Origin: Micromonospora sp. U21 | GTDB taxonomy: Bacteria > Actinomycetota > Actinomycetes > Mycobacteriales > Micromonosporaceae | Length of the DNA stretch: 64,000 bases | Reading direction: 5' to 3' | NCBI RefSeq assembly: GCF_018070045.1 | Contig: NZ_JAGPYK010000001.1 | Location: forward strand, 310,001 to 374,000 | Shown here: positions 1 to 64,000 of the stretch, piece by piece | How positions within the stretch are numbered: position 1 is the stretch's first letter | Layout: every line of letters starts with the position of its first letter | The notes under the pieces: generated by a model | Database searches by the model: none | The model's input: only the letters and a program-made list of their open reading frames with translations | Told to the model about the DNA's origin: nothing | Made by a program: the position numbers and the translations under genes

Positions 1-335
1 ACCACGTGGTCTGCTGCGACCCGGAGGAGCGGCTGGTGATCAACGGCAAGTCGCTCGACGAGCCGTACATCTTCTCGATGGACGGGGTCCGCGACAAGCC
101 GGCCGACCAGGAATTCGACATCACCGTGCCGAAGGGGCGGCTGTGGGTGATGGGCGACCACCGGTCCGCCTCGGGCGACTCGCTGGAGCACTGGCAGCAG
201 TCCGGGCAGAACATCACCGAGGCCACCATCGGAGAGGACGAGGTGGTCGGGCGGGCGTTCACCGTGTTCTGGCCGGTCAACCGGGCCACCTGGCTGACCG
301 TGCCGGATCAGTACGACGGCATCCCGAAGCCGTAG
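1..335 (+). CDS. lepB: Signal peptidase I, C-terminal part (cut by window start)
   Basis: This is the last ~110 residues of a type I signal peptidase, the membrane serine protease that removes signal peptides outside the membrane. The motif GDHRSASGDS near the visible middle matches the conserved box E of the family (GDNR..S.DS). The catalytic Ser and Lys lie upstream of the window and cannot be checked. The reading frame is open from the first base and stops at a TAG at 333-335. A signal peptidase gene upstream of rnhB is the usual actinobacterial arrangement, which supports the call. Confidence 0.85.
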   Translation, partial: HVVCCDPEERLVINGKSLDEPYIFSMDGVRDKPADQEFDITVPKGRLWVMGDHRSASGDSLEHWQQSGQNITEATIGEDEVVGRAFTVFWPVNRATWLTVPDQYDGIPKP

Positions 336-384
336 GCCGACGGGGGCGTGGGCGATCCGCCGCCGGTCTGGCAGGCTGGGGGCC

Positions 385-873
385 GTGACCGTCTACACCC
401 CTCGACGCGCCGCACGCGTGCTGCTCGTCGACGCGGCCGGCCGCGTCCTGCTCTTCAACGGCTTCGACCCGGCCCGCCCCGGGCACCGCTACTGGTTCAC
501 CATTGGCGGTGGGCTGGATCCGGCGGAGTCACCGGCGGCGGGCGCGGCCCGGGAGCTGGCCGAGGAGACCGGGTTGCGGCTCGACCCCGCCGAACTGGGC
601 GAGCCGGTCTGGTCCGAAACGACCGAGTTCCCGTTCGACGGTGTGTGGTACCGCCAGCAGCAGGTCTTCTTCCTGGTCCGGGTGCCGTCGTGGCAGGTGG
701 ACACCGCGGGTTTCGACGACGTCGAGCGGCGCAGCATCGCCGGTCACCGCTGGTGGTCGCCGGACAAGCTGGCGGCCACCGATGAGCGGTACTACCCGGC
801 CGAGCTGCCCGCCCTGCTGACCAGGCTCCTACGACCGACCGCCGGCGTCGACCGGGACGAGGCCACGTGCTGA
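385..873 (+). CDS. Nudix hydrolase
   Basis: A 162-residue protein with a complete Nudix box (G-x5-E-x7-REL-x-EE-x-G-L) at about residues 39-61, so a metal-dependent hydrolase of a nucleoside-diphosphate-linked compound. The substrate cannot be read from the sequence. The GTG start at 385 is the first reasonable one and gives MTVYTPRRAARVLLVD, a normal first beta strand for the fold. Its last 7 bases overlap rnhB, so the two genes are probably translated together. It lies 49 bp after the signal peptidase gene on the same strand. Confidence 0.85.
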   Translation: MTVYTPRRAARVLLVDAAGRVLLFNGFDPARPGHRYWFTIGGGLDPAESPAAGAARELAEETGLRLDPAELGEPVWSETTEFPFDGVWYRQQQVFFLVRVPSWQVDTAGFDDVERRSIAGHRWWSPDKLAATDERYYPAELPALLTRLLRPTAGVDRDEATC

Positions 874-1679
874 CCCCGCCGCGCACCGTCGTGCGCCGGG
901 AGGCCGGGCTGTACGCGCTGGAGCGGGCGTTGCAACGGCGCGGCTTCCGGCAGGTCGCCGGCGCCGACGAGGCCGGCCGGGGCGCGTGCGCCGGTCCGCT
1001 GGTCGCCGCCGCGGCGGTGCTGCCCGAGGGGCGACGCGGCGAGATCGAGGGCCTGGCCGACTCAAAGCTGCTCACCCCGGCCAGCCGGGAGCGGGTGTAC
1101 GCGGAGGTCGTCGACCGCGCGCTGGCGTACGCCGTGGTGGTCATCCCGGCCGAGGAGGTCGACGCCCGGGGGTTGCACGTGTGCAACCTGTCCGCGATGC
1201 GCCGGGCGCTCGCCTCGCTCACCACCCGGCCGGAGTACGTGCTGACCGACGGCTTCGGCGTGGACGGCCTGGGCGTGCCGGGGCTGGCGGTGTGGAAGGG
1301 TGACCGGGTGGCAGCCTGCGTGGCGGCGGCCAGCGTGCTCGCCAAGGTCACCCGGGACCGGATCATGGTGGAGTTGGACGGGGTGTTCCCGGCGTACGGC
1401 TTCGCCGAGCACAAGGGCTACATCACCCCGGAGCACTCCGCGGCGCTGCGGGAGCACGGGCCGTGCCGGGAGCACCGGTTCTCGTACGTCAACGTCGCCG
1501 CGGTCTCCGGCCGCGACGGCCGGCCGCCGCGCGCCCGGCGGCCCGTCCATCCGGGCCCGGACGAGCCGATGGAGCGCTCCTGGGCGTCAGGGAGTACCGT
1601 CGGCGTGGCGTTGGGCGAGCAGCTTCGGCCTCCGGCGCCGGTGGGGGAAGATGTGGTCATGGAAGGCGGAGTGCGATGA
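867..1679 (+). CDS. rnhB: Ribonuclease HII
   Basis: A 270-residue RNase HII, which removes ribonucleotides from DNA and RNA from RNA-DNA hybrids in the cytoplasm. The family motif VAGADEAGRGACAGPLVAA is at about residues 30-48 and contains the first catalytic Asp-Glu pair; the later acidic sites (DSK, and D in VTRDRIM) are also present. The start is a GTG overlapping the end of the Nudix gene by 7 bp. The protein is somewhat longer than the ~200-240 residues usual for RNase HII because of a C-terminal tail after SYVNVAAV that looks low in complexity. Its stop overlaps the next start (ATGA), which indicates translational coupling. Confidence 0.95.
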   Translation: MLTPPRTVVRREAGLYALERALQRRGFRQVAGADEAGRGACAGPLVAAAAVLPEGRRGEIEGLADSKLLTPASRERVYAEVVDRALAYAVVVIPAEEVDARGLHVCNLSAMRRALASLTTRPEYVLTDGFGVDGLGVPGLAVWKGDRVAACVAAASVLAKVTRDRIMVELDGVFPAYGFAEHKGYITPEHSAALREHGPCREHRFSYVNVAAVSGRDGRPPRARRPVHPGPDEPMERSWASGSTVGVALGEQLRPPAPVGEDVVMEGGVR

Positions 1680-1999
1680 GCGCGGAAGATCTCGAGAAGT
1701 ACGAGACCGAGATGGAGCTGCAGCTCTACCGGGAGTACCGCGACATTGTCCGCCAGTTCTCCTACGTGGTGGAGACGGAGCGCCGGTTCTACCTGGCCAA
1801 CCAGGTCGACCTACACGTGCGCAACTCCGACGGCGAGGTTTACTTCGAGGTCGAGATGCACGATGCCTGGGTGTGGGACATGTACCGTCCTGCCCGCTTC
1901 GTGAAGAACGTCCGGGTGATGACCTTCAAGGACGTCAACGTCGAGGAGCTGGAGAAGCCCGACATCTCGCTGCCCGCCGACTCCGGCTTCGGCGGCTGA
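1676..1999 (+). CDS. DUF2469 family protein
   Basis: A 107-residue acidic protein of the actinobacterial DUF2469 family, which usually follows rnhB. It has no signal peptide or membrane segment and no assigned biochemical function. Characteristic stretches are LEKYETEMELQLYREYRD and the W/Y-rich DAWVWDMYRPARFVKNV. The ATG at 1676 was chosen because it forms an ATGA overlap with rnhB and gives a product of normal length; a longer in-frame extension upstream reads antisense-like sequence inside rnhB and is not convincing. Confidence 0.9.
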   Translation: MSAEDLEKYETEMELQLYREYRDIVRQFSYVVETERRFYLANQVDLHVRNSDGEVYFEVEMHDAWVWDMYRPARFVKNVRVMTFKDVNVEELEKPDISLPADSGFGG

Positions 2000-2062
2000 C
2001 CGCGCCCGTACGGCCCGGCGGTGCCACGAGCCCCCCACCCGTGGCGTAGCCCTCGCTGCCGG

Positions 2063-3238
2063 TCACTCGGCCGGCACCACGACCTCTACCCGCTGCACCA
2101 GGTTGTTGGCGAAGCCGCCCCGGTTCCACGGCTGCTCGACCGGCTGGGTCCGCCCGGAGGCGTCCGTCGCCCGCGCGCTGAGCACGTACCGGCCCGGCGT
2201 CGCGGTCCACTCGTGCCGCCACCGTCGCCAGGCGAAGTCGCCCTCCGCGGCGTCCAACTCGGCCAGCGTCCAGCTCGTCCCGCCGTCGATGGTCACCTCC
2301 ACGGCAACCACCGGCGCGTGCCCCGACCAGGCTCGACCGTCCAGAGTGCACGGCCCCGGCCGGAGCACCCGGCGGCGGGACATGAAGTCGGGGAAGCCGG
2401 GCGGGCGGACCAGCGCGCGTGGCTCGATCCGGGTGACCGGAACGCCCGGGTCGCCGGCGTCGCGGCGCAGCCGGTAGGCGACCGCGTTCTGGTAACCCTC
2501 GAACGGCTCGGTCCGGACCTCCACCGAGTGGAGCCACTTCACGTGCGCCATGCCGTACCAGCCCGGCACGATCAGCCGCAGCGGCGCACCGTGCTGCGGC
2601 AGCAGGGGAGCGCCGTTCATCTCGTACGCCAGCAGCACCTCCTCGCGCAGCGCGTCGGCGACCGGCAGCCCGCGCTGGTAGTCCTGCTCCACCCCGCGCT
2701 CGACGCCGTGATCGGCGCCGGTGAAGACCACGTCGACCGCGTCCGGCCCGAGACCCGCCTCGCGCAGCAGCGGCGCCAACGGTGTGCCGGTCCACTCGGC
2801 GTTGCCGACCGCCTCAACCAGCCAGGGCTGGCTGACCGGCCGGGGGTGCAACAGGGCCCGACCGTTGCCCGCGCACTCCAGGGTGACCCGGTGGGTGACC
2901 CTGGGCCGCTCACGAAGCTCCGCGAGGCTGACGGTCAGCGGCCGGTCCACCGCGCCGCCGACGGCCAGCGCGTGCGTGGCCGGGTCCAGCTCCGGGATGT
3001 CGTAGTGGGTGAGCAGGTAGTGCAGCCCCGCCGGGGTGACGTCGTAGCGCAGCGCCTCGAGCGGGATGCCGTGGTTGCGGGCGGCGAGCTGCAACTCCTC
3101 GGGGCTGATCGCCTCGTCCGGCTCGGCGAGCCGGGACGGGCCGCTCACCTCGGCCACCGTCGGCGCGCCGCCGGCCTCGAGGTGCGGGGTCGAGTCGTCC
3201 TGCTGAGACCCCGGTGTCCGGTCATCGACAGTGGTCAT
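2063..3238 (-). CDS. Sulfite-oxidase-type molybdopterin oxidoreductase
   Basis: A 391-residue protein with the oxidoreductase molybdopterin-binding domain (about residues 70-265) followed by a Mo-cofactor dimerisation domain (about 280-385). The conserved Cys that ligates molybdenum is in VTLECAGNGR, and GWYGMAHVKWL is the second hallmark of the family. There is no twin-arginine signal at the N terminus, so the protein is probably cytoplasmic, unlike many sulfite dehydrogenases. The substrate is not evident. It is convergent with the DUF2469 gene and is not part of the usual rnhB neighbourhood, so it is probably an insertion here. Confidence 0.9.
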   Translation of the reverse strand: MTTVDDRTPGSQQDDSTPHLEAGGAPTVAEVSGPSRLAEPDEAISPEELQLAARNHGIPLEALRYDVTPAGLHYLLTHYDIPELDPATHALAVGGAVDRPLTVSLAELRERPRVTHRVTLECAGNGRALLHPRPVSQPWLVEAVGNAEWTGTPLAPLLREAGLGPDAVDVVFTGADHGVERGVEQDYQRGLPVADALREEVLLAYEMNGAPLLPQHGAPLRLIVPGWYGMAHVKWLHSVEVRTEPFEGYQNAVAYRLRRDAGDPGVPVTRIEPRALVRPPGFPDFMSRRRVLRPGPCTLDGRAWSGHAPVVAVEVTIDGGTSWTLAELDAAEGDFAWRRWRHEWTATPGRYVLSARATDASGRTQPVEQPWNRGGFANNLVQRVEVVVPAE

Positions 3239-3371
3239 AGGGGCCTCCCCGGTTCGGACGGCGGCGCTGCGCTCGCACGCGGACCAGCCTAGGCCCTCTG
3301 CGCGGGTCCGAGCGTGGCCCGGTGAGCGGGCCCCTTCGACCCCGCGCGGGTGACGGCGCCGCCGGGCAGGG

Positions 3372-4004
3372 TCAGCGGGGGAGGAAGTGGAACATCGTCA
3401 CCTTGGGCGGCAGCGGCCGGGGACGGCCGAGGTGACGGTGCACGCCGACGCCGACCCGGTCCGCCGGGGTACCTACCGCGACCGGCGTGAATCCCTCCTG
3501 CGCGAACCAGTCACAGATGGTGGGCACCAGGTCGGGCTCGCGGCGATGCCGGGTCCAGATCACCGTGCCGCCGCTCGCGCAGAGCGCGGCGGTGTGCCCC
3601 ACGGTGGCCCGGACGTGGGCGTCCGACACGTTGCCGAACACCCCGCAGAGCAGCACGAGGTCGGCCGGGACCAGATCGGCGTACGCGTCGGTCACCGCCG
3701 CGTCGCCGACCACCACCTGTACGCCGGTGAGTCCGGTCGCCCGGGCGGCGTCCTCGGCCACCCCGGCGTTGCGGGGGTCCAACTCGACCAGGCGGGCGGT
3801 CACGTCGTCGCGGCGCGGATGGGTGGCGAGCACCGGGATCAGGTCCCGACCCTGACCGGCGCAGACGCTGATCACCCGGAGCGGCCCAGTCGGCGCTCGG
3901 TCCAGTGCCGCCCGAACCTGCCCCTGCACCTCGGCCAGGCGGGCGGCCAGCGCCGACCCCGGCTGGTCGTAGTCGTCGTGCCAGGCGAGCCAGTCCCGAG
4001 CCAT
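3372..4004 (-). CDS. Class I SAM-dependent methyltransferase
   Basis: A 210-residue protein with a Rossmann-type SAM-binding motif (ISVCAGQGRDLIPVL, about residues 45-59), the acidic residue after strand 2 (ARLVELDP) and VVVGDA before strand 4. The target is unknown. The ATG at 4004 is preferred because the longer frame upstream runs through antisense sequence of the neighbouring genes. It is divergent from the M23 peptidase gene (start 4147), and the ~140 bp between them must hold both promoters. Confidence 0.8.
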   Translation of the reverse strand: MARDWLAWHDDYDQPGSALAARLAEVQGQVRAALDRAPTGPLRVISVCAGQGRDLIPVLATHPRRDDVTARLVELDPRNAGVAEDAARATGLTGVQVVVGDAAVTDAYADLVPADLVLLCGVFGNVSDAHVRATVGHTAALCASGGTVIWTRHRREPDLVPTICDWFAQEGFTPVAVGTPADRVGVGVHRHLGRPRPLPPKVTMFHFLPR

Positions 4005-4146
4005 CTGCCCAGCATAGGCAGCGTCAGCCGGCCCGCGACATAGCAGATCATCGAGGGCATGGGTGGTCGTCCACAGCACCTCGACTTGTCCACAGCTCGG
4101 CCGCTCAGCGTGGCAGGCGGTCCAGGCCCGGTCGCAGGCTGACGTC

Positions 4147-4827
4147 ATGCGACCACCATCCGCCCCGCGTGCCGTCTCGATCCGCCGCGCCGTCCTGCTC
4201 TGCGCCGCGTTCCCGCTCGCGCTGGCCGTCCAGCTCTGCGGCCTGGCGCTGCTGGTCGCGGTGCTGCCCGGTCGCGCGCCGACGCTGGTCGTGCCGGTCG
4301 CGGTCGTGGCACCCGCCCCAACGGACGCCGGCCCGGGGCGGTTCCGCTGGCCGGTCGACGGGCCGCCCCGCCCGGTGCGCCGATTCGACCCGCCGCCCCG
4401 GCCGTGGCTGGCCGGGCACCGGGGGGTGGACCTGGCCGCCCCGCCCGGAGCGGTGGTCCGCAGCGCCGGGCCGGGCACGGTGCTCTTCGCGGGCATGGTG
4501 GCCGGCCGACCGGTGGTCACCGTGGAGCACGCCGGCGGGCTGCGTACCACCCACGAGCCGGTGCGACCGGCGGTACGTCCCGGCCAGCCGGTCGCCGCCG
4601 GTGCGCCGCTGGGCGAGCTGCTGCCCGGGCATCCGGGCTGCGCGGCCGTGGCCTGCCTGCACTGGGGCCTGCGCCGGGGAGTGGAATACCTCGACCCGCT
4701 GGCCCTGCTCGGCCTCGGCCCGGTGCGCCTGCTCCCGGTTGGCGGGGTCAGCGCTGGGCGAGCAGTGCCGGCAGCCGTACGGCCAGCCGTTCGTACTCGT
4801 CGGCGGCGTTGTAGACCTGACCGGTGA
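4147..4827 (+). CDS. M23 (LytM-type) peptidase with CxH instead of HxH
   Basis: A 226-residue protein with an N-terminal hydrophobic signal or anchor (about residues 15-42) and an M23 domain, so it probably acts outside the membrane on peptidoglycan. The zinc site HRGVDLAA (about residue 91) and the THEP histidine (about 134) are present, but the final HxH motif reads CLH (about 169-171). The zinc ligand is kept while the other histidine is Cys; this variant is, to my knowledge, shared by the small M23 proteins found near rpsB in actinobacteria. The ATG at 4147 precedes the signal segment directly. The 3' end overlaps the aminotransferase gene by 80 bp in convergent orientation. Confidence 0.8.
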   Translation: MRPPSAPRAVSIRRAVLLCAAFPLALAVQLCGLALLVAVLPGRAPTLVVPVAVVAPAPTDAGPGRFRWPVDGPPRPVRRFDPPPRPWLAGHRGVDLAAPPGAVVRSAGPGTVLFAGMVAGRPVVTVEHAGGLRTTHEPVRPAVRPGQPVAAGAPLGELLPGHPGCAAVACLHWGLRRGVEYLDPLALLGLGPVRLLPVGGVSAGRAVPAAVRPAVRTRRRRCRPDR

Positions 4828-5929
4828 GTCGCAGCCACCCTCGACCGTTCCAGCTCATCACCGCCACCTCGGCGGCGAGCCGCTCGGCGATGCGGGTCTG
4901 TAGCGCCCGCGCCTCGTCGATGGTGGTGGCCATGCCGGTCGGCAGTGGAATGACGCGCAGAGCCACCGCGGGTCCGCCGGGGTCGGGCAGCTGGGCGGGA
5001 GGCACCCCCAGCGCGTCCCCCACCACCCGCTGGCCGTACGCGGCGAGCGCGGCGTTGTGCTCGCGGACCCGGTCGACGCCCAGGCTGCGCAGCGTGAACA
5101 GGCCAGCCGGGGCGGCCAGCCACGAGGTGTAGTCCAGGGTGGCCTGCCATTCGACCCGAGCCGGGAAACCGGCGTCCTGCTCCCACGAGACCACCAGCGG
5201 CTCGATTCGGTCCCGCCACGGCGCGGTCACCGCGAGCAGGGCGGTACCGCGTGGGGCGTACCCCCACTTGTGCAGGTTGCCCACCCAGAAGTCGGCGCCG
5301 ATGCTGCTGACCGGGGTCGGCAGCATGCCCGGCGCGTGCGCGGCGTCCACCAGGACCGGAACGCCGTGTTCGCGGGCCACCCCGACGATGGCGGCGGCCG
5401 GGAAGAGCCGGGCGGTGGCCGAGGTGAGCTGATCGACGACGAGGAGCCGGGTCCGCCCCGGGCGCAGGCCCGCGCGGATGGTCTGCACGATCTGCTCGTC
5501 GGTGGCGGCCAGCGGGATCGGCAGGACCCGGCTGGCCGCCCCGGTCCGGCGGCACTCCCGCTGGATGGCCAGGCTCACCGCCCCGTACCCGTGGTCGGTG
5601 CTGAGCACCTCGTCGCCGGGCTGCAGCCCCAGCGACTGGAGCACCACCGCGACGCCCGTGGTGGTGTTGCCGACCAGAGCGCTGCCGTCCGGGTCGGCGC
5701 CGAGGAAACCGGCCAGGTGCCGGCGGGTGTGCGCGATCCGGTCGACCAGCCCCTGGGTGAAGAATCGCAGCGGGTTGGCCTCCATCTCGTCGCGCAGCCG
5801 CTGTTGGGCTCGCTGCACGCCGATCGGCACCGCGCCGAACGAGCCGTGGTTGAGGTGGCTGACCGCCGGGTCGAGGGAGAAGAGCAGGCGGGCGCCCGGG
5901 ATCGGCTCGGGGGGCTGCGGGACGCTCAC
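4748..5929 (-). CDS. PLP-dependent class V aminotransferase / isopenicillin N epimerase-like
   Basis: A 393-residue fold-type I PLP enzyme. The Schiff-base lysine is in GNLHKWGYAPRG, and VLVDAAHAPGM carries the Asp that contacts the PLP ring nitrogen. LDPAVSHLNHGSFG near the N terminus is typical of the isopenicillin-N-epimerase-like branch, whose members also include cysteine desulfurase-like enzymes. No beta-lactam genes are near, so the epimerase name should be read only as a family label. It is a stand-alone leftward gene with 124 bp to the end of xerC. Confidence 0.85.
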   Translation of the reverse strand: MSVPQPPEPIPGARLLFSLDPAVSHLNHGSFGAVPIGVQRAQQRLRDEMEANPLRFFTQGLVDRIAHTRRHLAGFLGADPDGSALVGNTTTGVAVVLQSLGLQPGDEVLSTDHGYGAVSLAIQRECRRTGAASRVLPIPLAATDEQIVQTIRAGLRPGRTRLLVVDQLTSATARLFPAAAIVGVAREHGVPVLVDAAHAPGMLPTPVSSIGADFWVGNLHKWGYAPRGTALLAVTAPWRDRIEPLVVSWEQDAGFPARVEWQATLDYTSWLAAPAGLFTLRSLGVDRVREHNAALAAYGQRVVGDALGVPPAQLPDPGGPAVALRVIPLPTGMATTIDEARALQTRIAERLAAEVAVMSWNGRGWLRLTGQVYNAADEYERLAVRLPALLAQR

Positions 5930-6053
5930 CCGATGATCGTAACCGCCGGTCGATCACCCCTGAGTGGTTCGCTCATCGGGTAGGGCGCCCGCCGGGGGCG
6001 CTCCTGTGCTCGGCGGCGGGTGGCCGGTCCGGTGCGAGGCGGCCTGGCCCGGG

Positions 6054-7154
6054 TCAGGCGCGCGGGTGAGCCTGGCGGTAGGCAGCGCGCAACCGCTCCA
6101 CCGAGACGTGTGTGTAGATCTGCGTGCTGGCCAGCGACGAGTGACCGAGCAGTTCCTGCACCGCGCGCAGGTCAGCACCGCCTTCCAGGAGGTGGGTGGC
6201 GGCGGAGTGGCGCAGCCCGTGCGGGCTGGTCCGGGGGAGGCCGGTGGCTTCGGCGTACCCGCCGACGATCTGACGCGCGGTGGTCGGGTTGAGCCGGCCG
6301 CCCCGGACGCCGAGCAGCAGCGCGCCGCCCGAGCTGGTGCCAACCAGCGCCGGGCGGCCCTGGCGCAGCCAGTCGTCCAGCGCTCGCTGGGCGGGCACCC
6401 CGTACGGCACCGAGCGCTCCCGACCGCCCTTGCCGAACACCCGGATCACCCGGCGGCCGTGGTCGACGTCCCCGATGTCCAATCCGCAGGCCTCGCTGAT
6501 CCGCACGCCGGTGGCGTAAAGCAGTTCCAGCAGCACCCGGTCCCGCAGTGGCACCGCCGCGGCAGCCGCCCCTTCCGCCGGGCCGGGCTTCGCCGCGTCC
6601 GGCGTTGCCCCTGCCGGTGTCTGCCCTGCCAGTGTCTGCCCTGCCGGTGTCTGCCCTGCCGGTGTCTGCCTGGCCGGTGTCGGCTCAGCCGTTGTCAGCC
6701 CGGTCGATGCGGAAGCTGAGGGTAGCCGGATTGGGGCCTCGACCAGGGCGGCGGCCTGGTCGGCGCGCAGGACGGTGGGCAGTTCCCGGTGCGCGCGAGG
6801 GCTGGCCAGCGCGGCGCCCACGTCGGCGGCGAGCAGGCCGGCGCGATGCGCCCAGGCGCTGAACGCTCGCGCCGACGCGGCCCGCCGGGCCAGCGACGTG
6901 CGGGCGGCACCCGTCGTCCGCTGCCGGGCCAGCCAGCTACGCAGCACCGACAGGTCAAGCTCGGCCAGGTCGACACAGCCCATCCGAACGGCATGGTCGA
7001 GCAGCGAGACCAGATCCGTGACGTACGCGCGGACGGTGTGCGCCGACCGGTTGCGGACCCGGGACAGGTGGTCGGCGAAGTCGTCGACCGCGTCGCGCAG
7101 CGTTGGCGGAAGCTCCTGGTGGATGGCCCGGGTGCCCCGGACGGGTCGGCTCAT
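6054..7154 (-). CDS. xerC: Tyrosine recombinase, XerC-like, with expanded linker
   Basis: A 366-residue tyrosine recombinase, longer than the ~300 residues usual for XerC. The N-terminal core-binding domain covers about residues 20-145 and the catalytic domain about 200-366. All catalytic residues are visible: Arg in TGVRISEACG, Lys in GKGGRER, HGLRH, LGHSSL and the nucleophile Tyr in QIYTHVS. The extra length is an interdomain linker made largely of five-residue repeats of the TPAGQ type (about residues 160-185). It is the last gene of the leftward yraN-comM-dprA-xerC group and probably resolves chromosome dimers at dif. Confidence 0.9.
   Translation of the reverse strand: MSRPVRGTRAIHQELPPTLRDAVDDFADHLSRVRNRSAHTVRAYVTDLVSLLDHAVRMGCVDLAELDLSVLRSWLARQRTTGAARTSLARRAASARAFSAWAHRAGLLAADVGAALASPRAHRELPTVLRADQAAALVEAPIRLPSASASTGLTTAEPTPARQTPAGQTPAGQTLAGQTPAGATPDAAKPGPAEGAAAAAVPLRDRVLLELLYATGVRISEACGLDIGDVDHGRRVIRVFGKGGRERSVPYGVPAQRALDDWLRQGRPALVGTSSGGALLLGVRGGRLNPTTARQIVGGYAEATGLPRTSPHGLRHSAATHLLEGGADLRAVQELLGHSSLASTQIYTHVSVERLRAAYRQAHPRA
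6604..6680. repeat. 15-bp tandem repeat inside xerC
   Basis: Four to five near-identical copies of a 15-bp unit, read on the plus strand as CTGCCGGTGTCTGCC with single-base variants. On the coding strand the unit gives TPAGQ. The period is a multiple of three, so copy-number change keeps the frame. It lies in the linker between the two recombinase domains. Confidence 0.9.
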
Positions 7155-7235
7155 CGCCGCCAGGCCGGCGGCGTCATGGTGCGGGCCGGTCGATGGGCTC
7201 GCGCACCCCCGGGGACAGCTGGCACGGCAACCAGC

Positions 7236-8507
7236 CTACGGCCGCGCGTCGCCCACCGCCGGCCGCGACAGTGCCGGTGTCGTCGGTGCCGGTGAGGTCG
7301 GTGTCGGTGTCGGGCTGGCGGACGTCGCGCGCTTCTGTCTGGCGGGCGGGGCGAGGGCGTAGCCGTCGTCGCGGCGGACCACCAGGGACAGCTCCTCCAG
7401 GAGGGACAGTTTGCGCAGTGCGGTGCGCACGTCGACACGGGCCCGGGCCGCCAGCCCGTCCACGCCGAGCGCGCCCCGCCGGGGCAGCGCCTCCAGCAGC
7501 GACCGCGCGTCGTCGTCGAGGGCGTCGGCCGGTCTCTGTGGGCCCCGAGCCAGCGGCGCCAGGTCGGCGCCGATCCGGCCCACCTCCTCGAGCACGTGCG
7601 CCACTCCGGTGACGAGGCGGGCCTTCGGGAACTCGCGGAGGAGTTCGTGCGCGCCGACGGACATCGCCGAGGTCACCGGCCCGGGCACCACCATGGCCGC
7701 CCGGCCGGTGTAGATGGCCCGCCGAGCGGTCTGCGTCGCGCCGCTACGCGCGGACGCCTCCACCACGACGGTGCCGAGGGTGCCACCGGCGATGACCCGG
7801 TTGCGAATCAGGAACCGGGGTCGCAGCGGCTCCGCTCCGGGCGGCCACTCGCTGACCAGCAGCCCGGTGTCGGCGATCTGGTCGAAGAGCGCGGTGTTGC
7901 CCATCGGGTACGGCCGATCCAGCCCGCATGCCAGCACCGCGACGGTCAGCCCCCCGGCGTTGAGGGCGCCCCGGTGGGCGGCCGCGTCGATGCCGAACGC
8001 GCCTCCGGAGACCACCGTCCAGTCCCGCTCGGCCAGCCCGTACCCCAATTCGGTGGCGACGTGCTGGCCGTAGCCGGTGGCCGCCCGCGCCCCGACCACG
8101 GCCACCGAGCGTTCCAGCGCCTCGCCCAGCGGCCAGCTCCCGCGCACCCAGAAGCAGAGCGGCGGCGCGGTCTCGCCGTCCACCCGGCGGGTGACGTCCG
8201 GCAGTTGGAGCGTGGCAAGGCCGGCCACTCGGGCCGGCCACTCGTCGTCGTCGGGCGTGACCAAGCGGGCGCCGAGACGGTCTGCCCGGTCCAGTGCCTC
8301 GGCCGCCACCGCCCGGGCGTCGGCGGCGGCCGACCGGGCGGCGACGGTGGTGTGCAGCCAGCCGTCCGGGCTCCCGCCGTCGAGCAGCAGATCCAGCGCC
8401 GCCACCGGGCCCAGCCGCTGGACCAGCCGGTGCACCGCGCGGGTGCCCGGCTCGGCCAGCCAGGTCAGCGCCACCCGCGCCACCCGGCGTTCCTCCTCAG
8501 CGCTCAC
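7236..8507 (-). CDS. dprA: DNA processing protein DprA
   Basis: A 423-residue DprA, the loader of RecA onto incoming single-stranded DNA. The extended Rossmann domain is clear: [14 protein letters not shown] and [18 protein letters not shown], followed by [13 protein letters not shown]-terminal winged-helix-like segment is followed by a Thr/Pro-rich tail. The GTG at 8507 was chosen because it makes a GTGA overlap with the normal end of comM. In this sequence the upstream frame is also open into comM because of the comM lesion, so a longer fused product is formally possible. Confidence 0.9.
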
Positions 8508-10013
8508 GTCGCCTCCCCCGTCCGTAGTTGAATCGCCTCCCGGACGTCCTCCCGGTCCGGCCGGTCCCGGCCGTCCAGATCCGCGATCGTCCATGCCATC
8601 CGGATCACCCGGTCGAAGCCGCGTGCCGACAGCGAGCCGGAGTCGAGCCGCGCGCGCAGCTCGGCGGTGTCCCGGGCGGGCAGCCGCCACGGTGGCCGGC
8701 GCAGGTGCGGGCCGTCCACCTCCGCGTTCAGCCTCCGGCCGAGGCCGGCCCAACGGGTGGCCGCCGCCTGACGAGCCGCCACCACCCGCGTGGCGACCGT
8801 GGCTGAGGACTCCGCATCGCTCTCCGCCGCCATCAGCTCCGCCGCCCGCACCGGCATCAGCCGCACCTGCACGTCGATCCGGTCGAGCAACGGCCCGGAG
8901 AGCCGGCCCAGGTAACGACGGCGGACGAGCGGGGTGCACTCGCAGTGCGCATCCCCGGCGGGCTTGGCGCACGGACACGGATTGGCGGCCAGCACCAGTT
9001 GGGTCCGGGCGGGATATTCGGTGCCGCCCCCGCTGCGGGCGGCCGTGCTCCAGCGGCTGGCGCAGCGCCTCCAGTGCGCCCTTGCTGAACTCCGGCGCCT
9101 CGTCCAGGAAGAGCACCCCGCGGTGGGCCAGCGACACCGCGCCGGGCCGGGCCAGCCCCGAACCGCCGCCGACCAGCGATGGCACGGTCGCCGTGTGGTG
9201 CGGCGCCTGGAGCGGCGGGCGGCGCAGCAACCGGCCGCCGGGTGGCAGCAGACCGGCGATCGAGTGCAGCGCGGTCACCTCGAGGGCCGCGTCGTCGTCC
9301 AGCTCGGGCAGGATCGACGGCAGCCGCTCGGCGAGCATCGTCTTGCCGGCGCCCGGCGGGCCGAGCAGCGCCACGTGGTGCCCGCCGGCGGCGGCGACCT
9401 CCAGCGCGCGCTTGCCCAACTGCTGCCCGGCCACCTCGGCCAGGTCCGGGCCGCCGGTGACCGGTGCCGGACTGTCGGCCGGTGGGTCGATCAGCGGGCT
9501 GCCGTCCCGGACGAAGGCGACCAGCCGGTGCAGCGTGTCCACCGCCCGCACCCGTATCCCTGGGATGACGGCGGCCTCGGCGGCGTTGCCGGCCGGGACG
9601 ATCACCCGACTGGCTCCCTCCCGGGCGGCGGCCGCGACCATCGGCAACACCCCGCGTACCGGCCGGACGGTCCCGTCCAGCCCCAGCTCGCCGAGGACCA
9701 CCACCCCCTCCAGGGGGAGCAGCGGCAGCTCACCCGAGCCGCCCAGCAGAGCGGCCGCGATGGCCAGGTCGAACGCCGAACCGAACTTCGGCAGCGTCGC
9801 CGGCAGCAGGTTCAGGGTGATCCGCCGGTTGGGCCAGCGCTGGCCGGAGTTGACCACGGCGGCCCGGACCCGGTCGCGAGCCTCGTGCAGGGCGGTGTCC
9901 GGCAGGCCGGAGATCACCACCGCCGGCAGGCCGGCGGCGAGGTCGGCCTCCACCTCGACAAGATGGCCGGTGACGCCGACCAGCCCCACGGAGAGCACCT
10001 TCGCGTAACTCAT
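8504..10013 (-). pseudogene. comM: comM (YifB-family AAA/Mg-chelatase ATPase), frameshifted
   Basis: The N-terminal ~325 codons (from ATG 10013) encode a normal ComM start, Walker [11 protein letters not shown] and Walker [11 protein letters not shown]. After LEHGR the frame changes near 9038. The rest of the family sequence ([24 protein letters not shown], the C-terminal helical domain to a stop at 8504) continues in another frame. Compared with E. coli YifB, four codons less one base are missing, so an 11-bp deletion explains the break exactly. The shifted N-terminal frame stays open and runs into dprA. It is either a true pseudogene, a fused product or an assembly error. Confidence 0.8.
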
Positions 10014-10061
10014 TGCGCGTCACCGCCTGCGGCAACCGCCCGACCGCCTGGAGCGCGCATC

Positions 10062-10421
10062 TCAGAACGCGCCCTTGAGGTGGTCGACCCGGGCCGGGCC
10101 CGCGTCGGGCAACCGCACCGAGAGCACGTCGAACCGCACCTCCTCGGCGGTCGTCCCGGTCTCGGCCAGCCAGCGCGCGGCGAGCCCGCGCAGCCGCCGT
10201 GCCTTGGCGGGCACGACCGCCTCGGCCGGGGTGCCGAAGCGGTCGCCCCGGCGCGTCTTCACCTCGCAGAAGGCGAGCACGGGCCCGTCCCAGGCGATGA
10301 TGTCGATCTCCCCGTCCGGGCAGCGCCAGTTTCGGGCGACCGGGCGTAGCCCCGCCCCGATCAGGTGCCGGGTCGCACAGCGCTCGCCGTACGCGCCGAC
10401 CGCCTGGTTCCGCTTCGTCAT
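10062..10421 (-). CDS. yraN: YraN / UPF0102 family endonuclease-like protein
   Basis: A 119-residue protein of the UPF0102 family with a PD-(D/E)xK nuclease-like core: PDGEIDIIAWDG followed by LAFCEVKTRRGDRFG. A role in DNA processing is likely from its constant position before comM and dprA, but the biochemical function is not well defined. The ATG at 10421 gives MTKRNQAVGAYGE, the usual start of the family; a longer frame upstream is rich in Arg and looks spurious. It heads the leftward group with 48 bp to comM. Confidence 0.85.
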   Translation of the reverse strand: MTKRNQAVGAYGERCATRHLIGAGLRPVARNWRCPDGEIDIIAWDGPVLAFCEVKTRRGDRFGTPAEAVVPAKARRLRGLAARWLAETGTTAEEVRFDVLSVRLPDAGPARVDHLKGAF

Positions 10422-11013
10422 GGCCGGCACGGTGCCCGCCGAGGCCCGACCGCCGCGACCCCTGCGAAGGCGGGCTGTGGACGACGGGTGTCCTGTGGAC
10501 GACCAGACGATCAACCCTGCCCTGTGCTAGGGCGGGGTCTCGTGGACGCGAGCCAACCAGGAAACTCCGAGGCCTTGACGTCGCGGCAACACTGAATTGG
10601 GGCCGCAGTCCGGGCCGACCGCCCCTGCCAGGACCCAACGCCCCATGCTCGCGGCCAACCCCGCCAGCTTCGCTAGCTCCACGAGCGCCGTGAACCCCGC
10701 TATACCTCAGAAGCATATTTATGACTCTGAGGTATAGCGCTCACAAGGGTGGGTGCCGTCGTTCCCGCATCATGCGACGGCGCCGGCGTGCGTCCTCGCT
10801 GCGTCGGAAAGTCGGAACGTCGGACCAGCGGTCTTCGTTGTCGTCGGTCGGGCGGCTCGGGAAAACGGGGCCGGCGGAGGATCTGCGGTACTCGCTGTCC
10901 CCAGCCCGGCGAGCCGGGCCCGCGCCGCCCGACCCGGGCCCGCGCCGCTCCCGCTCGAGGTCGCCCGTCCTTCCGCCGCCCTGAAATGGCGCGGAGGGAG
11001 CCCGTCGCATACG
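10422..11013. other. 592-bp gene-free region, one palindromic element
   Basis: Divergent intergenic region between yraN and the membrane protein gene. I see no convincing gene in it; open frames here are high-GC artefacts. The only clear structure is the palindrome at 10700-10738. Confidence 0.6.
10700..10744. repeat. Palindromic TATACCTCAGA element, copy 1
   Basis: A perfect 13-bp inverted repeat, GCTATACCTCAGA (10700-10712) and its complement (10726-10738), around a 13-base AT-rich centre, then CGCTCA. A second, degenerate copy is at 39799-39841, with the same centre and the same flank. The AT-rich sequence stands out against the surrounding GC content. It could be an operator or a dispersed repeat. 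Confidence 0.85.
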
Positions 11014-12102
11014 GTGCCGGACGTGGACGGACGACGGAGCTTTCCGGAAGATCAGGAGTCGCGCTGGTACCCCGATGAGCGGGGTCGCGGCTCCGGCGAG
11101 TCGGAGTGGCGTGGTGCGGGCGAACCGCGGTATCGGGACGACGAGACCCGAATTTCCGATCAGCGCGGCGCCGACGAGGGGCGCTACGGCGAGGACACCG
11201 GCGCCGGTCGACGCCGGGAGTCGGCCCGGCTCGGCTCGACCGGGCCCGACCTGACGCCGCCCGAGAGCGACTCCGGCCGGTTCGCCGTGGTGCCCGACCG
11301 GCTCGGCGAACCGGACTCCGGGCGCTTCGGCGCCGTCGACGCCCAGGCTGGACGCTTCGGTACGTCGGAGCCCGACTCCGGACGGTTCGGGGCGGTCGAG
11401 CCCGAGGCCGATGGTTACCGGGCTGCCCGTTCGCGGCGGGCGGATCGCGACCCCTCGGAGGTCTCCGGTGAGCTGCCCGGCCGCCGGGCCGCCCGGGATC
11501 CGGCGTCGACGGGCTCGCCGCTGACCGGCGCCCGGGAGCCGATGCCGTCGACCGGCGTCCGCGAGGCGATGCCGTCGACCGGCGTCCGCGAGGCGACGTC
11601 CGTCGGCGATCCGCCGGCCGGTGTGCTCGCCGACCAGACTCGTCCCGCCCCGTTCGGCGGGTACCCGATCGTCGAACCGGCGCGTGGCGGCGACCAGCCG
11701 CACCCGCTGGAGATGCCGACCGGCCCGATGCCGTCCGTCGGTCCCCGGGGCGGTGATCTGCCGGCGGGGGAGCCGCCGGTGTACCCGCCAGCGGCCGATG
11801 GCGTCTACCGCACCCGCCGCCCGGCGCTGGCGGTGCTCTTCGCCCTGCTGGTGCTGATCTTCGAGATCCCGGCGCTGCGGGTGCTGCTCGATGGGGTGAC
11901 CAGCGATCCGCTGTCCGCCGGGAACGTGGTGGTGGGCATCTTCCTGGTCGTCGGGCTGCCAATCTTCGCAACGGGGTTGTACGGGTTACGAACCGGCGGG
12001 CTGGCGCTCTCCGACGGCGGTCGGGGTTGGCTGCGCCCTCCGACGGCCTACCTGACGGTCGGCCTGGTGCTCTTCGTCGCCGCAGCGCTCGCCGCCGGCT
12101 GA
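11014..12102 (+). CDS. Membrane protein with long disordered N terminus
   Basis: A 362-residue protein. Residues 1 to about 260 are charged, proline-rich and repetitive (several copies of PDSGRFGAV-like units and two of MPSTGVREA). The last ~95 residues contain three hydrophobic segments ([31 protein letters not shown] and [14 protein letters not shown]). I do not recognise a named family; the layout suits a membrane protein with a cytoplasmic disordered arm. The GTG at 11014 follows GGAGGGAG by 13 bp; a second GTG at 11023 is possible. It precedes rpsB and may be co-oriented by chance. Confidence 0.6.
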
Positions 12103-12362
12103 GCGCTGCTCGCCACTGGCTGCGCCGCCGAGGCGGGCGGCGGCGCGCACCCGGCAGCCCGGCGGGCGGGCAGGGGCGTACACTGGCCAACTGGCGACCG
12201 CCTCGTGCGGTCGACCTCGCGCGCCCTCTCCACGAATCGTCGTGGGGCGACGGCCTCCCTGGTCCCGATCTTGGTCGGGAACACCATGGCCGGCGACCAG
12301 GCGCCAGGACGCCCGGCCACCGGCCGGGCGTGACAACCAGGGATCTTGAGGAGTACCACACC
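12103..12362 (+). promoter_or_regulatory. rpsB upstream leader with three hairpins
   Basis: This 260-bp region has no gene. It can form hairpins at 12230-12245 (6-bp stem, 4-base loop), 12264-12279 (5-bp stem) and 12310-12330 (9-bp perfect stem, 3-base loop). A strong ribosome binding site, GAGGAG, lies just before the rpsB ATG. Leader RNAs regulated by r-protein S2 are known in other bacteria; whether this is one is inference. I see no clear sigma-A promoter. Confidence 0.4.
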
Positions 12363-13283
12363 ATGGCCGTCGTGACCATGCGCCAGCTGCTGGAGAGCGG
12401 TGTCCACTTCGGGCACCAGACCCGGCGCTGGAACCCGAAGATGAAGCGCTTCATCATGACTGAGCGCAACGGCATCTACATCATTGACCTGCGCCAGACC
12501 CTCGACTACATCGAGAAGGCGTACGAGTTCGTGCGCGGCACCGTCGCCGAGGGTGGCAGCATCCTCTTCGTCGGTACCAAGAAGCAGGCTCAGGAGGCGA
12601 TCTCCGAGCAGGCGACCCGCGTCGGTCAGCCGTACGTCAACCACCGCTGGCTTGGTGGCATGCTGACCAACTTCCAGACGGTGTACAAGCGCCTTCAGCG
12701 GATGAAGGAGCTGGAGGCCCTCGGTGACCTGAGCGGCACCGCCGCCGGGTACACCAAGAAGGAGACCCTGCAGCTCTCCCGCGAGAAGATCAAGCTGTCC
12801 CGCACGCTGGGTGGTCTGCGGGACATGCAGAAGCTGCCGGCCGCGGTCTGGATCGTCGACACCAAGAAGGAGCACATCGCCGTCGACGAGGCCCGCAAGC
12901 TGGGCATCCCGGTGATCGCGGTGCTCGACACCAACTGCGACCCGGACGAGGTCGACTTCCCGATCCCGGGCAACGACGACGCGATCCGCTCGGCCGAGCT
13001 GCTGACCAGGGTCGTCGCCGCCGCCGTCGCGGACGGTCTCATCGCGCGTTCCGGCCGTCGCCGGGGCACCGACGAGAAGCCCGAGCCGGGTGTCGCCAGC
13101 GACGAGCCGCTGGCCGAGTGGGAGCGCGAGCTGCTCGAGCAGCCGAAGAAGGCCGACGAGTCGGCCGCCCCGGCCGAGCAGCCGGCGCAGGCCGCCGCTG
13201 AGCAGCAGGCCGCCGCTGAGCAGCCGGCCGCCGCTGAGCAGCCGGCCGCCGCTGAGCAGCCGGCGACCGCCGCCGCGGAGTGA
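12363..13283 (+). CDS. rpsB: 30S ribosomal protein S2
   Basis: A 306-residue S2, a structural protein of the small ribosomal subunit. [19 protein letters not shown] and [12 protein letters not shown] are diagnostic. The body ends near residue 245, and the remaining ~55 residues are a low-complexity acidic and alanine-rich tail with about four copies of the six-residue unit AAAEQP. The ATG at 12363 has a strong GAGGAG site upstream. It is followed by tsf, as in most bacteria. Confidence 0.98.
13189..13270 (+). repeat. 18-bp tandem repeats in the rpsB tail
   Basis: About four copies of an 18-bp unit, GCCGCCGCTGAGCAGCCG, that encode AAAEQP at the C terminus of S2. The period is a multiple of three, so length variation keeps the frame. 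Confidence 0.9.
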
Positions 13284-13421
13284 CCGCACCGTCGCTGCCC
13301 CGCTGTCCGTTTTTCCGGACGGGCGGCGGGCGGCGACGGTACGCCGGGCACGATCGGCCCGGATCCGGGTAACCGGCACCTCTGACCATCCACACGCCGT
13401 CTCAACACCGAAGAGAGAGCC

Positions 13422-14249
13422 ATGTCCCAATTCACCGCCGCGGACGTCAAGAAGCTCCGCGACCTCACCGGCGCCGGCATGATGGACAGCAAGAAGGCGC
13501 TGGCCGAGGCCGAGGGCGACTTCGACAAGGCCACCGAGATCCTGCGCGTCAAGGGCGCCAAGGACGTCGGCAAGCGGGCCGGCCGGACGGCCGCCAACGG
13601 CCTGGTCGCCCACTCCGGCCAAGCGCTGCTCGAGCTCAACTGCGAGACCGACTTCGTGGCCAAGACCGATTCGTTCATCGCGCTGGCCCAGCGGCTCGTC
13701 GAGCACGGCGAGCGCTCCGGCGTGAACACCGCCGAGGAGCTGCTCGCCACCGAGCTGGACGGCAAGAGCGTCGCCGACCTGATCCAGGAGCAGTCCGCCA
13801 AGATCGGCGAGAAGCTGGTGCTCAACCGGTTCGCCAAGGTCGAGGGCACCACCGCGGTCTACCTGCACCGCAAGGCGCAGGACCTGCCGCCGGCCGTCGG
13901 CGTGCTGGTGTCGTACACCGGCAAGGCTGACGAGGCGGGCGACGCCGACGCCCGTGGTGTCGCCATGCAGATCGCCGCCATGCGGCCGAAGTACCTCACC
14001 CGGGACGAGGTTCCGGCCGAGGTCGTCGAGTCCGAGCGGCGCATCGCCGAGCAGACCGCCCGCGAGGAGAACAAGCCCGAGGCGGCCCTGCCGAAGATCG
14101 TCGAGGGTCGGGTGAACGCCTTCTTCAAGGACTACGTCCTGATCGAGCAGGCGTCCGTCACTGACAACAAGAAGTCGGTGAAGCAGGTGCTGGCCGAGGC
14201 CGGCATCGAGGTCACCCGCTTCGTGCGGTTCGAGGTCGGCCAGGCCTGA
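13422..14249 (+). CDS. tsf: Elongation factor Ts
   Basis: A 275-residue EF-Ts, the nucleotide exchange factor for EF-Tu. The N-terminal UBA-like part ([19 protein letters not shown]) and the core motif [10 protein letters not shown] are clear. Length is normal for actinobacteria. The ATG at 13422 follows AGAGAG. It is 138 bp after rpsB; a short hairpin with a central T-run lies in the gap near 13303-13321, so partial termination between the two genes is possible. A strong hairpin follows the gene. Confidence 0.98.
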
Positions 14250-14289
14250 GCCGCCGCCGGGCGCCGCGGGCGCCCGGCCAGGAGACGTC

Positions 14290-14337
14290 GACGAGGAGGC
14301 CGCCGGTGTACGTGACAGGCACCGCGGCCTCCTCGTC
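14290..14337. terminator. Hairpin between tsf and pyrH
   Basis: Perfect 14-bp stem (GACGAGGAGGCCGC paired with 14324-14337) around a 20-base loop. It follows the tsf stop by 40 bp. No T-run follows, which is common for actinobacterial terminators. Confidence 0.7.
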
Positions 14338-14408
14338 ACATAGGGTCGGCAGCGGCAGGTTCGCGGTACGCGCCGCACGGGGCGTGCGCGTGGGGAAGGG
14401 CGGGGCGG

Positions 14409-15176
14409 ATGACGCAGGTTGTGAGTGACCGGACGCTGGCGATGGAGGATCCGACGGCGCCGCCGCCCGGACGCGCCCGCCGGGTGGTGCTGAAGCTCTC
14501 CGGTGAGGTGTTCGGTGGCGGCGCGATCGGCGTCGACCCGGACGTCGTCCAGGCCATCGCCCGGCAGATCGCCACCGTGGTCCGCCGCGGCGTGCAGGTC
14601 TCCGTGGTGGTCGGCGGCGGCAACTTCTTCCGTGGCGCGGAGCTGCAGAAGCGCGGGATGGACCGGGCCCGCGCCGACTACATGGGCATGCTGGGCACCG
14701 TGATGAACTGCCTCGCCCTGCAGGACTTCCTGGAGAAGGAAGGCATCGAGACCCGGGTGCAGAGCGCCATCACCATGGCGCAGGTCGCCGAGCCGTACAT
14801 CCCGCTGCGGGCGATCCGGCACCTGGAGAAGGGCCGCGTGGTCATCTTCGGCGCCGGCGCGGGGATGCCGTACTTCTCCACCGACACGGTGGCCGCCCAG
14901 CGGGCTCTGGAGATCCGGGCCGACGTGGTGCTGATGAGCAAGAACGGCGTGGACGGTGTCTACACCGCCGACCCGCGGATCGATCCCACCGCCAGCAAGC
15001 TCGACTCGATCACCTTCTCCGAGGCGCTGCGCCGCAACCTGCGGGTGGCCGACGCGGCGGCGTTCAGCCTCTGTATGGAGAACGGCCTGCCGATGCTGGT
15101 CTTCGGCGCGCAGGGTGACGACACCATCATCCGCGCGGTGGGTGGCGAAAAGATCGGCACCCTGATCACGGCCTGA
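14409..15176 (+). CDS. pyrH: UMP kinase
   Basis: A 255-residue UMP kinase of the amino acid kinase family that makes UDP for RNA, DNA and cell-wall precursors. Motifs [23 protein letters not shown] and [16 protein letters not shown] are typical. An N-terminal extension of about 24 residues precedes the first strand; a start further in is possible. Downstream, frr follows after 83 bp, and the two genes are probably co-transcribed. Confidence 0.97.
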
Positions 15177-15259
15177 GCCCCGCCGACGGCGACGGCAGCG
15201 GCGGTCCTGACGACTTTCAGCAGAGCCCACCACGAGCACAGAAGGAGGCGAGGAGACCG

Positions 15260-15817
15260 GTGATCGACGACACCCTCCTCGAGGCCGAGGAGAAGATGGA
15301 GCGTGCCGTTGAGCACGCCAAGGAGGAGTTCGGCGCCATCCGCACCGGTCGCGCCAACGCCGCCATGTTCTCCAAGGTCATCATCGACTACTACGGCACG
15401 CCCACGCCGCTGACCCAGATGGCTTCCATCGCGGTTCCCGAGCCGCGGATGGCCATCATCAAGCCGTACGACAACTCGCAGATCAACGCGATGGAGAAGG
15501 CGATCCGCGACTCGGACCTCGGGGTGAACCCGAACAACGAGGGCAACCAGTTGCGCATCCTGCTCCCGCAGATGACCGAGGAGCGCCGCCGCGACATGAT
15601 CAAGGTGGCCCGGCACAAGGGCGAGGAGGCCAAGGTGGCGATCCGCAACGTCCGCCGCCGTGGCAAGGAAGAGCTGGACCGGATCGTCAAGGACGGCGAG
15701 GCCGGCGAGGACGACGGTCGCCGCGCCGAGAAGGAGCTGGACGACCTGACCCAGCGGTACGTGGCCAGCGTCGACGACCTGGTCAAGCACAAGGAGACCG
15801 AGCTGCTGGAGGTCTGA
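15260..15817 (+). CDS. frr: Ribosome recycling factor
   Basis: A 185-residue ribosome recycling factor that, with EF-G, splits post-termination ribosomes. Typical parts are the first helix ([15 protein letters not shown]), [12 protein letters not shown] and [12 protein letters not shown]. The start is a GTG at 15260 after AAGGAGGCGAGGAG. A strong terminator hairpin follows 34 bp after the stop, so the pyrH-frr transcript probably ends there. Confidence 0.98.
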
Positions 15818-15851
15818 CACCCGGCCCGGCACCCGCCCGGCGTGACGCCGC

Positions 15852-15888
15852 CACGAGGCCCGACCCCGATCCGGGGCCGGGCCTCGTG
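15852..15888. terminator. Terminator hairpin after frr
   Basis: A long stem (CACGAGGCCCG with 15878-15888, and further pairing of CCCC with GGGG inside) in the gap between frr and cdsA. It lacks a T-run. Confidence 0.7.
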
Positions 15889-16111
15889 CCGTGTGGTCAT
15901 CGCCGACAGCGCGGAGTCGCGCGGGCGCCATCGTCCGCCTCGCGTCCACGGCGGGTGCAGTAGGCTCGGCACGATTCCCGACCACCGGGCGGTGAACACC
16001 GGGAATCGACCGACCGTCGGGGCGGTCAACCAGAGGAACAAAGTCGCGCCTGTAGGGGATGCTTGTGGTCTTGCGTCAAGTGGTGGTTCTCGTGCCGCGT
16101 CGCGGTGCGTG

Positions 16112-17512
16112 ATGAGCCACCCCGACCCCTACAGTGGCGAGCCTCGCGGCTGGGACCGGCCGGAGCGGCCGGTGGCCCTGCCCTGGCCCGAGCAGGAGCT
16201 CGAAGCGGGCCAGTGGAACAGTCGTCCGGCCGCCGGCCCTGAGCTGTACGCCGAGCCCCGCACCCGCCCGTACGCCGACCCGTACCCGCCGGACCCGTAC
16301 GACGAGCGCGGCCGGACGGCCCGCCCGGATGACCGGGACCGTTTCGACGACCGGGACCGGCGCGACCGCTTCGACGACCGGGACCGGTACGAGGACGACC
16401 GGAACCAGCCCGACCGGTACGACGACCGGAGCCGTGTCGGCCGGTACGGCGACCGACCGCCCGCCGGCGGCGACGTCCCGACCCGGCACGACGGCCCGCA
16501 GCGCTTCGACGACCGCGGTGGTCCGGTCGACTACGACGACGAGTCCGGGTATCCGACCGCGCAGCTCGCGCCCATCCGGGCCGACCTCGCACCGGACCAG
16601 GACGCGGTGACCGGGTCGGAGCCTCCGTCCGGCAAGCGGCCGAAGGGCCGACGCCGGGCGAGTGCCGACCGACCGGCCACCCAGCAGGCGGGCACCGGGC
16701 GGGCCGGCCGCAACCTGCCGGCGGCCATCGGGGTCGGGCTCGGCCTCGGCGCGCTGATCGTGGTGCCGCTGGTCTTCTACCCGTTGGCGTTCCTGCCGGT
16801 GATCGCCGCCGCCATCGCCGTCGGCATCTGGGAGATGGCCCGGGCGGTCCGGCGCAGCGGCGCCCACCCGCCGCTGGTGCCGCTGATCGCCGGTGGCGTG
16901 CTGACTGTGGGTCTGGCCTGGTTCGCCGGCCCGGACGCGCTCAGCCTGGGCCTGCTGGTCACCGTCCTGGGCACCATGATCTGGCGGCTGGGCGACGGCC
17001 CGGGCGGCTTCCAGCGGGACCTGACCGCGGCCACCCTGATCGCCGTCTACGTGCCGTTCCTCGGTGGGTTCGCGGCGCTGCTGGCGGCGGCCCCCGACGA
17101 CGGCCCGCTGCGCATCCTGGCCACGTTGATCGCGGTGGTCCTCTCCGACACCGGCGGGTACGCGGCCGGCGTCTCCTTCGGTCGGCACCCGATGGCGCCG
17201 TCGGTGAGCCCGAAGAAGTCCTGGGAGGGCTTCGCGGGCTCGGTCACCGCGGCGGCGCTGGGCAGCGCCCTGCTGCTCTGGCTGATGTTCGACCTGGCCC
17301 CCTGGTGGGGTGCGCTGTTCGGGCTGGCGGTCTCCTGCGCGGCGGTCCTCGGCGACCTGGCCGAGTCGATGATCAAGCGGGATCTCGGGGTCAAGGACAT
17401 GAGCAACCTGCTGCCGGGCCACGGCGGTCTGATGGACCGGCTGGACTCGATCCTGTTCGCGGTGCCGACGGCGTACCTGCTGCTGGCGATCTTCGTGCCG
17501 ATGGTGGACTGA
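16112..17512 (+). CDS. cdsA: Phosphatidate cytidylyltransferase with disordered N terminus
   Basis: A 466-residue CDP-diacylglycerol synthase, the membrane enzyme that turns phosphatidic acid and CTP into CDP-diacylglycerol for phospholipid synthesis. Residues from about 205 onward contain several membrane segments, SPKKSWEGFAGS and the signature LGDLAESMIKRDLGVKDM with GHGGLMDRLDS. The first ~200 residues are hydrophilic and rich in Asp-Arg (repeats of the RFDDRDR type), which the classical enzyme lacks. The ATG at 16112 (MSHPDPYSGEP) is preferred; earlier in-frame codons read through the frr terminator. Confidence 0.93.
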   Translation: MSHPDPYSGEPRGWDRPERPVALPWPEQELEAGQWNSRPAAGPELYAEPRTRPYADPYPPDPYDERGRTARPDDRDRFDDRDRRDRFDDRDRYEDDRNQPDRYDDRSRVGRYGDRPPAGGDVPTRHDGPQRFDDRGGPVDYDDESGYPTAQLAPIRADLAPDQDAVTGSEPPSGKRPKGRRRASADRPATQQAGTGRAGRNLPAAIGVGLGLGALIVVPLVFYPLAFLPVIAAAIAVGIWEMARAVRRSGAHPPLVPLIAGGVLTVGLAWFAGPDALSLGLLVTVLGTMIWRLGDGPGGFQRDLTAATLIAVYVPFLGGFAALLAAAPDDGPLRILATLIAVVLSDTGGYAAGVSFGRHPMAPSVSPKKSWEGFAGSVTAAALGSALLLWLMFDLAPWWGALFGLAVSCAAVLGDLAESMIKRDLGVKDMSNLLPGHGGLMDRLDSILFAVPTAYLLLAIFVPMVD

Positions 17513-17616
17513 GGCATGGATCACGGCGCCCCGGTCATCCCGACCCGGCGGTCGGGGTCGGTTCGACACCTCCGGACGGGTACCTGCCGCCGAAGGCGTG
17601 ACACACTGGACCAGCC

Positions 17617-18774
17617 ATGACGAGCCTGCCGTTGATCCCCGCCACCTCGGACGCCCCCGCCGCACGCCGGGCCTCCATGCCACCGCAACACCTCGCTGAC
17701 CTCGACCTTGCCGGCCGCCAGGCGCTGGTCAGCGGGTTGGGAGAGCCGGCGTTCCGCGCCAAGCAGGTCTCCACCCACTACTTCGGGCGGCTTGTCCGCG
17801 ATCCGCAGGCGATGACCGACCTCCCTGCGGCGACCCGTGACCGGCTGGCCGACCAGTTGCTGCCGACGCTGCTCACACCGGTGCGCGAGCTGGCCTGCGA
17901 CGACGGCGCGACGCGCAAGGCGCTCTGGCGGCTGCACGACGGCGCGCTGGTGGAGAGCGTGCTGATGGGTTACCCGGACCGGGTCACCGTCTGCATCTCC
18001 AGCCAGGCGGGCTGCGGCATGGCCTGCCCGTTCTGCGCGACCGGCCAGGCCGGGCTGACCCGCAACCTGTCCACCGCCGAGATCGTCGACCAGGCGGTTT
18101 ACCTGGCCGGGGTGGCGGCCTCCGGTGCGGTCGCCGGCTCTCCGCCGCGGCTGTCGCACGTCGTCTTCATGGGCATGGGCGAGCCACTGGCCAACTACTC
18201 CCGGGTGATCGCGGCGATCCGCCGCCTGGTCAGCCCGGCTCCCGAGGGGCTCGGCCTGTCGCAGCGGCACATCACCGTTTCCACGGTCGGCCTGGTTCCG
18301 GCCATCCACCGACTGGCCAGCGAAGACCTCTCAGTGACCCTTGCGTTGTCGTTGCACGCCCCCGATGATGATCTGCGCGACGAACTCGTGCCGGTAAACC
18401 AGCGCTGGAAGGTAGCCGAGGTGCTGGACGCAGCGTGGGACTACGCCGCCCGGACGGGCCGTCGCGTGTCGATCGAGTACGCGATGATCAAGGACGTGAA
18501 CGACCAGCCGTGGCGAGCTGACCTGCTCGGGCGGCTGCTGGCCGGCAAGTTGGCCCACGTGAACCTCATCCCGCTCAATCCGACGCCGGGCAGCCGTTGG
18601 GACGCGAGCCCGAAGCCGGTTGAGCGGGAGTTCGTCCGGCGGTTGCGCGACGCCGGGGTGTCCACCACCGTTCGGGACACCCGAGGTCGCGAAATCGACG
18701 GCGCGTGTGGCCAGCTCGCCGCCGCCGGGGACAACGACACCAACACCGACCGCGCCGGAGAGGCACCGGCGTGA
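17617..18774 (+). CDS. rlmN: 23S rRNA (adenine2503-C2)-methyltransferase
   Basis: A 385-residue radical SAM enzyme that methylates A2503 of 23S rRNA and A37 of some tRNAs. The cluster motif CGMACPFC is at about residues 131-139, MGMGEPL follows, and the C-terminal Cys that carries the methyl group is in DGACGQL (about residue 362). Position after cdsA matches other actinobacteria. The ATG at 17617 lies 104 bp after cdsA. The C-terminal ~20 residues are a poorly conserved tail. Confidence 0.97.
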
Positions 18775-18805
18775 CCGGGCGTGGCGAACGAGACCAGGAG
18801 ACATA

Positions 18806-19993
18806 GTGGCGAGTCAGGGTCAGCGTTTCCGGCGCAAGGCGCTCCGCCGGGGATACAAGGTCGACGAGGTGGATGCCTTCCTCGACCGGGTCGAGGCGAC
18901 GCTCGACGGCCGGCAGGTCGGCGCGCCGGTGGCCTCCCAGGAGGTCCACGACGTCGTCTTCCGGGTCCGGTTCAACGGCTACGACGAGTGGCAGGTCGAC
19001 CTGCACCTGGACCGGGTCGAGCGGCAGCTGGCCGAGCTTGAGGAGCGCGGTGCCGCCGGGCGCGGCGGCGACCCCCGGATGGGTCCGCCGGACCGGATGG
19101 GCCCGCCGATGCGCGACGACCGGGGCATGGTCCCGCAGCCGATGCCGCCCCGGCCGATGCCGGCGCAGGCCGGCCCGCCCGACCGCTACGGCCGGTACGA
19201 CGAGCCGACCGGCGCCTTCGCCGGTGGGTACGACGCCCCCCGCGGCGGTTACGACGCGCCGCGTGGCCCGGGCGGCCCGGCCGGTCCCGGTCCGATGGGT
19301 CCCGGTGGCCCGATGGGCGGGCACGGTCTCCCGCCGCGCGGCCTGCCCGCCGGTCCCGGTGGCTACGGCCAGGACGACCAGCGGATGCCCGGCGGGTACG
19401 ACGATCAGCGTGCGCCCGGCGGGTACGGCCAGGACGACCAGCGGATGCCCGGCGGGTACGACGATCAGCGTGCGCCCGGCGGGTACGGCCAGGACGACCA
19501 GCGTGCGCCCGGTGGCTACCCGCCCGAGGAGCCGCGCTTCGACGGCTTCGAGGCCGGTCGGCACGGTCGCGCGGACATGACCGCCGAGATCCGGATGCCC
19601 GAGCGGGACCTGCGCGACATGCGCCGTGGTCCGGCCGGCCCGCCCCCGATGCCGCAGCAGGGCATGGGTGGCCCGCCGATGGCCGGTCCGCCCGCCGTGC
19701 CCGGCCCGCCGATGGGCGGTCCGCCGATGGCCGGCCCGCCCGGCAGCGACCTGTACCGGGTCGACCAGATCCGGCGTCGCTTCCAGGTGCGCCGGTTCGG
19801 AAGCGGGTACGACCCGGACCAGGTCGACCGGTTCTTCGACACCCTGCTCGGCGGCATGCAGGGCCGCAACCCGATGCCGGTCAACCCAAAGGACCTGGAC
19901 ACGCTCCGGTTCGGTCTGGTGCCCGGCGGCTACTTCGAGGCCGAGGTCGACGCCGCGCTCAAGGACGTGCAGGACATTCTCTTCGGGCGCTGA
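18806..19993 (+). CDS. DivIVA-domain-like protein with repeat linker
   Basis: A 395-residue protein with DivIVA-like segments at both ends (RRGYKVDEVDAFLDRVEATL, near residues 14-33, and GSGYDPDQVDRFFDTLL near 333-349). They are joined by ~260 residues rich in Gly, Pro and Met. DivIVA-type N-terminal segments bind curved membranes at poles or septa, so a role at the growing pole or septum is plausible but unproven. The start is a GTG at 18806 after CCAGGAG, 31 bp downstream of rlmN. Two identical 60-bp repeats lie in the linker. Confidence 0.7.
   Translation: MASQGQRFRRKALRRGYKVDEVDAFLDRVEATLDGRQVGAPVASQEVHDVVFRVRFNGYDEWQVDLHLDRVERQLAELEERGAAGRGGDPRMGPPDRMGPPMRDDRGMVPQPMPPRPMPAQAGPPDRYGRYDEPTGAFAGGYDAPRGGYDAPRGPGGPAGPGPMGPGGPMGGHGLPPRGLPAGPGGYGQDDQRMPGGYDDQRAPGGYGQDDQRMPGGYDDQRAPGGYGQDDQRAPGGYPPEEPRFDGFEAGRHGRADMTAEIRMPERDLRDMRRGPAGPPPMPQQGMGGPPMAGPPAVPGPPMGGPPMAGPPGSDLYRVDQIRRRFQVRRFGSGYDPDQVDRFFDTLLGGMQGRNPMPVNPKDLDTLRFGLVPGGYFEAEVDAALKDVQDILFGR
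19367..19510 (+). repeat. 60-bp tandem repeats in the DivIVA-like gene
   Basis: Two consecutive 60-bp stretches (19381-19440 and 19441-19500) are identical base for base, with a further partial unit. Each encodes GGYGQDDQRMPGGYDDQRAP. Perfect identity indicates a recent duplication or gene-conversion event. Confidence 0.95.
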
Positions 19994-20010
19994 CCCCGAC
20001 GCGTACGGAC

Positions 20011-20042
20011 GAGGGCCCGTCCCCGGGTGGGGGCGGGCCCTC
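20011..20042. terminator. Terminator between convergent genes
   Basis: Stem GAGGGCCCG with its complement at 20034-20042, extended by pairing of CCCC with GGGG. It lies between the DivIVA-like gene and the leftward small membrane protein gene and can serve both. Confidence 0.75.
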
Positions 20043-20068
20043 GGCGTTTGTCGTCCGCGGGCGGTCGG

Positions 20069-20290
20069 TCAGGAGCGCAGACCGTTGCGCCGCAGCACGG
20101 CGTCGCCGATCACGATGACCAGCAGCAGCGCGGCCAGGCCGACCAGCCAGATGTCCTCGACCCTGCCCTCGTGGTTGCCGCAGATCATCGCCAGCAGCGC
20201 CAGCGCGGTGAGGACCGCGCCGATCCGCCCGGACTTACGGTGCCCGGGCTTGTGCTGGTCTGGCGACGTTACCGGCTCGCTTCCTGCCAC
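20069..20290 (-). CDS. Small membrane protein, probably DUF2631
   Basis: A 73-residue protein with two hydrophobic segments (about residues 24-37 and 48-62) separated by GNHEGRVEDIW. The pattern and the location after rlmN fit the actinobacterial DUF2631 family; function is unknown. It is divergent from the metallo-beta-lactamase-Rieske gene, with 198 bp between the starts. Confidence 0.7.
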   Translation of the reverse strand: MAGSEPVTSPDQHKPGHRKSGRIGAVLTALALLAMICGNHEGRVEDIWLVGLAALLLVIVIGDAVLRRNGLRS

Positions 20291-20488
20291 TGTCGGTCCT
20301 TCCCTCGCGATCGGATCTCCGGTTAGTCTGGCACGCCTCCTGCCCGGGGCGGCGCGGTGGGTGTTTCCCGGTCATCGGGCCCTGCCCACCCGGGTCGGAC
20401 GCCACTACCGGCGTCGCGAGGCGGCGGTCAGACTCCCTCCGGTAGCGTTTGGCGTACACCTGATTGTCTGTTTGAGGGGGACTGTGCG

Positions 20489-22069
20489 GTGCGAGTGACC
20501 GGAACCGGGCACGCCAGCATGCGGATCGACACGGCCGCGGGCAGCATCCTGTGCGACCCGTGGGTCAATCCGGCCTACTTCGCGTCCTGGTTTCCATTTC
20601 CAGACAATTCCCTGCTCGACTGGGAGACCCTGGGCCAGGTCGACTACCTGTACGTCTCCCACCTGCACCGGGACCACTTCGACGCGGCGCACCTGAAGGA
20701 GTACGTGTCGAAGCAGGCGACCGTGCTGCTGCCGGAGTTCCCCACCTCCGAGATGGAGGACCAGCTGCGGGCGCTGGGCTTCACGAAGTTCCTCAGGGCG
20801 CCGAACGAGCAGGTCGTCGAGCTGGACGGCGGGCTGAAGATCATGATTCAGGCGTTGACCAGCCCCACCGACGGCCCGATCGGCGACTCCTCGCTCTGGG
20901 TGGAGTACGACGGGGTGCGGTTGCTCAACCAGAACGACGCCCGACCCACCGACCTGAGCGTCTTCGCCGAGCTGGGCAACGTGCACGCCCACCTGCTCCA
21001 GTTCTCCGGCGCGATCTGGTATCCGATGGTCTACGAGCTGCCCCAGGCGGCGAAGACCGCGTTCGGCAAGCAGAAGCGCGACCGGCAGTTCGACCGGACG
21101 TGGCGCTACATCGACGACCTGAAGGCGGCGCACGTCTTCCCGATCGCCGGCCCGCCGTGCTTCCTCGACGACGCGCTGTGGCAGTTCAACGACATCCACG
21201 GCGACGAGGGCAACATCTTCCCCGACCAGTCCGTCTTCATGGCGGAGTACGCCAAGGTCGGCGGCACCAACGGGATCGTGCTGCTGCCGGGCAGCGTCGC
21301 CGAGGTCACCACCGAGGGCGCGACCACCACCCACCCGGTGCCGGTCGACGAGTTCTTCGCGAACAAGGTCGCCCACCTGGAGGAGATGCGGGAGCGCAAG
21401 CGGCCCGTCATCGAGGCGGAGAAGGCGTCCTGGCGGCACCCCGAGGTGGACGTGCTCGGGCAGATGAAGAGCCGCATCGAGCCGCTGCTCGACGAGTCGA
21501 TCTACCTGGCCAAGGGCGTCGGCGGGCCGGTCCGCTTCGACCTGGTGGGCTACGACGGTGAGAGCGTCGAGTCGATCGTGGTGGACTTCCCGGGCAAGGA
21601 GGTCCGGCCGTACGCCGACGAGAAGGTCCGCTACCGGTTCCGTACCGAGCGGGCGCTGATCGAGCACCTGCTCTTCATCGACGAGGTGGACTGGGTCAAC
21701 TCGCTCTTCCTGTCCTGCCGGTTCTCGGCGGCCCGGATCGGCCAGTACAACGAGTTCGTCTACGCGTTCTTCAAGTGCCTCTCCGAGGAGCGGCTCCAGT
21801 ACGCCGAGGGCTGGTACGACGAGCACGAGCGGACCACCGACGCGGAGGACATCACCCTGGGCGACTGGGTGGTGCAGCGGCGTTGCCCGCACCTGAAGGC
21901 CGACCTGACCCGGTTCGGCATCGTCGAGGGCGACCAGCTCACCTGCCAGCTGCACGGCTGGCGGTTCGACCTGCCCAGCGGACGCTGTCTGACGAGCGTC
22001 GGCCACAAGGTCCGCGCCCACCGCGTCGACGCCGACACACCGGCCCCCGCGGGTGAGGCGCTGAGCTGA
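20489..22069 (+). CDS. Metallo-beta-lactamase fold protein with C-terminal Rieske domain
   Basis: A 526-residue protein. The N-terminal part is an UlaG-like metallo-beta-lactamase fold with HLHRDHFD at about residues 57-64. The C-terminal part has a complete Rieske [2Fe-2S] motif: CPH, 17 residues, then CQLHGW (about residues 472-496). The combination recalls animal CMP-Neu5Ac hydroxylase, which pairs a Rieske and a beta-lactamase-like domain in the opposite order. An oxygenase or redox role is plausible; the substrate is unknown. The GTG at 20489 starts directly at the first strand (VRVTGTGHASM) after GAGGGGG. Confidence 0.85.
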   Translation: MRVTGTGHASMRIDTAAGSILCDPWVNPAYFASWFPFPDNSLLDWETLGQVDYLYVSHLHRDHFDAAHLKEYVSKQATVLLPEFPTSEMEDQLRALGFTKFLRAPNEQVVELDGGLKIMIQALTSPTDGPIGDSSLWVEYDGVRLLNQNDARPTDLSVFAELGNVHAHLLQFSGAIWYPMVYELPQAAKTAFGKQKRDRQFDRTWRYIDDLKAAHVFPIAGPPCFLDDALWQFNDIHGDEGNIFPDQSVFMAEYAKVGGTNGIVLLPGSVAEVTTEGATTTHPVPVDEFFANKVAHLEEMRERKRPVIEAEKASWRHPEVDVLGQMKSRIEPLLDESIYLAKGVGGPVRFDLVGYDGESVESIVVDFPGKEVRPYADEKVRYRFRTERALIEHLLFIDEVDWVNSLFLSCRFSAARIGQYNEFVYAFFKCLSEERLQYAEGWYDEHERTTDAEDITLGDWVVQRRCPHLKADLTRFGIVEGDQLTCQLHGWRFDLPSGRCLTSVGHKVRAHRVDADTPAPAGEALS

Positions 22070-22137
22070 CCGGCCGGCCGGGGCACCCGACGTGGTGCCC
22101 CGGCCGCAGCCCCGATCCGCGTCCGCGCGCCCCCTCC

Positions 22138-22911
22138 ATGCGCCACGATGCAGTGGAGAGCGGCGAACGCCGCAGTCCGGCACCAACCGGACACACCGAG
22201 AGCGGGGCGGGCGTGGCGGCGGCGGACGCGCAGAAGGGTGCGTACCGGTACGGGCGTGGCCGGGAGATGGCCCGGGACGCGGCGCGGGTGGAAACGTTCA
22301 GCGACGGCGTCTTCGGGGTCGTGCTGACGGTGATGGCCGTAGAGCTGCTCCAGACCGGCCCGGCCCGGGAGAGTGGGCGGGAGCTTCCGGACGCCCTCGC
22401 CCACGCCTGGCCGTCCTACCTGGCGTACGTGATCACCTTCGCGCTCGCCGGGCAGGTCTGGCTCGCCCACCACAACCTGTGGCGGTACGTCGTCCGGGTC
22501 GACCAGATGCTGCTGGTCCTCAACCTGCTCGTGCTGCTCTTCATCGCCACGATCCCGTTCACCGCCGACCTGCTGTCGGACAACCTGCGCGGTGGTGCCA
22601 CCGAGCAGCGGCTGACCGCCGCCCTATACCTCGGCACCGTGCTCGGTGAGGCGCTCTTCGTCAACCTGAGCTGGTGGTGGGCCCGCCGGCGCGGGCTGCT
22701 CCACCCCGACCTGGATCCCCGGCTGGCCCGGGCGGTCGCACGGCGGATACTGCTGAAGCCCCTGCTCTACCTGATCGCCTTCGCCGTCGTCTTCGTCGAC
22801 CCCATCCTCAGCCTCTGCGCGTATCTCCTGCTGGTCGGCTTCTACCTGATCGGGGGCCCCGGGGACCTCCGACCGTCCGCCAACCGGGCGAAGGACGGGT
22901 CAGCGGCCTAG
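22138..22911 (+). CDS. TMEM175 / DUF1211 family potassium channel-like protein
   Basis: A 257-residue protein with the family signature RVETFSDGVFGVVLTVMAVEL (first helix) and five further hydrophobic segments, as in bacterial TMEM175 channels, which conduct K+ and form tetramers. The N terminus before MARDAARVETF is uncertain: ATG 22138, GTG 22213 and ATG 22267 are all in frame and none has a good ribosome binding site. Its stop overlaps the end of the convergent oxidoreductase gene by 12 bp. Confidence 0.8.
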   Translation: MRHDAVESGERRSPAPTGHTESGAGVAAADAQKGAYRYGRGREMARDAARVETFSDGVFGVVLTVMAVELLQTGPARESGRELPDALAHAWPSYLAYVITFALAGQVWLAHHNLWRYVVRVDQMLLVLNLLVLLFIATIPFTADLLSDNLRGGATEQRLTAALYLGTVLGEALFVNLSWWWARRRGLLHPDLDPRLARAVARRILLKPLLYLIAFAVVFVDPILSLCAYLLLVGFYLIGGPGDLRPSANRAKDGSAA

Positions 22912-24495
22912 GTCGGCGAGGATGCGGCGGGCGGCGTTGTGGCCGGCGGCGCCGATCACGCTGCCAGCCGGGTGGCAGCCGGCACTGCCGGCGTACACGC
23001 CGTCGATCCCGGTGGCGTAGGGCATCCGGTCGGCGAACGAGACGGTGTTGTCGACGTGGTGGATGTGCCCGCCGGTGATCCCGAAGTGTGCCTCGATGCC
23101 CGGCGGGGGCAGCGGCACCGCGTCGGCGATCAGCTCGGCGGTGCCGGGGGCGTACCGCTCGACGATCCCGATCAGCCGGTCGACGTAGCCGGGCAGCGCC
23201 GCGTCCCAGGTGGTGTCGGCCAGTTCGTAGGGGACCGACTGCACGAAGAGCGCCGACGAGTGGTGCCCGGCGGCGTCGGAGAGCGACGGGTCGACGGTGG
23301 TGTGCAGGTACCACTCGATGGTCGGCTCCGCCGGCAGCCGCCCGGCCTGCACGTCCGCCCACATCGCGCGCAGCGCGGCCATCGGCGGGGTCGCGTCGCC
23401 GCCGACCAGGGACGCCGAGCCGGGTAGCAGGTGGATGGTCGAGCCGAACGGGCTCGGCGCGCCGGCCGGCAGGCAGGAGAAGTGGGGCAGCCCGGTCAGC
23501 GCCAGGTTGAGCTTGAGGGTGGTGCCGGGGCGGCGGACCGCCGCCATCCGCTCGCCGAGCGGCGCCGGCAGCGCCCCGTCGGGCAACAGGTCCATCAGCC
23601 GGTACGGGTCACACGCGCCGAGCACCACCTGGGCGGCGATCTGCCGGCCGTCGGCGAGCACGACACCGCTCGCCGCGCCGCCGTCCAGGGTCACCGCGGT
23701 CACCGGCGTACCGGTCAGGATGGTCGCGCCGGCGGCGCGGGCGGCGTCGGCGAAGGTGCGCGACACGGTGCCCATCCCGCCCTCGGCGATCATCCACGTG
23801 CCACCCGAGCCCGGCAGCCGGCACATGTTGTGCACCAGGAAGTTGTGGCCGGTGCCGGGGTCGTCCGGGCCGGCGTTGAGCCCGGAGAGCCCGTCGGTGA
23901 CCGCGTACATGCTGACCAGCAGCTCGGAGCGGAACTCGAACCGGGCCAGGTAGTCCGCGACCGAGCCCTGCACCAGGTCGACGAAGACCTGCCGCAGCGC
24001 CGGACGGACGTGCCGGTCGGCGGTCTCCTGGGCCGCCAGCGGCTCGGCGAGCCAGGCCGGGGCGATATCCTCGCGCAGCGCGGCCAGCTCGGCCTGCATC
24101 GCGTCGTCGGCCGCCACGTCGGCGGGGGAGAAGAACTCGGCGAGCTGTGCCCGGGTGGCCGCGGTGTCACTGCCGAAGAGCAGGTACGGCGAGCCGAGGC
24201 CGCCCGGCGTGGGCAGGAAGTAGTGCGGGTCCCGGCGCAGCACCGGGATCCGCAGGTCGAGCGTGGCGAGCAGCTCCGGCGGCATCAGCCCGAGCAGGTA
24301 CGAGCCGGTGGAGTGGCGCAGACCCGGCACCTTCGGGAACGGGTTCTCGGTGCGGGTCGCGCCGCCGATCACGTCGGCGGCCTCCAGCACCAGGACGTCC
24401 AGGCCGGCGCGGGCCAGCAGGATGGCGGAGACCAGACCGTTGTGCCCCGCACCGACAATCACGACGTCGGCGCGGCCGGGAAGTTCGCTGCTCAT
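22900..24495 (-). CDS. FAD-dependent phytoene-desaturase-like oxidoreductase
   Basis: A 531-residue flavoprotein. VVIVGAGHNGLVSAILLARAG at the N terminus binds the FAD diphosphate, and GIDGVYAGSAGCHPAGSV near the C terminus is the second FAD motif of the CrtI / retinol saturase-like superfamily. There are no carotenoid genes nearby, so the substrate is not known. It has no signal peptide. It is divergent from the DUF839 gene with 168 bp between start codons. Confidence 0.85.
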   Translation of the reverse strand: MSSELPGRADVVIVGAGHNGLVSAILLARAGLDVLVLEAADVIGGATRTENPFPKVPGLRHSTGSYLLGLMPPELLATLDLRIPVLRRDPHYFLPTPGGLGSPYLLFGSDTAATRAQLAEFFSPADVAADDAMQAELAALREDIAPAWLAEPLAAQETADRHVRPALRQVFVDLVQGSVADYLARFEFRSELLVSMYAVTDGLSGLNAGPDDPGTGHNFLVHNMCRLPGSGGTWMIAEGGMGTVSRTFADAARAAGATILTGTPVTAVTLDGGAASGVVLADGRQIAAQVVLGACDPYRLMDLLPDGALPAPLGERMAAVRRPGTTLKLNLALTGLPHFSCLPAGAPSPFGSTIHLLPGSASLVGGDATPPMAALRAMWADVQAGRLPAEPTIEWYLHTTVDPSLSDAAGHHSSALFVQSVPYELADTTWDAALPGYVDRLIGIVERYAPGTAELIADAVPLPPPGIEAHFGITGGHIHHVDNTVSFADRMPYATGIDGVYAGSAGCHPAGSVIGAAGHNAARRILADLGR

Positions 24496-24663
24496 GCCGC
24501 GGCAGCCTAGTCCGCGCCGCCCAGTCGGGTCAGCCCCTTCGTCCCGGTGCCGGACCGGTCGGCCGGACGACCCGTCATCATCCGTTCACCGGACAGTGGC
24601 TGCGATCGATGCCTCTGGGGGCCTACCGTCGGTCGGACATCGACCACTCCGGGAGGTAAACCG

Positions 24664-25827
24664 ATGGACCGTCGTACCGTCCTGCGCGCAACCGTCGCCA
24701 GCGCCGCCGCCTTCTCCGGCAGCCTCTGGGCCGGCGCCGCGCTGGCCGCCCCCGCCCAGCCCGGCCCCGGCCCGTACGGGGACCTGCTGGCCGCCGACGC
24801 CAACGGCATCCAGTTGCCGGCCGGCTTCACCAGCCGGGTGATCGCCCGCTCCGGCCAGTGGGTCGCCGGCACCTCGTACCTCTGGCACCCGGCGCCGGAC
24901 GGCGGCGCCTGTTTCGCGGCGGGCGACGGCTGGATCTACGTGTCGAACTCGGAGATCCCGCTGGTGGGTGGCGCGTCGGCGGTCCGCTTCGCGGCGGACG
25001 GCGCCATCGTGTCGGCGTACCGGATCCTCGGCGGTACCAACGTCAACTGCGCGGGTGGCGCCACGCCGTGGGGCACCTGGCTGTCCTGCGAGGAGGTGCC
25101 GTTGGGTCGGGTCTTCGAGACCTGGCCGGACGGCAGCCGGACGGGGGAGGAGCGGACCCGGATGGGCCGGTTCACCCACGAGGCCGCGGCCTGCGACCCG
25201 GACCGCAGGGTGGTCTACCTGACCGAGGACGAGGAGGACGGCTGCTTCTACCGGTTCGTCCCGGACACCTGGGGGGATCTGCGCACCGGACGGGTGCAGG
25301 TGCTCTGCGCGCCGGCCAGCCAGGTCGCCGGCCCGGTCACCTGGCGGGACGTCCCGGACCGGGACGGCTTCCCGATCCCCACCCGCTGGCAGGTCGGTGC
25401 CGCGAAGCACTTCGACGGCGGCGAGGGCTGCTGGTACGACCGGGGCACCTGCTGGTTCACCACGAAGGGCGACAACCGGGTGTGGGCGTACGACGCGGTC
25501 AACCAGCGCCTCGACCTGGCGTACGACGACTCGCTCGTGCCGGCCGGGGCGGCGCCGCTGACCGGGGTCGACAACATCACCGGCACCGCCGGCGGTGACC
25601 TCTACGTGGCCGAGGACGGCGGCAACATGGAAATCGCCCTGATCACTCCGGACGCCGTTGTCGCGCCGTTCCTCAGGATCACCGGGCAGTCCTCCTCCGA
25701 GATCACCGGCCCGGCCTTCTCCCCGGACGGCTCCCGCCTCTACTTCTCCTCCCAGCGCGGCGCGTCCGGCGCCTCCGCCGGCACCGGCGGCCTCACCTAT
25801 GAGGTGACCGGCCTGTTCCGCCGCTGA
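24664..25827 (+). CDS. DUF839 / PhoX-type secreted protein
   Basis: A 387-residue protein of the DUF839 family, which includes the Ca2+-dependent alkaline phosphatase PhoX. The N terminus MDRRTVLRATVASAAAF looks like a Tat signal, with a cleavage site near ALAAPAQ. Beta-propeller-like repeats such as WGTWLSCEE, FTHEAAACDP and WFTTKGDNRVWAY follow. Phosphatase activity is not certain because several members are only distantly related to PhoX. The ATG at 24664 follows GGGAGG. Its 3' end overlaps the convergent membrane protein gene by 31 bp. Confidence 0.8.
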   Translation: MDRRTVLRATVASAAAFSGSLWAGAALAAPAQPGPGPYGDLLAADANGIQLPAGFTSRVIARSGQWVAGTSYLWHPAPDGGACFAAGDGWIYVSNSEIPLVGGASAVRFAADGAIVSAYRILGGTNVNCAGGATPWGTWLSCEEVPLGRVFETWPDGSRTGEERTRMGRFTHEAAACDPDRRVVYLTEDEEDGCFYRFVPDTWGDLRTGRVQVLCAPASQVAGPVTWRDVPDRDGFPIPTRWQVGAAKHFDGGEGCWYDRGTCWFTTKGDNRVWAYDAVNQRLDLAYDDSLVPAGAAPLTGVDNITGTAGGDLYVAEDGGNMEIALITPDAVVAPFLRITGQSSSEITGPAFSPDGSRLYFSSQRGASGASAGTGGLTYEVTGLFRR

Positions 25828-26654
25828 CCGGCGCGCTGGCCCCGCCATCGGGAGAGGACCAGGGTGGCCGAGTAACCCGCCAGGACGATCACGTGGAACA
25901 CGTAGAGCCAGAGGAGCACGGCGACGCCGGCGCCGATCTCGTCGAAGCCGCCGAACGGCACGCCCAGGTCCAGCGGGAGCGAGGCGAAGAGCACGAAGCC
26001 GTGCATGAAGCCGGAGAGGTTCGCCGCGGTGAACGACCCCATCCCGAGCGTGGAGAGCCAGTCCGGGGACGCGGGCCCGACCACCCGGAACACCCACACC
26101 AGCACCGGCGTGAGCACCAGCCAGACCGCCAGGAACGACAGCACCACGCCCAGAGTCCCGAACCAGCCGCCCTGCCGGACCAGGCCGGTGGTGAGCGGCA
26201 GCGCCAGCAGGATCGACAGCAGCAGCGCGGGGGCCGGTGCGAGCAGCGGCAGCAGCAGCAGCCGGCCGCGCCAGCCGACCAGGTGCTCGTCGGTACGGGG
26301 CGCGGCCACCGAGACGAACGCCCGCCGCAGGCCCTCGCCGTACAGCGACGCGGGCAGCAGCGAGGCCAGCGCCAGCAGCGGCGTCAACTTCGCCCCGGCG
26401 TCGACCAGCGCGGCCACCGCGCGGGGCGCGCCGATCGCGGTGGGCAGCGCTTCCACGGCGTACGAGGTGAGCCGGCGTACCCGGTCGGCCCCGGCGACGA
26501 GCGCGGTGAGCCAGATCGCCAGCAGGGCCACCGGCACCACCGCGATCGCGCCGTAGAACGTGATCGCGGCGGCGTGCAGTGACAGGTCCCGTCCGCGCAG
26601 CGGGCGGAACGCGGCACGGGTGATCCGCTTCGTCCGCTGCCATCCGCTGCCCAC
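25797..26654 (-). CDS. YihY / BrkB family inner-membrane protein
   Basis: A 285-residue protein with about six membrane segments and the YihY/BrkB pattern (LSLHAAAITFYGAIAVVPVALLA at the first helix). Members were once called RNase BN; the real function is unsettled. A GTG at 26687 is the most upstream start, but the GTG at 26654 is preferred because AAAGGGAG lies 5-6 bases before it. The upstream choice would also leave only 18 bp to the divergent GNAT start. Confidence 0.8.
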   Translation of the reverse strand: MGSGWQRTKRITRAAFRPLRGRDLSLHAAAITFYGAIAVVPVALLAIWLTALVAGADRVRRLTSYAVEALPTAIGAPRAVAALVDAGAKLTPLLALASLLPASLYGEGLRRAFVSVAAPRTDEHLVGWRGRLLLLPLLAPAPALLLSILLALPLTTGLVRQGGWFGTLGVVLSFLAVWLVLTPVLVWVFRVVGPASPDWLSTLGMGSFTAANLSGFMHGFVLFASLPLDLGVPFGGFDEIGAGVAVLLWLYVFHVIVLAGYSATLVLSRWRGQRAGQRRNRPVTS

Positions 26655-26705
26655 CGTGCTCCCTTTCCCTGTCGTCAGGTCCGCCACTCCTTAAGATCGC
26701 CGGTC

Positions 26706-27257
26706 ATGACTGTTCTCACCACCGAACGCCTGATCCTGCGCGATTGGACCGACGATCCGGCCGACCTGGCCCGGATCTACGACATCTACTCCCGTCCGGA
26801 GATCACCCGTTGGCTGGCCGTGTCACCGGGGCTGCCGATGACCGACCCGGCTCAGGCCGTCGAGCGGCTGCGTATCTGGCAGGACCGGCACGCCGCCGAC
26901 GGCGGCCGGTACGGCACCTGGGCAATCGAGGTGCGCGGGACCGGCCTGGTGGCGGGCACGGCGTTGCTCAAGCCACTGCCGGGGCCCGATGAGACGCGGC
27001 TTACCGGGGACATCGAGACGGGCTGGCATCTGCACCCGGATTCGTGGGGTCACGGCTACGCCACCGAGGCGGCGAATGCGGTCATGTCGCGGGAGTTCGC
27101 GGCCGGCACGCCGGAGATCTACGCGGTGGTCTCGCCGGGCAACGATCCGTCGATGGCGGTCTGCCGGCGACTCGGGATGGCCCACGTGGGCCGGCGCACC
27201 GACTGGTACGGCGGCGAGGAGTTGGAGACGTTCGTCCTGACCGCCCCGACCGACTGA
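26706..27257 (+). CDS. GNAT N-acetyltransferase, RimJ/RimL type
   Basis: A 183-residue acetyltransferase. TERLILRDW at the N terminus and WGHGYATEAANAV (acetyl-CoA loop) are typical of the RimJ/RimL branch, followed by CRRLGMAHVG. The substrate could be a protein N terminus or a small molecule. No clear ribosome binding site precedes the ATG, so the mRNA may be leaderless. A long palindromic repeat follows 16 bp after the stop. Confidence 0.85.
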   Translation: MTVLTTERLILRDWTDDPADLARIYDIYSRPEITRWLAVSPGLPMTDPAQAVERLRIWQDRHAADGGRYGTWAIEVRGTGLVAGTALLKPLPGPDETRLTGDIETGWHLHPDSWGHGYATEAANAVMSREFAAGTPEIYAVVSPGNDPSMAVCRRLGMAHVGRRTDWYGGEELETFVLTAPTD

Positions 27258-27273
27258 GATGAACCGCCCGCCG

Positions 27274-27334
27274 CGATGAAAGGAAGGGCCCCTTGTTAAC
27301 CCCAGGCGTTAACAAGGGGCCCTTCCTTTCATCG
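27274..27334. repeat. Palindromic AAGGAAGGGCCCC element, copy 1
   Basis: A perfect 27-bp inverted repeat (27274-27300 and 27308-27334) with the 7-base loop CCCAGGC. A related, less perfect copy is at 46871-46923. It lies just downstream of the GNAT gene and could act as a terminator. As far as I recall, such elements are frequent in Micromonospora genomes. Confidence 0.95.
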
Positions 27335-27424
27335 CACCCACCCGCACCCGGGGCCGGCGAACTCACCTGGTGGTGAGCCGGGGCCGCGCACCGGCAGTCA
27401 TCAATAGTCACGCCGGTCGAAGTG

Positions 27425-27453
27425 TTGACGCCCTCGTAGCACGTCAGTAACAT
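27425..27453 (+). promoter_or_regulatory. Candidate sigma-A promoter of the glucanase gene
   Basis: TTGACG (27425-27430), 17 bp, TAACAT (27448-27453). The start of transcription would fall near 27460, leaving a leader of about 230 bases. It is the best promoter-like match in the window. Confidence 0.55.
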
Positions 27454-27464
27454 CTGGTCAACGT

Positions 27465-27505
27465 CATGCAAAATCTCGACAAAGGTGTGCTTGATTCTTT
27501 GCATG
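27465..27505. promoter_or_regulatory. Inverted repeat at the transcription start, possible operator
   Basis: CATGCAAA (27465-27472) and TTTGCATG (27498-27505) are perfect complements 25 bases apart. The pair straddles the region right after the predicted start of transcription, a usual place for a repressor site. The binding protein is not known. Confidence 0.4.
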
Positions 27506-27524
27506 GGGTCGCAAGTTCTGGCGG

Positions 27525-27546
27525 ACCGCCTCTTTGGCGGTTTTTC
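27525..27546 (+). terminator. Intrinsic terminator in the glucanase leader
   Basis: ACCGCC, TCTTT, GGCGGT followed directly by TTTTC: a 6-bp stem with a T-run, rare in this GC-rich window. It lies about 147 bp before the ATG of the glucanase gene and after the candidate promoter, so it may act as an attenuator. Confidence 0.6.
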
Positions 27547-27692
27547 TCCCCCGAGCCCGCCGTCACCCACCACCTCGCCTCTTCGGCACCTCCCACACCA
27601 GCCGGCGCGCCCCCACGCGTCGGCTGACGACGCGCCGAGTCACGCCCACGCCGTGGTCCCCGCGGCACCGTCCCCCGAACGACAGGACAGTG

Positions 27693-30600
27693 ATGAGACG
27701 AACGAATCTGTTCAGGATGGTGGCGGCGACAGTCGCGGCCACGGTGATCGCCACCGTCGGGTCGGCGGCCGTCGCGAACCCGGCAGGCGCCGCCCGCCCA
27801 GCCGACACGACAGCCGCGTCGAGCACCGCCTTCGCCCCGGCGGCGACCAACCTCGCCCAGGGTCGACCGACGCAGGAGAGCGGCCACGCCGACGTCTACG
27901 ACTCGTCCAAGGTCGTCGACGGCAACGCGGGCAGCTACTGGGAGAGCGTCAACAATTCCTTCCCCGAGTGGGTGCAGGTCGATCTCGGCTCGTCGCAGGC
28001 CGTCAACCAGGTCGTGCTGAAGCTGCCGACCTCCGGGTGGGCGACCCGCACGCAGACTCTGAGCGTGCAGGGCAGCGCCAACGGTTCGTCGTTCACCGAC
28101 CTGGTCGCGTCGCAGACCTACACCTTCAACCCGGCGAGCGGCAGCACGGTCACGATCAACTTCAGCCAGACCACCACCCGCCACGTGCGGATCACCATCA
28201 CGGGCAACAGCGGCTGGCCGGCCGGCCAGCTGTCGGAGCTCGAGGTGTACGGCAGCGGCGGCGGCGGTCCGGACACGACCGCACCGAGCGTGCCGGGGAA
28301 CCTCTCGTACACCCAGTCGGGCACCACGATCACTCTCAACTGGGTCGCGTCCACCGACAACCCCGGTGGCAGCGGCATCGCCGGCTACGACATCTACCGC
28401 AACGGCACGTTCCTCCAGTCCGTCGCGAACGTGACCACCTTCAACGACACGCAGCCGACCACGGCGACCGTGTCGTATCACGTCCGGGCGCGCGACGTCG
28501 CGGGCAACCTCTCGGGCAACAGCAACACGGTGACCCGTACCGGCGGCGGGGACACCACCGCGCCGAGCGTCCCCGGCACGTTGTCGCACAGCACGTCGGG
28601 CAACACGATCACCCTCAACTGGGGCGCCTCCACCGACTCCGGTGGCAGCGGTCTGGCCGGCTACAACGTCTACCGCGGCGGCAGCCTGATCGCGACGCTG
28701 AGCACCGTCCTCACGTACCAGGACACGCAGCCGTCGACGGCGACCGTGTCGTACTACGTCCGCGCCCGCGACGGCGCGGGCAACCTGTCCGGCAACAGCA
28801 ACACGGTCACCCGGACCGGCACGGTGCCCCCCGCCTGCACGAACGTGGCGCAGGGCAAGACCATGACCGCGAGCGGCTCGACGTTCACCTTCACCCCCGA
28901 GAAGGCGAACGACGGGCAGCTCGCGACGTACTGGGAGGGCGCGGCGAGCTACCCGCAGAACCTGACCGTGGCCCTCGGCGCGAACCACTCGATCTCGGCC
29001 GTCACCGTCAAGCTGAACCCGGACCCGGCCTGGGGCACCCGTACGCAGACGATTCAGATCCTCGGTCGCGACCAGGCCTCGTCGGCGTACACCAATCTGG
29101 TGTCGGCGGCCAGCTACCAGTTCGTCCAGGGCAACAACGTGGTGCGCATCCCGGTCACCGCGACCACCGCCGACGTGCAGTTGCGGTTCACGGCCAACAG
29201 TGGGGCCCCGTCGGGCCAGGTGGCCGAGCTCGAGGTGTGCGGCACGCCGGCACCCAACCCCGACCTGGTCATCAGCTCGACGACCTGGTCGCCCGTGTCG
29301 CCGAGCGAGGCCACTGCGGTCACCCTCTCGGCCGTGGTCCAGAACGTGGGGTCGGCGGCAGCCGGAGCCACCACGGTCAACTTCAGCCTGGCCGGCGCGG
29401 TCGTCGGTAGCGCCGCGGTGGGCGCGCTCAGCGCCGAGGGCTCGACCACGGTCTCGTTCAACGCCGGAACCCGGCCGATGGGCAGCTACAGCGTCTCGGC
29501 GGTGGTCGACCCGACGAACACGATCGTCGAGCAGAACAACGGCAACAACAGCTACACCGCACCCTCGCCGCTGGTGGTCGCGCAGGCTCCGGGTCCCGAC
29601 CTGCAGGTCCTCAGCATCGCCTCCAACCCGCCGAACCCGGCCGTCGGGGCATCCGTCACGTTCACCGTGGCGGTCCGCAACCGCGGCACCACCGCGACCG
29701 GCGCGACCACGGTCACCCGCCTGGCGGTGGGCAGCACCACGCTGAACACCAACACCGCCTCGATAGCCGCCGGCGCCACGGTCAACGTGGCTGTCGCCGG
29801 AAGCTGGACGGCCACCAGTGGCGGCGCCACCATCACCGCCACCGCCGACGCGACCAACACGGTCGTCGAGACCAACGAGACCAACAACGCGTTCTCCCAG
29901 TCGATCGTGGTCGGGCGTGGGGCGGCGGTCCCGTACGTCTCCTACGAGGCGGAGGCCGCCCAGTACCAGGGCACGCTGCTGGAGGCCGACCCATTGCGCA
30001 CCTTCGGTCACACCAACTTCGCGACCGAGTCCTCCGGCCGCAAGTCGGTACGGCTGAACAGCACCGGACAGTTCGTCCAGTTCACCTCGACCAACCCCGC
30101 CAACGCCATCGTGGTGCGCAACTCCATCCCGGATGCTCCCGGCGGTGGCGGCATCGAGGCGACGATCAGCCTCTACATCAACGACGTCTTCTCCCGGAAG
30201 CTGAGCCTGTCGTCGCGGCACAGTTGGCTCTACGGCAACACCGACGGCCCCGAGGCGCTGACCAACACCCCGCAGGCGGACGCCCGACGGCTGTTCGACG
30301 AGTCGAACGCCCTGCTGGCGCAGTCCTACCCGGCCGGTACCCGGTTCAGGTTGCAGCGCGATGCCGGCGACTCGGCCTCGTTCTACGTCATCGACATGAT
30401 CGACCTGGAGCAGGTGGCGCCGGCGGCGAGCCAGCCGGCCGGGTGCACCTCGATCACCGCGTATGGTGCCGTCCCGAACGACGGGCTCGACGACACCACC
30501 GCCATCCAGCGTGCGGTGACCGACGACCAGAACGGGGTCATCGGCTGCGTCTGGATCCCGGCGGGGCAGTGGCGGCAGGAGCAGAAGATCCTGACCGACG

Positions 30601-31664
30601 ACCCGCTGAACCGGGGTACGCACAACCAGGTCGGCATCAGCAACGTCACGATCCGGGGCGCCGGGATGTGGCACTCGCAGCTCTACACGCTGACCGAGCC
30701 GCAGAACGTGGTGGGCGGCATCAACCACCCGCACGAGGGCAACTTCGGGTTCGACATCGACAAGAACACCCAGATCTCGGACATCGCCATCTTCGGCTCC
30801 GGCCGGATCCGTGGTGGTGACGGCAACGCCGAGGGTGGCGTGGGTCTGAACGGCCGGTTCGGGACGGGCACCAGGATCAGCAACGTCTGGATCGAGCACG
30901 CCAACGTGGGTGTCTGGGTGGGTCGCGACTACGACAACATCCCCGACCTCTGGGGCCCGGCCGACGGGCTGGAGTTCAGCGGCATGCGGATCCGCAACAC
31001 CTACGCCGACGGCATCAACTTCAGCAACGGCACGCGGAACTCGCGGGTGTTCAACTCGTCCTTCCGCACCACCGGCGACGACGCCCTGGCCGTCTGGGCC
31101 AACCCGTACGTCAAGGACCGGAACGTGGACATCGCCCACGACAACCGCTTCGTCAACAACACCATCCAGCTGCCCTGGCGGGCGAACGGCATCGCCATCT
31201 ACGGCGGCTATGACAACTCGATCGAGAACAACCTGATCTACGACACCGCGAACTACCCGGGCATCATGCTGGCGACCGACCACGACCCGCTGCCCTTCTC
31301 CGGGACGACGCTGATCGCCAACAACGGGCTCTACCGGACCGGTGGCGCGTTCTGGAACGAGGACCAGGAGTTCGGCGCCATCACCCTCTTCCCCGCCACG
31401 AGAGACATCACGGGGGTCACGATCCGGGACACCGAGATCCACGACTCCACCTACGACGGCATCCAGTTCAAGAACGGCGGCGGCAACATGCCGAACGTCG
31501 CGATCACCAACGTGCGGATCGACAAGTCGAACAACGGCGCCGGCATCCTCGCGATGAGCGGTGCCCGCGGCAACGCCACGCTGACCAACGTGACCATCAC
31601 CAACTCGGCGGACGGCAACATCGTCATCCAACCGGGGTCGCAGTTCGTCATCAACGGCGGCTAG
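27693..31664 (+). CDS. Secreted multidomain alpha-1,3-glucanase (GH87, mycodextranase type)
   Basis: A 1,323-residue protein that probably hydrolyses alpha-1,3-glucan of fungal walls or dental-type mutan. A signal peptide (about 1-33) is followed by discoidin domain 1 (49-186), two fibronectin III domains (192-284, 286-376), discoidin domain 2 (379-517), two CARDB-like domains (522-629, 634-742), a carbohydrate-binding-like region (747-906) and a beta-helix catalytic domain (916-1323). Asp1106 (YADGINF) and Asp1129-Asp1130 (TTGDDALA) have exactly the +23/+24 spacing of the three catalytic Asp residues known in Bacillus and Paenibacillus GH87 enzymes. The ATG at 27693 is directly before the signal peptide. 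Confidence 0.85.
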   Translation: MRRTNLFRMVAATVAATVIATVGSAAVANPAGAARPADTTAASSTAFAPAATNLAQGRPTQESGHADVYDSSKVVDGNAGSYWESVNNSFPEWVQVDLGSSQAVNQVVLKLPTSGWATRTQTLSVQGSANGSSFTDLVASQTYTFNPASGSTVTINFSQTTTRHVRITITGNSGWPAGQLSELEVYGSGGGGPDTTAPSVPGNLSYTQSGTTITLNWVASTDNPGGSGIAGYDIYRNGTFLQSVANVTTFNDTQPTTATVSYHVRARDVAGNLSGNSNTVTRTGGGDTTAPSVPGTLSHSTSGNTITLNWGASTDSGGSGLAGYNVYRGGSLIATLSTVLTYQDTQPSTATVSYYVRARDGAGNLSGNSNTVTRTGTVPPACTNVAQGKTMTASGSTFTFTPEKANDGQLATYWEGAASYPQNLTVALGANHSISAVTVKLNPDPAWGTRTQTIQILGRDQASSAYTNLVSAASYQFVQGNNVVRIPVTATTADVQLRFTANSGAPSGQVAELEVCGTPAPNPDLVISSTTWSPVSPSEATAVTLSAVVQNVGSAAAGATTVNFSLAGAVVGSAAVGALSAEGSTTVSFNAGTRPMGSYSVSAVVDPTNTIVEQNNGNNSYTAPSPLVVAQAPGPDLQVLSIASNPPNPAVGASVTFTVAVRNRGTTATGATTVTRLAVGSTTLNTNTASIAAGATVNVAVAGSWTATSGGATITATADATNTVVETNETNNAFSQSIVVGRGAAVPYVSYEAEAAQYQGTLLEADPLRTFGHTNFATESSGRKSVRLNSTGQFVQFTSTNPANAIVVRNSIPDAPGGGGIEATISLYINDVFSRKLSLSSRHSWLYGNTDGPEALTNTPQADARRLFDESNALLAQSYPAGTRFRLQRDAGDSASFYVIDMIDLEQVAPAASQPAGCTSITAYGAVPNDGLDDTTAIQRAVTDDQNGVIGCVWIPAGQWRQEQKILTDDPLNRGTHNQVGISNVTIRGAGMWHSQLYTLTEPQNVVGGINHPHEGNFGFDIDKNTQISDIAIFGSGRIRGGDGNAEGGVGLNGRFGTGTRISNVWIEHANVGVWVGRDYDNIPDLWGPADGLEFSGMRIRNTYADGINFSNGTRNSRVFNSSFRTTGDDALAVWANPYVKDRNVDIAHDNRFVNNTIQLPWRANGIAIYGGYDNSIENNLIYDTANYPGIMLATDHDPLPFSGTTLIANNGLYRTGGAFWNEDQEFGAITLFPATRDITGVTIRDTEIHDSTYDGIQFKNGGGNMPNVAITNVRIDKSNNGAGILAMSGARGNATLTNVTITNSADGNIVIQPGSQFVINGG

Positions 31665-31667
31665 TCC

Positions 31668-31699
31668 CGACCGAGGGCCGCTCCGGCGGCCCTCGGTCG
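31668..31699. terminator. Terminator after the glucanase gene
   Basis: Perfect 14-bp stem (31668-31681 with 31686-31699) and a 4-base loop, starting 4 bp after the stop codon. Confidence 0.85.
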
Positions 31700-31714
31700 C
31701 CCGGCCGGCGGCTT

Positions 31715-31789
31715 GATCGACACGGTTTCGGCGATGTCGGGGTATCCGGGTATCGGGGATACCCCGACATCGCCGATCTGGAGTCGATC
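31715..31789. repeat. Palindromic GATCGAC element, copy 1
   Basis: Arms of 33 bases (31715-31747 and 31757-31789), identical when folded except for 6 central bases, separated by 9 bases. A related copy lies at 39676-39756. It sits between the glucanase terminator and dxr. Confidence 0.9.
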
Positions 31790-31887
31790 ATCGGAGGAGG
31801 CGCCGGAGGAGGTCGCCGATCCGCAGGTGGGCGGGGAGGGCTGAGGCTCCCAGCGGGCGCTCAGCGGGCCTGAGGAACAATGGCGCC

Positions 31888-33099
31888 GTGACTTCCCCCC
31901 GCGACCTCGTCCTGCTCGGGTCCACCGGCTCGATCGGCACACAGGCCATCGACATCGTCCGGCGCAACCCGGACCGGTTCCGGGTGGTCGCCCTGGGCGC
32001 GGGCGGCGGCAACGTCCAGTTGCTCGCCGCGCAGGCTCTCGAACTGGGCGTCGACGCGGTCGGGGTGGCCAAGGCATCCGCCGCGCAGGACCTCCAGCTG
32101 GCGTTCTACGCCGAGGCGAGCCGGCGCGGCTGGGCCACCGGCGACTTCAAGCTTCCCAAGATCGTGGCCGGGCCGGACGCGATGACCGAGCTGGCGCAGT
32201 GGCCGTGCGACATCGTGCTCAACGGGGTGGTCGGCTCGCTCGGGCTCGCGCCGACGCTGGCCGCTCTGCGCGGTGGTCGTACCCTCGCCCTCGCAAACAA
32301 GGAGTCGCTCGTCGCCGGCGGCCCGCTGGTCAAGGCCGCGGTGACGCGGCCGGGGCAGATCGTCCCGGTCGACTCGGAGCACACCGCGTTGGCCCAGTGC
32401 CTGCGTTCCGGCTCGCACGGCGAGGTACGCCGGCTGATCGTCACCGCCAGCGGAGGGCCCTTCCGGGGCCGGAGCCGCGACGAGTTGACGCAGGTCACGC
32501 CCGAGCAGGCGCTCGCACACCCGACGTGGAACATGGGCAAGGTCATCACGATCAACTCCGCCACGATGGTCAACAAGGCCCTGGAAGTGATCGAGGCACA
32601 CGAACTCTTCGACGTGCCCTACGCCGACATCACCGTGATGGTGCACCCGACGTCAGTGATCCACTCCATGGTCGAGTTCGTCGACGGCTCGACGATCGCC
32701 CAGGCCAGCCCACCGGACATGCGGCTGCCGATCGCGGTCGCCCTGGGCTGGCCGGACCGGGTCCCGGGGGCCGCCTCCGCGGTCGACTGGACGGCCGCGC
32801 ACACCTGGGAGTTCGCGCCGCTGGACGACGCGGCGTTCCCGGCCGTCGCGCTGGCCAAGGCCGCCGGGGAGGCCGGCCGCTGCCGCCCGGCGATCTACAA
32901 CGCGGCGAACGAGGAGTGCGTCGAGGCGTTCGTGGCGGGTCGGCTGCCGTTCCTGGGGATCGTCGACACCCTCGAACGGGTGTTGGAGGAGGCTCCGGAC
33001 TTCAGCGAACCGGGTACCGTCGAGGACGTGCTCGCGGCGGAGTCGTGGGCGCGTGCGCACGCGCAGGAGATCATCGCGGGTTCGGTGGAAGGAGCTTGA
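31888..33099 (+). CDS. dxr: 1-deoxy-D-xylulose 5-phosphate reductoisomerase
   Basis: A 403-residue enzyme that makes MEP from DXP, the committed step of the non-mevalonate isoprenoid pathway, with NADPH. The nucleotide motif [16 protein letters not shown] is at residues 9-24, and NKESLVAGG and [16 protein letters not shown] (metal and substrate sites) follow. The start is the GTG at 31888; an ATG eight bases upstream is out of frame. Its stop overlaps the rseP start by one base. dxr, rseP and ispG form one operon, the usual actinobacterial order. Confidence 0.97.
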
Positions 33100-34349
33100 T
33101 GGCAAACCTGCTCGGGGTGGCGCTCTTCGCCCTGGCCATCCTCGTCTCGGTGAGCCTGCACGAGGCGGGTCACATGCTGACCGCCAAGGCGTTCGGGATG
33201 AAGGTCACGAAGTACTTCGTCGGTTTCGGCCCCACCCTCTGGTCGTTCAAGCGGGGTGAGACGGAGTACGGCATCAAGGGCATTCCGCTCGGCGGCTTCT
33301 GCAAGATCGTCGGGATGACCGCGCAGGACGACGACGTCGACCCGGCCGACGAGCCGCGGGCGATGTGGCGCTACCCGGTCTGGAAGCGGACGATCGTCAT
33401 GTCCGCGGGCTCGATCACCCACTTCGCGCTGGCACTGATCGCCATCTGGATCGCCGCCGTCTCGCTGGGCCTGCCCAACCGCGACTTCCCCAGCACCGAG
33501 GCGCAGATCCGCCAGGAGCCGGCCGTGATCGCGCTGTCCGACTGCGTGGTCCCGGAGAACGCCCCCCGCGCCTGCGCCCCAGGTGACGTCGCCAGCCCCG
33601 CAGCCCAGGCCCAACTGCGCGACGGTGACCGGATCACCTCGGTCAACGGCACGCCGATCAACAACTACGGCGAGCTGCTGGTCGCCCTGCGCGGGCTCAA
33701 GCCCGGCGACACCGCCCAGATCGACTACGTCCGCGACGGGCAGCCAGGGAAGACGAGCACCGTGCTCGCGCAGACCCAGCGCCCGCCGCTCGACGACCCG
33801 AAGGGCACCGTCGCCCCGGTCGCCGCACTCGGCGTCGGCCTCGTGCCCACCACGCCGACCCGGGTGACCTACGGTCCGGTCGCGGCGTTCGGCGCAACGG
33901 CCGACTTCACCCGCGAACTGGCCGTCGGCACGGTCCAGGCGTTGCAGCGGCTGCCGCAGAAGGTCCCCGCCCTGTGGACCGCCATCACCGGCGGCGAGCG
34001 TGACGTGGACACCCCGATCAGCGTGGTCGGCGCCAGCCGGCTCGGCGGCGAGGCGTTCGCCAACAAGGCCTGGCTGCTGTTCGTGACGCTGTTCATCTCG
34101 TTGAACTTCTTCATCGGCGTCTTCAACCTGCTGCCGCTGCTCCCGCTGGACGGCGGCCACATCGCCATCGCCTGGTTCGAACGGGCCAGGTCGTGGCTCT
34201 ATGCGCGGATCGGCCGTGCCGACCCCGGACGGGTCGACTACCTCAAGCTGATGCCCTTCACGTACGTGGTGATCCTGATCGGTGGCGTGTTCACGCTGCT
34301 GACCATCACCGCGGACGTCGTCAACCCGATCACGCTCTTCCCAAGGTGA
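33099..34349 (+). CDS. rseP: Site-2 intramembrane metalloprotease, RseP/Rip1
   Basis: A 416-residue membrane zinc protease that cuts anti-sigma factors and other membrane proteins within the membrane. HEAGH is in the first helix (about residues 21-25), a PDZ-like domain covers about 165-240, and [12 protein letters not shown] near 340 carries the third zinc ligand. Four membrane segments can be seen. The start TGATG overlaps the dxr stop. Mycobacterial Rip1 is encoded at the same place. Confidence 0.95.
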
Positions 34350-35530
34350 GTGCTGAAGTGACCGCTGTCAGTCTCGGTATGCCCGCCGTACCGCCCCCGC
34401 CGCTCGCTCCCCGCCGGGCGAGCCGCCAGATCATGGTCGGCTCCGTGCCGGTCGGCGGTGGCGCGCCGGTGTCCGTGCAGTCGATGACCACCACCCTCAC
34501 CTCCGACATCAACGCCACTCTCCAGCAGATCGCCGAGCTGACCGCGTCGGGCTGCCAGATCGTCCGGGTGGCCGTGCCGTCCCAGGACGACGTCGAGGCG
34601 CTGCCGGCCATCGCCAAGAAGTCGCAGATCCCGGTGATCGCCGACATCCACTTCCAGCCCAAGTACGTCTTCGCCGCGATCGACGCCGGCTGCGCGGCGG
34701 TCCGGGTCAACCCGGGCAACATCCGCCAGTTCGACGACAAGGTCAAGGAGATCGCGGCAGCGGCCTCCGCCGCCGGCACGCCGATCCGGATCGGCGTCAA
34801 CGCCGGCTCGCTGGACAAGCGGCTACTGGCCAAGTACGGCAAGGCCACCGCCGAGGCGCTGGTCGAGTCGGCGCTGTGGGAGTGCTCGCTGTTCGAGGAG
34901 CACGGCTTCCGGGACATCAAGATCTCGGTCAAGCACAACGACCCGGTGGTGATGATCCGGGCGTACCGGCAGCTGGCCGAGCAGTGCGACTACCCGCTGC
35001 ACCTGGGCGTCACCGAGGCCGGCCCGGCGTTCCAGGGCACGATCAAGTCGGCGGTCGCCTTCGGCGCCCTGCTCGCCGAGGGGATCGGTGACACCATCCG
35101 GGTGTCGCTGTCCGCCCCGCCGGTGGAGGAGATCAAGGTCGGCAACCAGATCCTGGAGTCGCTGGGGCTGCGCGAGCGCGGCCTCGAGATCGTCTCCTGC
35201 CCGTCCTGCGGCCGGGCCCAGGTGGACGTCTACAAGCTCGCCGAGGAGGTCACCGCCGGTCTGGAAGGGCTGCCGGTGCCGCTGCGGGTGGCCGTGATGG
35301 GCTGCGTCGTCAACGGCCCGGGTGAGGCCCGTGAGGCCGACCTCGGCGTCGCCTCCGGCAACGGCAAGGGCCAGATCTTCGTCAAGGGGAAGGTCGTCAA
35401 GACGGTGCCCGAGGCGCAGATCGTGGAGACGCTGATCGAGGAGGCGCTGCGGATCGCCGACGAGATGGGCGCCGAGCTTCCCGAGGAGCTGCGCGGGCTG
35501 GTCACCGGCCCGACCGTCACCGTCCACTGA
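34346..35530 (+). CDS. ispG: 4-hydroxy-3-methylbut-2-enyl-diphosphate synthase
   Basis: A 394-residue [4Fe-4S] enzyme of the MEP pathway that forms HMBPP from MEcPP. The TIM-barrel part includes [11 protein letters not shown] and VNPGNI. The cluster cysteines are in SCPSCGR (about 285-288) and GCVVNGPGE (about 320). The GTG at 34346 makes a GTGA overlap with rseP and was chosen for that reason; GTG 34358 is also in frame. A very strong terminator follows 17 bp after the stop. Confidence 0.96.
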
Positions 35531-35547
35531 TCCACCGCTCCGCCGCC

Positions 35548-35601
35548 CACACGCAGAGAGCGGCCGTTCCCCACTGAGGGAACGGCCGCTCTCTGCGTGT
35601 G
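35548..35601. terminator. Strong bidirectional terminator after ispG
   Basis: A perfect 24-bp stem (35548-35571 with 35578-35601) and a 6-base loop, between convergent ispG and the PadR gene. Confidence 0.95.
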
Positions 35602-35646
35602 GCGTGCCGGACCAACCCCTGCGGGGGCGGTCGGCGCTGCTCCGTG

Positions 35647-36219
35647 TCACTCCGATTCGGCGAGGATGGCGTACAGCTTGCGCCGGGTCTCGTCGAGCAC
35701 CTGGGCGGCCCGCTCCCGCTGGTCGTCGGTGCCGTTCATCATCACCTGGCGCAGTGCGTTCATCGCCTGCGCGCCGGAGTCCCGGATGTCGTGCCAACTG
35801 CTCACCGTGCCCTGGGCGACGTCCGCCCACGGTGGGGTCTGCGCGGCCTCGGTGGCCTCGGCCTGACCGGCCTCGGTGACCGTGAAACGCTTCCGCCCGC
35901 CGCCGGACTCCTCCGTGCTGGCGACGATCACCCCCTCGTCCTCCAGCAGTTGGAGGGTGGGGTAGATCGAGCCGGGGCTCGGACGCCAGGCACCGCCGGT
36001 GCGGGAGTCGATCTCCTGGATCATCTCGTAGCCGTGCATCGGCCGCTCGGTGAGCAGGGCCAGCACGGCGCCCCGGACGTTGGGGCGTCGACCCCGGCCG
36101 CGCCCGCGACCCCGGCCGCCCCAGGGGCCGCCGTGCTCGTGGCCGTGGGGGCCGGGCGGGAAGCCGAAGCCGCGCATCCGGGCCTCGTGCATCGGGTGCT
36201 GCTGTCGATGGAACCTCAT
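35647..36219 (-). CDS. PadR-family transcriptional regulator
   Basis: A 190-residue PadR regulator. The winged helix covers about residues 47-115 (VRGAVLALLTERPMHGYEMI and PSPGSIYPTLQLLEDEG), followed by a helical dimerisation part with the family's late helices. The first ~45 residues are His-, Gly- and Arg-rich (GRGRGRGR), which could bind metal or nucleic acid. The ATG at 36219 follows AAGGAGG. It is divergent from an MFS transporter gene, a common pair in which the repressor controls the efflux pump. Confidence 0.9.
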   Translation of the reverse strand: MRFHRQQHPMHEARMRGFGFPPGPHGHEHGGPWGGRGRGRGRGRRPNVRGAVLALLTERPMHGYEMIQEIDSRTGGAWRPSPGSIYPTLQLLEDEGVIVASTEESGGGRKRFTVTEAGQAEATEAAQTPPWADVAQGTVSSWHDIRDSGAQAMNALRQVMMNGTDDQRERAAQVLDETRRKLYAILAESE

Positions 36220-36247
36220 GCCTTCTTCCTCCTTGCGTACTGTCGCT

Positions 36248-36278
36248 GATGCATCAACGATATATCGGCAATGCATCG
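36248..36278. promoter_or_regulatory. Triple palindrome in the PadR-MFS gap, likely operator
   Basis: Three AT-rich palindromes, GATGCATC (36248-36255), CGATATATCG (36258-36267) and ATGCAT (36271-36276), have centres 11 bp apart, so they lie on one face of the helix. They sit between the divergent starts. TTTACA (36293) and TAGGGT (36318), 19 bp apart, could be the MFS promoter next to them. Confidence 0.55.
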
Positions 36279-36330
36279 CTGACGAGGGAAACTTTACAAA
36301 CCGTACGTACGTCTTGCTAGGGTGTCGGGC

Positions 36331-37554
36331 ATGCGCCTGCTCCCGCCGCCCGGCCCCGCCCGGGTCCTCACCCTCGGCACCCTGGTCAAGGCCGTCGGGC
36401 GGGGCCTCTGGCTGGTGGCCAGCGCGCTCTTCCTCACCCGGTCGGTCGACCTGTCGGCGACCCAGGTGGGCGTCGGGCTGAGCATCTCGGCGCTGGTCGG
36501 CGTGCTGGCCAGCGCGCCGAGCGGGTACCTGGCCGACCGTCTCGGCCCGCGCGGCGCGCAGGTCGGCGGGCTGATCGCCGCCGGCACCCTGACCGCAGGC
36601 CTGATCGCCGTCCGGTCGTTCCCCGCCTTCCTGCTGGTGGGCGCCGCCACGGCGCTCGCCGACGCGGTCGAGCGCGGTGCGCGGGGCGCGCTGATCGCCG
36701 GCGCGATCCCGGCCGACCAGCGGGTGCACACCCGCGCCTACCTGCGGGCCACCACCAACGTCGGTATCTCCGTCGGCGCCGTCCTCGGCGGCTTCGCCAT
36801 CGCCGCCGACACCCGCGCCGGGTACGTCGCGCTGATCCTGACCGCGGCAGCGGCGTCGCTGGCCGCTGCGGCGGTCTTCGTCCGCCTGCCCACCGTCGCG
36901 CCGGTCGCCGCCCCGCCGCACGGACCCCGGCTCATTGCCCTGCGGGACCGCCCGTTCCTCGCCTTCACCCTGCTCGACGGGCTGATGTCCATGCACTTCA
37001 GCCTGCTCACCATCGCCCTGCCGCTGTGGATCGCCGGGCACACCGCCGCGCCCGCCTGGATGATCTCCGCGTTGACGCTGATCAACACCGTGCTGGTGGT
37101 GCTCCTTCAGGTACGCGCCGCGCGCAGCGCCGTCACCCTGCCGGGTGCCGCCCGCGCCGTCCGCCGGGCCGGGGTGGCCATCGCGCTGGCCTGCGTCCTC
37201 TTCGCCGCGAGCGGTGCGCTCCCCACGGCGGGCGCTGTCGGCCTGCTCGGCTGCGGGGCGCTGGTGCACGTGATCGGGGAACTGTGGCACTCCGCCGCCG
37301 GCTGGGGGATCTCCTTCGGGCTCGCGCCAGCGGACGCGCAGGGGCAGTACCAGGGGGCGTACGGCATGGGTTACGAACTGGGCAAAATGCTCGCACCGGT
37401 GGTGGTGACCACCCTCGCGCTCGGCTGGGGTGTGCCGGGCTGGCTGGTGCTGGGTGGGCTGTTCCTCCTACTCGGTGCCCTGGTGCCCCCGGTCGTCCGG
37501 TGGGCCGGCCGGACCAGGTCGACCAGTCCGGCGGACGAGCCGGTGACCGTCTGA
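36331..37554 (+). CDS. MFS transporter
   Basis: A 407-residue major facilitator with about twelve membrane segments. GYLADRLGPRGAQVGG between helices 2 and 3 is the conserved MFS loop motif. The divergent PadR gene suggests that it is an inducible efflux pump. The substrate is not known. ATG 36331 is taken as the start; GTG 36322 would add three residues. With the promoter-like sequences close upstream the mRNA may be almost leaderless. Confidence 0.85.
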   Translation: MRLLPPPGPARVLTLGTLVKAVGRGLWLVASALFLTRSVDLSATQVGVGLSISALVGVLASAPSGYLADRLGPRGAQVGGLIAAGTLTAGLIAVRSFPAFLLVGAATALADAVERGARGALIAGAIPADQRVHTRAYLRATTNVGISVGAVLGGFAIAADTRAGYVALILTAAAASLAAAAVFVRLPTVAPVAAPPHGPRLIALRDRPFLAFTLLDGLMSMHFSLLTIALPLWIAGHTAAPAWMISALTLINTVLVVLLQVRAARSAVTLPGAARAVRRAGVAIALACVLFAASGALPTAGAVGLLGCGALVHVIGELWHSAAGWGISFGLAPADAQGQYQGAYGMGYELGKMLAPVVVTTLALGWGVPGWLVLGGLFLLLGALVPPVVRWAGRTRSTSPADEPVTV

Positions 37555-37611
37555 GACCGGCCTCGCCACTCGGCCGGCGGCGCAGGGGTGCGATCTGGCA
37601 GGCTGGTACAC

Positions 37612-38451
37612 GTGCTGACGGTGCCGGTACGGCAACTGGGGGAATCGGAGCGCCGCGCGGTCGAGCGACTGCTCGACCTGGACCCGTTCGCGGGCGCGCA
37701 GGTCGCCGAGCGCATCGCCGCGCGCGGGCTCTCCTGGTGGCGGGCCGAGGGCCGGATCCTGGGGTACGGCGCACGGCGCAACCTCGAATCGCTCTGCTGG
37801 CTCGGCGGGAACCTCACCCCGGTGCTCGCCACCGACGCCGCGGTGGCCGCCTTCGCCGAAGTGCTCGCCGGCGAGGAGCGACTCTGCTCCTCCATCGTCG
37901 GCCGGGCTGACGCCGTCCTCGGGTTGTGGGACCGTCTCTCCGACACCTGGGGTCCGGCGCGCGACGTCCGGCCCAACCAGCCGCTGCTCGCCACCGACGC
38001 GCTGCCGGCCGTACCGGTCGACCCGGAGGTACGCCAGGTCCGTGCCGGTGAGGTCGACCGGCTCTTTCCAGCGGCGGTGGCCATGTACACCGAGGAGGTC
38101 GGCGTCTCCCCGCTGGCCGAGGACGCCGGGCGCAGCTACCGCCGGCGGGTCAACGACCTGGTCCGCGCCGGCCGAGCGTACGCCCGCTTCGTCGACGGCA
38201 AGGTCGTCTTCAAGGCCGAACTGGCCGTGGTGACCAAGCGGACCGCGCAGATCCAGGGCGTCTGGGTGGCGCCGGAGTGGCGGGGCCGCGGGATCGCCAC
38301 CTCCGCGATGGCGACCGTGGTGCGCGACGCGCTGCTGCGGGTCGCCCCGACAGTCAGCCTGTACGTCAACGACTTCAACCTGCCGGCCCGCCGGGTGTAC
38401 GAGCGCTGCGGCTTCCAGCCGGTCGGCACCCTCGCCACGGTCCTCTTCTGA
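37612..38451 (+). CDS. GNAT acetyltransferase of the ispG neighbourhood
   Basis: A 279-residue protein with an N-terminal DUF4081-type domain and a C-terminal GNAT domain; the acetyl-CoA loop is PEWRGRGIATSAM, and YVNDFNLPARRVYERCGF follows. A gene of this kind commonly follows ispG in actinobacteria, but here the PadR and MFS genes lie in between. The GTG at 37612 (MLTVPVRQLGESE) matches the family's usual start. The physiological substrate is unknown. Confidence 0.85.
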   Translation: MLTVPVRQLGESERRAVERLLDLDPFAGAQVAERIAARGLSWWRAEGRILGYGARRNLESLCWLGGNLTPVLATDAAVAAFAEVLAGEERLCSSIVGRADAVLGLWDRLSDTWGPARDVRPNQPLLATDALPAVPVDPEVRQVRAGEVDRLFPAAVAMYTEEVGVSPLAEDAGRSYRRRVNDLVRAGRAYARFVDGKVVFKAELAVVTKRTAQIQGVWVAPEWRGRGIATSAMATVVRDALLRVAPTVSLYVNDFNLPARRVYERCGFQPVGTLATVLF

Positions 38452-38554
38452 CCGCTCTTGTCGTCGGCGCGCCCGTCGTCAGCGCGCCCGTCCGTCCCCT
38501 CGCCGGCCGCCCGGTTGTTCGGGATGGGTCCAAGAAGATCTGGTCGTGGATATG

Positions 38555-38594
38555 CCGCTGGCCGACGCCCCGGGGGTGGGGTGCCGGCCAGCGG
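38555..38594. terminator. Bidirectional terminator
   Basis: Stem CCGCTGGCCG with its complement (38585-38594), extended by pairing of CCCC and GGGG, between the convergent GNAT gene and the lysozyme-like gene. Confidence 0.75.
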
Positions 38595-38624
38595 TCACTG
38601 TCATGCGGGTGGTGCTGCGGTGGG

Positions 38625-39209
38625 TCAGCTGTTCCAGTGCTGGGCGACCAGGTCGGTGGCCTGCTGTTCCCACTGGGCGTAGGCGTCGGGGTAGGCCGAG
38701 ACCTGCACGGTCTGCGCGGCGTCGGTCAACGCCATGTCCTGCCACCCGTCGACCTGCTTCAGGCCCTTGAGGAACGCGGTGGTGGAGTACTCGGGGTCGG
38801 TGATCTGCTCCGGCGTGCCCCAACCCGAGCTGGGGCGCTGCTGGAACAGGCCCAGCGAGTCGTGGTCGTTGCGGTCGCCGAGGTGACCCAGGTTCTCCAG
38901 CTTGGACTCCTGCAGGCTGGTGGCGATCGAGATGACCGCGGCCCGCTCGGGCAGCCCGGCCTTCTTCGTCGCGGCGATGATCGCCTTGACATTGCCGGTC
39001 TGCTCGTCGTTCAGATCGATGCGCGACTGCGCACCCTGAGTACCGTGCGGGATCAGCTTGCCCATGTCGGGCTTGTCCGCCTGCACCACAGCAACCGACT
39101 TGGCATCCACCGTCGGAGTGCCAGCGTGAGCGATCGGACCGGCGAAGACACCACCGGCGAACGCGAGACCAGCAACCGACAGCACGCTCTTACGAATGAT
39201 CGTGTTCAT
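38625..39209 (-). CDS. Secreted lysozyme-like / transglycosylase-like protein
   Basis: A 194-residue protein with a signal peptide (about 1-29, ending IAHAG) and a lysozyme-fold core: AVISIATSLQESKLENL carries the putative catalytic Glu, and SLGLFQQRPSSGWGT is the QQRP-type motif of actinobacterial transglycosylase-like proteins. It probably acts on peptidoglycan outside the cell. The ATG at 39209 follows a good site, GAAGGAG. Upstream, on the same strand, three tandem promoter-like repeats occur (39366-39577), so expression is probably under unusual control. Confidence 0.8.
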   Translation of the reverse strand: MNTIIRKSVLSVAGLAFAGGVFAGPIAHAGTPTVDAKSVAVVQADKPDMGKLIPHGTQGAQSRIDLNDEQTGNVKAIIAATKKAGLPERAAVISIATSLQESKLENLGHLGDRNDHDSLGLFQQRPSSGWGTPEQITDPEYSTTAFLKGLKQVDGWQDMALTDAAQTVQVSAYPDAYAQWEQQATDLVAQHWNS

Positions 39210-39365
39210 CAGGGGTCAGCTCCTTCAGGGGGTAGACACCCACCGCCACACGGGGGAAACGGCGTGCGGGTGCGAGCACCTCGTCCGGCGCTTTCAACAC
39301 AAGGGGGGAAAGTCTTCACGGTCGGCGGCCTACAAGCCGGGAGGCTCGTGGCGCCGGAACTGTGT

Positions 39366-39577
39366 GTAACGACCGCCGGGCCGAGCCCATTCCAGGGCTG
39401 GCGCATCCAACAGGCACCCCGTTCGGGGGTGCTGGTGCGGTCGGTCGGGAGTCTGCAACGACCGCGCACCTGCGGGCATTCCAACCCCGGCCGCGCTGCC
39501 AACCCGCGGGGCGGGTGGCGGGCCGGTGGTGCTGCGATCGTCAGGGTATGTAACGACCCCCGGCCCGCCACGATTCC
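39366..39577 (-). promoter_or_regulatory. Three tandem GGAAT-N18-GTT repeats upstream of the lysozyme-like gene
   Basis: On the minus strand GGAAT is followed after exactly 18 bases by GTT at 39577-39552, 39482-39457 and 39391-39366. The copies are 91 and 95 bp apart, and similar sequence around them (GGTCGTTACA and downstream bases) shows that they arose by repetition. GGAAT-N18-GTT resembles the promoters of SigR/ECF-type sigma factors of actinobacteria. Promoter function is inference. Confidence 0.5.
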
Positions 39578-39675
39578 ACCCCACGGATGCAGCCGGTCAC
39601 AACCCAGAAACCCCCTGATACCGGACACCCGGCACGAGATCACCGACCGTTCCGACGTCGGATGCGCCCGCCGGC

Positions 39676-39756
39676 GTTGATCGACTCGGTATCGGCGATA
39701 TCGGGGCATCCGAGGGCCGTGGACACCGCGACATCCGCGTACCGAGTCGACCATCG
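39676..39756. repeat. Palindromic GATCGAC element, copy 2
   Basis: Left arm 39679-39711 has 28 of 33 bases in common with the left arm at 31715-31747. The right arm (39721-39756) pairs imperfectly with it. Confidence 0.8.
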
Positions 39757-39798
39757 CGGGCAGGGCGATCCGGAGGGCGAGGTGGTCGATGACCGGTA

Positions 39799-39841
39799 TA
39801 CCTCAGAGGCATATGTATGACTCACAGGTATAACGCTCACC
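39799..39841. repeat. Palindromic TATACCTCAGA element, copy 2
   Basis: Same arrangement as the element at 10700-10744, with TATACCTCAGAG, the centre GCATATGTATGA and AGGTATA, but three mismatches in the arms. The flank CGCTCA is also shared. Confidence 0.8.
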
Positions 39842-39931
39842 CCACCGACCGCCCCGGCAAGGGTCGGCATGAGCCACGTCCACCGCGAGCATCGGCCGGC
39901 AGCCGCCGGCGAGACGCGCCCAGGCGGCAGT

Positions 39932-40411
39932 GATCAACGCGAACGAACGACCGCCCCGACAGGACGGGACACACCGCGCCTCGCGCAGGAATCAGGACGG
40001 ACAAGGATCGCCGCCGGGATCGGGGCTTGCCGGAACCCCGCTCAGGGACCGGAAGAACCGGCGACGACCCGCCGGGGATGGGACTCACCGCACGTCGCGA
40101 GGATCGGAACCGATGGCGATCGCCGCCGGGATCGCGCTTGCCCTACCCCGGGCAGAGATCTGGACCGGACCGAACAATCCGCCGGGATGGGCTTGCCGGA
40201 CCCTCGCAGAGATCGGAACGGACTGAACAACCTGCCGGGGATCGGGCTTGCCAGGCGCACGAACAGATCGGAACGGACCGAGCAATCCGCCGGGGATCGG
40301 GGCTTGCCAGGCCCATCGCACAGATCGGAACGGACCGAACAACCCGCCGGGGATGGGCTTGGCGGACCCAGCGCAGGGATCACGACGGACGGCGACCGCC
40401 GGCGGGTTGGA
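39932..40411. repeat. Degenerate tandem array, nine units of about 55 bp
   Basis: Units start at about 39932, 39989, 40047, 40102, 40157, 40211, 40266, 40323 and 40378 (the last one partial), so the period is 54-58 bp. The best conserved part reads GATCGGAACGGACCGAACAA followed by CCGCCGGGGATCGGGGCTTGCC; the end of the unit varies more. The period is not a multiple of three, so the array is not a coding repeat. Copies near 40211-40377 are most alike and those near the left end are decayed. It lies 240-720 bp upstream of the ABC exporter. Confidence 0.85.
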
Positions 40412-40649
40412 GACCGCCGTGCCCACTGTCCCTCGGCGTTGTCCTTCATGGGTCTGCTGGTGGTCGTGAACTGGCTGGATCTTCCGACCGGACCGGCCGG
40501 TCGAGGACGTGCGGGAGGGGCTTCTCGGTATCGCGCGTCAGGCTGCCCATACCTGACCGGAAGCCCTGCTCAGAGCGGGTAAATCGGTTGAGTGGACACG
40601 TCGCGACAGGCACGCTGGGTTCTCCGCCACCCACGTCCGGAGGACACCG

Positions 40650-43600
40650 ATGCGCCTGCTCCGTGATCTGTGGGGCACCTCGCCACGTCGCCTGACGATC
40701 GTGGTCGTCCTGATCATGCTCGGCGCCGCCGGCCAGGCGGGCGCGTCGGCGCTGGCCGGAGCGGTGCTGGTGCATCGCTCGGCCAGCTTCTTCGCCGTAC
40801 TGGCCGCGGCGCTCGTCGCCGTGGTGCTCACCGACCTGGCGGTGAGCCTGCTGATGGCCGGCCTGACCGCCGACTGGTCCGCCGACGTGCGCCGGCGGCT
40901 CTGCCGGGTCGCGCTCGGGCAGGACCTGCCCACCCTGGAGACCACCCCGGTGGGTGAGCTGCTCGACCGCATCGACGGGGACGTCTACCAGGTGGCGTCG
41001 GCGGTCCGAAACCAGGGCACCCGGCTCGCCCAGGGCCTCTGCGTCGGCCTGCTGTCGATGGTCGTGGCGCTGGCCGTGTGGTGGCCGGCCGGGATCGCGA
41101 TGCTGCTGCTCACAGTGGTGCTCGCCGTCGGGCTGCGCCGGCCCACGGCGCGGATCGGTCCCGCCCGGATGGCCGAGGAGGAGGCATGGTCGGACCTGGC
41201 GGCGGTGATGGAGGAGGCGGTGCACGGCCAGGACGACGTACGCACCAGTCTGGCCCGGCCGTACGTGCTGCGGCTGTACGCCCGCAGGGCCGCCGCCGTG
41301 CTGTCCCGGGGCCGCCTGGTCTGGGTGCTGTCCGCCCGGGTTGCCGCGGCCGCCACCGCCACGATCCGGGCCGGCATCGGGGTGGTCGTGCTCGGCGGCG
41401 CCTGGGCGTTGGCCACCGACCGGATCGACGCTGCCCGCCTCACCGCCATCTGGCTGCTCGCTCTCGCCTTCGGAGCCACTGCGGAGCACGTCAGCCGGAT
41501 GGTGCCGGAACTCCAGGAGGCTCTCGGCGCCTGGGCCCGGGTGCAGCTGCTCCAGAAGGCCCGGCAGGAGCCCCTCGGCGGGGCCAGCCCGACCGATGGT
41601 GACCTGCGCATCCGCGACCTGACGTTCGGGTACGAGGTGAGCGGGCCGGAGAGCGGCCGGGGGGCCGCGCTGCGCGGGGTCAGCCTCACCTTCGCGCGTG
41701 GCCGCTCGTACGCGCTGATCGGGCGTACCGGTTCGGGCAAGTCGACACTGGCGAAGGTGCTCACCAGGGCCGTCGACGTGCCACCCGGAACGGTCTTCCT
41801 CGGCGGCACCGACCTGTGCGACCTCGACGTCGAGCAGCTGCGCCGCTGGGTGGCGCTGGTGCCGCAGCGCACCGAGATCCTGGCCGGCACGCTCGCCGAG
41901 AACGTCGCGCTCTTCGACCCGGAGCTGCTCGACGCCGCAGCCCGAGCGCTGGACGAGCTGGGCCTGGCCGGCTGGATCGCCGAACTGCCGGAAGGGCTGG
42001 CGACCCGGCTGGGGGAGGGCGGGCACGTGCTCTCCGCCGGTCAGGAGCAGCTGGTGGCGTTCGCCCGGATCCTGGTCCGCGACCCGCACGTGGTGATCCT
42101 CGACGAGGCCACCGCACGGCTGGACCCGGTCACCGAGGCACGGGTACAGCGGGCTACCGAACGGCTGCTGCGCGACCGGATCGGCATCGTCATCGCGCAC
42201 CGGCTCTCCTCCGTGCGCCGCTGTGACGAGGTGGTGGTGCTGGCCGACGGCACGGTGGTCGAGGCCGGCCCGCTCGAAACGTCGACGCGCTTCGCCGAGC
42301 TGCTCGCGACGAGCCACGCCGCCGCGTACGCCGCGGTGGTGCCGGCCGGCCGCACCGGCGCCGGCACCGACCTGCTGGTCGGCCCCGACCCGGCCGATGC
42401 CTGGCCGAGCGGGCCGGTGACCGCGCCGGTCGAGCCGGTCGGGCCGGTCGAGCCGAAACGTGCCGATCCGCCGCCGCTGCCGCCGGTTCCGCCGGCCCGG
42501 ACGCTGCGGGAGATCGTCCGACTCTGCACCAACGACCCCCGGTACGGGCTGGCCGCGATCGTGCTGTTCCTCGGGCTCTCCCTGCTCGGGCTGGACGGCC
42601 CGGTGCTGCCCTGGCTCTGGGCCGACCTGGTTGACGGGACCGGCAACCCGTACCTGCCGGCACTGGGCATCGTGGCCGGGCTGCTGGTCACCCTGCCGCT
42701 GCCGTTCTACACCCACGTCTGGTTCCCTCAGTGGTGGGTGCGGCAGATGCTGCGGATCAGCCTGCGCCTGGTGCACGGCCAGACCGGGCCGCGCCGGGTC
42801 AGCTCGCACACCCCGGCCGAGGTGGTGGCGCAGGGCGGTGACACCGAGCGGGTGGTCCAGCTCGCCGACAACGTGCTGGACCAGGCCGTCGCGCTGGTCC
42901 TGGTGGTCGCCATGACGGCGGTCACCGGCAGCGTCGTACCGGCGCTGTTCTTCCTCGGCACGATGGTCGTCTCCGGGCTGGCCGCGACGTTGTTCGGGCC
43001 GAAGCTCGAGCGTGCCGCCCGCGCGACGGTGGCGGCGCGTGCCGCCTTCGCCACCGCGCTGGTCTCCGCGCTCTCCGCGGCGCGGACGGTGAAGCTCGCC
43101 GGCGCGACCGCGGCGGTGCTACGCCACCTCGCCGATCTGGACGTGCTGCGCAGCGACCGGCAGCGGCGGGAGATCTCGGTGCAGGTGTGGTCGCGCTCCA
43201 CGCCGTCGGTGGCCAGCGGGCTGCTGCCGATCGGCGCGTGGGCGCTCTATCTGACGGGCGAGCTCTCTGCCGGGGCGGTGCTGGTGGCCGTCTCCACCCT
43301 CGGCGCGGCGCGCTGGTTCGCCTGGACCACCGCGTCGTTGATCTCCCAGCTGCCCTCCGCGCGGGTCTGGACCCGGCGCACGGTGGCGATGACCGGGGTG
43401 GGCGCGTACTCCGCCGGGGTGCCCGCGGTCGACCTGGCCGCCGGGACGGCCCCCGCGCCGACGCCGCCGCCCCGGCACCCGCTGCGCCGGCTGGAGCTGC
43501 GCGGCTTCGGCGTGGTGCACTCCGACGGCACGGCCGCCGTCCGGGACGTGGACCTGACCGTGCAACGCGGGCAGCTGGTTCTGGTCGTCGGGCCGGTCGG

Positions 43601-44165
43601 CTCGGGCAAGTCGTCGCTGCTGCGGGCGTTGGCCGGGATCGTGCACCACACCGGCGAGCTGTCCTGGAACGGTGACCCGGTCACCGAGCCGGAGCTGTTC
43701 CTGCGCCCCAACCAGGTCGGCTACGTCGGCCAGCTGCCCCGGGTGCTCTCCGGCACGGTGGCGGACAACATCGCGCTCGGCCACCAGGTGGACGCCGCCG
43801 GAGCGGTCAGCACCGCCCAGCTCGACCACGACCTCGCCGCCGCAGGTGGTGGGTTGGGCCTGCTCATCGGGCACAAGGGCACCCGGCTCTCCGGCGGCCA
43901 GCTCCAGCGGCTGGCGCTGGCCCGGGCGCTGGCGCCGCGTACCGAACTGCTGGTCGCCGACGACGTGTCGTCGGCGCTGGACGTCACCACCGAGCTGGCG
44001 CTGTGGCAGGCACTGCGCGCGCACGGGGTGACCGTGGTCGGCTCGACCGCGAAGCGCGCCGCGCTGGTCCGCGCCGACCACGTGGTGGTGCTGATCGGCG
44101 GCACGGTCGCCGCCCAGGGTGCCTGGCGGGACCTGGAGGGCGACTGGTCGCACCTGGCCGGGTGA
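40650..44165 (+). CDS. Fused ABC exporter with two permease-ATPase halves
   Basis: A 1,171-residue protein made of two membrane-plus-ATPase halves. NBD1 has Walker A GRTGSGKST (about 357), a variant signature LSAGQEQ (460) and Walker B VVILDEAT (480). NBD2 has GPVGSGKSS (980), LSGGQLQ (1080) and LLVADDVSS (1100), where Asp replaces the catalytic Glu. The odd signature and the odd Walker B would meet in the same ATP site, the pattern of heterodimeric exporters with one degenerate site. A proline-rich linker joins the halves (about 585-620). The ATG at 40650 follows CCGGAGGA. Substrate unknown. Confidence 0.9.
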   Translation: MRLLRDLWGTSPRRLTIVVVLIMLGAAGQAGASALAGAVLVHRSASFFAVLAAALVAVVLTDLAVSLLMAGLTADWSADVRRRLCRVALGQDLPTLETTPVGELLDRIDGDVYQVASAVRNQGTRLAQGLCVGLLSMVVALAVWWPAGIAMLLLTVVLAVGLRRPTARIGPARMAEEEAWSDLAAVMEEAVHGQDDVRTSLARPYVLRLYARRAAAVLSRGRLVWVLSARVAAAATATIRAGIGVVVLGGAWALATDRIDAARLTAIWLLALAFGATAEHVSRMVPELQEALGAWARVQLLQKARQEPLGGASPTDGDLRIRDLTFGYEVSGPESGRGAALRGVSLTFARGRSYALIGRTGSGKSTLAKVLTRAVDVPPGTVFLGGTDLCDLDVEQLRRWVALVPQRTEILAGTLAENVALFDPELLDAAARALDELGLAGWIAELPEGLATRLGEGGHVLSAGQEQLVAFARILVRDPHVVILDEATARLDPVTEARVQRATERLLRDRIGIVIAHRLSSVRRCDEVVVLADGTVVEAGPLETSTRFAELLATSHAAAYAAVVPAGRTGAGTDLLVGPDPADAWPSGPVTAPVEPVGPVEPKRADPPPLPPVPPARTLREIVRLCTNDPRYGLAAIVLFLGLSLLGLDGPVLPWLWADLVDGTGNPYLPALGIVAGLLVTLPLPFYTHVWFPQWWVRQMLRISLRLVHGQTGPRRVSSHTPAEVVAQGGDTERVVQLADNVLDQAVALVLVVAMTAVTGSVVPALFFLGTMVVSGLAATLFGPKLERAARATVAARAAFATALVSALSAARTVKLAGATAAVLRHLADLDVLRSDRQRREISVQVWSRSTPSVASGLLPIGAWALYLTGELSAGAVLVAVSTLGAARWFAWTTASLISQLPSARVWTRRTVAMTGVGAYSAGVPAVDLAAGTAPAPTPPPRHPLRRLELRGFGVVHSDGTAAVRDVDLTVQRGQLVLVVGPVGSGKSSLLRALAGIVHHTGELSWNGDPVTEPELFLRPNQVGYVGQLPRVLSGTVADNIALGHQVDAAGAVSTAQLDHDLAAAGGGLGLLIGHKGTRLSGGQLQRLALARALAPRTELLVADDVSSALDVTTELALWQALRAHGVTVVGSTAKRAALVRADHVVVLIGGTVAAQGAWRDLEGDWSHLAG

Positions 44166-44166
44166 C

Positions 44167-44202
44167 GGTCGGGCGGCTGCCCCGCACGTCAGCCGCCCGA
44201 CC
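44167..44202. terminator. Bidirectional terminator
   Basis: Perfect 13-bp stem (44167-44179 with 44190-44202) and a 10-base loop, between the ABC exporter and the convergent oxidoreductase gene. Confidence 0.85.
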
Positions 44203-44210
44203 GGCGGGGA

Positions 44211-45344
<1,134 letters not shown>

Positions 45345-46661
45345 TCAGGCGGGGACGGGGCTCAGCTCGTCCCGCCGCTCGGGCCGGCTGTCCGCGACCG
45401 GCTCCGGGTCGGTCAGGTCCCGCCGGCCGGCGGCCTCGTACGCGGCCCGGTCGAGGGTGCCCTCGCGGGCGGCGACCACGGTCGGCACCAGCGCCTGCCC
45501 GGCCACGTTGGTGGCGGTCCGGACCATGTCCAGGATCGGGTCGATCGCCAGCAGCAGGCCGGCGCCGGCCAGCGGCAGGCCCAGCGTGCTCAGGGTGAGG
45601 GTGAGCATCACGATCGCGCCGGTCAGACCGGCGGTGGCTGCCGAGCCGACCACCGAGACGAAGGCGATCAGCAGGTAGTCGGTGATGCCGAGGTCCACGC
45701 CGAACACCTGCGCCACGAAGATCGCGGCCAGTGCCGGGTAGATCGCGGCGCAGCCGTCCATCTTCGTGGTGGCGCCGAACGGCACCGCGAACGAGGCGTA
45801 CTCGCGGGGCACGCCGAGCCGCTCGACCGAGCGCTGGGTCACCGGCATGGTGCCCACCGAGGAGCGGGACACGAAGGCCAGCTCGATCGCCGGCCAGGCG
45901 CCGGCGAAGAAGCGCACCGGGTTGAGCCGGCCGGCGGTGATCAGCACCAGCGGGTAGACGACGAACAGCACGATGGCGCAGCCGACGTAGACCGCGGTGG
46001 TGAACTTCGCGAGGGGGGCCAGCAGGTCCCAGCCGTACGAGGCGACGGCGTTGCCGATCAGGCCGAGGGTGCCGATCGGGGCGAGCCGGATGACCCACCA
46101 GAGCGCCTTCTGGACGATCTCCAGCAGCGAGCGGTTCAGCGCCACGAACGGCTCGGCGGCGTCGCCCACCAGCAGCGCCGCGGCGCCGACCACGAGGGCG
46201 AGGAAGACGATCTGGAGCACGTTGCCCTCGACGAACGCCCCGGCCGGGTTGGTGGGCACGATGCCGGTGAGGAAGTCCGTCCACGAGCCGGTGTTCTTCG
46301 GCGGTGCCGCCCCGCCCAGGTCGAGGGTCACGCCCTTGCCCGGGTTGGTGAGCAGGCCGAGGCCGATGCCGATGGCGACCGAGATCAGTGCGGTGATGCC
46401 GAACCACAGCAGGGTCTTCAGCGCGAGCCGCGCGGCGTTGGCCACGCCGCGGAGGCTGACCACGCTGACCACGATGGCGGTGAAGACCAGGGGCGGCACG
46501 GCCAGCTTGAGCAGCTGGACGAAGAGGCCGCCGACGGTGTGCAGGGTGCTGGTCAGCCAGCTCAGGTCGTTGGTGCGGGCCAGGAAGCCGAGCGCCACGC
46601 CGAGCACGAGGCCGAGCAGGATCTGCACGGAGAAGGGAATCTTGCGCAGGCCGAAGGGCAT
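45345..46661 (-). CDS. Dicarboxylate/amino acid:cation symporter (DAACS)
   Basis: A 438-residue transporter of the glutamate/aspartate symporter fold. SRSSVGTMPVTQ is the serine-rich re-entrant loop, and PFGATTKMDGCAAIYPA takes the place of the NMDGT motif: Asn is Lys and Thr is Cys. In the archaeal homologue Glt(Ph) this Asn helps to bind sodium, so the coupling ion or substrate may differ here. The sequence after the motif recalls the cystine transporter TcyP. The ATG at 46661 is taken as the start. A weak promoter, TTGCGA-N16-TATCGT, can be seen at 46799-46826 on the minus strand. Confidence 0.88.
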   Translation of the reverse strand: MPFGLRKIPFSVQILLGLVLGVALGFLARTNDLSWLTSTLHTVGGLFVQLLKLAVPPLVFTAIVVSVVSLRGVANAARLALKTLLWFGITALISVAIGIGLGLLTNPGKGVTLDLGGAAPPKNTGSWTDFLTGIVPTNPAGAFVEGNVLQIVFLALVVGAAALLVGDAAEPFVALNRSLLEIVQKALWWVIRLAPIGTLGLIGNAVASYGWDLLAPLAKFTTAVYVGCAIVLFVVYPLVLITAGRLNPVRFFAGAWPAIELAFVSRSSVGTMPVTQRSVERLGVPREYASFAVPFGATTKMDGCAAIYPALAAIFVAQVFGVDLGITDYLLIAFVSVVGSAATAGLTGAIVMLTLTLSTLGLPLAGAGLLLAIDPILDMVRTATNVAGQALVPTVVAAREGTLDRAAYEAAGRRDLTDPEPVADSRPERRDELSPVPA

Positions 46662-46870
46662 GAAGGTCTATCCAATGGTCTGGTCTGAACGGGGTAGGCG
46701 AAGGAGCGCAGCTACGCTGGACAGATGCCGCTGGCCTGCAGTCGGAGATCGACATACAGGCGAACGGTGAGGTCCCAGACATTGGTCATCGCCAGCCGAC
46801 GATACGCCGATGGCTGCTCGTCGCAAGGAACGATCGGCGTGACGCTCCTTACATGCCTACTGACCAGCTG

Positions 46871-46923
46871 TTAGGAAGGGGCCCTTCCTATAAAACAGGC
46901 GTTAATAAGGTGCCCTTCCTTAC
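46871..46923. repeat. Palindromic AAGGAAGGGCCCC element, copy 2
   Basis: Left arm TTAGGAAGGGGCCC and right arm TGCCCTTCCTTAC with the same AGGCGTTAA loop as at 27274-27334. The right end overlaps the stop codon of the DUF998 gene. Confidence 0.85.
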
Positions 46924-47562
46924 CGGCGGGCGAGGGCGATCGCGGTGGTGAGGCCCCAGAGGACCGCCAGCGCGAGGATCAGCCGCTCCAGCACGCCCAC
47001 CACGGCGCCCCGACCGGTGACGAGCATGGCCAGCCCCACCGAGGCGCACAGCGGGAGGCTCAGCGTGGCGGCTCCGCCGGCCAGTCGGCGTACCTGCCGG
47101 CCGGCCGGGCCGGACACGGCGAGCGCGACCATCGCGAAGACCACCGACGCGGTCGCCGCGATGCTCGCGCCGCCGTGCACCAGGTCCGCCACCGTGGCCC
47201 GCTCGAACGGCGGCAGCGGGCAGCCGGCGGAACAGGTCACCGTCCCGGACGCGGCGGTGAACAGGGCGCCGGCGGCGAGCAGCGCCGGCGCCGCCCGCAC
47301 CCCGGGGGGCAGGGCCGCGGCGAGCAGCAGCAGCGAGCCGGCCAGTGCGAGGATCCCGATCCGGTACGTCGCGGCGTGATCGCTGTCGGCGATGCCCGCT
47401 TCGCTGACGTACCCGGTGAGCCACGGCCCGGGACCGGCGGCGATCGCGACCGTCACCGCGACCGCACCGGCCAGCCCTGAGCCGGCGGCGGCCCACCCGG
47501 CGACCCGGCGCCCGACGCCCGCCCGGGCTGCCGGTGCGGTCGTGGTGCTGGGCCGGCCGGGC

Positions 47563-47570
<8 letters not shown>
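46920..47570 (-). CDS. DUF998 family membrane protein
   Basis: A 216-residue protein with about six hydrophobic segments, starting with a disordered Thr/Pro-rich stretch. YVSEAGIADSDHAATYRIG and the Cys pair in TCSAGCPLPPFE are the most distinctive parts, in line with DUF998. No function is known. Its start overlaps the stop of the upstream glutathionyl-reductase-like gene by 8 bp, so both are probably one operon. The stop codon lies within a palindromic repeat. Confidence 0.75.
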
Positions 47571-48528
<958 letters not shown>

Positions 48529-48634
48529 GCCGTCAACCTATCCGCTGCGGGCGCGGATATCCTGGCGGCTGGTAGCCCGCACGACCCTCGCGGGCGCCTC
48601 CACCCCCCGCCGTCTCCACCCCGAAGGACTCGCG

Positions 48635-49840
<1,206 letters not shown>

Positions 49841-49992
49841 GCGCGGAAAGGGCGTGAAGGGATCTCCCGGACGCGGGAGTCGGCGGCTTAGAGTGGTCGA
49901 CACCACACGACCCGCGGGTCGACCGGTGGTCGCGCGTGTCCGCCGACGCCGGTGCCGTCCCGCGCCGCGGCGATGAACTGGGGAGCACGCTG

Positions 49993-50805
49993 ATGCCGGA
50001 CGGACTGCCGACCGAGATCGATCTGACCAGGCCGAGCGCGGCCCGGGTGTACGACTATTTCCTGGGCGGGGCGCACAACTTCGAGATCGACCGTCGGCTG
50101 GCCGAGCAGATCGCCAGCATGACCCCGAATCTCGCCGCCACCATGCGCTCCGGTCGGGAGTTCCTGCGCCGGGCCGTGCGGGCTCTGCTCGACGCCGGCG
50201 TCGACCAGTTCCTCGACATCGGCTCCGGCATTCCCACCGTGGGCAACGTGCACGAGGTGGCCCAGGGGGCGAACCCCAAGGCGCGGGTGGTCTACGTCGA
50301 CATCGATCCGGTGGCCGTCGCACACAGTCGCGAACTGCTCGCCGGCAACGACCTGACCGGGGTGATCCACGCCGACCTGCGTGACCCGGAGCGGATCCTC
50401 GCCGAGACCCGCCAGCTGGGGCTGATCGACTTCAGCCGTCCGATGGGCATCCTGCTGGCCGGGGTCGTGCACTTCATCCCGGACGCCGACCGGCCCGAGG
50501 ACATCCTGGCCACCCTGCGGGCCGCCGCCGTACCCGGCAGCTTCCTGGTCATCTCCCACTCCACCTTCGAGGACCAGCCGCAGGAGATGCTGGACGCCCA
50601 GCGGCTCTCGTCGCGGACGGACACCGAGATTACCCTGCGTTCCCGTGCCCAGGTCATCGGCTTCTTCGGCGATTGGGCCGTCCTCGAACCGGGCGTGGTG
50701 CACATGCCGCTCTGGCGTCCGGACTCACCGTCCGATGTGGACGAGCACCCGGAGCGGTTCGGCGCCTTCGGGGGCGTCGCCCGGTACGACCAGCCCGCCG
50801 GCTGA
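49993..50805 (+). CDS. SAM-dependent methyltransferase of the DUF574 / Methyltransf_19 type
   Basis: A 270-residue protein whose start IDLTRPSAARVYDYFLGG, followed by HNFEIDR, is the signature of a large actinobacterial methyltransferase-like family. FLDIGSGIPT is the SAM motif, and VVYVDIDPVAV the acidic loop. The reaction is unknown. ATG 49993 is preferred over GTG 49936 because GGGGAG lies 7 bases before it. It is 4 bp before the GGDEF-EAL gene, so the two are probably co-translated. Confidence 0.85.
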   Translation: MPDGLPTEIDLTRPSAARVYDYFLGGAHNFEIDRRLAEQIASMTPNLAATMRSGREFLRRAVRALLDAGVDQFLDIGSGIPTVGNVHEVAQGANPKARVVYVDIDPVAVAHSRELLAGNDLTGVIHADLRDPERILAETRQLGLIDFSRPMGILLAGVVHFIPDADRPEDILATLRAAAVPGSFLVISHSTFEDQPQEMLDAQRLSSRTDTEITLRSRAQVIGFFGDWAVLEPGVVHMPLWRPDSPSDVDEHPERFGAFGGVARYDQPAG

Positions 50806-50809
50806 TCCC

Positions 50810-52978
50810 GTGGCCGCCGTCCCGGATCGGACCGGGGGCGACGCCGGCCGGGGCGACGCCCAGGGCTACGCCGCCGACTGGGCCCGCGCGGTACGCCGCC
50901 TCGGTTTCGTGCCGCTCAGCGCGGCCGAGACCGAGCGGCTGCTGCTGGTGCACACCGTCCGGCTGGCTCAGGCGGTACGGGCCGACCCGTTCTCCGCCCG
51001 CCCCGCCGAGGAGGTCGGGCGGGCCCTGGTGGAGGCGCACCTCACCGAGCCCCGGGCGCTCGAGTGGTCACTGCGTGCCCTCGGTGAGGATTTCCCCCGC
51101 CGGGTGCTGGCCGCCGACGACGGGCCGGCGGACCTGACCGAGCGGATCGCGGCGGTGCAGGGCGGCCTGGCCGCCGGGTTCGCCCGTGCGCTGCGCGACC
51201 GCACCTTCAGCCAGCAGGAGCGGATCGCCCGGTCGGCCTGGCAGGCGCGGGACGAGGTCGAGCAGGCGCTGCGCGACAGCGAGGCGCGGTTCCGGGCGGT
51301 CTTCACCGGCGCCGCGATCGGGATCGGCATCGCCGGGGTGGACGGCCGGATCATCGACGTCAACCAGGCGTTCGCCGACATGCTCGGCTACTCGATCGCC
51401 GAGCTGTGTGAGACCAACGTGTCGGCGTTGTTCCACGCCGACGACGCCGCCGGGATGTGGGAGCTGTACCAGCAGCTGACCGAGGGCAAGCAGGATTCGG
51501 CGCGGGTGGAGAAGCGCTACCACCGCAAGGACGGCAGCGTGGTCTGGACGGATCTGGCCGTCTCGCTGATCCGGCACGACGACGGCCGGCCCCGGTTCAC
51601 CGTCGCGATGATCGAGGACATCACCGAGCGGTACGAACTCCAGCAGCGGCTGCGCTTCCAGGCGTTGCACGACCCGCTGACCGGGCTGCCCAACCGGACG
51701 CTGTTCTTCGAGACGTTGGGCCGGGTCCTCGACACCGCCGGGCCCGGGCGGCGGGTCGGGGTGTGCTTCCTCGACCTGGACGGCTTCAAGGCGATCAACG
51801 ACAGCCTCGGTCACGACCTCGGCGACCGGCTGTTGGTGATGATCGGCCGGCGGCTGGCCGAGTGCGTGGCCGACCACGGCCACCTGGTCGCCCGGATGGG
51901 TGGCGACGAGTTCGTCATCCTGGTCGACGGCGGGGACGACCTCGACGACGCGGTGGCCGTGGCGGAGGCCGCGTTGGCCGCCGTCGCCGCCCCGGTGCAC
52001 GTGGATGACCAGCAACTGGCCGTGTCGGCCAGCGTGGGCATCGTGGAGTGCCCCGCCGCCGCGACGACCGCCTCGGAGCTGATGAAGGCCGCCGACACCA
52101 CGCTCTACTGGGCCAAGGCGGCGGGCAGGGGCCGGTGGGCGGTCTACGACCCGGAGCGCAGCGCCCGGGACATCGCCCGGTCGGCGCTGGTCGCCGGGCT
52201 CCCCGCGGCGCTGGACCGGGGCGAGTTCGTGCTGCACTACCAGCCGATCGTGTCGCTGCTGGAGGGCAGCATGCTCGCGGTGGAGGCGCTGGTCCGTTGG
52301 GAGCACCCGGAGCTGGGCCTGATCGGGCCGGACCGGTTCATCGGCCTGGCCGAGGAGACCGGCCTGATCGTCCGGCTCGGCGAGTGGGTGCTGCGGCGGG
52401 CCTGCCGCGACGCCGAGCGGTGGTGGCGGGAGTTCCCCGACGCCCGGTTGGTGGTCAGCGTCAACCTGGCCGCCCGGCAGGCCGACGACCCGGCGATCGT
52501 GGGGACGGTGGCCGACGCGCTGGCCACCAGCGGGCTGCCTGCGGAGCTGCTGCAACTGGAGCTGACCGAGAGCGCCGTGATGGGTAGCGCGGGCGAGCCG
52601 CTGCGCAGCCTGCACCGGCTCGCCGCGCTGGGCGTCCGGCTGGCGGTGGATGACTTCGGAACCGGGTACTCGAACCTGGCGTACCTGCGGCGGCTGCCGA
52701 TCCACTGCCTGAAACTGGCCGGCCCGTTCGTCGAGGGCATCCGCGCCGACGGGACGGACGCGGTCGCCGACCACCGAGACGAGCGGATCGTCGACGCGCT
52801 GGTCCGGCTGGCGCACGCGCTGGAGCTGTGGGTCACCGCCGAGGCGGTGGAGACCGCTGTGCAGGCGGAGCGGCTGCGGGCGCTGCGGTGCGACACCGGG
52901 CAGGGGCGGTACTTCGGCGGCCCGGCGCCGGCGGATCGGATCACCGACCGGCTGCGCGGCGGAGAGGCGACGCGATGA
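50810..52978 (+). CDS. PAS-GGDEF-EAL bifunctional c-di-GMP enzyme
   Basis: A 722-residue cytoplasmic protein. A helical N-terminal region (1-150) is followed by a PAS domain (about 155-275), a GGDEF domain with an intact RMGGDEF (about 361-367) and an EAL domain with VEALVRW (about 490). Key EAL residues are present: NLAARQ, LELTES, DDFGTGYSNL, the Lys in CLKLAGPF and the Gln in GQGRYF. Both synthesis and breakdown of c-di-GMP are therefore possible. The GTG at 50810 is directly after the methyltransferase gene; the stop overlaps the next start (ATGA). Confidence 0.93.
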   Translation: MAAVPDRTGGDAGRGDAQGYAADWARAVRRLGFVPLSAAETERLLLVHTVRLAQAVRADPFSARPAEEVGRALVEAHLTEPRALEWSLRALGEDFPRRVLAADDGPADLTERIAAVQGGLAAGFARALRDRTFSQQERIARSAWQARDEVEQALRDSEARFRAVFTGAAIGIGIAGVDGRIIDVNQAFADMLGYSIAELCETNVSALFHADDAAGMWELYQQLTEGKQDSARVEKRYHRKDGSVVWTDLAVSLIRHDDGRPRFTVAMIEDITERYELQQRLRFQALHDPLTGLPNRTLFFETLGRVLDTAGPGRRVGVCFLDLDGFKAINDSLGHDLGDRLLVMIGRRLAECVADHGHLVARMGGDEFVILVDGGDDLDDAVAVAEAALAAVAAPVHVDDQQLAVSASVGIVECPAAATTASELMKAADTTLYWAKAAGRGRWAVYDPERSARDIARSALVAGLPAALDRGEFVLHYQPIVSLLEGSMLAVEALVRWEHPELGLIGPDRFIGLAEETGLIVRLGEWVLRRACRDAERWWREFPDARLVVSVNLAARQADDPAIVGTVADALATSGLPAELLQLELTESAVMGSAGEPLRSLHRLAALGVRLAVDDFGTGYSNLAYLRRLPIHCLKLAGPFVEGIRADGTDAVADHRDERIVDALVRLAHALELWVTAEAVETAVQAERLRALRCDTGQGRYFGGPAPADRITDRLRGGEATR

Positions 52979-53475
52979 GCGTGAGCGACACCGAGGCGGC
53001 GGTCACCGTGCTCGCCGGGCTGGCCATTCTCGCCGGCTTGGCCGGCGTGGTGGTGCCCGGCCTGCCGGCGCTGCCACTGTGCTGGGGCGGTGTGCTGGTC
53101 TGGGCGCTGTTCGGTGGGGCCGGCGCCGGCCGGTGGGCGGTGCTCGCCGCCGCGACGCTCGTCGCCGCCGGCGGCACGGTGATCAAGTACGCCTGGCCCG
53201 GGCGGAACCTGAAACGCACCGGCGTGCCGACGTCGTCGCTGCTCGCCGGCGGGCTGCTCGGGCTGGTGGGCTTCTTCGTGATCCCGGTGGTCGGATTGGT
53301 GCTCGGCTTCGTCCTCGGGGTGTGGATCGCGGAGCGGCTGCGGCTGGGCGACTCCCGGCTGGCGTGGCCGTCCACGAAGCAGGCAGTCAAGGCCGTCGGC
53401 CTGTCCATGCTGGTCGAGTTCGGCGCCGGCCTCGTGGTCGCCACGCTCTGGGTGGCCGGCCTGCTCCTGACCTGA
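52975..53475 (+). CDS. DUF456 family membrane protein
   Basis: A 166-residue protein with four to five hydrophobic segments, VPGLPALPLCWGGVLVWALF in the first half and PVVGLVLGFVLGVWIAER in the second half, as in DUF456. The function is unknown. It is translationally coupled to the GGDEF-EAL gene through ATGA, which suggests, but does not prove, a link to c-di-GMP signalling. Confidence 0.8.
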   Translation: MSVSDTEAAVTVLAGLAILAGLAGVVVPGLPALPLCWGGVLVWALFGGAGAGRWAVLAAATLVAAGGTVIKYAWPGRNLKRTGVPTSSLLAGGLLGLVGFFVIPVVGLVLGFVLGVWIAERLRLGDSRLAWPSTKQAVKAVGLSMLVEFGAGLVVATLWVAGLLLT

Positions 53476-53876
53476 CGGGTAGGCGCGGATCGGTGAGCCT
53501 CGTTCTTGGCGCGCGGCCGCGTTCGATCGCCCCGCCGATCCGGGTTGGCCGATCCGGACGAACAACAGGGCGTTACTCAGGTCCATTCGGGGTGAGTGGG
53601 CGGCGCGGGGCATCTGTCGGGTACGGCGGAGTGCGCCGTACGTGAGAGAGAGGCTGTGCCCCGCGCCGCCGCGGTGCCGGGCGGTCCGAGCGCCCGGGGG
53701 TCGGCCCGTCGCGAGCGGGCCTGGTCACGAGGTCAAGGATGCGGGCGGGCCGGCCGCACGGCAACGCAATTAGCCGCGGCGACGGTGAGATTCCCACGGT
53801 CATCGTATTGACCACCTTGATCGGCGGGACGACACTTTGCGCACTCGTACGCGGAATCACCTCAGGGAGGTGTGCA
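53476..53876 (+). other. 401-bp gene-free region before the permease gene
   Basis: No convincing gene. A promoter-like pair, TTGACC (53808-53813) and GACACT (53831-53836), with 17 bp between, precedes the permease start by about 40 bp. The rest is GC-rich with no clear repeat or known riboswitch. Confidence 0.45.
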
Positions 53877-55463
53877 GTGGCCACGACGCCCGTGCCGACC
53901 GCCGAGCACCCGATGGACGACGACGCCCGACGGCTCGCCGAACTCGGCTACAAACAGGAGCTGCGCCGCAAGTGGAGCGGCTTCTCCAACTTCGCCATCT
54001 CGTTCTCCATCATCTCGATCCTGGCCGGCTGTTTCACCACCTTCGGGCAGGCGTGGAACAACGGCGGACCGGTCGCCATCTCCTGGGGCTGGCCGCTGAT
54101 CTCGCTGTTCATCCTGATCATCGGCTTCTGCCTGGCGGAACTGGTGTCGGCGTACCCGACCGCCGGCGGGATCTACTGGTGGGCCGCGACCATGGGCCGT
54201 CCGGTGCACGGCTGGTTCACCGGCTGGTTGAACCTGATCGGCCTGGTCGCGGTCACCGCCTCGGTCGACTACGGCTGCGCGACCTTCCTCAACCTCACCC
54301 TGTCGGCGCTCTTCGACGGCTGGGCCGGCACGCTGCGCCAGGCGTTCTTCCTCTTCGTGATCATCCTGGTGTTGCACGGCCTGATCAACATCTTCGGGCA
54401 CCGGATCATCGACGTGCTGCAGAACGTCTCCGTCTGGTGGCACGTGGCCGGGGCGGCCGCCGTGGTGGCCATCCTGGTCCTCGTTCCGGACAACCACCAG
54501 AGCTTCCAGTTCGTGTTCACCGAGCGGTTCAACAACTCCGGCTTCGGTGACGGGGACACCGGCGGGCTGACCTTCTGGTTCTACGTGCTGCCGCTGGGCT
54601 TCCTGCTCACCCAGTACACGATCACCGGCTTCGACGCCTGCGCGCACGTCTCCGAGGAGACCCGGGGCGCCTCGCAGGCCGCCGCCCGCGGGCTCTGGCA
54701 GTCGATCTTCTATTCCGCGATCGGCGGCTGGATCCTGCTGCTGGCGTTCCTCTTCGCGGCCACCGACGTCGAGGCGATCAACGCCGCCGGCGGCTTCTCC
54801 GGCGCGATCTTCGAGTCCGCGCTCACCCCGGTCTTCTTCAAGGTCGTCATCATCATCTCCACCATCGGGCAGTTCTTCTGCGGGATGAGCTGCGTGACCT
54901 CGATGAGCCGGATGGCGTACGCGTTCAGCCGCGACCGCGCCGTGCCGGGCTGGCGACTCTGGTCCCGGGTGGATCGCAACGGCACCCCGGTCAACGCGAT
55001 CATCGGCGCCACGCTGGCCGGCCTGGTGCTCACCCTGCCGGCGCTCTACGAGAGCTCAGCCGGCATCCCGGTCGCCTTCTACGCCGTGGTCTCCGTCGCG
55101 GTGCTCGGGCTCTACCTGTCCTTCCTCATCCCGATCGCGCTGCGCCTGCGGATGGGCGACCGGTTCGTCCCCGGGCCGTGGACGCTCGGGCGGAAGTACA
55201 AGCTGCTCGGCTGGATCGCGGTGATCGAGATCGCGGTCATCGCCGTCTACTTCGTGCTGCCGATCGTGCCCGCCGGGGTGCCCGGCAACGACGGGTTCAC
55301 CTGGTCGGCGGTGAACTACGCGCCGCTGGCCGTGGGCGGGGTGCTGCTGGTGGTCGCCGTCTGGTGGTACGCCTCGGCCCGGAAGTGGTTCGCCGGCCCG
55401 GTGCGTACCGTCGACGACCCGGCGCCGGCACCCGACCCGGCGCCGGTCGACGGGCCCGGCTGA
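53877..55463 (+). CDS. APC-family amino acid / amine permease
   Basis: A 528-residue permease with about twelve membrane segments; GYKQELRRKWSGFSNFAISFSIIS at the start and YPTAGGIYWWAA are typical of APC permeases of the amino-acid/GABA/choline group. The genes after it belong to gamma-glutamylation of amines, so an amine such as ethanolamine, putrescine or GABA is a likely substrate. The GTG at 53877 follows CAGGGAGG. The C-terminal ~30 residues are Pro- and Ala-rich. Confidence 0.85.
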   Translation: MATTPVPTAEHPMDDDARRLAELGYKQELRRKWSGFSNFAISFSIISILAGCFTTFGQAWNNGGPVAISWGWPLISLFILIIGFCLAELVSAYPTAGGIYWWAATMGRPVHGWFTGWLNLIGLVAVTASVDYGCATFLNLTLSALFDGWAGTLRQAFFLFVIILVLHGLINIFGHRIIDVLQNVSVWWHVAGAAAVVAILVLVPDNHQSFQFVFTERFNNSGFGDGDTGGLTFWFYVLPLGFLLTQYTITGFDACAHVSEETRGASQAAARGLWQSIFYSAIGGWILLLAFLFAATDVEAINAAGGFSGAIFESALTPVFFKVVIIISTIGQFFCGMSCVTSMSRMAYAFSRDRAVPGWRLWSRVDRNGTPVNAIIGATLAGLVLTLPALYESSAGIPVAFYAVVSVAVLGLYLSFLIPIALRLRMGDRFVPGPWTLGRKYKLLGWIAVIEIAVIAVYFVLPIVPAGVPGNDGFTWSAVNYAPLAVGGVLLVVAVWWYASARKWFAGPVRTVDDPAPAPDPAPVDGPG

Positions 55464-55481
55464 CCCGCGCCTACCGGCGGA

Positions 55482-56624
55482 TCAGGGCTGCGCAGGGTCG
55501 GCGTGGAATCCGACGCGACCGGCGGGCGGTGGTTGCCGCTCGCCGGTCGTGAAGCGGAGGACGCGGTCGTCGGCCGCCGTCGGCGTGCCCCGGCCGTCGC
55601 GGTTGCTGGTGGCCACCCAGAGCGAGCCGTCCGGCGCCCTCTCGACGGTACGGAGACGGCCGTAGGCACCCACGAGCTCGGCGGACGGCGTGCCGACCTG
55701 ACCGGAGGGGCTCACCGGCACGGCCCACAGCCGGGCCCCGCGCAGCGCGGCGACGAACAGGGTGCCGTTGGCGAACGCGGCGCCGCTCGGGGACGCCTCG
55801 GCGGGGGCCCAGACGACGACCGGATCACGGAACCGGGTGTCGGTGCTGCGGCCCTCCACGATCGGCCAGCCGTAGTTGCCGCCCGGGACGATGAGGTTCA
55901 CCTCGTCCCACGTGTTCTGGCCGAACTCGGTGGCGAACAGTCGGCCGCGCGCGTCCCAGGTCAGACCCTGCACGTTGCGGTGGCCGTAGCTGTACACCGG
56001 CGATCCGGGAAACGGGTTGTCGGCCGGAACGCCGCCGTTCGGCCGGATCCGCAGGATCTTGCCGTTCCGGCTGGCCAGGTTCTGCGCGCTGGCGGGAACG
56101 CCGGCATCGCCGATGCCGGCGTAGAGCATCCCGTCCGGACCGAAGGCGATCCGGCCACCGTCGTGGACCGACGCCCGCGCCAGGCCGCTGAGGATCACCT
56201 GCTGGGACTGCGGCGCGCTCAGCCGGAACCGCACGATCCGGATGTCCGAGGCGGTGGTGAAGCAGACGTAGACCCACCGGTCCAGCAGGTACCGGGGCGA
56301 GACGGCCAGGCCGAGCAGACCCGCCTCGCCGCCGGCGACCACGCCTGCGATCCGGGCGACCTGCACGGGTGGGCGGCCCGGTCGCAGCCGCAGCACGGTG
56401 CCCCGGTCGCGTTGGGCGACGAGGGCGCTGCCGTCGGGCAGGAAGCCGAGCCCCCAGGGGGCTTCGAGCCCGGTCGCGACGACCTGCGGCTCAGCGAAGT
56501 CGAAGTCGCCGGAGCCCAACGTGGTGACCGATCCGTGCTCCGGCCGCACGCCCGCCTGGGCGCTCGCCGTCGTGCCCAGCTCCACGGCGAGGACGGCGAC
56601 GGCCAGGATGACTCGAAGACGCAT
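55482..56624 (-). CDS. Secreted PQQ-dependent sugar dehydrogenase-like protein
   Basis: A 380-residue beta-propeller protein of the GDH-B / sorbosone dehydrogenase family with a signal peptide (about 1-25). Typical parts are APWGLGFLPDGSALVAQRDRG, GLLGLAVSP, YSYGHRNVQGLTWD and WDEVNLIVPGGNYGWP. Use of PQQ is family knowledge; the binding residues were not checked one by one. It is read against the surrounding amine genes, 90 bp from the divergent glutamine-synthetase-like gene, so it looks inserted. Confidence 0.88.
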   Translation of the reverse strand: MRLRVILAVAVLAVELGTTASAQAGVRPEHGSVTTLGSGDFDFAEPQVVATGLEAPWGLGFLPDGSALVAQRDRGTVLRLRPGRPPVQVARIAGVVAGGEAGLLGLAVSPRYLLDRWVYVCFTTASDIRIVRFRLSAPQSQQVILSGLARASVHDGGRIAFGPDGMLYAGIGDAGVPASAQNLASRNGKILRIRPNGGVPADNPFPGSPVYSYGHRNVQGLTWDARGRLFATEFGQNTWDEVNLIVPGGNYGWPIVEGRSTDTRFRDPVVVWAPAEASPSGAAFANGTLFVAALRGARLWAVPVSPSGQVGTPSAELVGAYGRLRTVERAPDGSLWVATSNRDGRGTPTAADDRVLRFTTGERQPPPAGRVGFHADPAQP

Positions 56625-56666
56625 GAGCGCTCCTCGCGTGGTTTGCCGCCGATCGCGCCGGGGGCA

Positions 56667-56695
56667 TTGACGGTGATCCGGATTGCCAGTAGACC
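56667..56695 (+). promoter_or_regulatory. Candidate promoter of the gamma-glutamyl ligase gene
   Basis: TTGACG (56667-56672), 17 bp, TAGACC (56690-56695). It lies in the 90-bp gap between the two divergent genes and would give a very short leader before ATG 56715. Confidence 0.45.
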
Positions 56696-56714
56696 TTGTG
56701 ATGGAGGCCCGCTG

Positions 56715-58079
56715 ATGAGCAGAACGCCGTTCACGCTGGAAGAGTTGCGGGTCGCCGTCCAGGCGGATGAGATCGACACCGTCGTGCTGGCCCTGGTCGA
56801 CATGCAGGGCCGCCTGCAGGGCAAACGGTTCCACGCGCCCTTCTTCCTCGATCAGGTTGTCGAGCACGGCAGCGAGGGGTGCAACTACCTGCTCGCCGTC
56901 GACGTCGACATGAACACCGTCGACGGGTACGCGATGTCGAGCTGGGAGCGCGGCTACGGCGACTTCGCGATGGTGCCGGATCTCAGCACGCTGCGCCGGA
57001 TGCCCTGGCAGCCGGGCTCCGCGCTGCTGCTGGCCGACCTGACCTGGCTGGACGGCTCCGGTGACGTGGTCGCCTCCCCCCGGCAGATCCTGCGCCGACA
57101 GCTGGGCCGGCTGGCCGAACACGGGCTGACCGCGTACGCCGGCACCGAGCTGGAGTTCGTGCTGTTCCGCGACTCGTACGAGGACGCCTGGCGGCGCGGC
57201 TACCGCGACCTCACCCCGGCCAACCAGTACAACGTGGACTACTCGCTGCTCGGCACCGCCCGGGTGGAGCCGCTGCTGCGCCGGATCCGCACCGAGATGG
57301 CCGGCGCCGGGCTGACCCCGGAGAGCGCCAAGGGTGAGTGCAACCTCGGCCAGCACGAGATCGCCTTCCGATACGACGAGGCGGTGGCCTGCGCCGACCA
57401 CCACGTGATCTACAAGAACGGGGCCAAGGAGATCGCCGCCCAGGAGGGCATGGCGATCACCTTCATGGCCAAGCCGAACGCGCGGGAGGGCAACTCCTGC
57501 CACATCCACTTCTCGCTGCGCGACACCACTGGCGCCTCGGCGATGCTCGGCGACGGGCCCGCCCACCTGTCGGAGACCGGGCAGCGGGTGCTCGCCGGGC
57601 TGCTGGCCACGATGCGGGAGTTCAGCCTGCTCTTCGCCCCGAACATCAACTCCTACAAGCGCTACCAGCCGGGGTCGTTCGCCCCCACCGCGCTGCGCTG
57701 GGGAGTGGACAACCGTACCTGTGCGCTGCGGGTGGTCGGGCACGGGCAGGGCATGCGGGTGGAGAACCGCGTTCCCGGTGCCGACGTCAACCCGTACCTG
57801 GCGATCGCCGGGCTGGTCGCCGGCGCGCTGCACGGCATCGAGCGGGAGCTGGAGCTGGGCCCGGAGTGCACCGGCAACGCGTACGACGACCCGGAGGCCG
57901 AGCGGGTGCCCGGCACCCTGCGGGACGCCCTGACCCTCTGGGAGTCCTCCAGCGCCGCCGCGGACGCCTTCGGCCCCGAGGTGGTCGCCCACTACGCCAA
58001 CCAGGCCCGGGTGGAGATCGCCGCCTTCGACGCCGCCGTGACCGACTGGGAGCTGACCCGTGGCTTCGAGCGCCTGTGA
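56715..58079 (+). CDS. Glutamine synthetase-like gamma-glutamyl ligase (PuuA/GlnA4 type)
   Basis: A 454-residue enzyme of the glutamine synthetase fold: AYAGTELEFVLF, GECNLGQHEIAF and NSCHIHFSL are the nucleotide and metal-site motifs, and NRTCALRVVG, GHGQGMRVENRVPGAD give the glutamate site. Length is that of ligases that attach glutamate to amines, such as PuuA for putrescine or GlnA4 for ethanolamine in Streptomyces. The gamma-glutamyl hydrolase and the aldehyde dehydrogenase nearby support an amine role, so it probably does not make glutamine. The ATG at 56715 is close to GGAG. Confidence 0.9.
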   Translation: MSRTPFTLEELRVAVQADEIDTVVLALVDMQGRLQGKRFHAPFFLDQVVEHGSEGCNYLLAVDVDMNTVDGYAMSSWERGYGDFAMVPDLSTLRRMPWQPGSALLLADLTWLDGSGDVVASPRQILRRQLGRLAEHGLTAYAGTELEFVLFRDSYEDAWRRGYRDLTPANQYNVDYSLLGTARVEPLLRRIRTEMAGAGLTPESAKGECNLGQHEIAFRYDEAVACADHHVIYKNGAKEIAAQEGMAITFMAKPNAREGNSCHIHFSLRDTTGASAMLGDGPAHLSETGQRVLAGLLATMREFSLLFAPNINSYKRYQPGSFAPTALRWGVDNRTCALRVVGHGQGMRVENRVPGADVNPYLAIAGLVAGALHGIERELELGPECTGNAYDDPEAERVPGTLRDALTLWESSSAAADAFGPEVVAHYANQARVEIAAFDAAVTDWELTRGFERL

Positions 58080-58092
58080 CCCCATCCACTGC

Positions 58093-58167
58093 GTCGATCA
58101 TGGACTTGTGGTGGGCGGAATGCGGGTGATCGCGGCTTCCGTGCGGCACCACAACTCCATGATCGAC
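58093..58167. repeat. Palindromic GTCGATCATGGA element
   Basis: Arms of 21 bases (58093-58113 and 58147-58167) with one mismatch and a 33-base loop. It lies between the ligase and aldehyde dehydrogenase genes and may reduce or end transcription between them. Confidence 0.9.
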
Positions 58168-58187
58168 CAGGGCTCGGGGTGGGACAC

Positions 58188-59549
58188 GTGACTCTGGTGG
58201 TGGATCCGGCTTCCGGGGAGAGTTTCCGGGACGTGCCGGGGGCCTCGGTGGGGGAGGTCGACGCGGTGATCTCGCGGGCGGCTGCGGCGTTCGAGGCGTG
58301 GCGGGCGGTGGCGCCGGGGGATCGGGCCCGGATGCTGCGACGGTTCGCCGCCGTGGTCGACGCGCACCTGGACGAGCTCGCCACACTGGAGGTCCGCAAC
58401 TCCGGGCACACCATCGGCAACGCCCGCTGGGAAGCCGGCAACGTCCGGGACGTGCTGGACTACTACGCGGGCGCGCCGGAGCGGCTGACCGGGCGGCAGA
58501 TCCCGGTGCCCGGCGGGCTGGACGTCACCTTCCACGAGCCGCTCGGCGTGGTCGGGGTGATCGTGCCGTGGAACTTTCCGATGCCGATCGCCGCCTGGGG
58601 GTTCGTCCCGGCCCTCGCCGCCGGTAACACCGTGGTGCTCAAACCCGCCGAGCTGACCCCGCTCACCGCGCTGCGCCTCGCCGAGCTGGCCCGCGAGGCC
58701 GGCCTGCCCGACGACGTGTTCACGGTCGTCCCAGGCGAGGGCGCGGTGGTGGGGGAGCGGTTCGTCAGCCACCCGGCGGTCCGCAAGATCTGCTTCACCG
58801 GCTCCACCGAGGTCGGCACCCGGATCATGGCCGGCTGCGCGACCCAGGTGAAGCGGCTGACGCTGGAGCTGGGCGGCAAGAGCGCCAACATCGTGTTCGC
58901 CGACGCCGACCTGGAATGCGCCGCCGCGACCGCGCCCGGCGCGGTGTTCGACAACGCCGGCCAGGACTGCTGCGCCCGGTCCCGGATCCTGGTCCAGCGC
59001 CCGGTGTACGACCGCTTCCTGGAACTTCTCGAACCGGCGGTCCGCGCGGTGCGGGTGGAGGACCCGGCCCGGGACACCGCCGAGATGGGCCCACTGATCT
59101 CCGCCGGCCAACGGGACCGGGTCGCCGCCTACGTGGCCGGGTCCTCCACCCGGGTGGCGTTCACCGGCTCCTGCCCCGACGGTCCCGGCTTCTGGCACGC
59201 CCCCACGGTGCTGCTGGCCGGCTCGCCGGCCGACCGGCACTGGCGGGAGGAGATCTTCGGCCCGGTGGTGTCGGTGCTCCCGTTCGACGACGAGGCCGAC
59301 GCGATCCGGCTCGCCAACGACACCGAGTACGGCCTCTCCGGCTCCATCTGGACCCGGGACGTGGGCCGCGCGCTCCGGCTCGCCCGCGCCGTCGACGCCG
59401 GCAACCTCAGCGTCAACTCGCACTCCTCGGTGCGTTACTGGACCCCGTTCGGTGGGATGAAGCGCTCCGGGCTGGGCCGGGAGCTCGGTCCGGACGCGCT
59501 GCACGCCTTCACCGATGTCAAGAACCTGTTCATCGCGACAGAGGAGTGA
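58188..59549 (+). CDS. Aldehyde dehydrogenase family protein
   Basis: A 453-residue NAD(P)-dependent aldehyde dehydrogenase. VIVPWNFPMP starts the cofactor domain, LELGGKSANIVFADADL holds the general-base Glu, and AGQDCCARSR the nucleophile Cys. In an amine pathway it would oxidise the gamma-glutamyl aldehyde, as PuuC does. GTG 58188 is preferred over GTG 58179 because GGGGTGGG then lies 5 bases upstream. It ends 5 bp before the SDR gene. Confidence 0.92.
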   Translation: MTLVVDPASGESFRDVPGASVGEVDAVISRAAAAFEAWRAVAPGDRARMLRRFAAVVDAHLDELATLEVRNSGHTIGNARWEAGNVRDVLDYYAGAPERLTGRQIPVPGGLDVTFHEPLGVVGVIVPWNFPMPIAAWGFVPALAAGNTVVLKPAELTPLTALRLAELAREAGLPDDVFTVVPGEGAVVGERFVSHPAVRKICFTGSTEVGTRIMAGCATQVKRLTLELGGKSANIVFADADLECAAATAPGAVFDNAGQDCCARSRILVQRPVYDRFLELLEPAVRAVRVEDPARDTAEMGPLISAGQRDRVAAYVAGSSTRVAFTGSCPDGPGFWHAPTVLLAGSPADRHWREEIFGPVVSVLPFDDEADAIRLANDTEYGLSGSIWTRDVGRALRLARAVDAGNLSVNSHSSVRYWTPFGGMKRSGLGRELGPDALHAFTDVKNLFIATEE

Positions 59550-59554
59550 CGGCT

Positions 59555-60322
59555 ATGCAGGGTCGGTTGCGGGACCGGGTGGCCGTGATCACCGGAGCGG
59601 GCAGCGGCATCGGGTTGGCCACCGTCTGGCGGTTCGCCGCCGAAGGCGCCCGGGTGGTCTGCGTGGACATCGACTCGTCGGCCGGCGAGCGGGCCGCCGA
59701 GGAGTGCGGCGGCGAGTTCGTGGCCACCGACGTCGCCGACGAGTCGGCGGTGCGCGACCTCTTCGACGGGGTGGCCGATCGGCACGGGCGGGTCGACATC
59801 GCGTTCAACAACGCCGGCATCTCCCCGCCGGACGACGACTCCATCCTGGCTACCGGCCTGGACGCCTGGGAACGGGTGCTGCGGGTCAACACCACGAGCG
59901 TCTACCTCTGCTGCAAGTACGCCATCCCGCACATGCGCCGCCAGGGCAAGGGCTCGATCATCAACACGGCCTCGTTCGTGGCGCTGATGGGCGCGGCGAC
60001 GTCGCAGATCGCGTACACCGCGAGCAAGGGTGGAGTGCTGGCGATGACGCGGGAGCTGGGCGTGCAGTTCGCCCGCGAGGGCATCCGGGTCAACGCGCTC
60101 TGCCCCGGCCCGGTGGCCACCCCGCTGTTGCTGGAACTCTTCGCCGCCGACCCCGAGCGGGCCGCCCGCCGGCTGGTGCACGTGCCGATGGGCCGGTTCG
60201 GGCAACCGGAGGAGATCGCCGCCGCGGTGGCGTTCCTGGCCAGCGACGACGCCTCGTTCATGACCGCCGCGCAGCTCGTGGTCGACGGCGGCATCACCGG
60301 CGCGTACGTCACTCCCCTATGA
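59555..60322 (+). CDS. Short-chain dehydrogenase/reductase
   Basis: A 255-residue SDR with cofactor motif TGAGSGIG, NNAG (FNNAGIS) and catalytic YTASK, so an NAD(P)-dependent alcohol or ketone oxidoreductase. The acidic residue in VVCVDIDS points to NAD preference. In the S. coelicolor glnA4 locus an SDR also accompanies the aldehyde dehydrogenase gene. It would turn an alcohol group, such as that of gamma-glutamylethanolamide, into the aldehyde. The stop overlaps the next start (ATGA). Confidence 0.9.
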   Translation: MQGRLRDRVAVITGAGSGIGLATVWRFAAEGARVVCVDIDSSAGERAAEECGGEFVATDVADESAVRDLFDGVADRHGRVDIAFNNAGISPPDDDSILATGLDAWERVLRVNTTSVYLCCKYAIPHMRRQGKGSIINTASFVALMGAATSQIAYTASKGGVLAMTRELGVQFAREGIRVNALCPGPVATPLLLELFAADPERAARRLVHVPMGRFGQPEEIAAAVAFLASDDASFMTAAQLVVDGGITGAYVTPL

Positions 60323-61071
60323 GGCCGCTGATCGGGATCAGCGCGTACGTCGAGCCAGCCGACTGGGCGGTCTGGCGGGGCGTGCGGGCGGTGCTGGTGC
60401 CCGAGGCGTACGTGCGGGCGGTGACCGTCGCCGGCGGTCGGGCGGTGGTGCTGCCGCCGGACGACGAGGACGGCGACGTGCTGGCCGTCCTGGACGGGCT
60501 GCTGCTGGCCGGTGGCGCGGATGTCGGCCCGGGGCGGTACGGCCAGCCGCCCGACCCCAGGACCGAGGACCGGCCCGACCGCGACGACGGCGAGCTGACC
60601 CTGCTGGCCGCGGCGCTCACCGCTGAGCTGCCGGTGCTGGGCGTCTGCCGGGGGATGCAGCTACTCGCCGTCGCCTACGGCGGCACCCTGCACCAGCACC
60701 TGCCGGACGTGATCGGTCACGAGGCGCACCGCCCGGCGCCGGGCGTCTACGGCGCGCACCCGGTGCGGTTCGCGCCGGGCAGCCTGGCCGCGACGGTGTC
60801 GGCCGGGGTGGACCGGGTCAACTCGTACCACCATCAGGCGGTTGCCGACCCCGGGCGGCTCGCGGTCAGCGGCTGGGCGGAGGACGGTGTGATCGAGGCG
60901 GTCGAGGATCCGGGCCGGCCGTTCGTGCTCGGTGTGCAGTGGCATCCGGAGAACGAACCGGATCCCCGCCCGATCACCGCGCTGGTCCGGGCCGCCCGCC
61001 AGCGACCGTCCGGGCCGCCCGTCAGCGCGCCCGACGACGCCGTGCGGTCGGTGCGACCCCATGCGACGTGA
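60319..61071 (+). CDS. Gamma-glutamyl amide hydrolase (PuuD type, class I GATase)
   Basis: A 250-residue class I glutamine amidotransferase-like hydrolase. GVCRGMQLLAVAYGG has the nucleophile Cys, and GVQWHPE the His and Glu of the triad. LLLAGGADVGPGRYG is typical of the PuuD group, which removes glutamate from gamma-glutamyl products at the end of the pathway. It is translationally coupled to the SDR gene. The C-terminal ~30 residues are a variable tail. Confidence 0.92.
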   Translation: MRPLIGISAYVEPADWAVWRGVRAVLVPEAYVRAVTVAGGRAVVLPPDDEDGDVLAVLDGLLLAGGADVGPGRYGQPPDPRTEDRPDRDDGELTLLAAALTAELPVLGVCRGMQLLAVAYGGTLHQHLPDVIGHEAHRPAPGVYGAHPVRFAPGSLAATVSAGVDRVNSYHHQAVADPGRLAVSGWAEDGVIEAVEDPGRPFVLGVQWHPENEPDPRPITALVRAARQRPSGPPVSAPDDAVRSVRPHAT

Positions 61072-61118
61072 CGTACGTCGCACCCACCGGTCGTGGTGGC
61101 CGGTGGGAGGATCGGCAC

Positions 61119-61670
61119 ATGGGGAAGGTCTATCCGGAGATCGACGGTCGGCTGCGCGACTTCATCGCGGCCCAGCCGGTCTTCTTCGTGGCCACCGCGC
61201 CGTCGGGTGCCGAGGGGCACGTCAACGTCTCGCCGAAGGGCATGCGGGGCACCTTCGTGATCCTCGGTCCGCACCGGGTGTCCTACCTGGACTATCACGG
61301 CAGCGGCGCGGAGACCATCGCCCACCTGCGGGACAACGGCCGGATCACGCTGATGTTCTGTGCCTTCGACGGGCCGCCGAAGATCGTCCGGTTGCACGGC
61401 CGGGGCAGCAGCGTCGTGGTGACCGAGGAGGCGTTCGCCGACCGGCTCGCCGACTTTCCCGAACCGCCGGACGTGCATGGCGTGCGGGCCGTGATCACTG
61501 TCGAGGTGGACCGGGTCAGCGACTCCTGCGGGTACGCGGTGCCGCTGATGGACTACCGCGAGGAACGCGGCCTGTTGCTCAGCTCACACGCGCGCCGTAC
61601 CGCCGACGACCTGGTGGTCTACCGGGCCACCAGGAACGCGGCGAGCATCGACGGGCTGCCTGTCTTCTGA
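61119..61670 (+). CDS. Pyridoxamine 5'-phosphate oxidase family protein
   Basis: A 183-residue protein of the split-barrel flavin-binding fold. FFVATAPSGAEGHVNVSPKGMRG is the strongest signature, as in pyridoxamine-phosphate oxidase-related proteins that bind FMN or F420. The true reaction is unknown; it is not a classical PdxH. The ATG at 61119 follows GGTGGGAGG. It is on the same strand as, but 47 bp after, the amine genes and may be the last gene of that operon. Confidence 0.8.
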   Translation: MGKVYPEIDGRLRDFIAAQPVFFVATAPSGAEGHVNVSPKGMRGTFVILGPHRVSYLDYHGSGAETIAHLRDNGRITLMFCAFDGPPKIVRLHGRGSSVVVTEEAFADRLADFPEPPDVHGVRAVITVEVDRVSDSCGYAVPLMDYREERGLLLSSHARRTADDLVVYRATRNAASIDGLPVF

Positions 61671-61859
61671 GCCGCCGGGGCGCTCCACCAGAGGTCGCTC
61701 CCACGCTGCTACCACCCCACTGTCGGGTGCCCGACGGTCCGGCGCAGACAACCAGCGTCCGGGCGGCGTCATGTGTTACGTCGCTGGTCCGCCGGGGTAC
61801 AGCTCGGGACACGGTACGCGGAGATCAACGGCTGGGGCACGGCCGGAGCGGGAGGCTGT

Positions 61860-64000
61860 ATGAGCTCGGCCCAGGGGGGCGCGGACGCGGAGGATCCCTT
61901 CGCGGCCGGCGCGGAGCTCCCCCCGATGCTGGCGTCCGCGTTCGCGGCCGGCGGAGAGTTGGGCGAGCGACTGAGCAGCCTCGACTGGTCCTCGACACCG
62001 GTGGGCGCCCCGGGCGCCTGGCCGCCGGCGCTCTCCAACGCGGTCGGCATGATGCTCGCCTCCAGCGCGCAGATCGCCATGTTCTGGGGTGACGACCAGC
62101 TCACCTTCTACAACGACGCCTATCGCCCGACGATCGGTGGCAAGCACCCCGGCGTGCTCGGTCAACCGGCGTCGCAGCATTGGGCGGAGACCTGGGAGGT
62201 GCTGGGCCCCCTGCTGGAGGGCGTACGGCGCACCGGGCGCTCCTACCGGGGCGAGGACCACCCCTTCCTGCTGGACCGGCACGGCTTCCTCGAAGAGACC
62301 TACTTCGACGTCTCGTACGACCCGATCCGCGGCGCCGACGGCTCGGTCAGCGGCGTCTTCTGCATCGTCAACGAGACCACCGGCCGTGTTCTCGGCGAGC
62401 GCCGGCTGCGGGCGCTGGCCGAGCTGGGCGCCGAGCTGGCCGAGGTGGGCAGCGCGGCTGAACTCGGCCGGACCGCCGCCGAGGTGCTCGGTCGGCACCG
62501 GGCCGACGTACCGTTCGCGTTGATCTACCTGACCGACGACGCCGGACGGTTCACCCTGACCGGCTCCGACGGCACCGGCGGGTCCGCCGTCGACGTCGAC
62601 CCCGAGGTGCTCGCCCAGGTGGCCGCCGACGGCGTGCCCGCGGCGATCGACGTGGCGGGGCTGCTCGACCCGCCGCCGGCCGACGCGGCCGACCAGGCGC
62701 TCGTGCTGCCCGTCACGGCGACCAACGAGCGGGTCGGCGCGCTCGTCGTCGGTGTGGCCCGCCGGCTGCCGCTCAACGACGAGTACCGAAACTTCCTCGA
62801 CCTGGTCGCCGCCCAGATCTCCCGGGCGGTGGGCAAGCAGCGGGCGTACGAGCAGGAGCGGGCCCGCGCCGCGGAGCTGGCCGCGCTGGACCGGGCGAAG
62901 ACCAACTTCTTCGCCAACGTCAGCCACGAGTTCCGGACCCCGCTGACGCTGGTGCTCGGTCCGCTGGAGGACCTGCTGGCCGACCCGATGCTGCCCCCCG
63001 GCTACACCGACCGCCTCACCATGATGCACCGCAACGCGCTGCGCCTGCTCAAGCTGGTCAACACCGTGCTGGACTTCTCCCGGCTGGAGTCCGGTCGGCT
63101 GGCCGCCCGCTACCAGCCCACCGACCTGGCCGGCTACACCGCCCGGCTGGCCAGCACCTTCCGCTCGGCCACCGACCGGACCGGGCTGCGACTGGTGGTG
63201 GACTGCCCGCCACTGCCGGCGCCGGTCTTCGTCGACCGGGACATGTGGGAGAAGATCGTCCTCAATCTGCTGTCGAACGCGCTCAAGTTCACCTTCGACG
63301 GCGAGATCCGGGTCCGGGTCCGGGCCGTCGAGGGCGCCGCCCGGCTGGAGGTGACCGACACCGGCGTGGGGATCGTGCCGGCCGAACTGCCGCACGTCTT
63401 CGAGCGGTTCCACCGGGTGCCCGGGGTCCGCGCCCGCACCCACGAGGGCACCGGGATCGGCCTGGCGCTGGTCCGGGAGCTGGTCGAGATGCACGGCGGT
63501 GAGGTCGGGCTGACCAGCCGGATCGACGAGGGCAGCACGTTCACGGTGAGCATCCCGTTCGGATCGGCGCACCTGCCCGCCGACCGGGTGGCGCCATTCG
63601 CCCCCCTGTCGGCGGCCGAGCCCGACCAGGCCCGGCTCTACGTGGCGGAGACCGCGTTGTGGACCGGCGCCGAGCCGACGCCCGAGTTCGGCAGCCAGCC
63701 GGCGGAGGCCACCCCGGCCGGCCGGATCCTGGTCGTCGACGACAACGCGGACCTGCGCGAGCATGTGACCCGGTTGCTCTCCCCGACCTGGGAGGTGGTC
63801 ACCGCGAGCGATGGGCTGGTGGCCCTGCCGCTGGCCCGCGAGGGTGGGTTCGACCTGGTGCTCGCGGACGTGATGATGCCCCGGCTGGACGGGTTCGGCC
63901 TGGTCGGCGCGCTGCGCGCGGACCCGCGTACCCGGCACGTGCCGATCGTGCTGCTCTCCGCCCGTGCGGGCTCCGCGGAGGCGGTCGCCGGCCTCTCCGC
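61860..64000 (+). CDS. Hybrid sensor histidine kinase/response regulator (cut by window end)
   Basis: The visible 713 residues contain a PAS-like domain (about 60-165), a GAF-like region (180-330), the dimerisation helix with the phosphorylated His in FFANVSHEFRTPLTL (about 355), the ATPase domain (NLLSNALKF, DTGVGI, GTGIGLALV) and a receiver domain whose Asp is in LVLADVMMPRLDG (about 670). There is no membrane segment, so it is a cytoplasmic sensor. The frame runs off the window, so further domains are possible. The ATG at 61860 follows GCGGGAGG. Confidence 0.9.
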   Translation, partial: MSSAQGGADAEDPFAAGAELPPMLASAFAAGGELGERLSSLDWSSTPVGAPGAWPPALSNAVGMMLASSAQIAMFWGDDQLTFYNDAYRPTIGGKHPGVLGQPASQHWAETWEVLGPLLEGVRRTGRSYRGEDHPFLLDRHGFLEETYFDVSYDPIRGADGSVSGVFCIVNETTGRVLGERRLRALAELGAELAEVGSAAELGRTAAEVLGRHRADVPFALIYLTDDAGRFTLTGSDGTGGSAVDVDPEVLAQVAADGVPAAIDVAGLLDPPPADAADQALVLPVTATNERVGALVVGVARRLPLNDEYRNFLDLVAAQISRAVGKQRAYEQERARAAELAALDRAKTNFFANVSHEFRTPLTLVLGPLEDLLADPMLPPGYTDRLTMMHRNALRLLKLVNTVLDFSRLESGRLAARYQPTDLAGYTARLASTFRSATDRTGLRLVVDCPPLPAPVFVDRDMWEKIVLNLLSNALKFTFDGEIRVRVRAVEGAARLEVTDTGVGIVPAELPHVFERFHRVPGVRARTHEGTGIGLALVRELVEMHGGEVGLTSRIDEGSTFTVSIPFGSAHLPADRVAPFAPLSAAEPDQARLYVAETALWTGAEPTPEFGSQPAEATPAGRILVVDDNADLREHVTRLLSPTWEVVTASDGLVALPLAREGGFDLVLADVMMPRLDGFGLVGALRADPRTRHVPIVLLSARAGSAEAVAGLS

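Follow-up and report, generated by a model that had tools for sequence, protein, structure and literature searches.

We consider it very likely that the tandem array of nine ~55-bp units found in a 64,000-nucleotide stretch of the Micromonospora sp. U21 genome (the whole of which is referred to as the window) is a lineage-specific intergenic minisatellite, ordinary in kind, located in the spacer at the distal end of a muramidase cassette that is present in several copies. The number of units differs between copies, the array diverges rapidly, it is absent or replaced in most of the relatives examined, it is associated with a muramidase gene, and it borders the relic of a tetR-family gene. The array is not a control element of the ABC exporter that it now adjoins. 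On the minus strand, the cassette covers ~1.9 kb and has the order muramidase gene, three GGAAT-N18-GTT sites, inverted repeat, dyad and array. The features of this region are the following.

38625–39209, minus strand: secreted GH184-type muramidase-like gene (194 aa), assigned by phmmer against PDB sequences; the array lies in its upstream region
39368–39393, minus strand: SigR-type promoter-like site GGAAT-N18-GTT nearest the gene, from a motif search
39457–39482, minus strand: middle SigR-type promoter-like site GGAAT-N18-GTT, from a motif search
39552–39577, minus strand: distal SigR-type promoter-like site GGAAT-N18-GTT, from a motif search
39659–39772, no strand assigned: inverted repeat with 33-nt arms, 79% complementary, and 48 nt between them; also in paralogous copies
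39797–39832, no strand assigned: 36-bp dyad, TATACCTCAGAGGCATA-TG-TATGACTCACAGGTATA, free of gaps in six own-genome copies
39928–40424, no strand assigned: tandem array of nine imperfect ~55-bp units; plus-strand consensus CGCAGGGATCGGAACGGACnGCGAnCnCCGCCGGGATnGGGCTTGCCGGACCC
40425–40556, plus strand: broken remnant of a tetR-family gene (3' end), whose junction forms the right edge of the array
about 40560–40649, plus strand: conserved stretch upstream of the exporter, 73–94% per 20-bp bin versus 14 relatives
40650–44165, plus strand: ABC exporter gene with two ABC modules, a neighbor rather than a partner of the array

With boundaries set by hand, the nine units measure 53–57 bp across 39928–40424, so that the limits of 39932–40411 given by an earlier sequence-only reading were correct to ~15 bp. 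The nine-unit, ~55-bp array described in that reading is real: TRF rows at 40123–40390 had periods of 55 and 112 and scores of 279–311, compared to a best score of 71 in 300 dinucleotide shuffles of 39300–40650. Self-match of the array was 0.45 at a lag of 55 and 0.44 at a lag of 112, against a mean of 0.29 over lags 20–129. The left units are the least alike, as had been noticed, and one left-end unit and the third unit of the array had no match to the unit HMM. An alignment of 22 hand-set units, taken from three of the six copies, had two invariant columns and nine conserved at ≥90%. Gap lengths between paralogous arrays were mostly not multiples of three, and substitutions fell about equally over the three frames (14/13/14 and 35/36/28 for paralogous arrays). 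The frame and gap tests rule out a protein repeat, in agreement with the sequence-only reading, despite long open frames that cross the array on both strands. The array is therefore a non-coding series of head-to-tail, imperfect direct repeats of tens of bases, beyond chance expectation, that is, an intergenic minisatellite. A CRISPR array was also rejected; the units are similar over most of their length and vary throughout, with no unique spacers. Elsewhere in the window, a 276-bp tandem duplication (28316–28820, TRF score 679) lies, by eye, in a coding region for repeated extracellular domains.

Queried with the array, the U21 genome (7.47 Mb in 99 contigs) returned nine matches on four contigs, all of them inside paralogous copies of the muramidase unit. 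In the best copies the shared sequence extends over ~1.9 kb of the window, from 38535 to about 40430, with 85–90% identity, and comprises the gene, the promoters and the spacer. The unit that carries the array is thus the divergent muramidase gene instead of the exporter to which the array had been tied. The genome has seven cassettes. One has lost its gene to an IS, and another appears to be split, its parts lying at the ends of contigs C28 and C67. There are five full copies of the muramidase plus one diverged copy with a TGA within the matched stretch. At L011:14847–15701, an IS with a DDE (IS4/5-type) transposase replaces the muramidase gene, and the promoters and array remain.

In the genus at large, matches with E up to 1e-50 occurred in 41 of 41 Micromonospora genomes including U21, at 1–11 per genome (diverged paralogs included) with a hand-counted median of 6; three genomes had only one, weaker match. 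A DNA query with the whole unit gave matches in 160/160 genus genomes, U21 included, and among the matches listed, none from a relative extended past window ~39870 or entered the array. We collected 88 full copies from 26 genomes, mostly complete ones, picking the loci by hand from hit lists. Protein identity of the muramidase averaged 93% within a genome versus 82% between genomes, and for 66 of 87 proteins the nearest relative was in the same genome. This pattern suggests exchange or recent duplication among the muramidase copies. The window muramidase itself is 94–95% identical to copies at other loci in G004 and G078 versus 85% to the syntenic G078 copy. Replacement of the window muramidase by a paralog through recombination is suggested.

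Searched against Pfam, the muramidase-like protein had no match at E ≤ 1, and its one match in NCBIfam, at E 0.14, was not meaningful. By phmmer against PDB sequences it matched 8b2h (E 6.9e-15) and 8b2e (E 2.5e-12), with Glu101 aligned, by hand-counted positions, to residue 125 of 8b2h and residue 41 of 8b2e. The relevant part of PMC10394673 gives residues 125 and 41 as the catalytic Glu of TtGH184 and KsGH184, respectively. Asp115 aligned with Asp66 of 8b2e, and both Glu101 and Asp115 were kept in 87/87 aligned proteins. On sequence similarity and the conserved catalytic Glu, the protein is a GH184 member with putative muramidase activity. It resembles the known GH184 muramidases in matching two of their PDB entries and in keeping the catalytic Glu and the Asp that follows (PMC10394673, in the part concerned). 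It also resembles them in being without an SH3-like domain, which the same part of PMC10394673 states to be absent from bacterial members of the family. It differs in that multicopy genes and tandem promoters go unmentioned in that part of PMC10394673.

The promoter-like sites upstream of the gene are a recurrent part of the cassette. GGAAT-N18-GTT, quoted as the SigR consensus of Streptomyces coelicolor in the relevant part of PMC2375139, was observed 3 times in the window versus 0.29 expected. The sites upstream of the muramidase gene are of SigR type by motif, and SigR dependence is putative. Allowing GGAA[TC]-N18-GTT, two or more sites were present within 620 bp of the gene in 84 of the 88 full muramidase copies from 26 genomes (one site in 4 copies, two in 45, three in 29, four in 7 and five in 3), compared to an expectation of 0.0065 per 620 bp from a control region farther upstream.

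Strict matches to the dyad pattern were rare, in 9 of 100 muramidase copies and 2 of 15 syntenic loci, and so conservation of the dyad holds only for the U21 genome and a few relatives. Its core, ATRCCTCWGAGGYAT, occurred at 11 places in the genome versus 0 in a backward-read control. Of the 11, five are not in the six array-bearing cassettes. The split seventh cassette has one of these five and, as judged with a simple gene caller, three are between convergent genes and one is between co-directed genes. A role solely as promoter operator is doubtful, since three of these five matches are between convergent genes; the dyad may be a palindromic element scattered through the genome, or a site for a protein that has no connection with promoters. 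The distal end of the array is closed by a strong hairpin in five paralogous copies, with arms of ~25 bp (e.g., L012:5255–5350), and the window copy has lost it. A 131-base probe containing the hairpin had 22 matches in the genome, some outside cassettes and some due to the hairpin itself pairing on the opposite strand. At L270, about 560–660, the inverted repeat of the seventh, split cassette has an expanded loop made of a run of short GATATTCGC-type repeats.

Alignment of the six own-genome copies located the variation within the cassette. Mean pairwise identity of the array was 76.6%, with 24.8% gapped positions, compared to 96.5% for the promoter stretch, 94.7% for the gap-free dyad stretch and 96.1% for the muramidase gene (five copies, the IS-hit copy being without the gene). 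The 91 bp just before the array (77.0%) and the inverted repeat (86.3%) have also diverged. Unit number differs between the own-genome copies, and spacing near 55 bp is kept in all six, although the units of any one array are quite unlike each other. After the dyad of the split seventh copy, about one terminal unit was seen by eye, and the unit HMM gave no match there with E up to 5. The array thus behaves as a minisatellite in that copy number differs between related loci, with some gaps that fit whole units and others that do not. Two large gaps in the alignment of paralogous arrays (111 and 166 bp) correspond to about two and three units; no whole number of units fits the others (64, 131 and 137 bp), and one paralogous copy has a 185-bp insertion of other sequence. 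The unequal crossover proposed in the sequence-only reading would account for the changed unit number and the 111- and 166-bp gaps, though not readily for those of 64, 131 and 137 bp. Between copies, positions conserved among units diverged by 12.1% (48/398) versus 15.7% (24/153) for variable positions. The corresponding test of constraint on the unit was not significant (Spearman 0.27, P = 0.066), and a weak constraint is possible.

Outside U21, the unit was seldom found. Array DNA compared with 60 relatives (the best ten candidates scored in most) gave matches in five, all short (40–64 bp). The unit HMM, run on 80 loci of other species (923 kb) and on 15 of the shorter loci, yielded three matches at E < 0.01 (G168, G139 and G154), each a single unit, 615–1,085 bp upstream of a muramidase copy and in the same orientation. 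In view of these three positions, the unit looks like an old piece of the muramidase spacer that was amplified in the U21 genome.

The locus itself has kept its order, acetyltransferase gene, muramidase and ABC exporter. Both flanking genes were found in 15/15 relatives, and the muramidase lies between them in 14/14 relatives whose spacer was fetched (G029 was left out, with its two flanking genes on different contigs). The syntenic locus of G078 has a related array with five unit matches (E 1e-7 to 0.6; three with E up to 0.01), and that of G139 has one unit match (E 0.0084). Tandem arrays of unrelated sequence lie between promoters and exporter in G168, G004, G159, G034 and G002, and in seven of the 14 relatives no array was recognizable next to the cassette. 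G154 and G152 have arrays among extra genes (read by eye), in G152 also among the promoter sites; further arrays lie about 1.7 kb away in G073, among the promoter sites in G099, and on the gene side of the promoters in G096 and G177, and G174 has none. The search for the unit in relatives that had been recommended as a check therefore returned a related array in G078 and single units in G139, G168 and G154, and found the unit missing in most of the loci examined.

A role in control of the exporter, as had been suggested, is contradicted by this synteny: the exporter is kept in 15/15 relatives, a related array in 1/14 and a single unit in 1/14, which rules out an exporter operator. The conserved stretch upstream of the exporter lies outside the array and does not contact it, and the array abuts the tetR relic. 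A tetR-family gene is open in G154 and G152, where it sits between the cassette and the exporter (the G154 protein matches Pfam TetR_N); its tail is also kept in G078 and is visible by alignment in G004 and G073. The intact gene would be the ancestral state, which would set the direction of decay. Because the right edge of the array abuts this relic, the exporter probably became its neighbor through gene loss.

We weighed several functional readings against that of an ordinary minisatellite. It appears unlikely to us that the array, which lies 350–850 bp upstream of the most distal promoter-like site, serves the muramidase promoters as a platform with several protein-binding sites, such as an enhancer, silencer or nucleoid site. 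Such a platform would fit the position of the array upstream of the muramidase in all six array-bearing copies, the maintained spacing near 55 bp and the nearly invariant columns of the unit. However, 55 bp corresponds to 5.24 helical turns (5.05–5.43 for 53–57 bp) rather than the roughly five turns first given, so neighboring units are out of helical phase; the array is among the least conserved parts of the cassette, with seemingly about one unit in the seventh copy by eye, and it is missing in most of the examined relatives that keep the gene and promoters. What is left of the platform proposed in the sequence-only reading is a possible weak one, given the lack of phase and a constraint test at P = 0.066, short of significance. 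The partition-like site raised in the same reading was not borne out, with 0 matches in the window to the actinobacterial parS 16-mer consensus at up to 3 mismatches.

We give little credence to the array as a contingency (phase-variable) promoter repeat, whose unit number would drift between cells and tune muramidase expression, a mode of control that has been suggested for promoter repeats of Mycobacterium tuberculosis. The idea gains from the differing unit number between copies and from a mycobacterial precedent: promoter tandem repeats (VNTRs) of M. tuberculosis, which are 54–56 bp at cysG, vary in copy number (PMC12817950, in the part concerned). Like the U21 array, they are upstream, imperfect direct repeats of tens of bases in an actinobacterium, with copy-number variation by whole units, but as that part of PMC12817950 describes them, they hold promoter sequence near the gene and vary among strains. 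The U21 array instead lies far upstream of the promoter-like sites, starting ~350 bp from the distal GGAAT-N18-GTT, and contains no such site (all three, the only promoter type scanned for, are outside), so a change in unit number would not alter the number or spacing of these sites. Its variation, moreover, is known only from paralogous copies and between species. A repeat RNA is, in our judgment, very improbable; its transcription would start at a promoter near the dyad and terminate at the strong distal hairpin of five copies. The hairpin-containing segment at the distal array end in these paralogs is what speaks for it, but the window copy has lost the hairpin and the hairpin probe also matches outside cassettes. 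Folding of the array did not go beyond shuffles on either strand (z –0.17 and –0.79, 60 shuffles each), no consensus pairing was found among 22 units, and no Rfam family matched the array at the gathering threshold; on these counts the repeat RNA of the sequence-only reading also finds no backing.

The MIRU-VNTR of mycobacteria are dispersed tandem arrays of roughly 50–100 bp at several intergenic loci per genome. The U21 arrays are likewise dispersed over several intergenic loci of one genome, a likeness by description only, but they differ in that every member of the family found in the U21 genome lies upstream of the same multicopy gene. Literature searches on Micromonospora, muramidase or GH184 returned no title or abstract opening that describes the cassette or the array.

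The occurrence of unrelated arrays at the same locus bears on whether the spacer is a hot spot. Counting TRF arrays with a period of at least 7 in spacers and control gaps of 200 bp or more, arrays scoring ≥60 were present in 26/66 muramidase spacers versus 51/224 other gaps (P = 0.011), those scoring ≥100 in 18/66 versus 27/224 (P = 0.006), and those scoring ≥200 in 10/66 versus 11/224 (P = 0.012). At ≥250 the difference was not significant (5/66 versus 7/224, P = 0.15). Counted by coverage (at least 40 bp), spacers and gaps differed little (25/88 spacers of any length versus 49/227 gaps of at least 200 bp). Tandem bases made up 9.4% of the spacer, compared to 4.2% of other non-coding and 0.65% of coding sequence, with genes called by a simple caller that in one run missed the window PadR-type gene and the L141 muramidase. 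Genome by genome (n = 26), the spacer was richer in 15, poorer in 8 and equal in 3 (P = 0.024). Intergenic regions of the genus often contain tandem arrays, as the 51 of 224 control gaps of at least 200 bp attest, and such arrays are ~1.7 to 3 times more frequent in the muramidase spacer, so their place may not be random. We did not adopt a firm hot-spot claim, given the P of 0.15 at the top score cut, the small difference by coverage, the non-independence of the copies and the hand-picking of loci. As the copies are related, the enrichment is a lead and not proof.

A bolder extension of this lead, which taken as a whole we regard as a long shot, is that tandem arrays keep arising in one place, the spacer that separates the promoters of this genus-wide, multicopy muramidase cassette from the neighboring gene. 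Unrelated arrays with periods of 7 to about 140 bp would form there, in the U21 genome beside the 36-bp dyad and strong hairpins, which may stall or break replication, and array length or structure may set the firing of the tandem SigR-type promoters of the muramidase.

Returning to the lineage-specific minisatellite that we favor, its history would be as follows. A ~55-bp stretch that is single in some related species, and that lies in the distal part of the spacer ahead of a secreted, multicopy muramidase gene, would have been amplified to about nine copies; we infer slippage or unequal recombination as the mechanism. The array would then have been carried and reshuffled among the muramidase gene copies of the U21 genome, changing faster than the surrounding gene, promoters and dyad. 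Decay of the intervening tetR-family gene would have brought it to adjoin the ABC exporter, and it is because of this decay that the two would now stand side by side. The array itself would have no essential function; an effect on the muramidase promoters is possible.

These results take the array off the list of candidate regulatory platforms; it looked regulatory since it is carried by a duplicated gene-plus-promoter unit and since, probably through loss of a gene, it ended up next to the exporter. The better subject is the secreted muramidase-like gene, which is multicopy in most of the Micromonospora genomes searched and whose tandem promoter-like sites, of stress type, usually number two or three per copy, with a maximum of five. 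We find this multicopy cassette more interesting than the array it carries. If the arrays in its spacer did set how the promoters fire, each genome would carry a cell-wall-enzyme gene family whose control regions are tuned in different ways.
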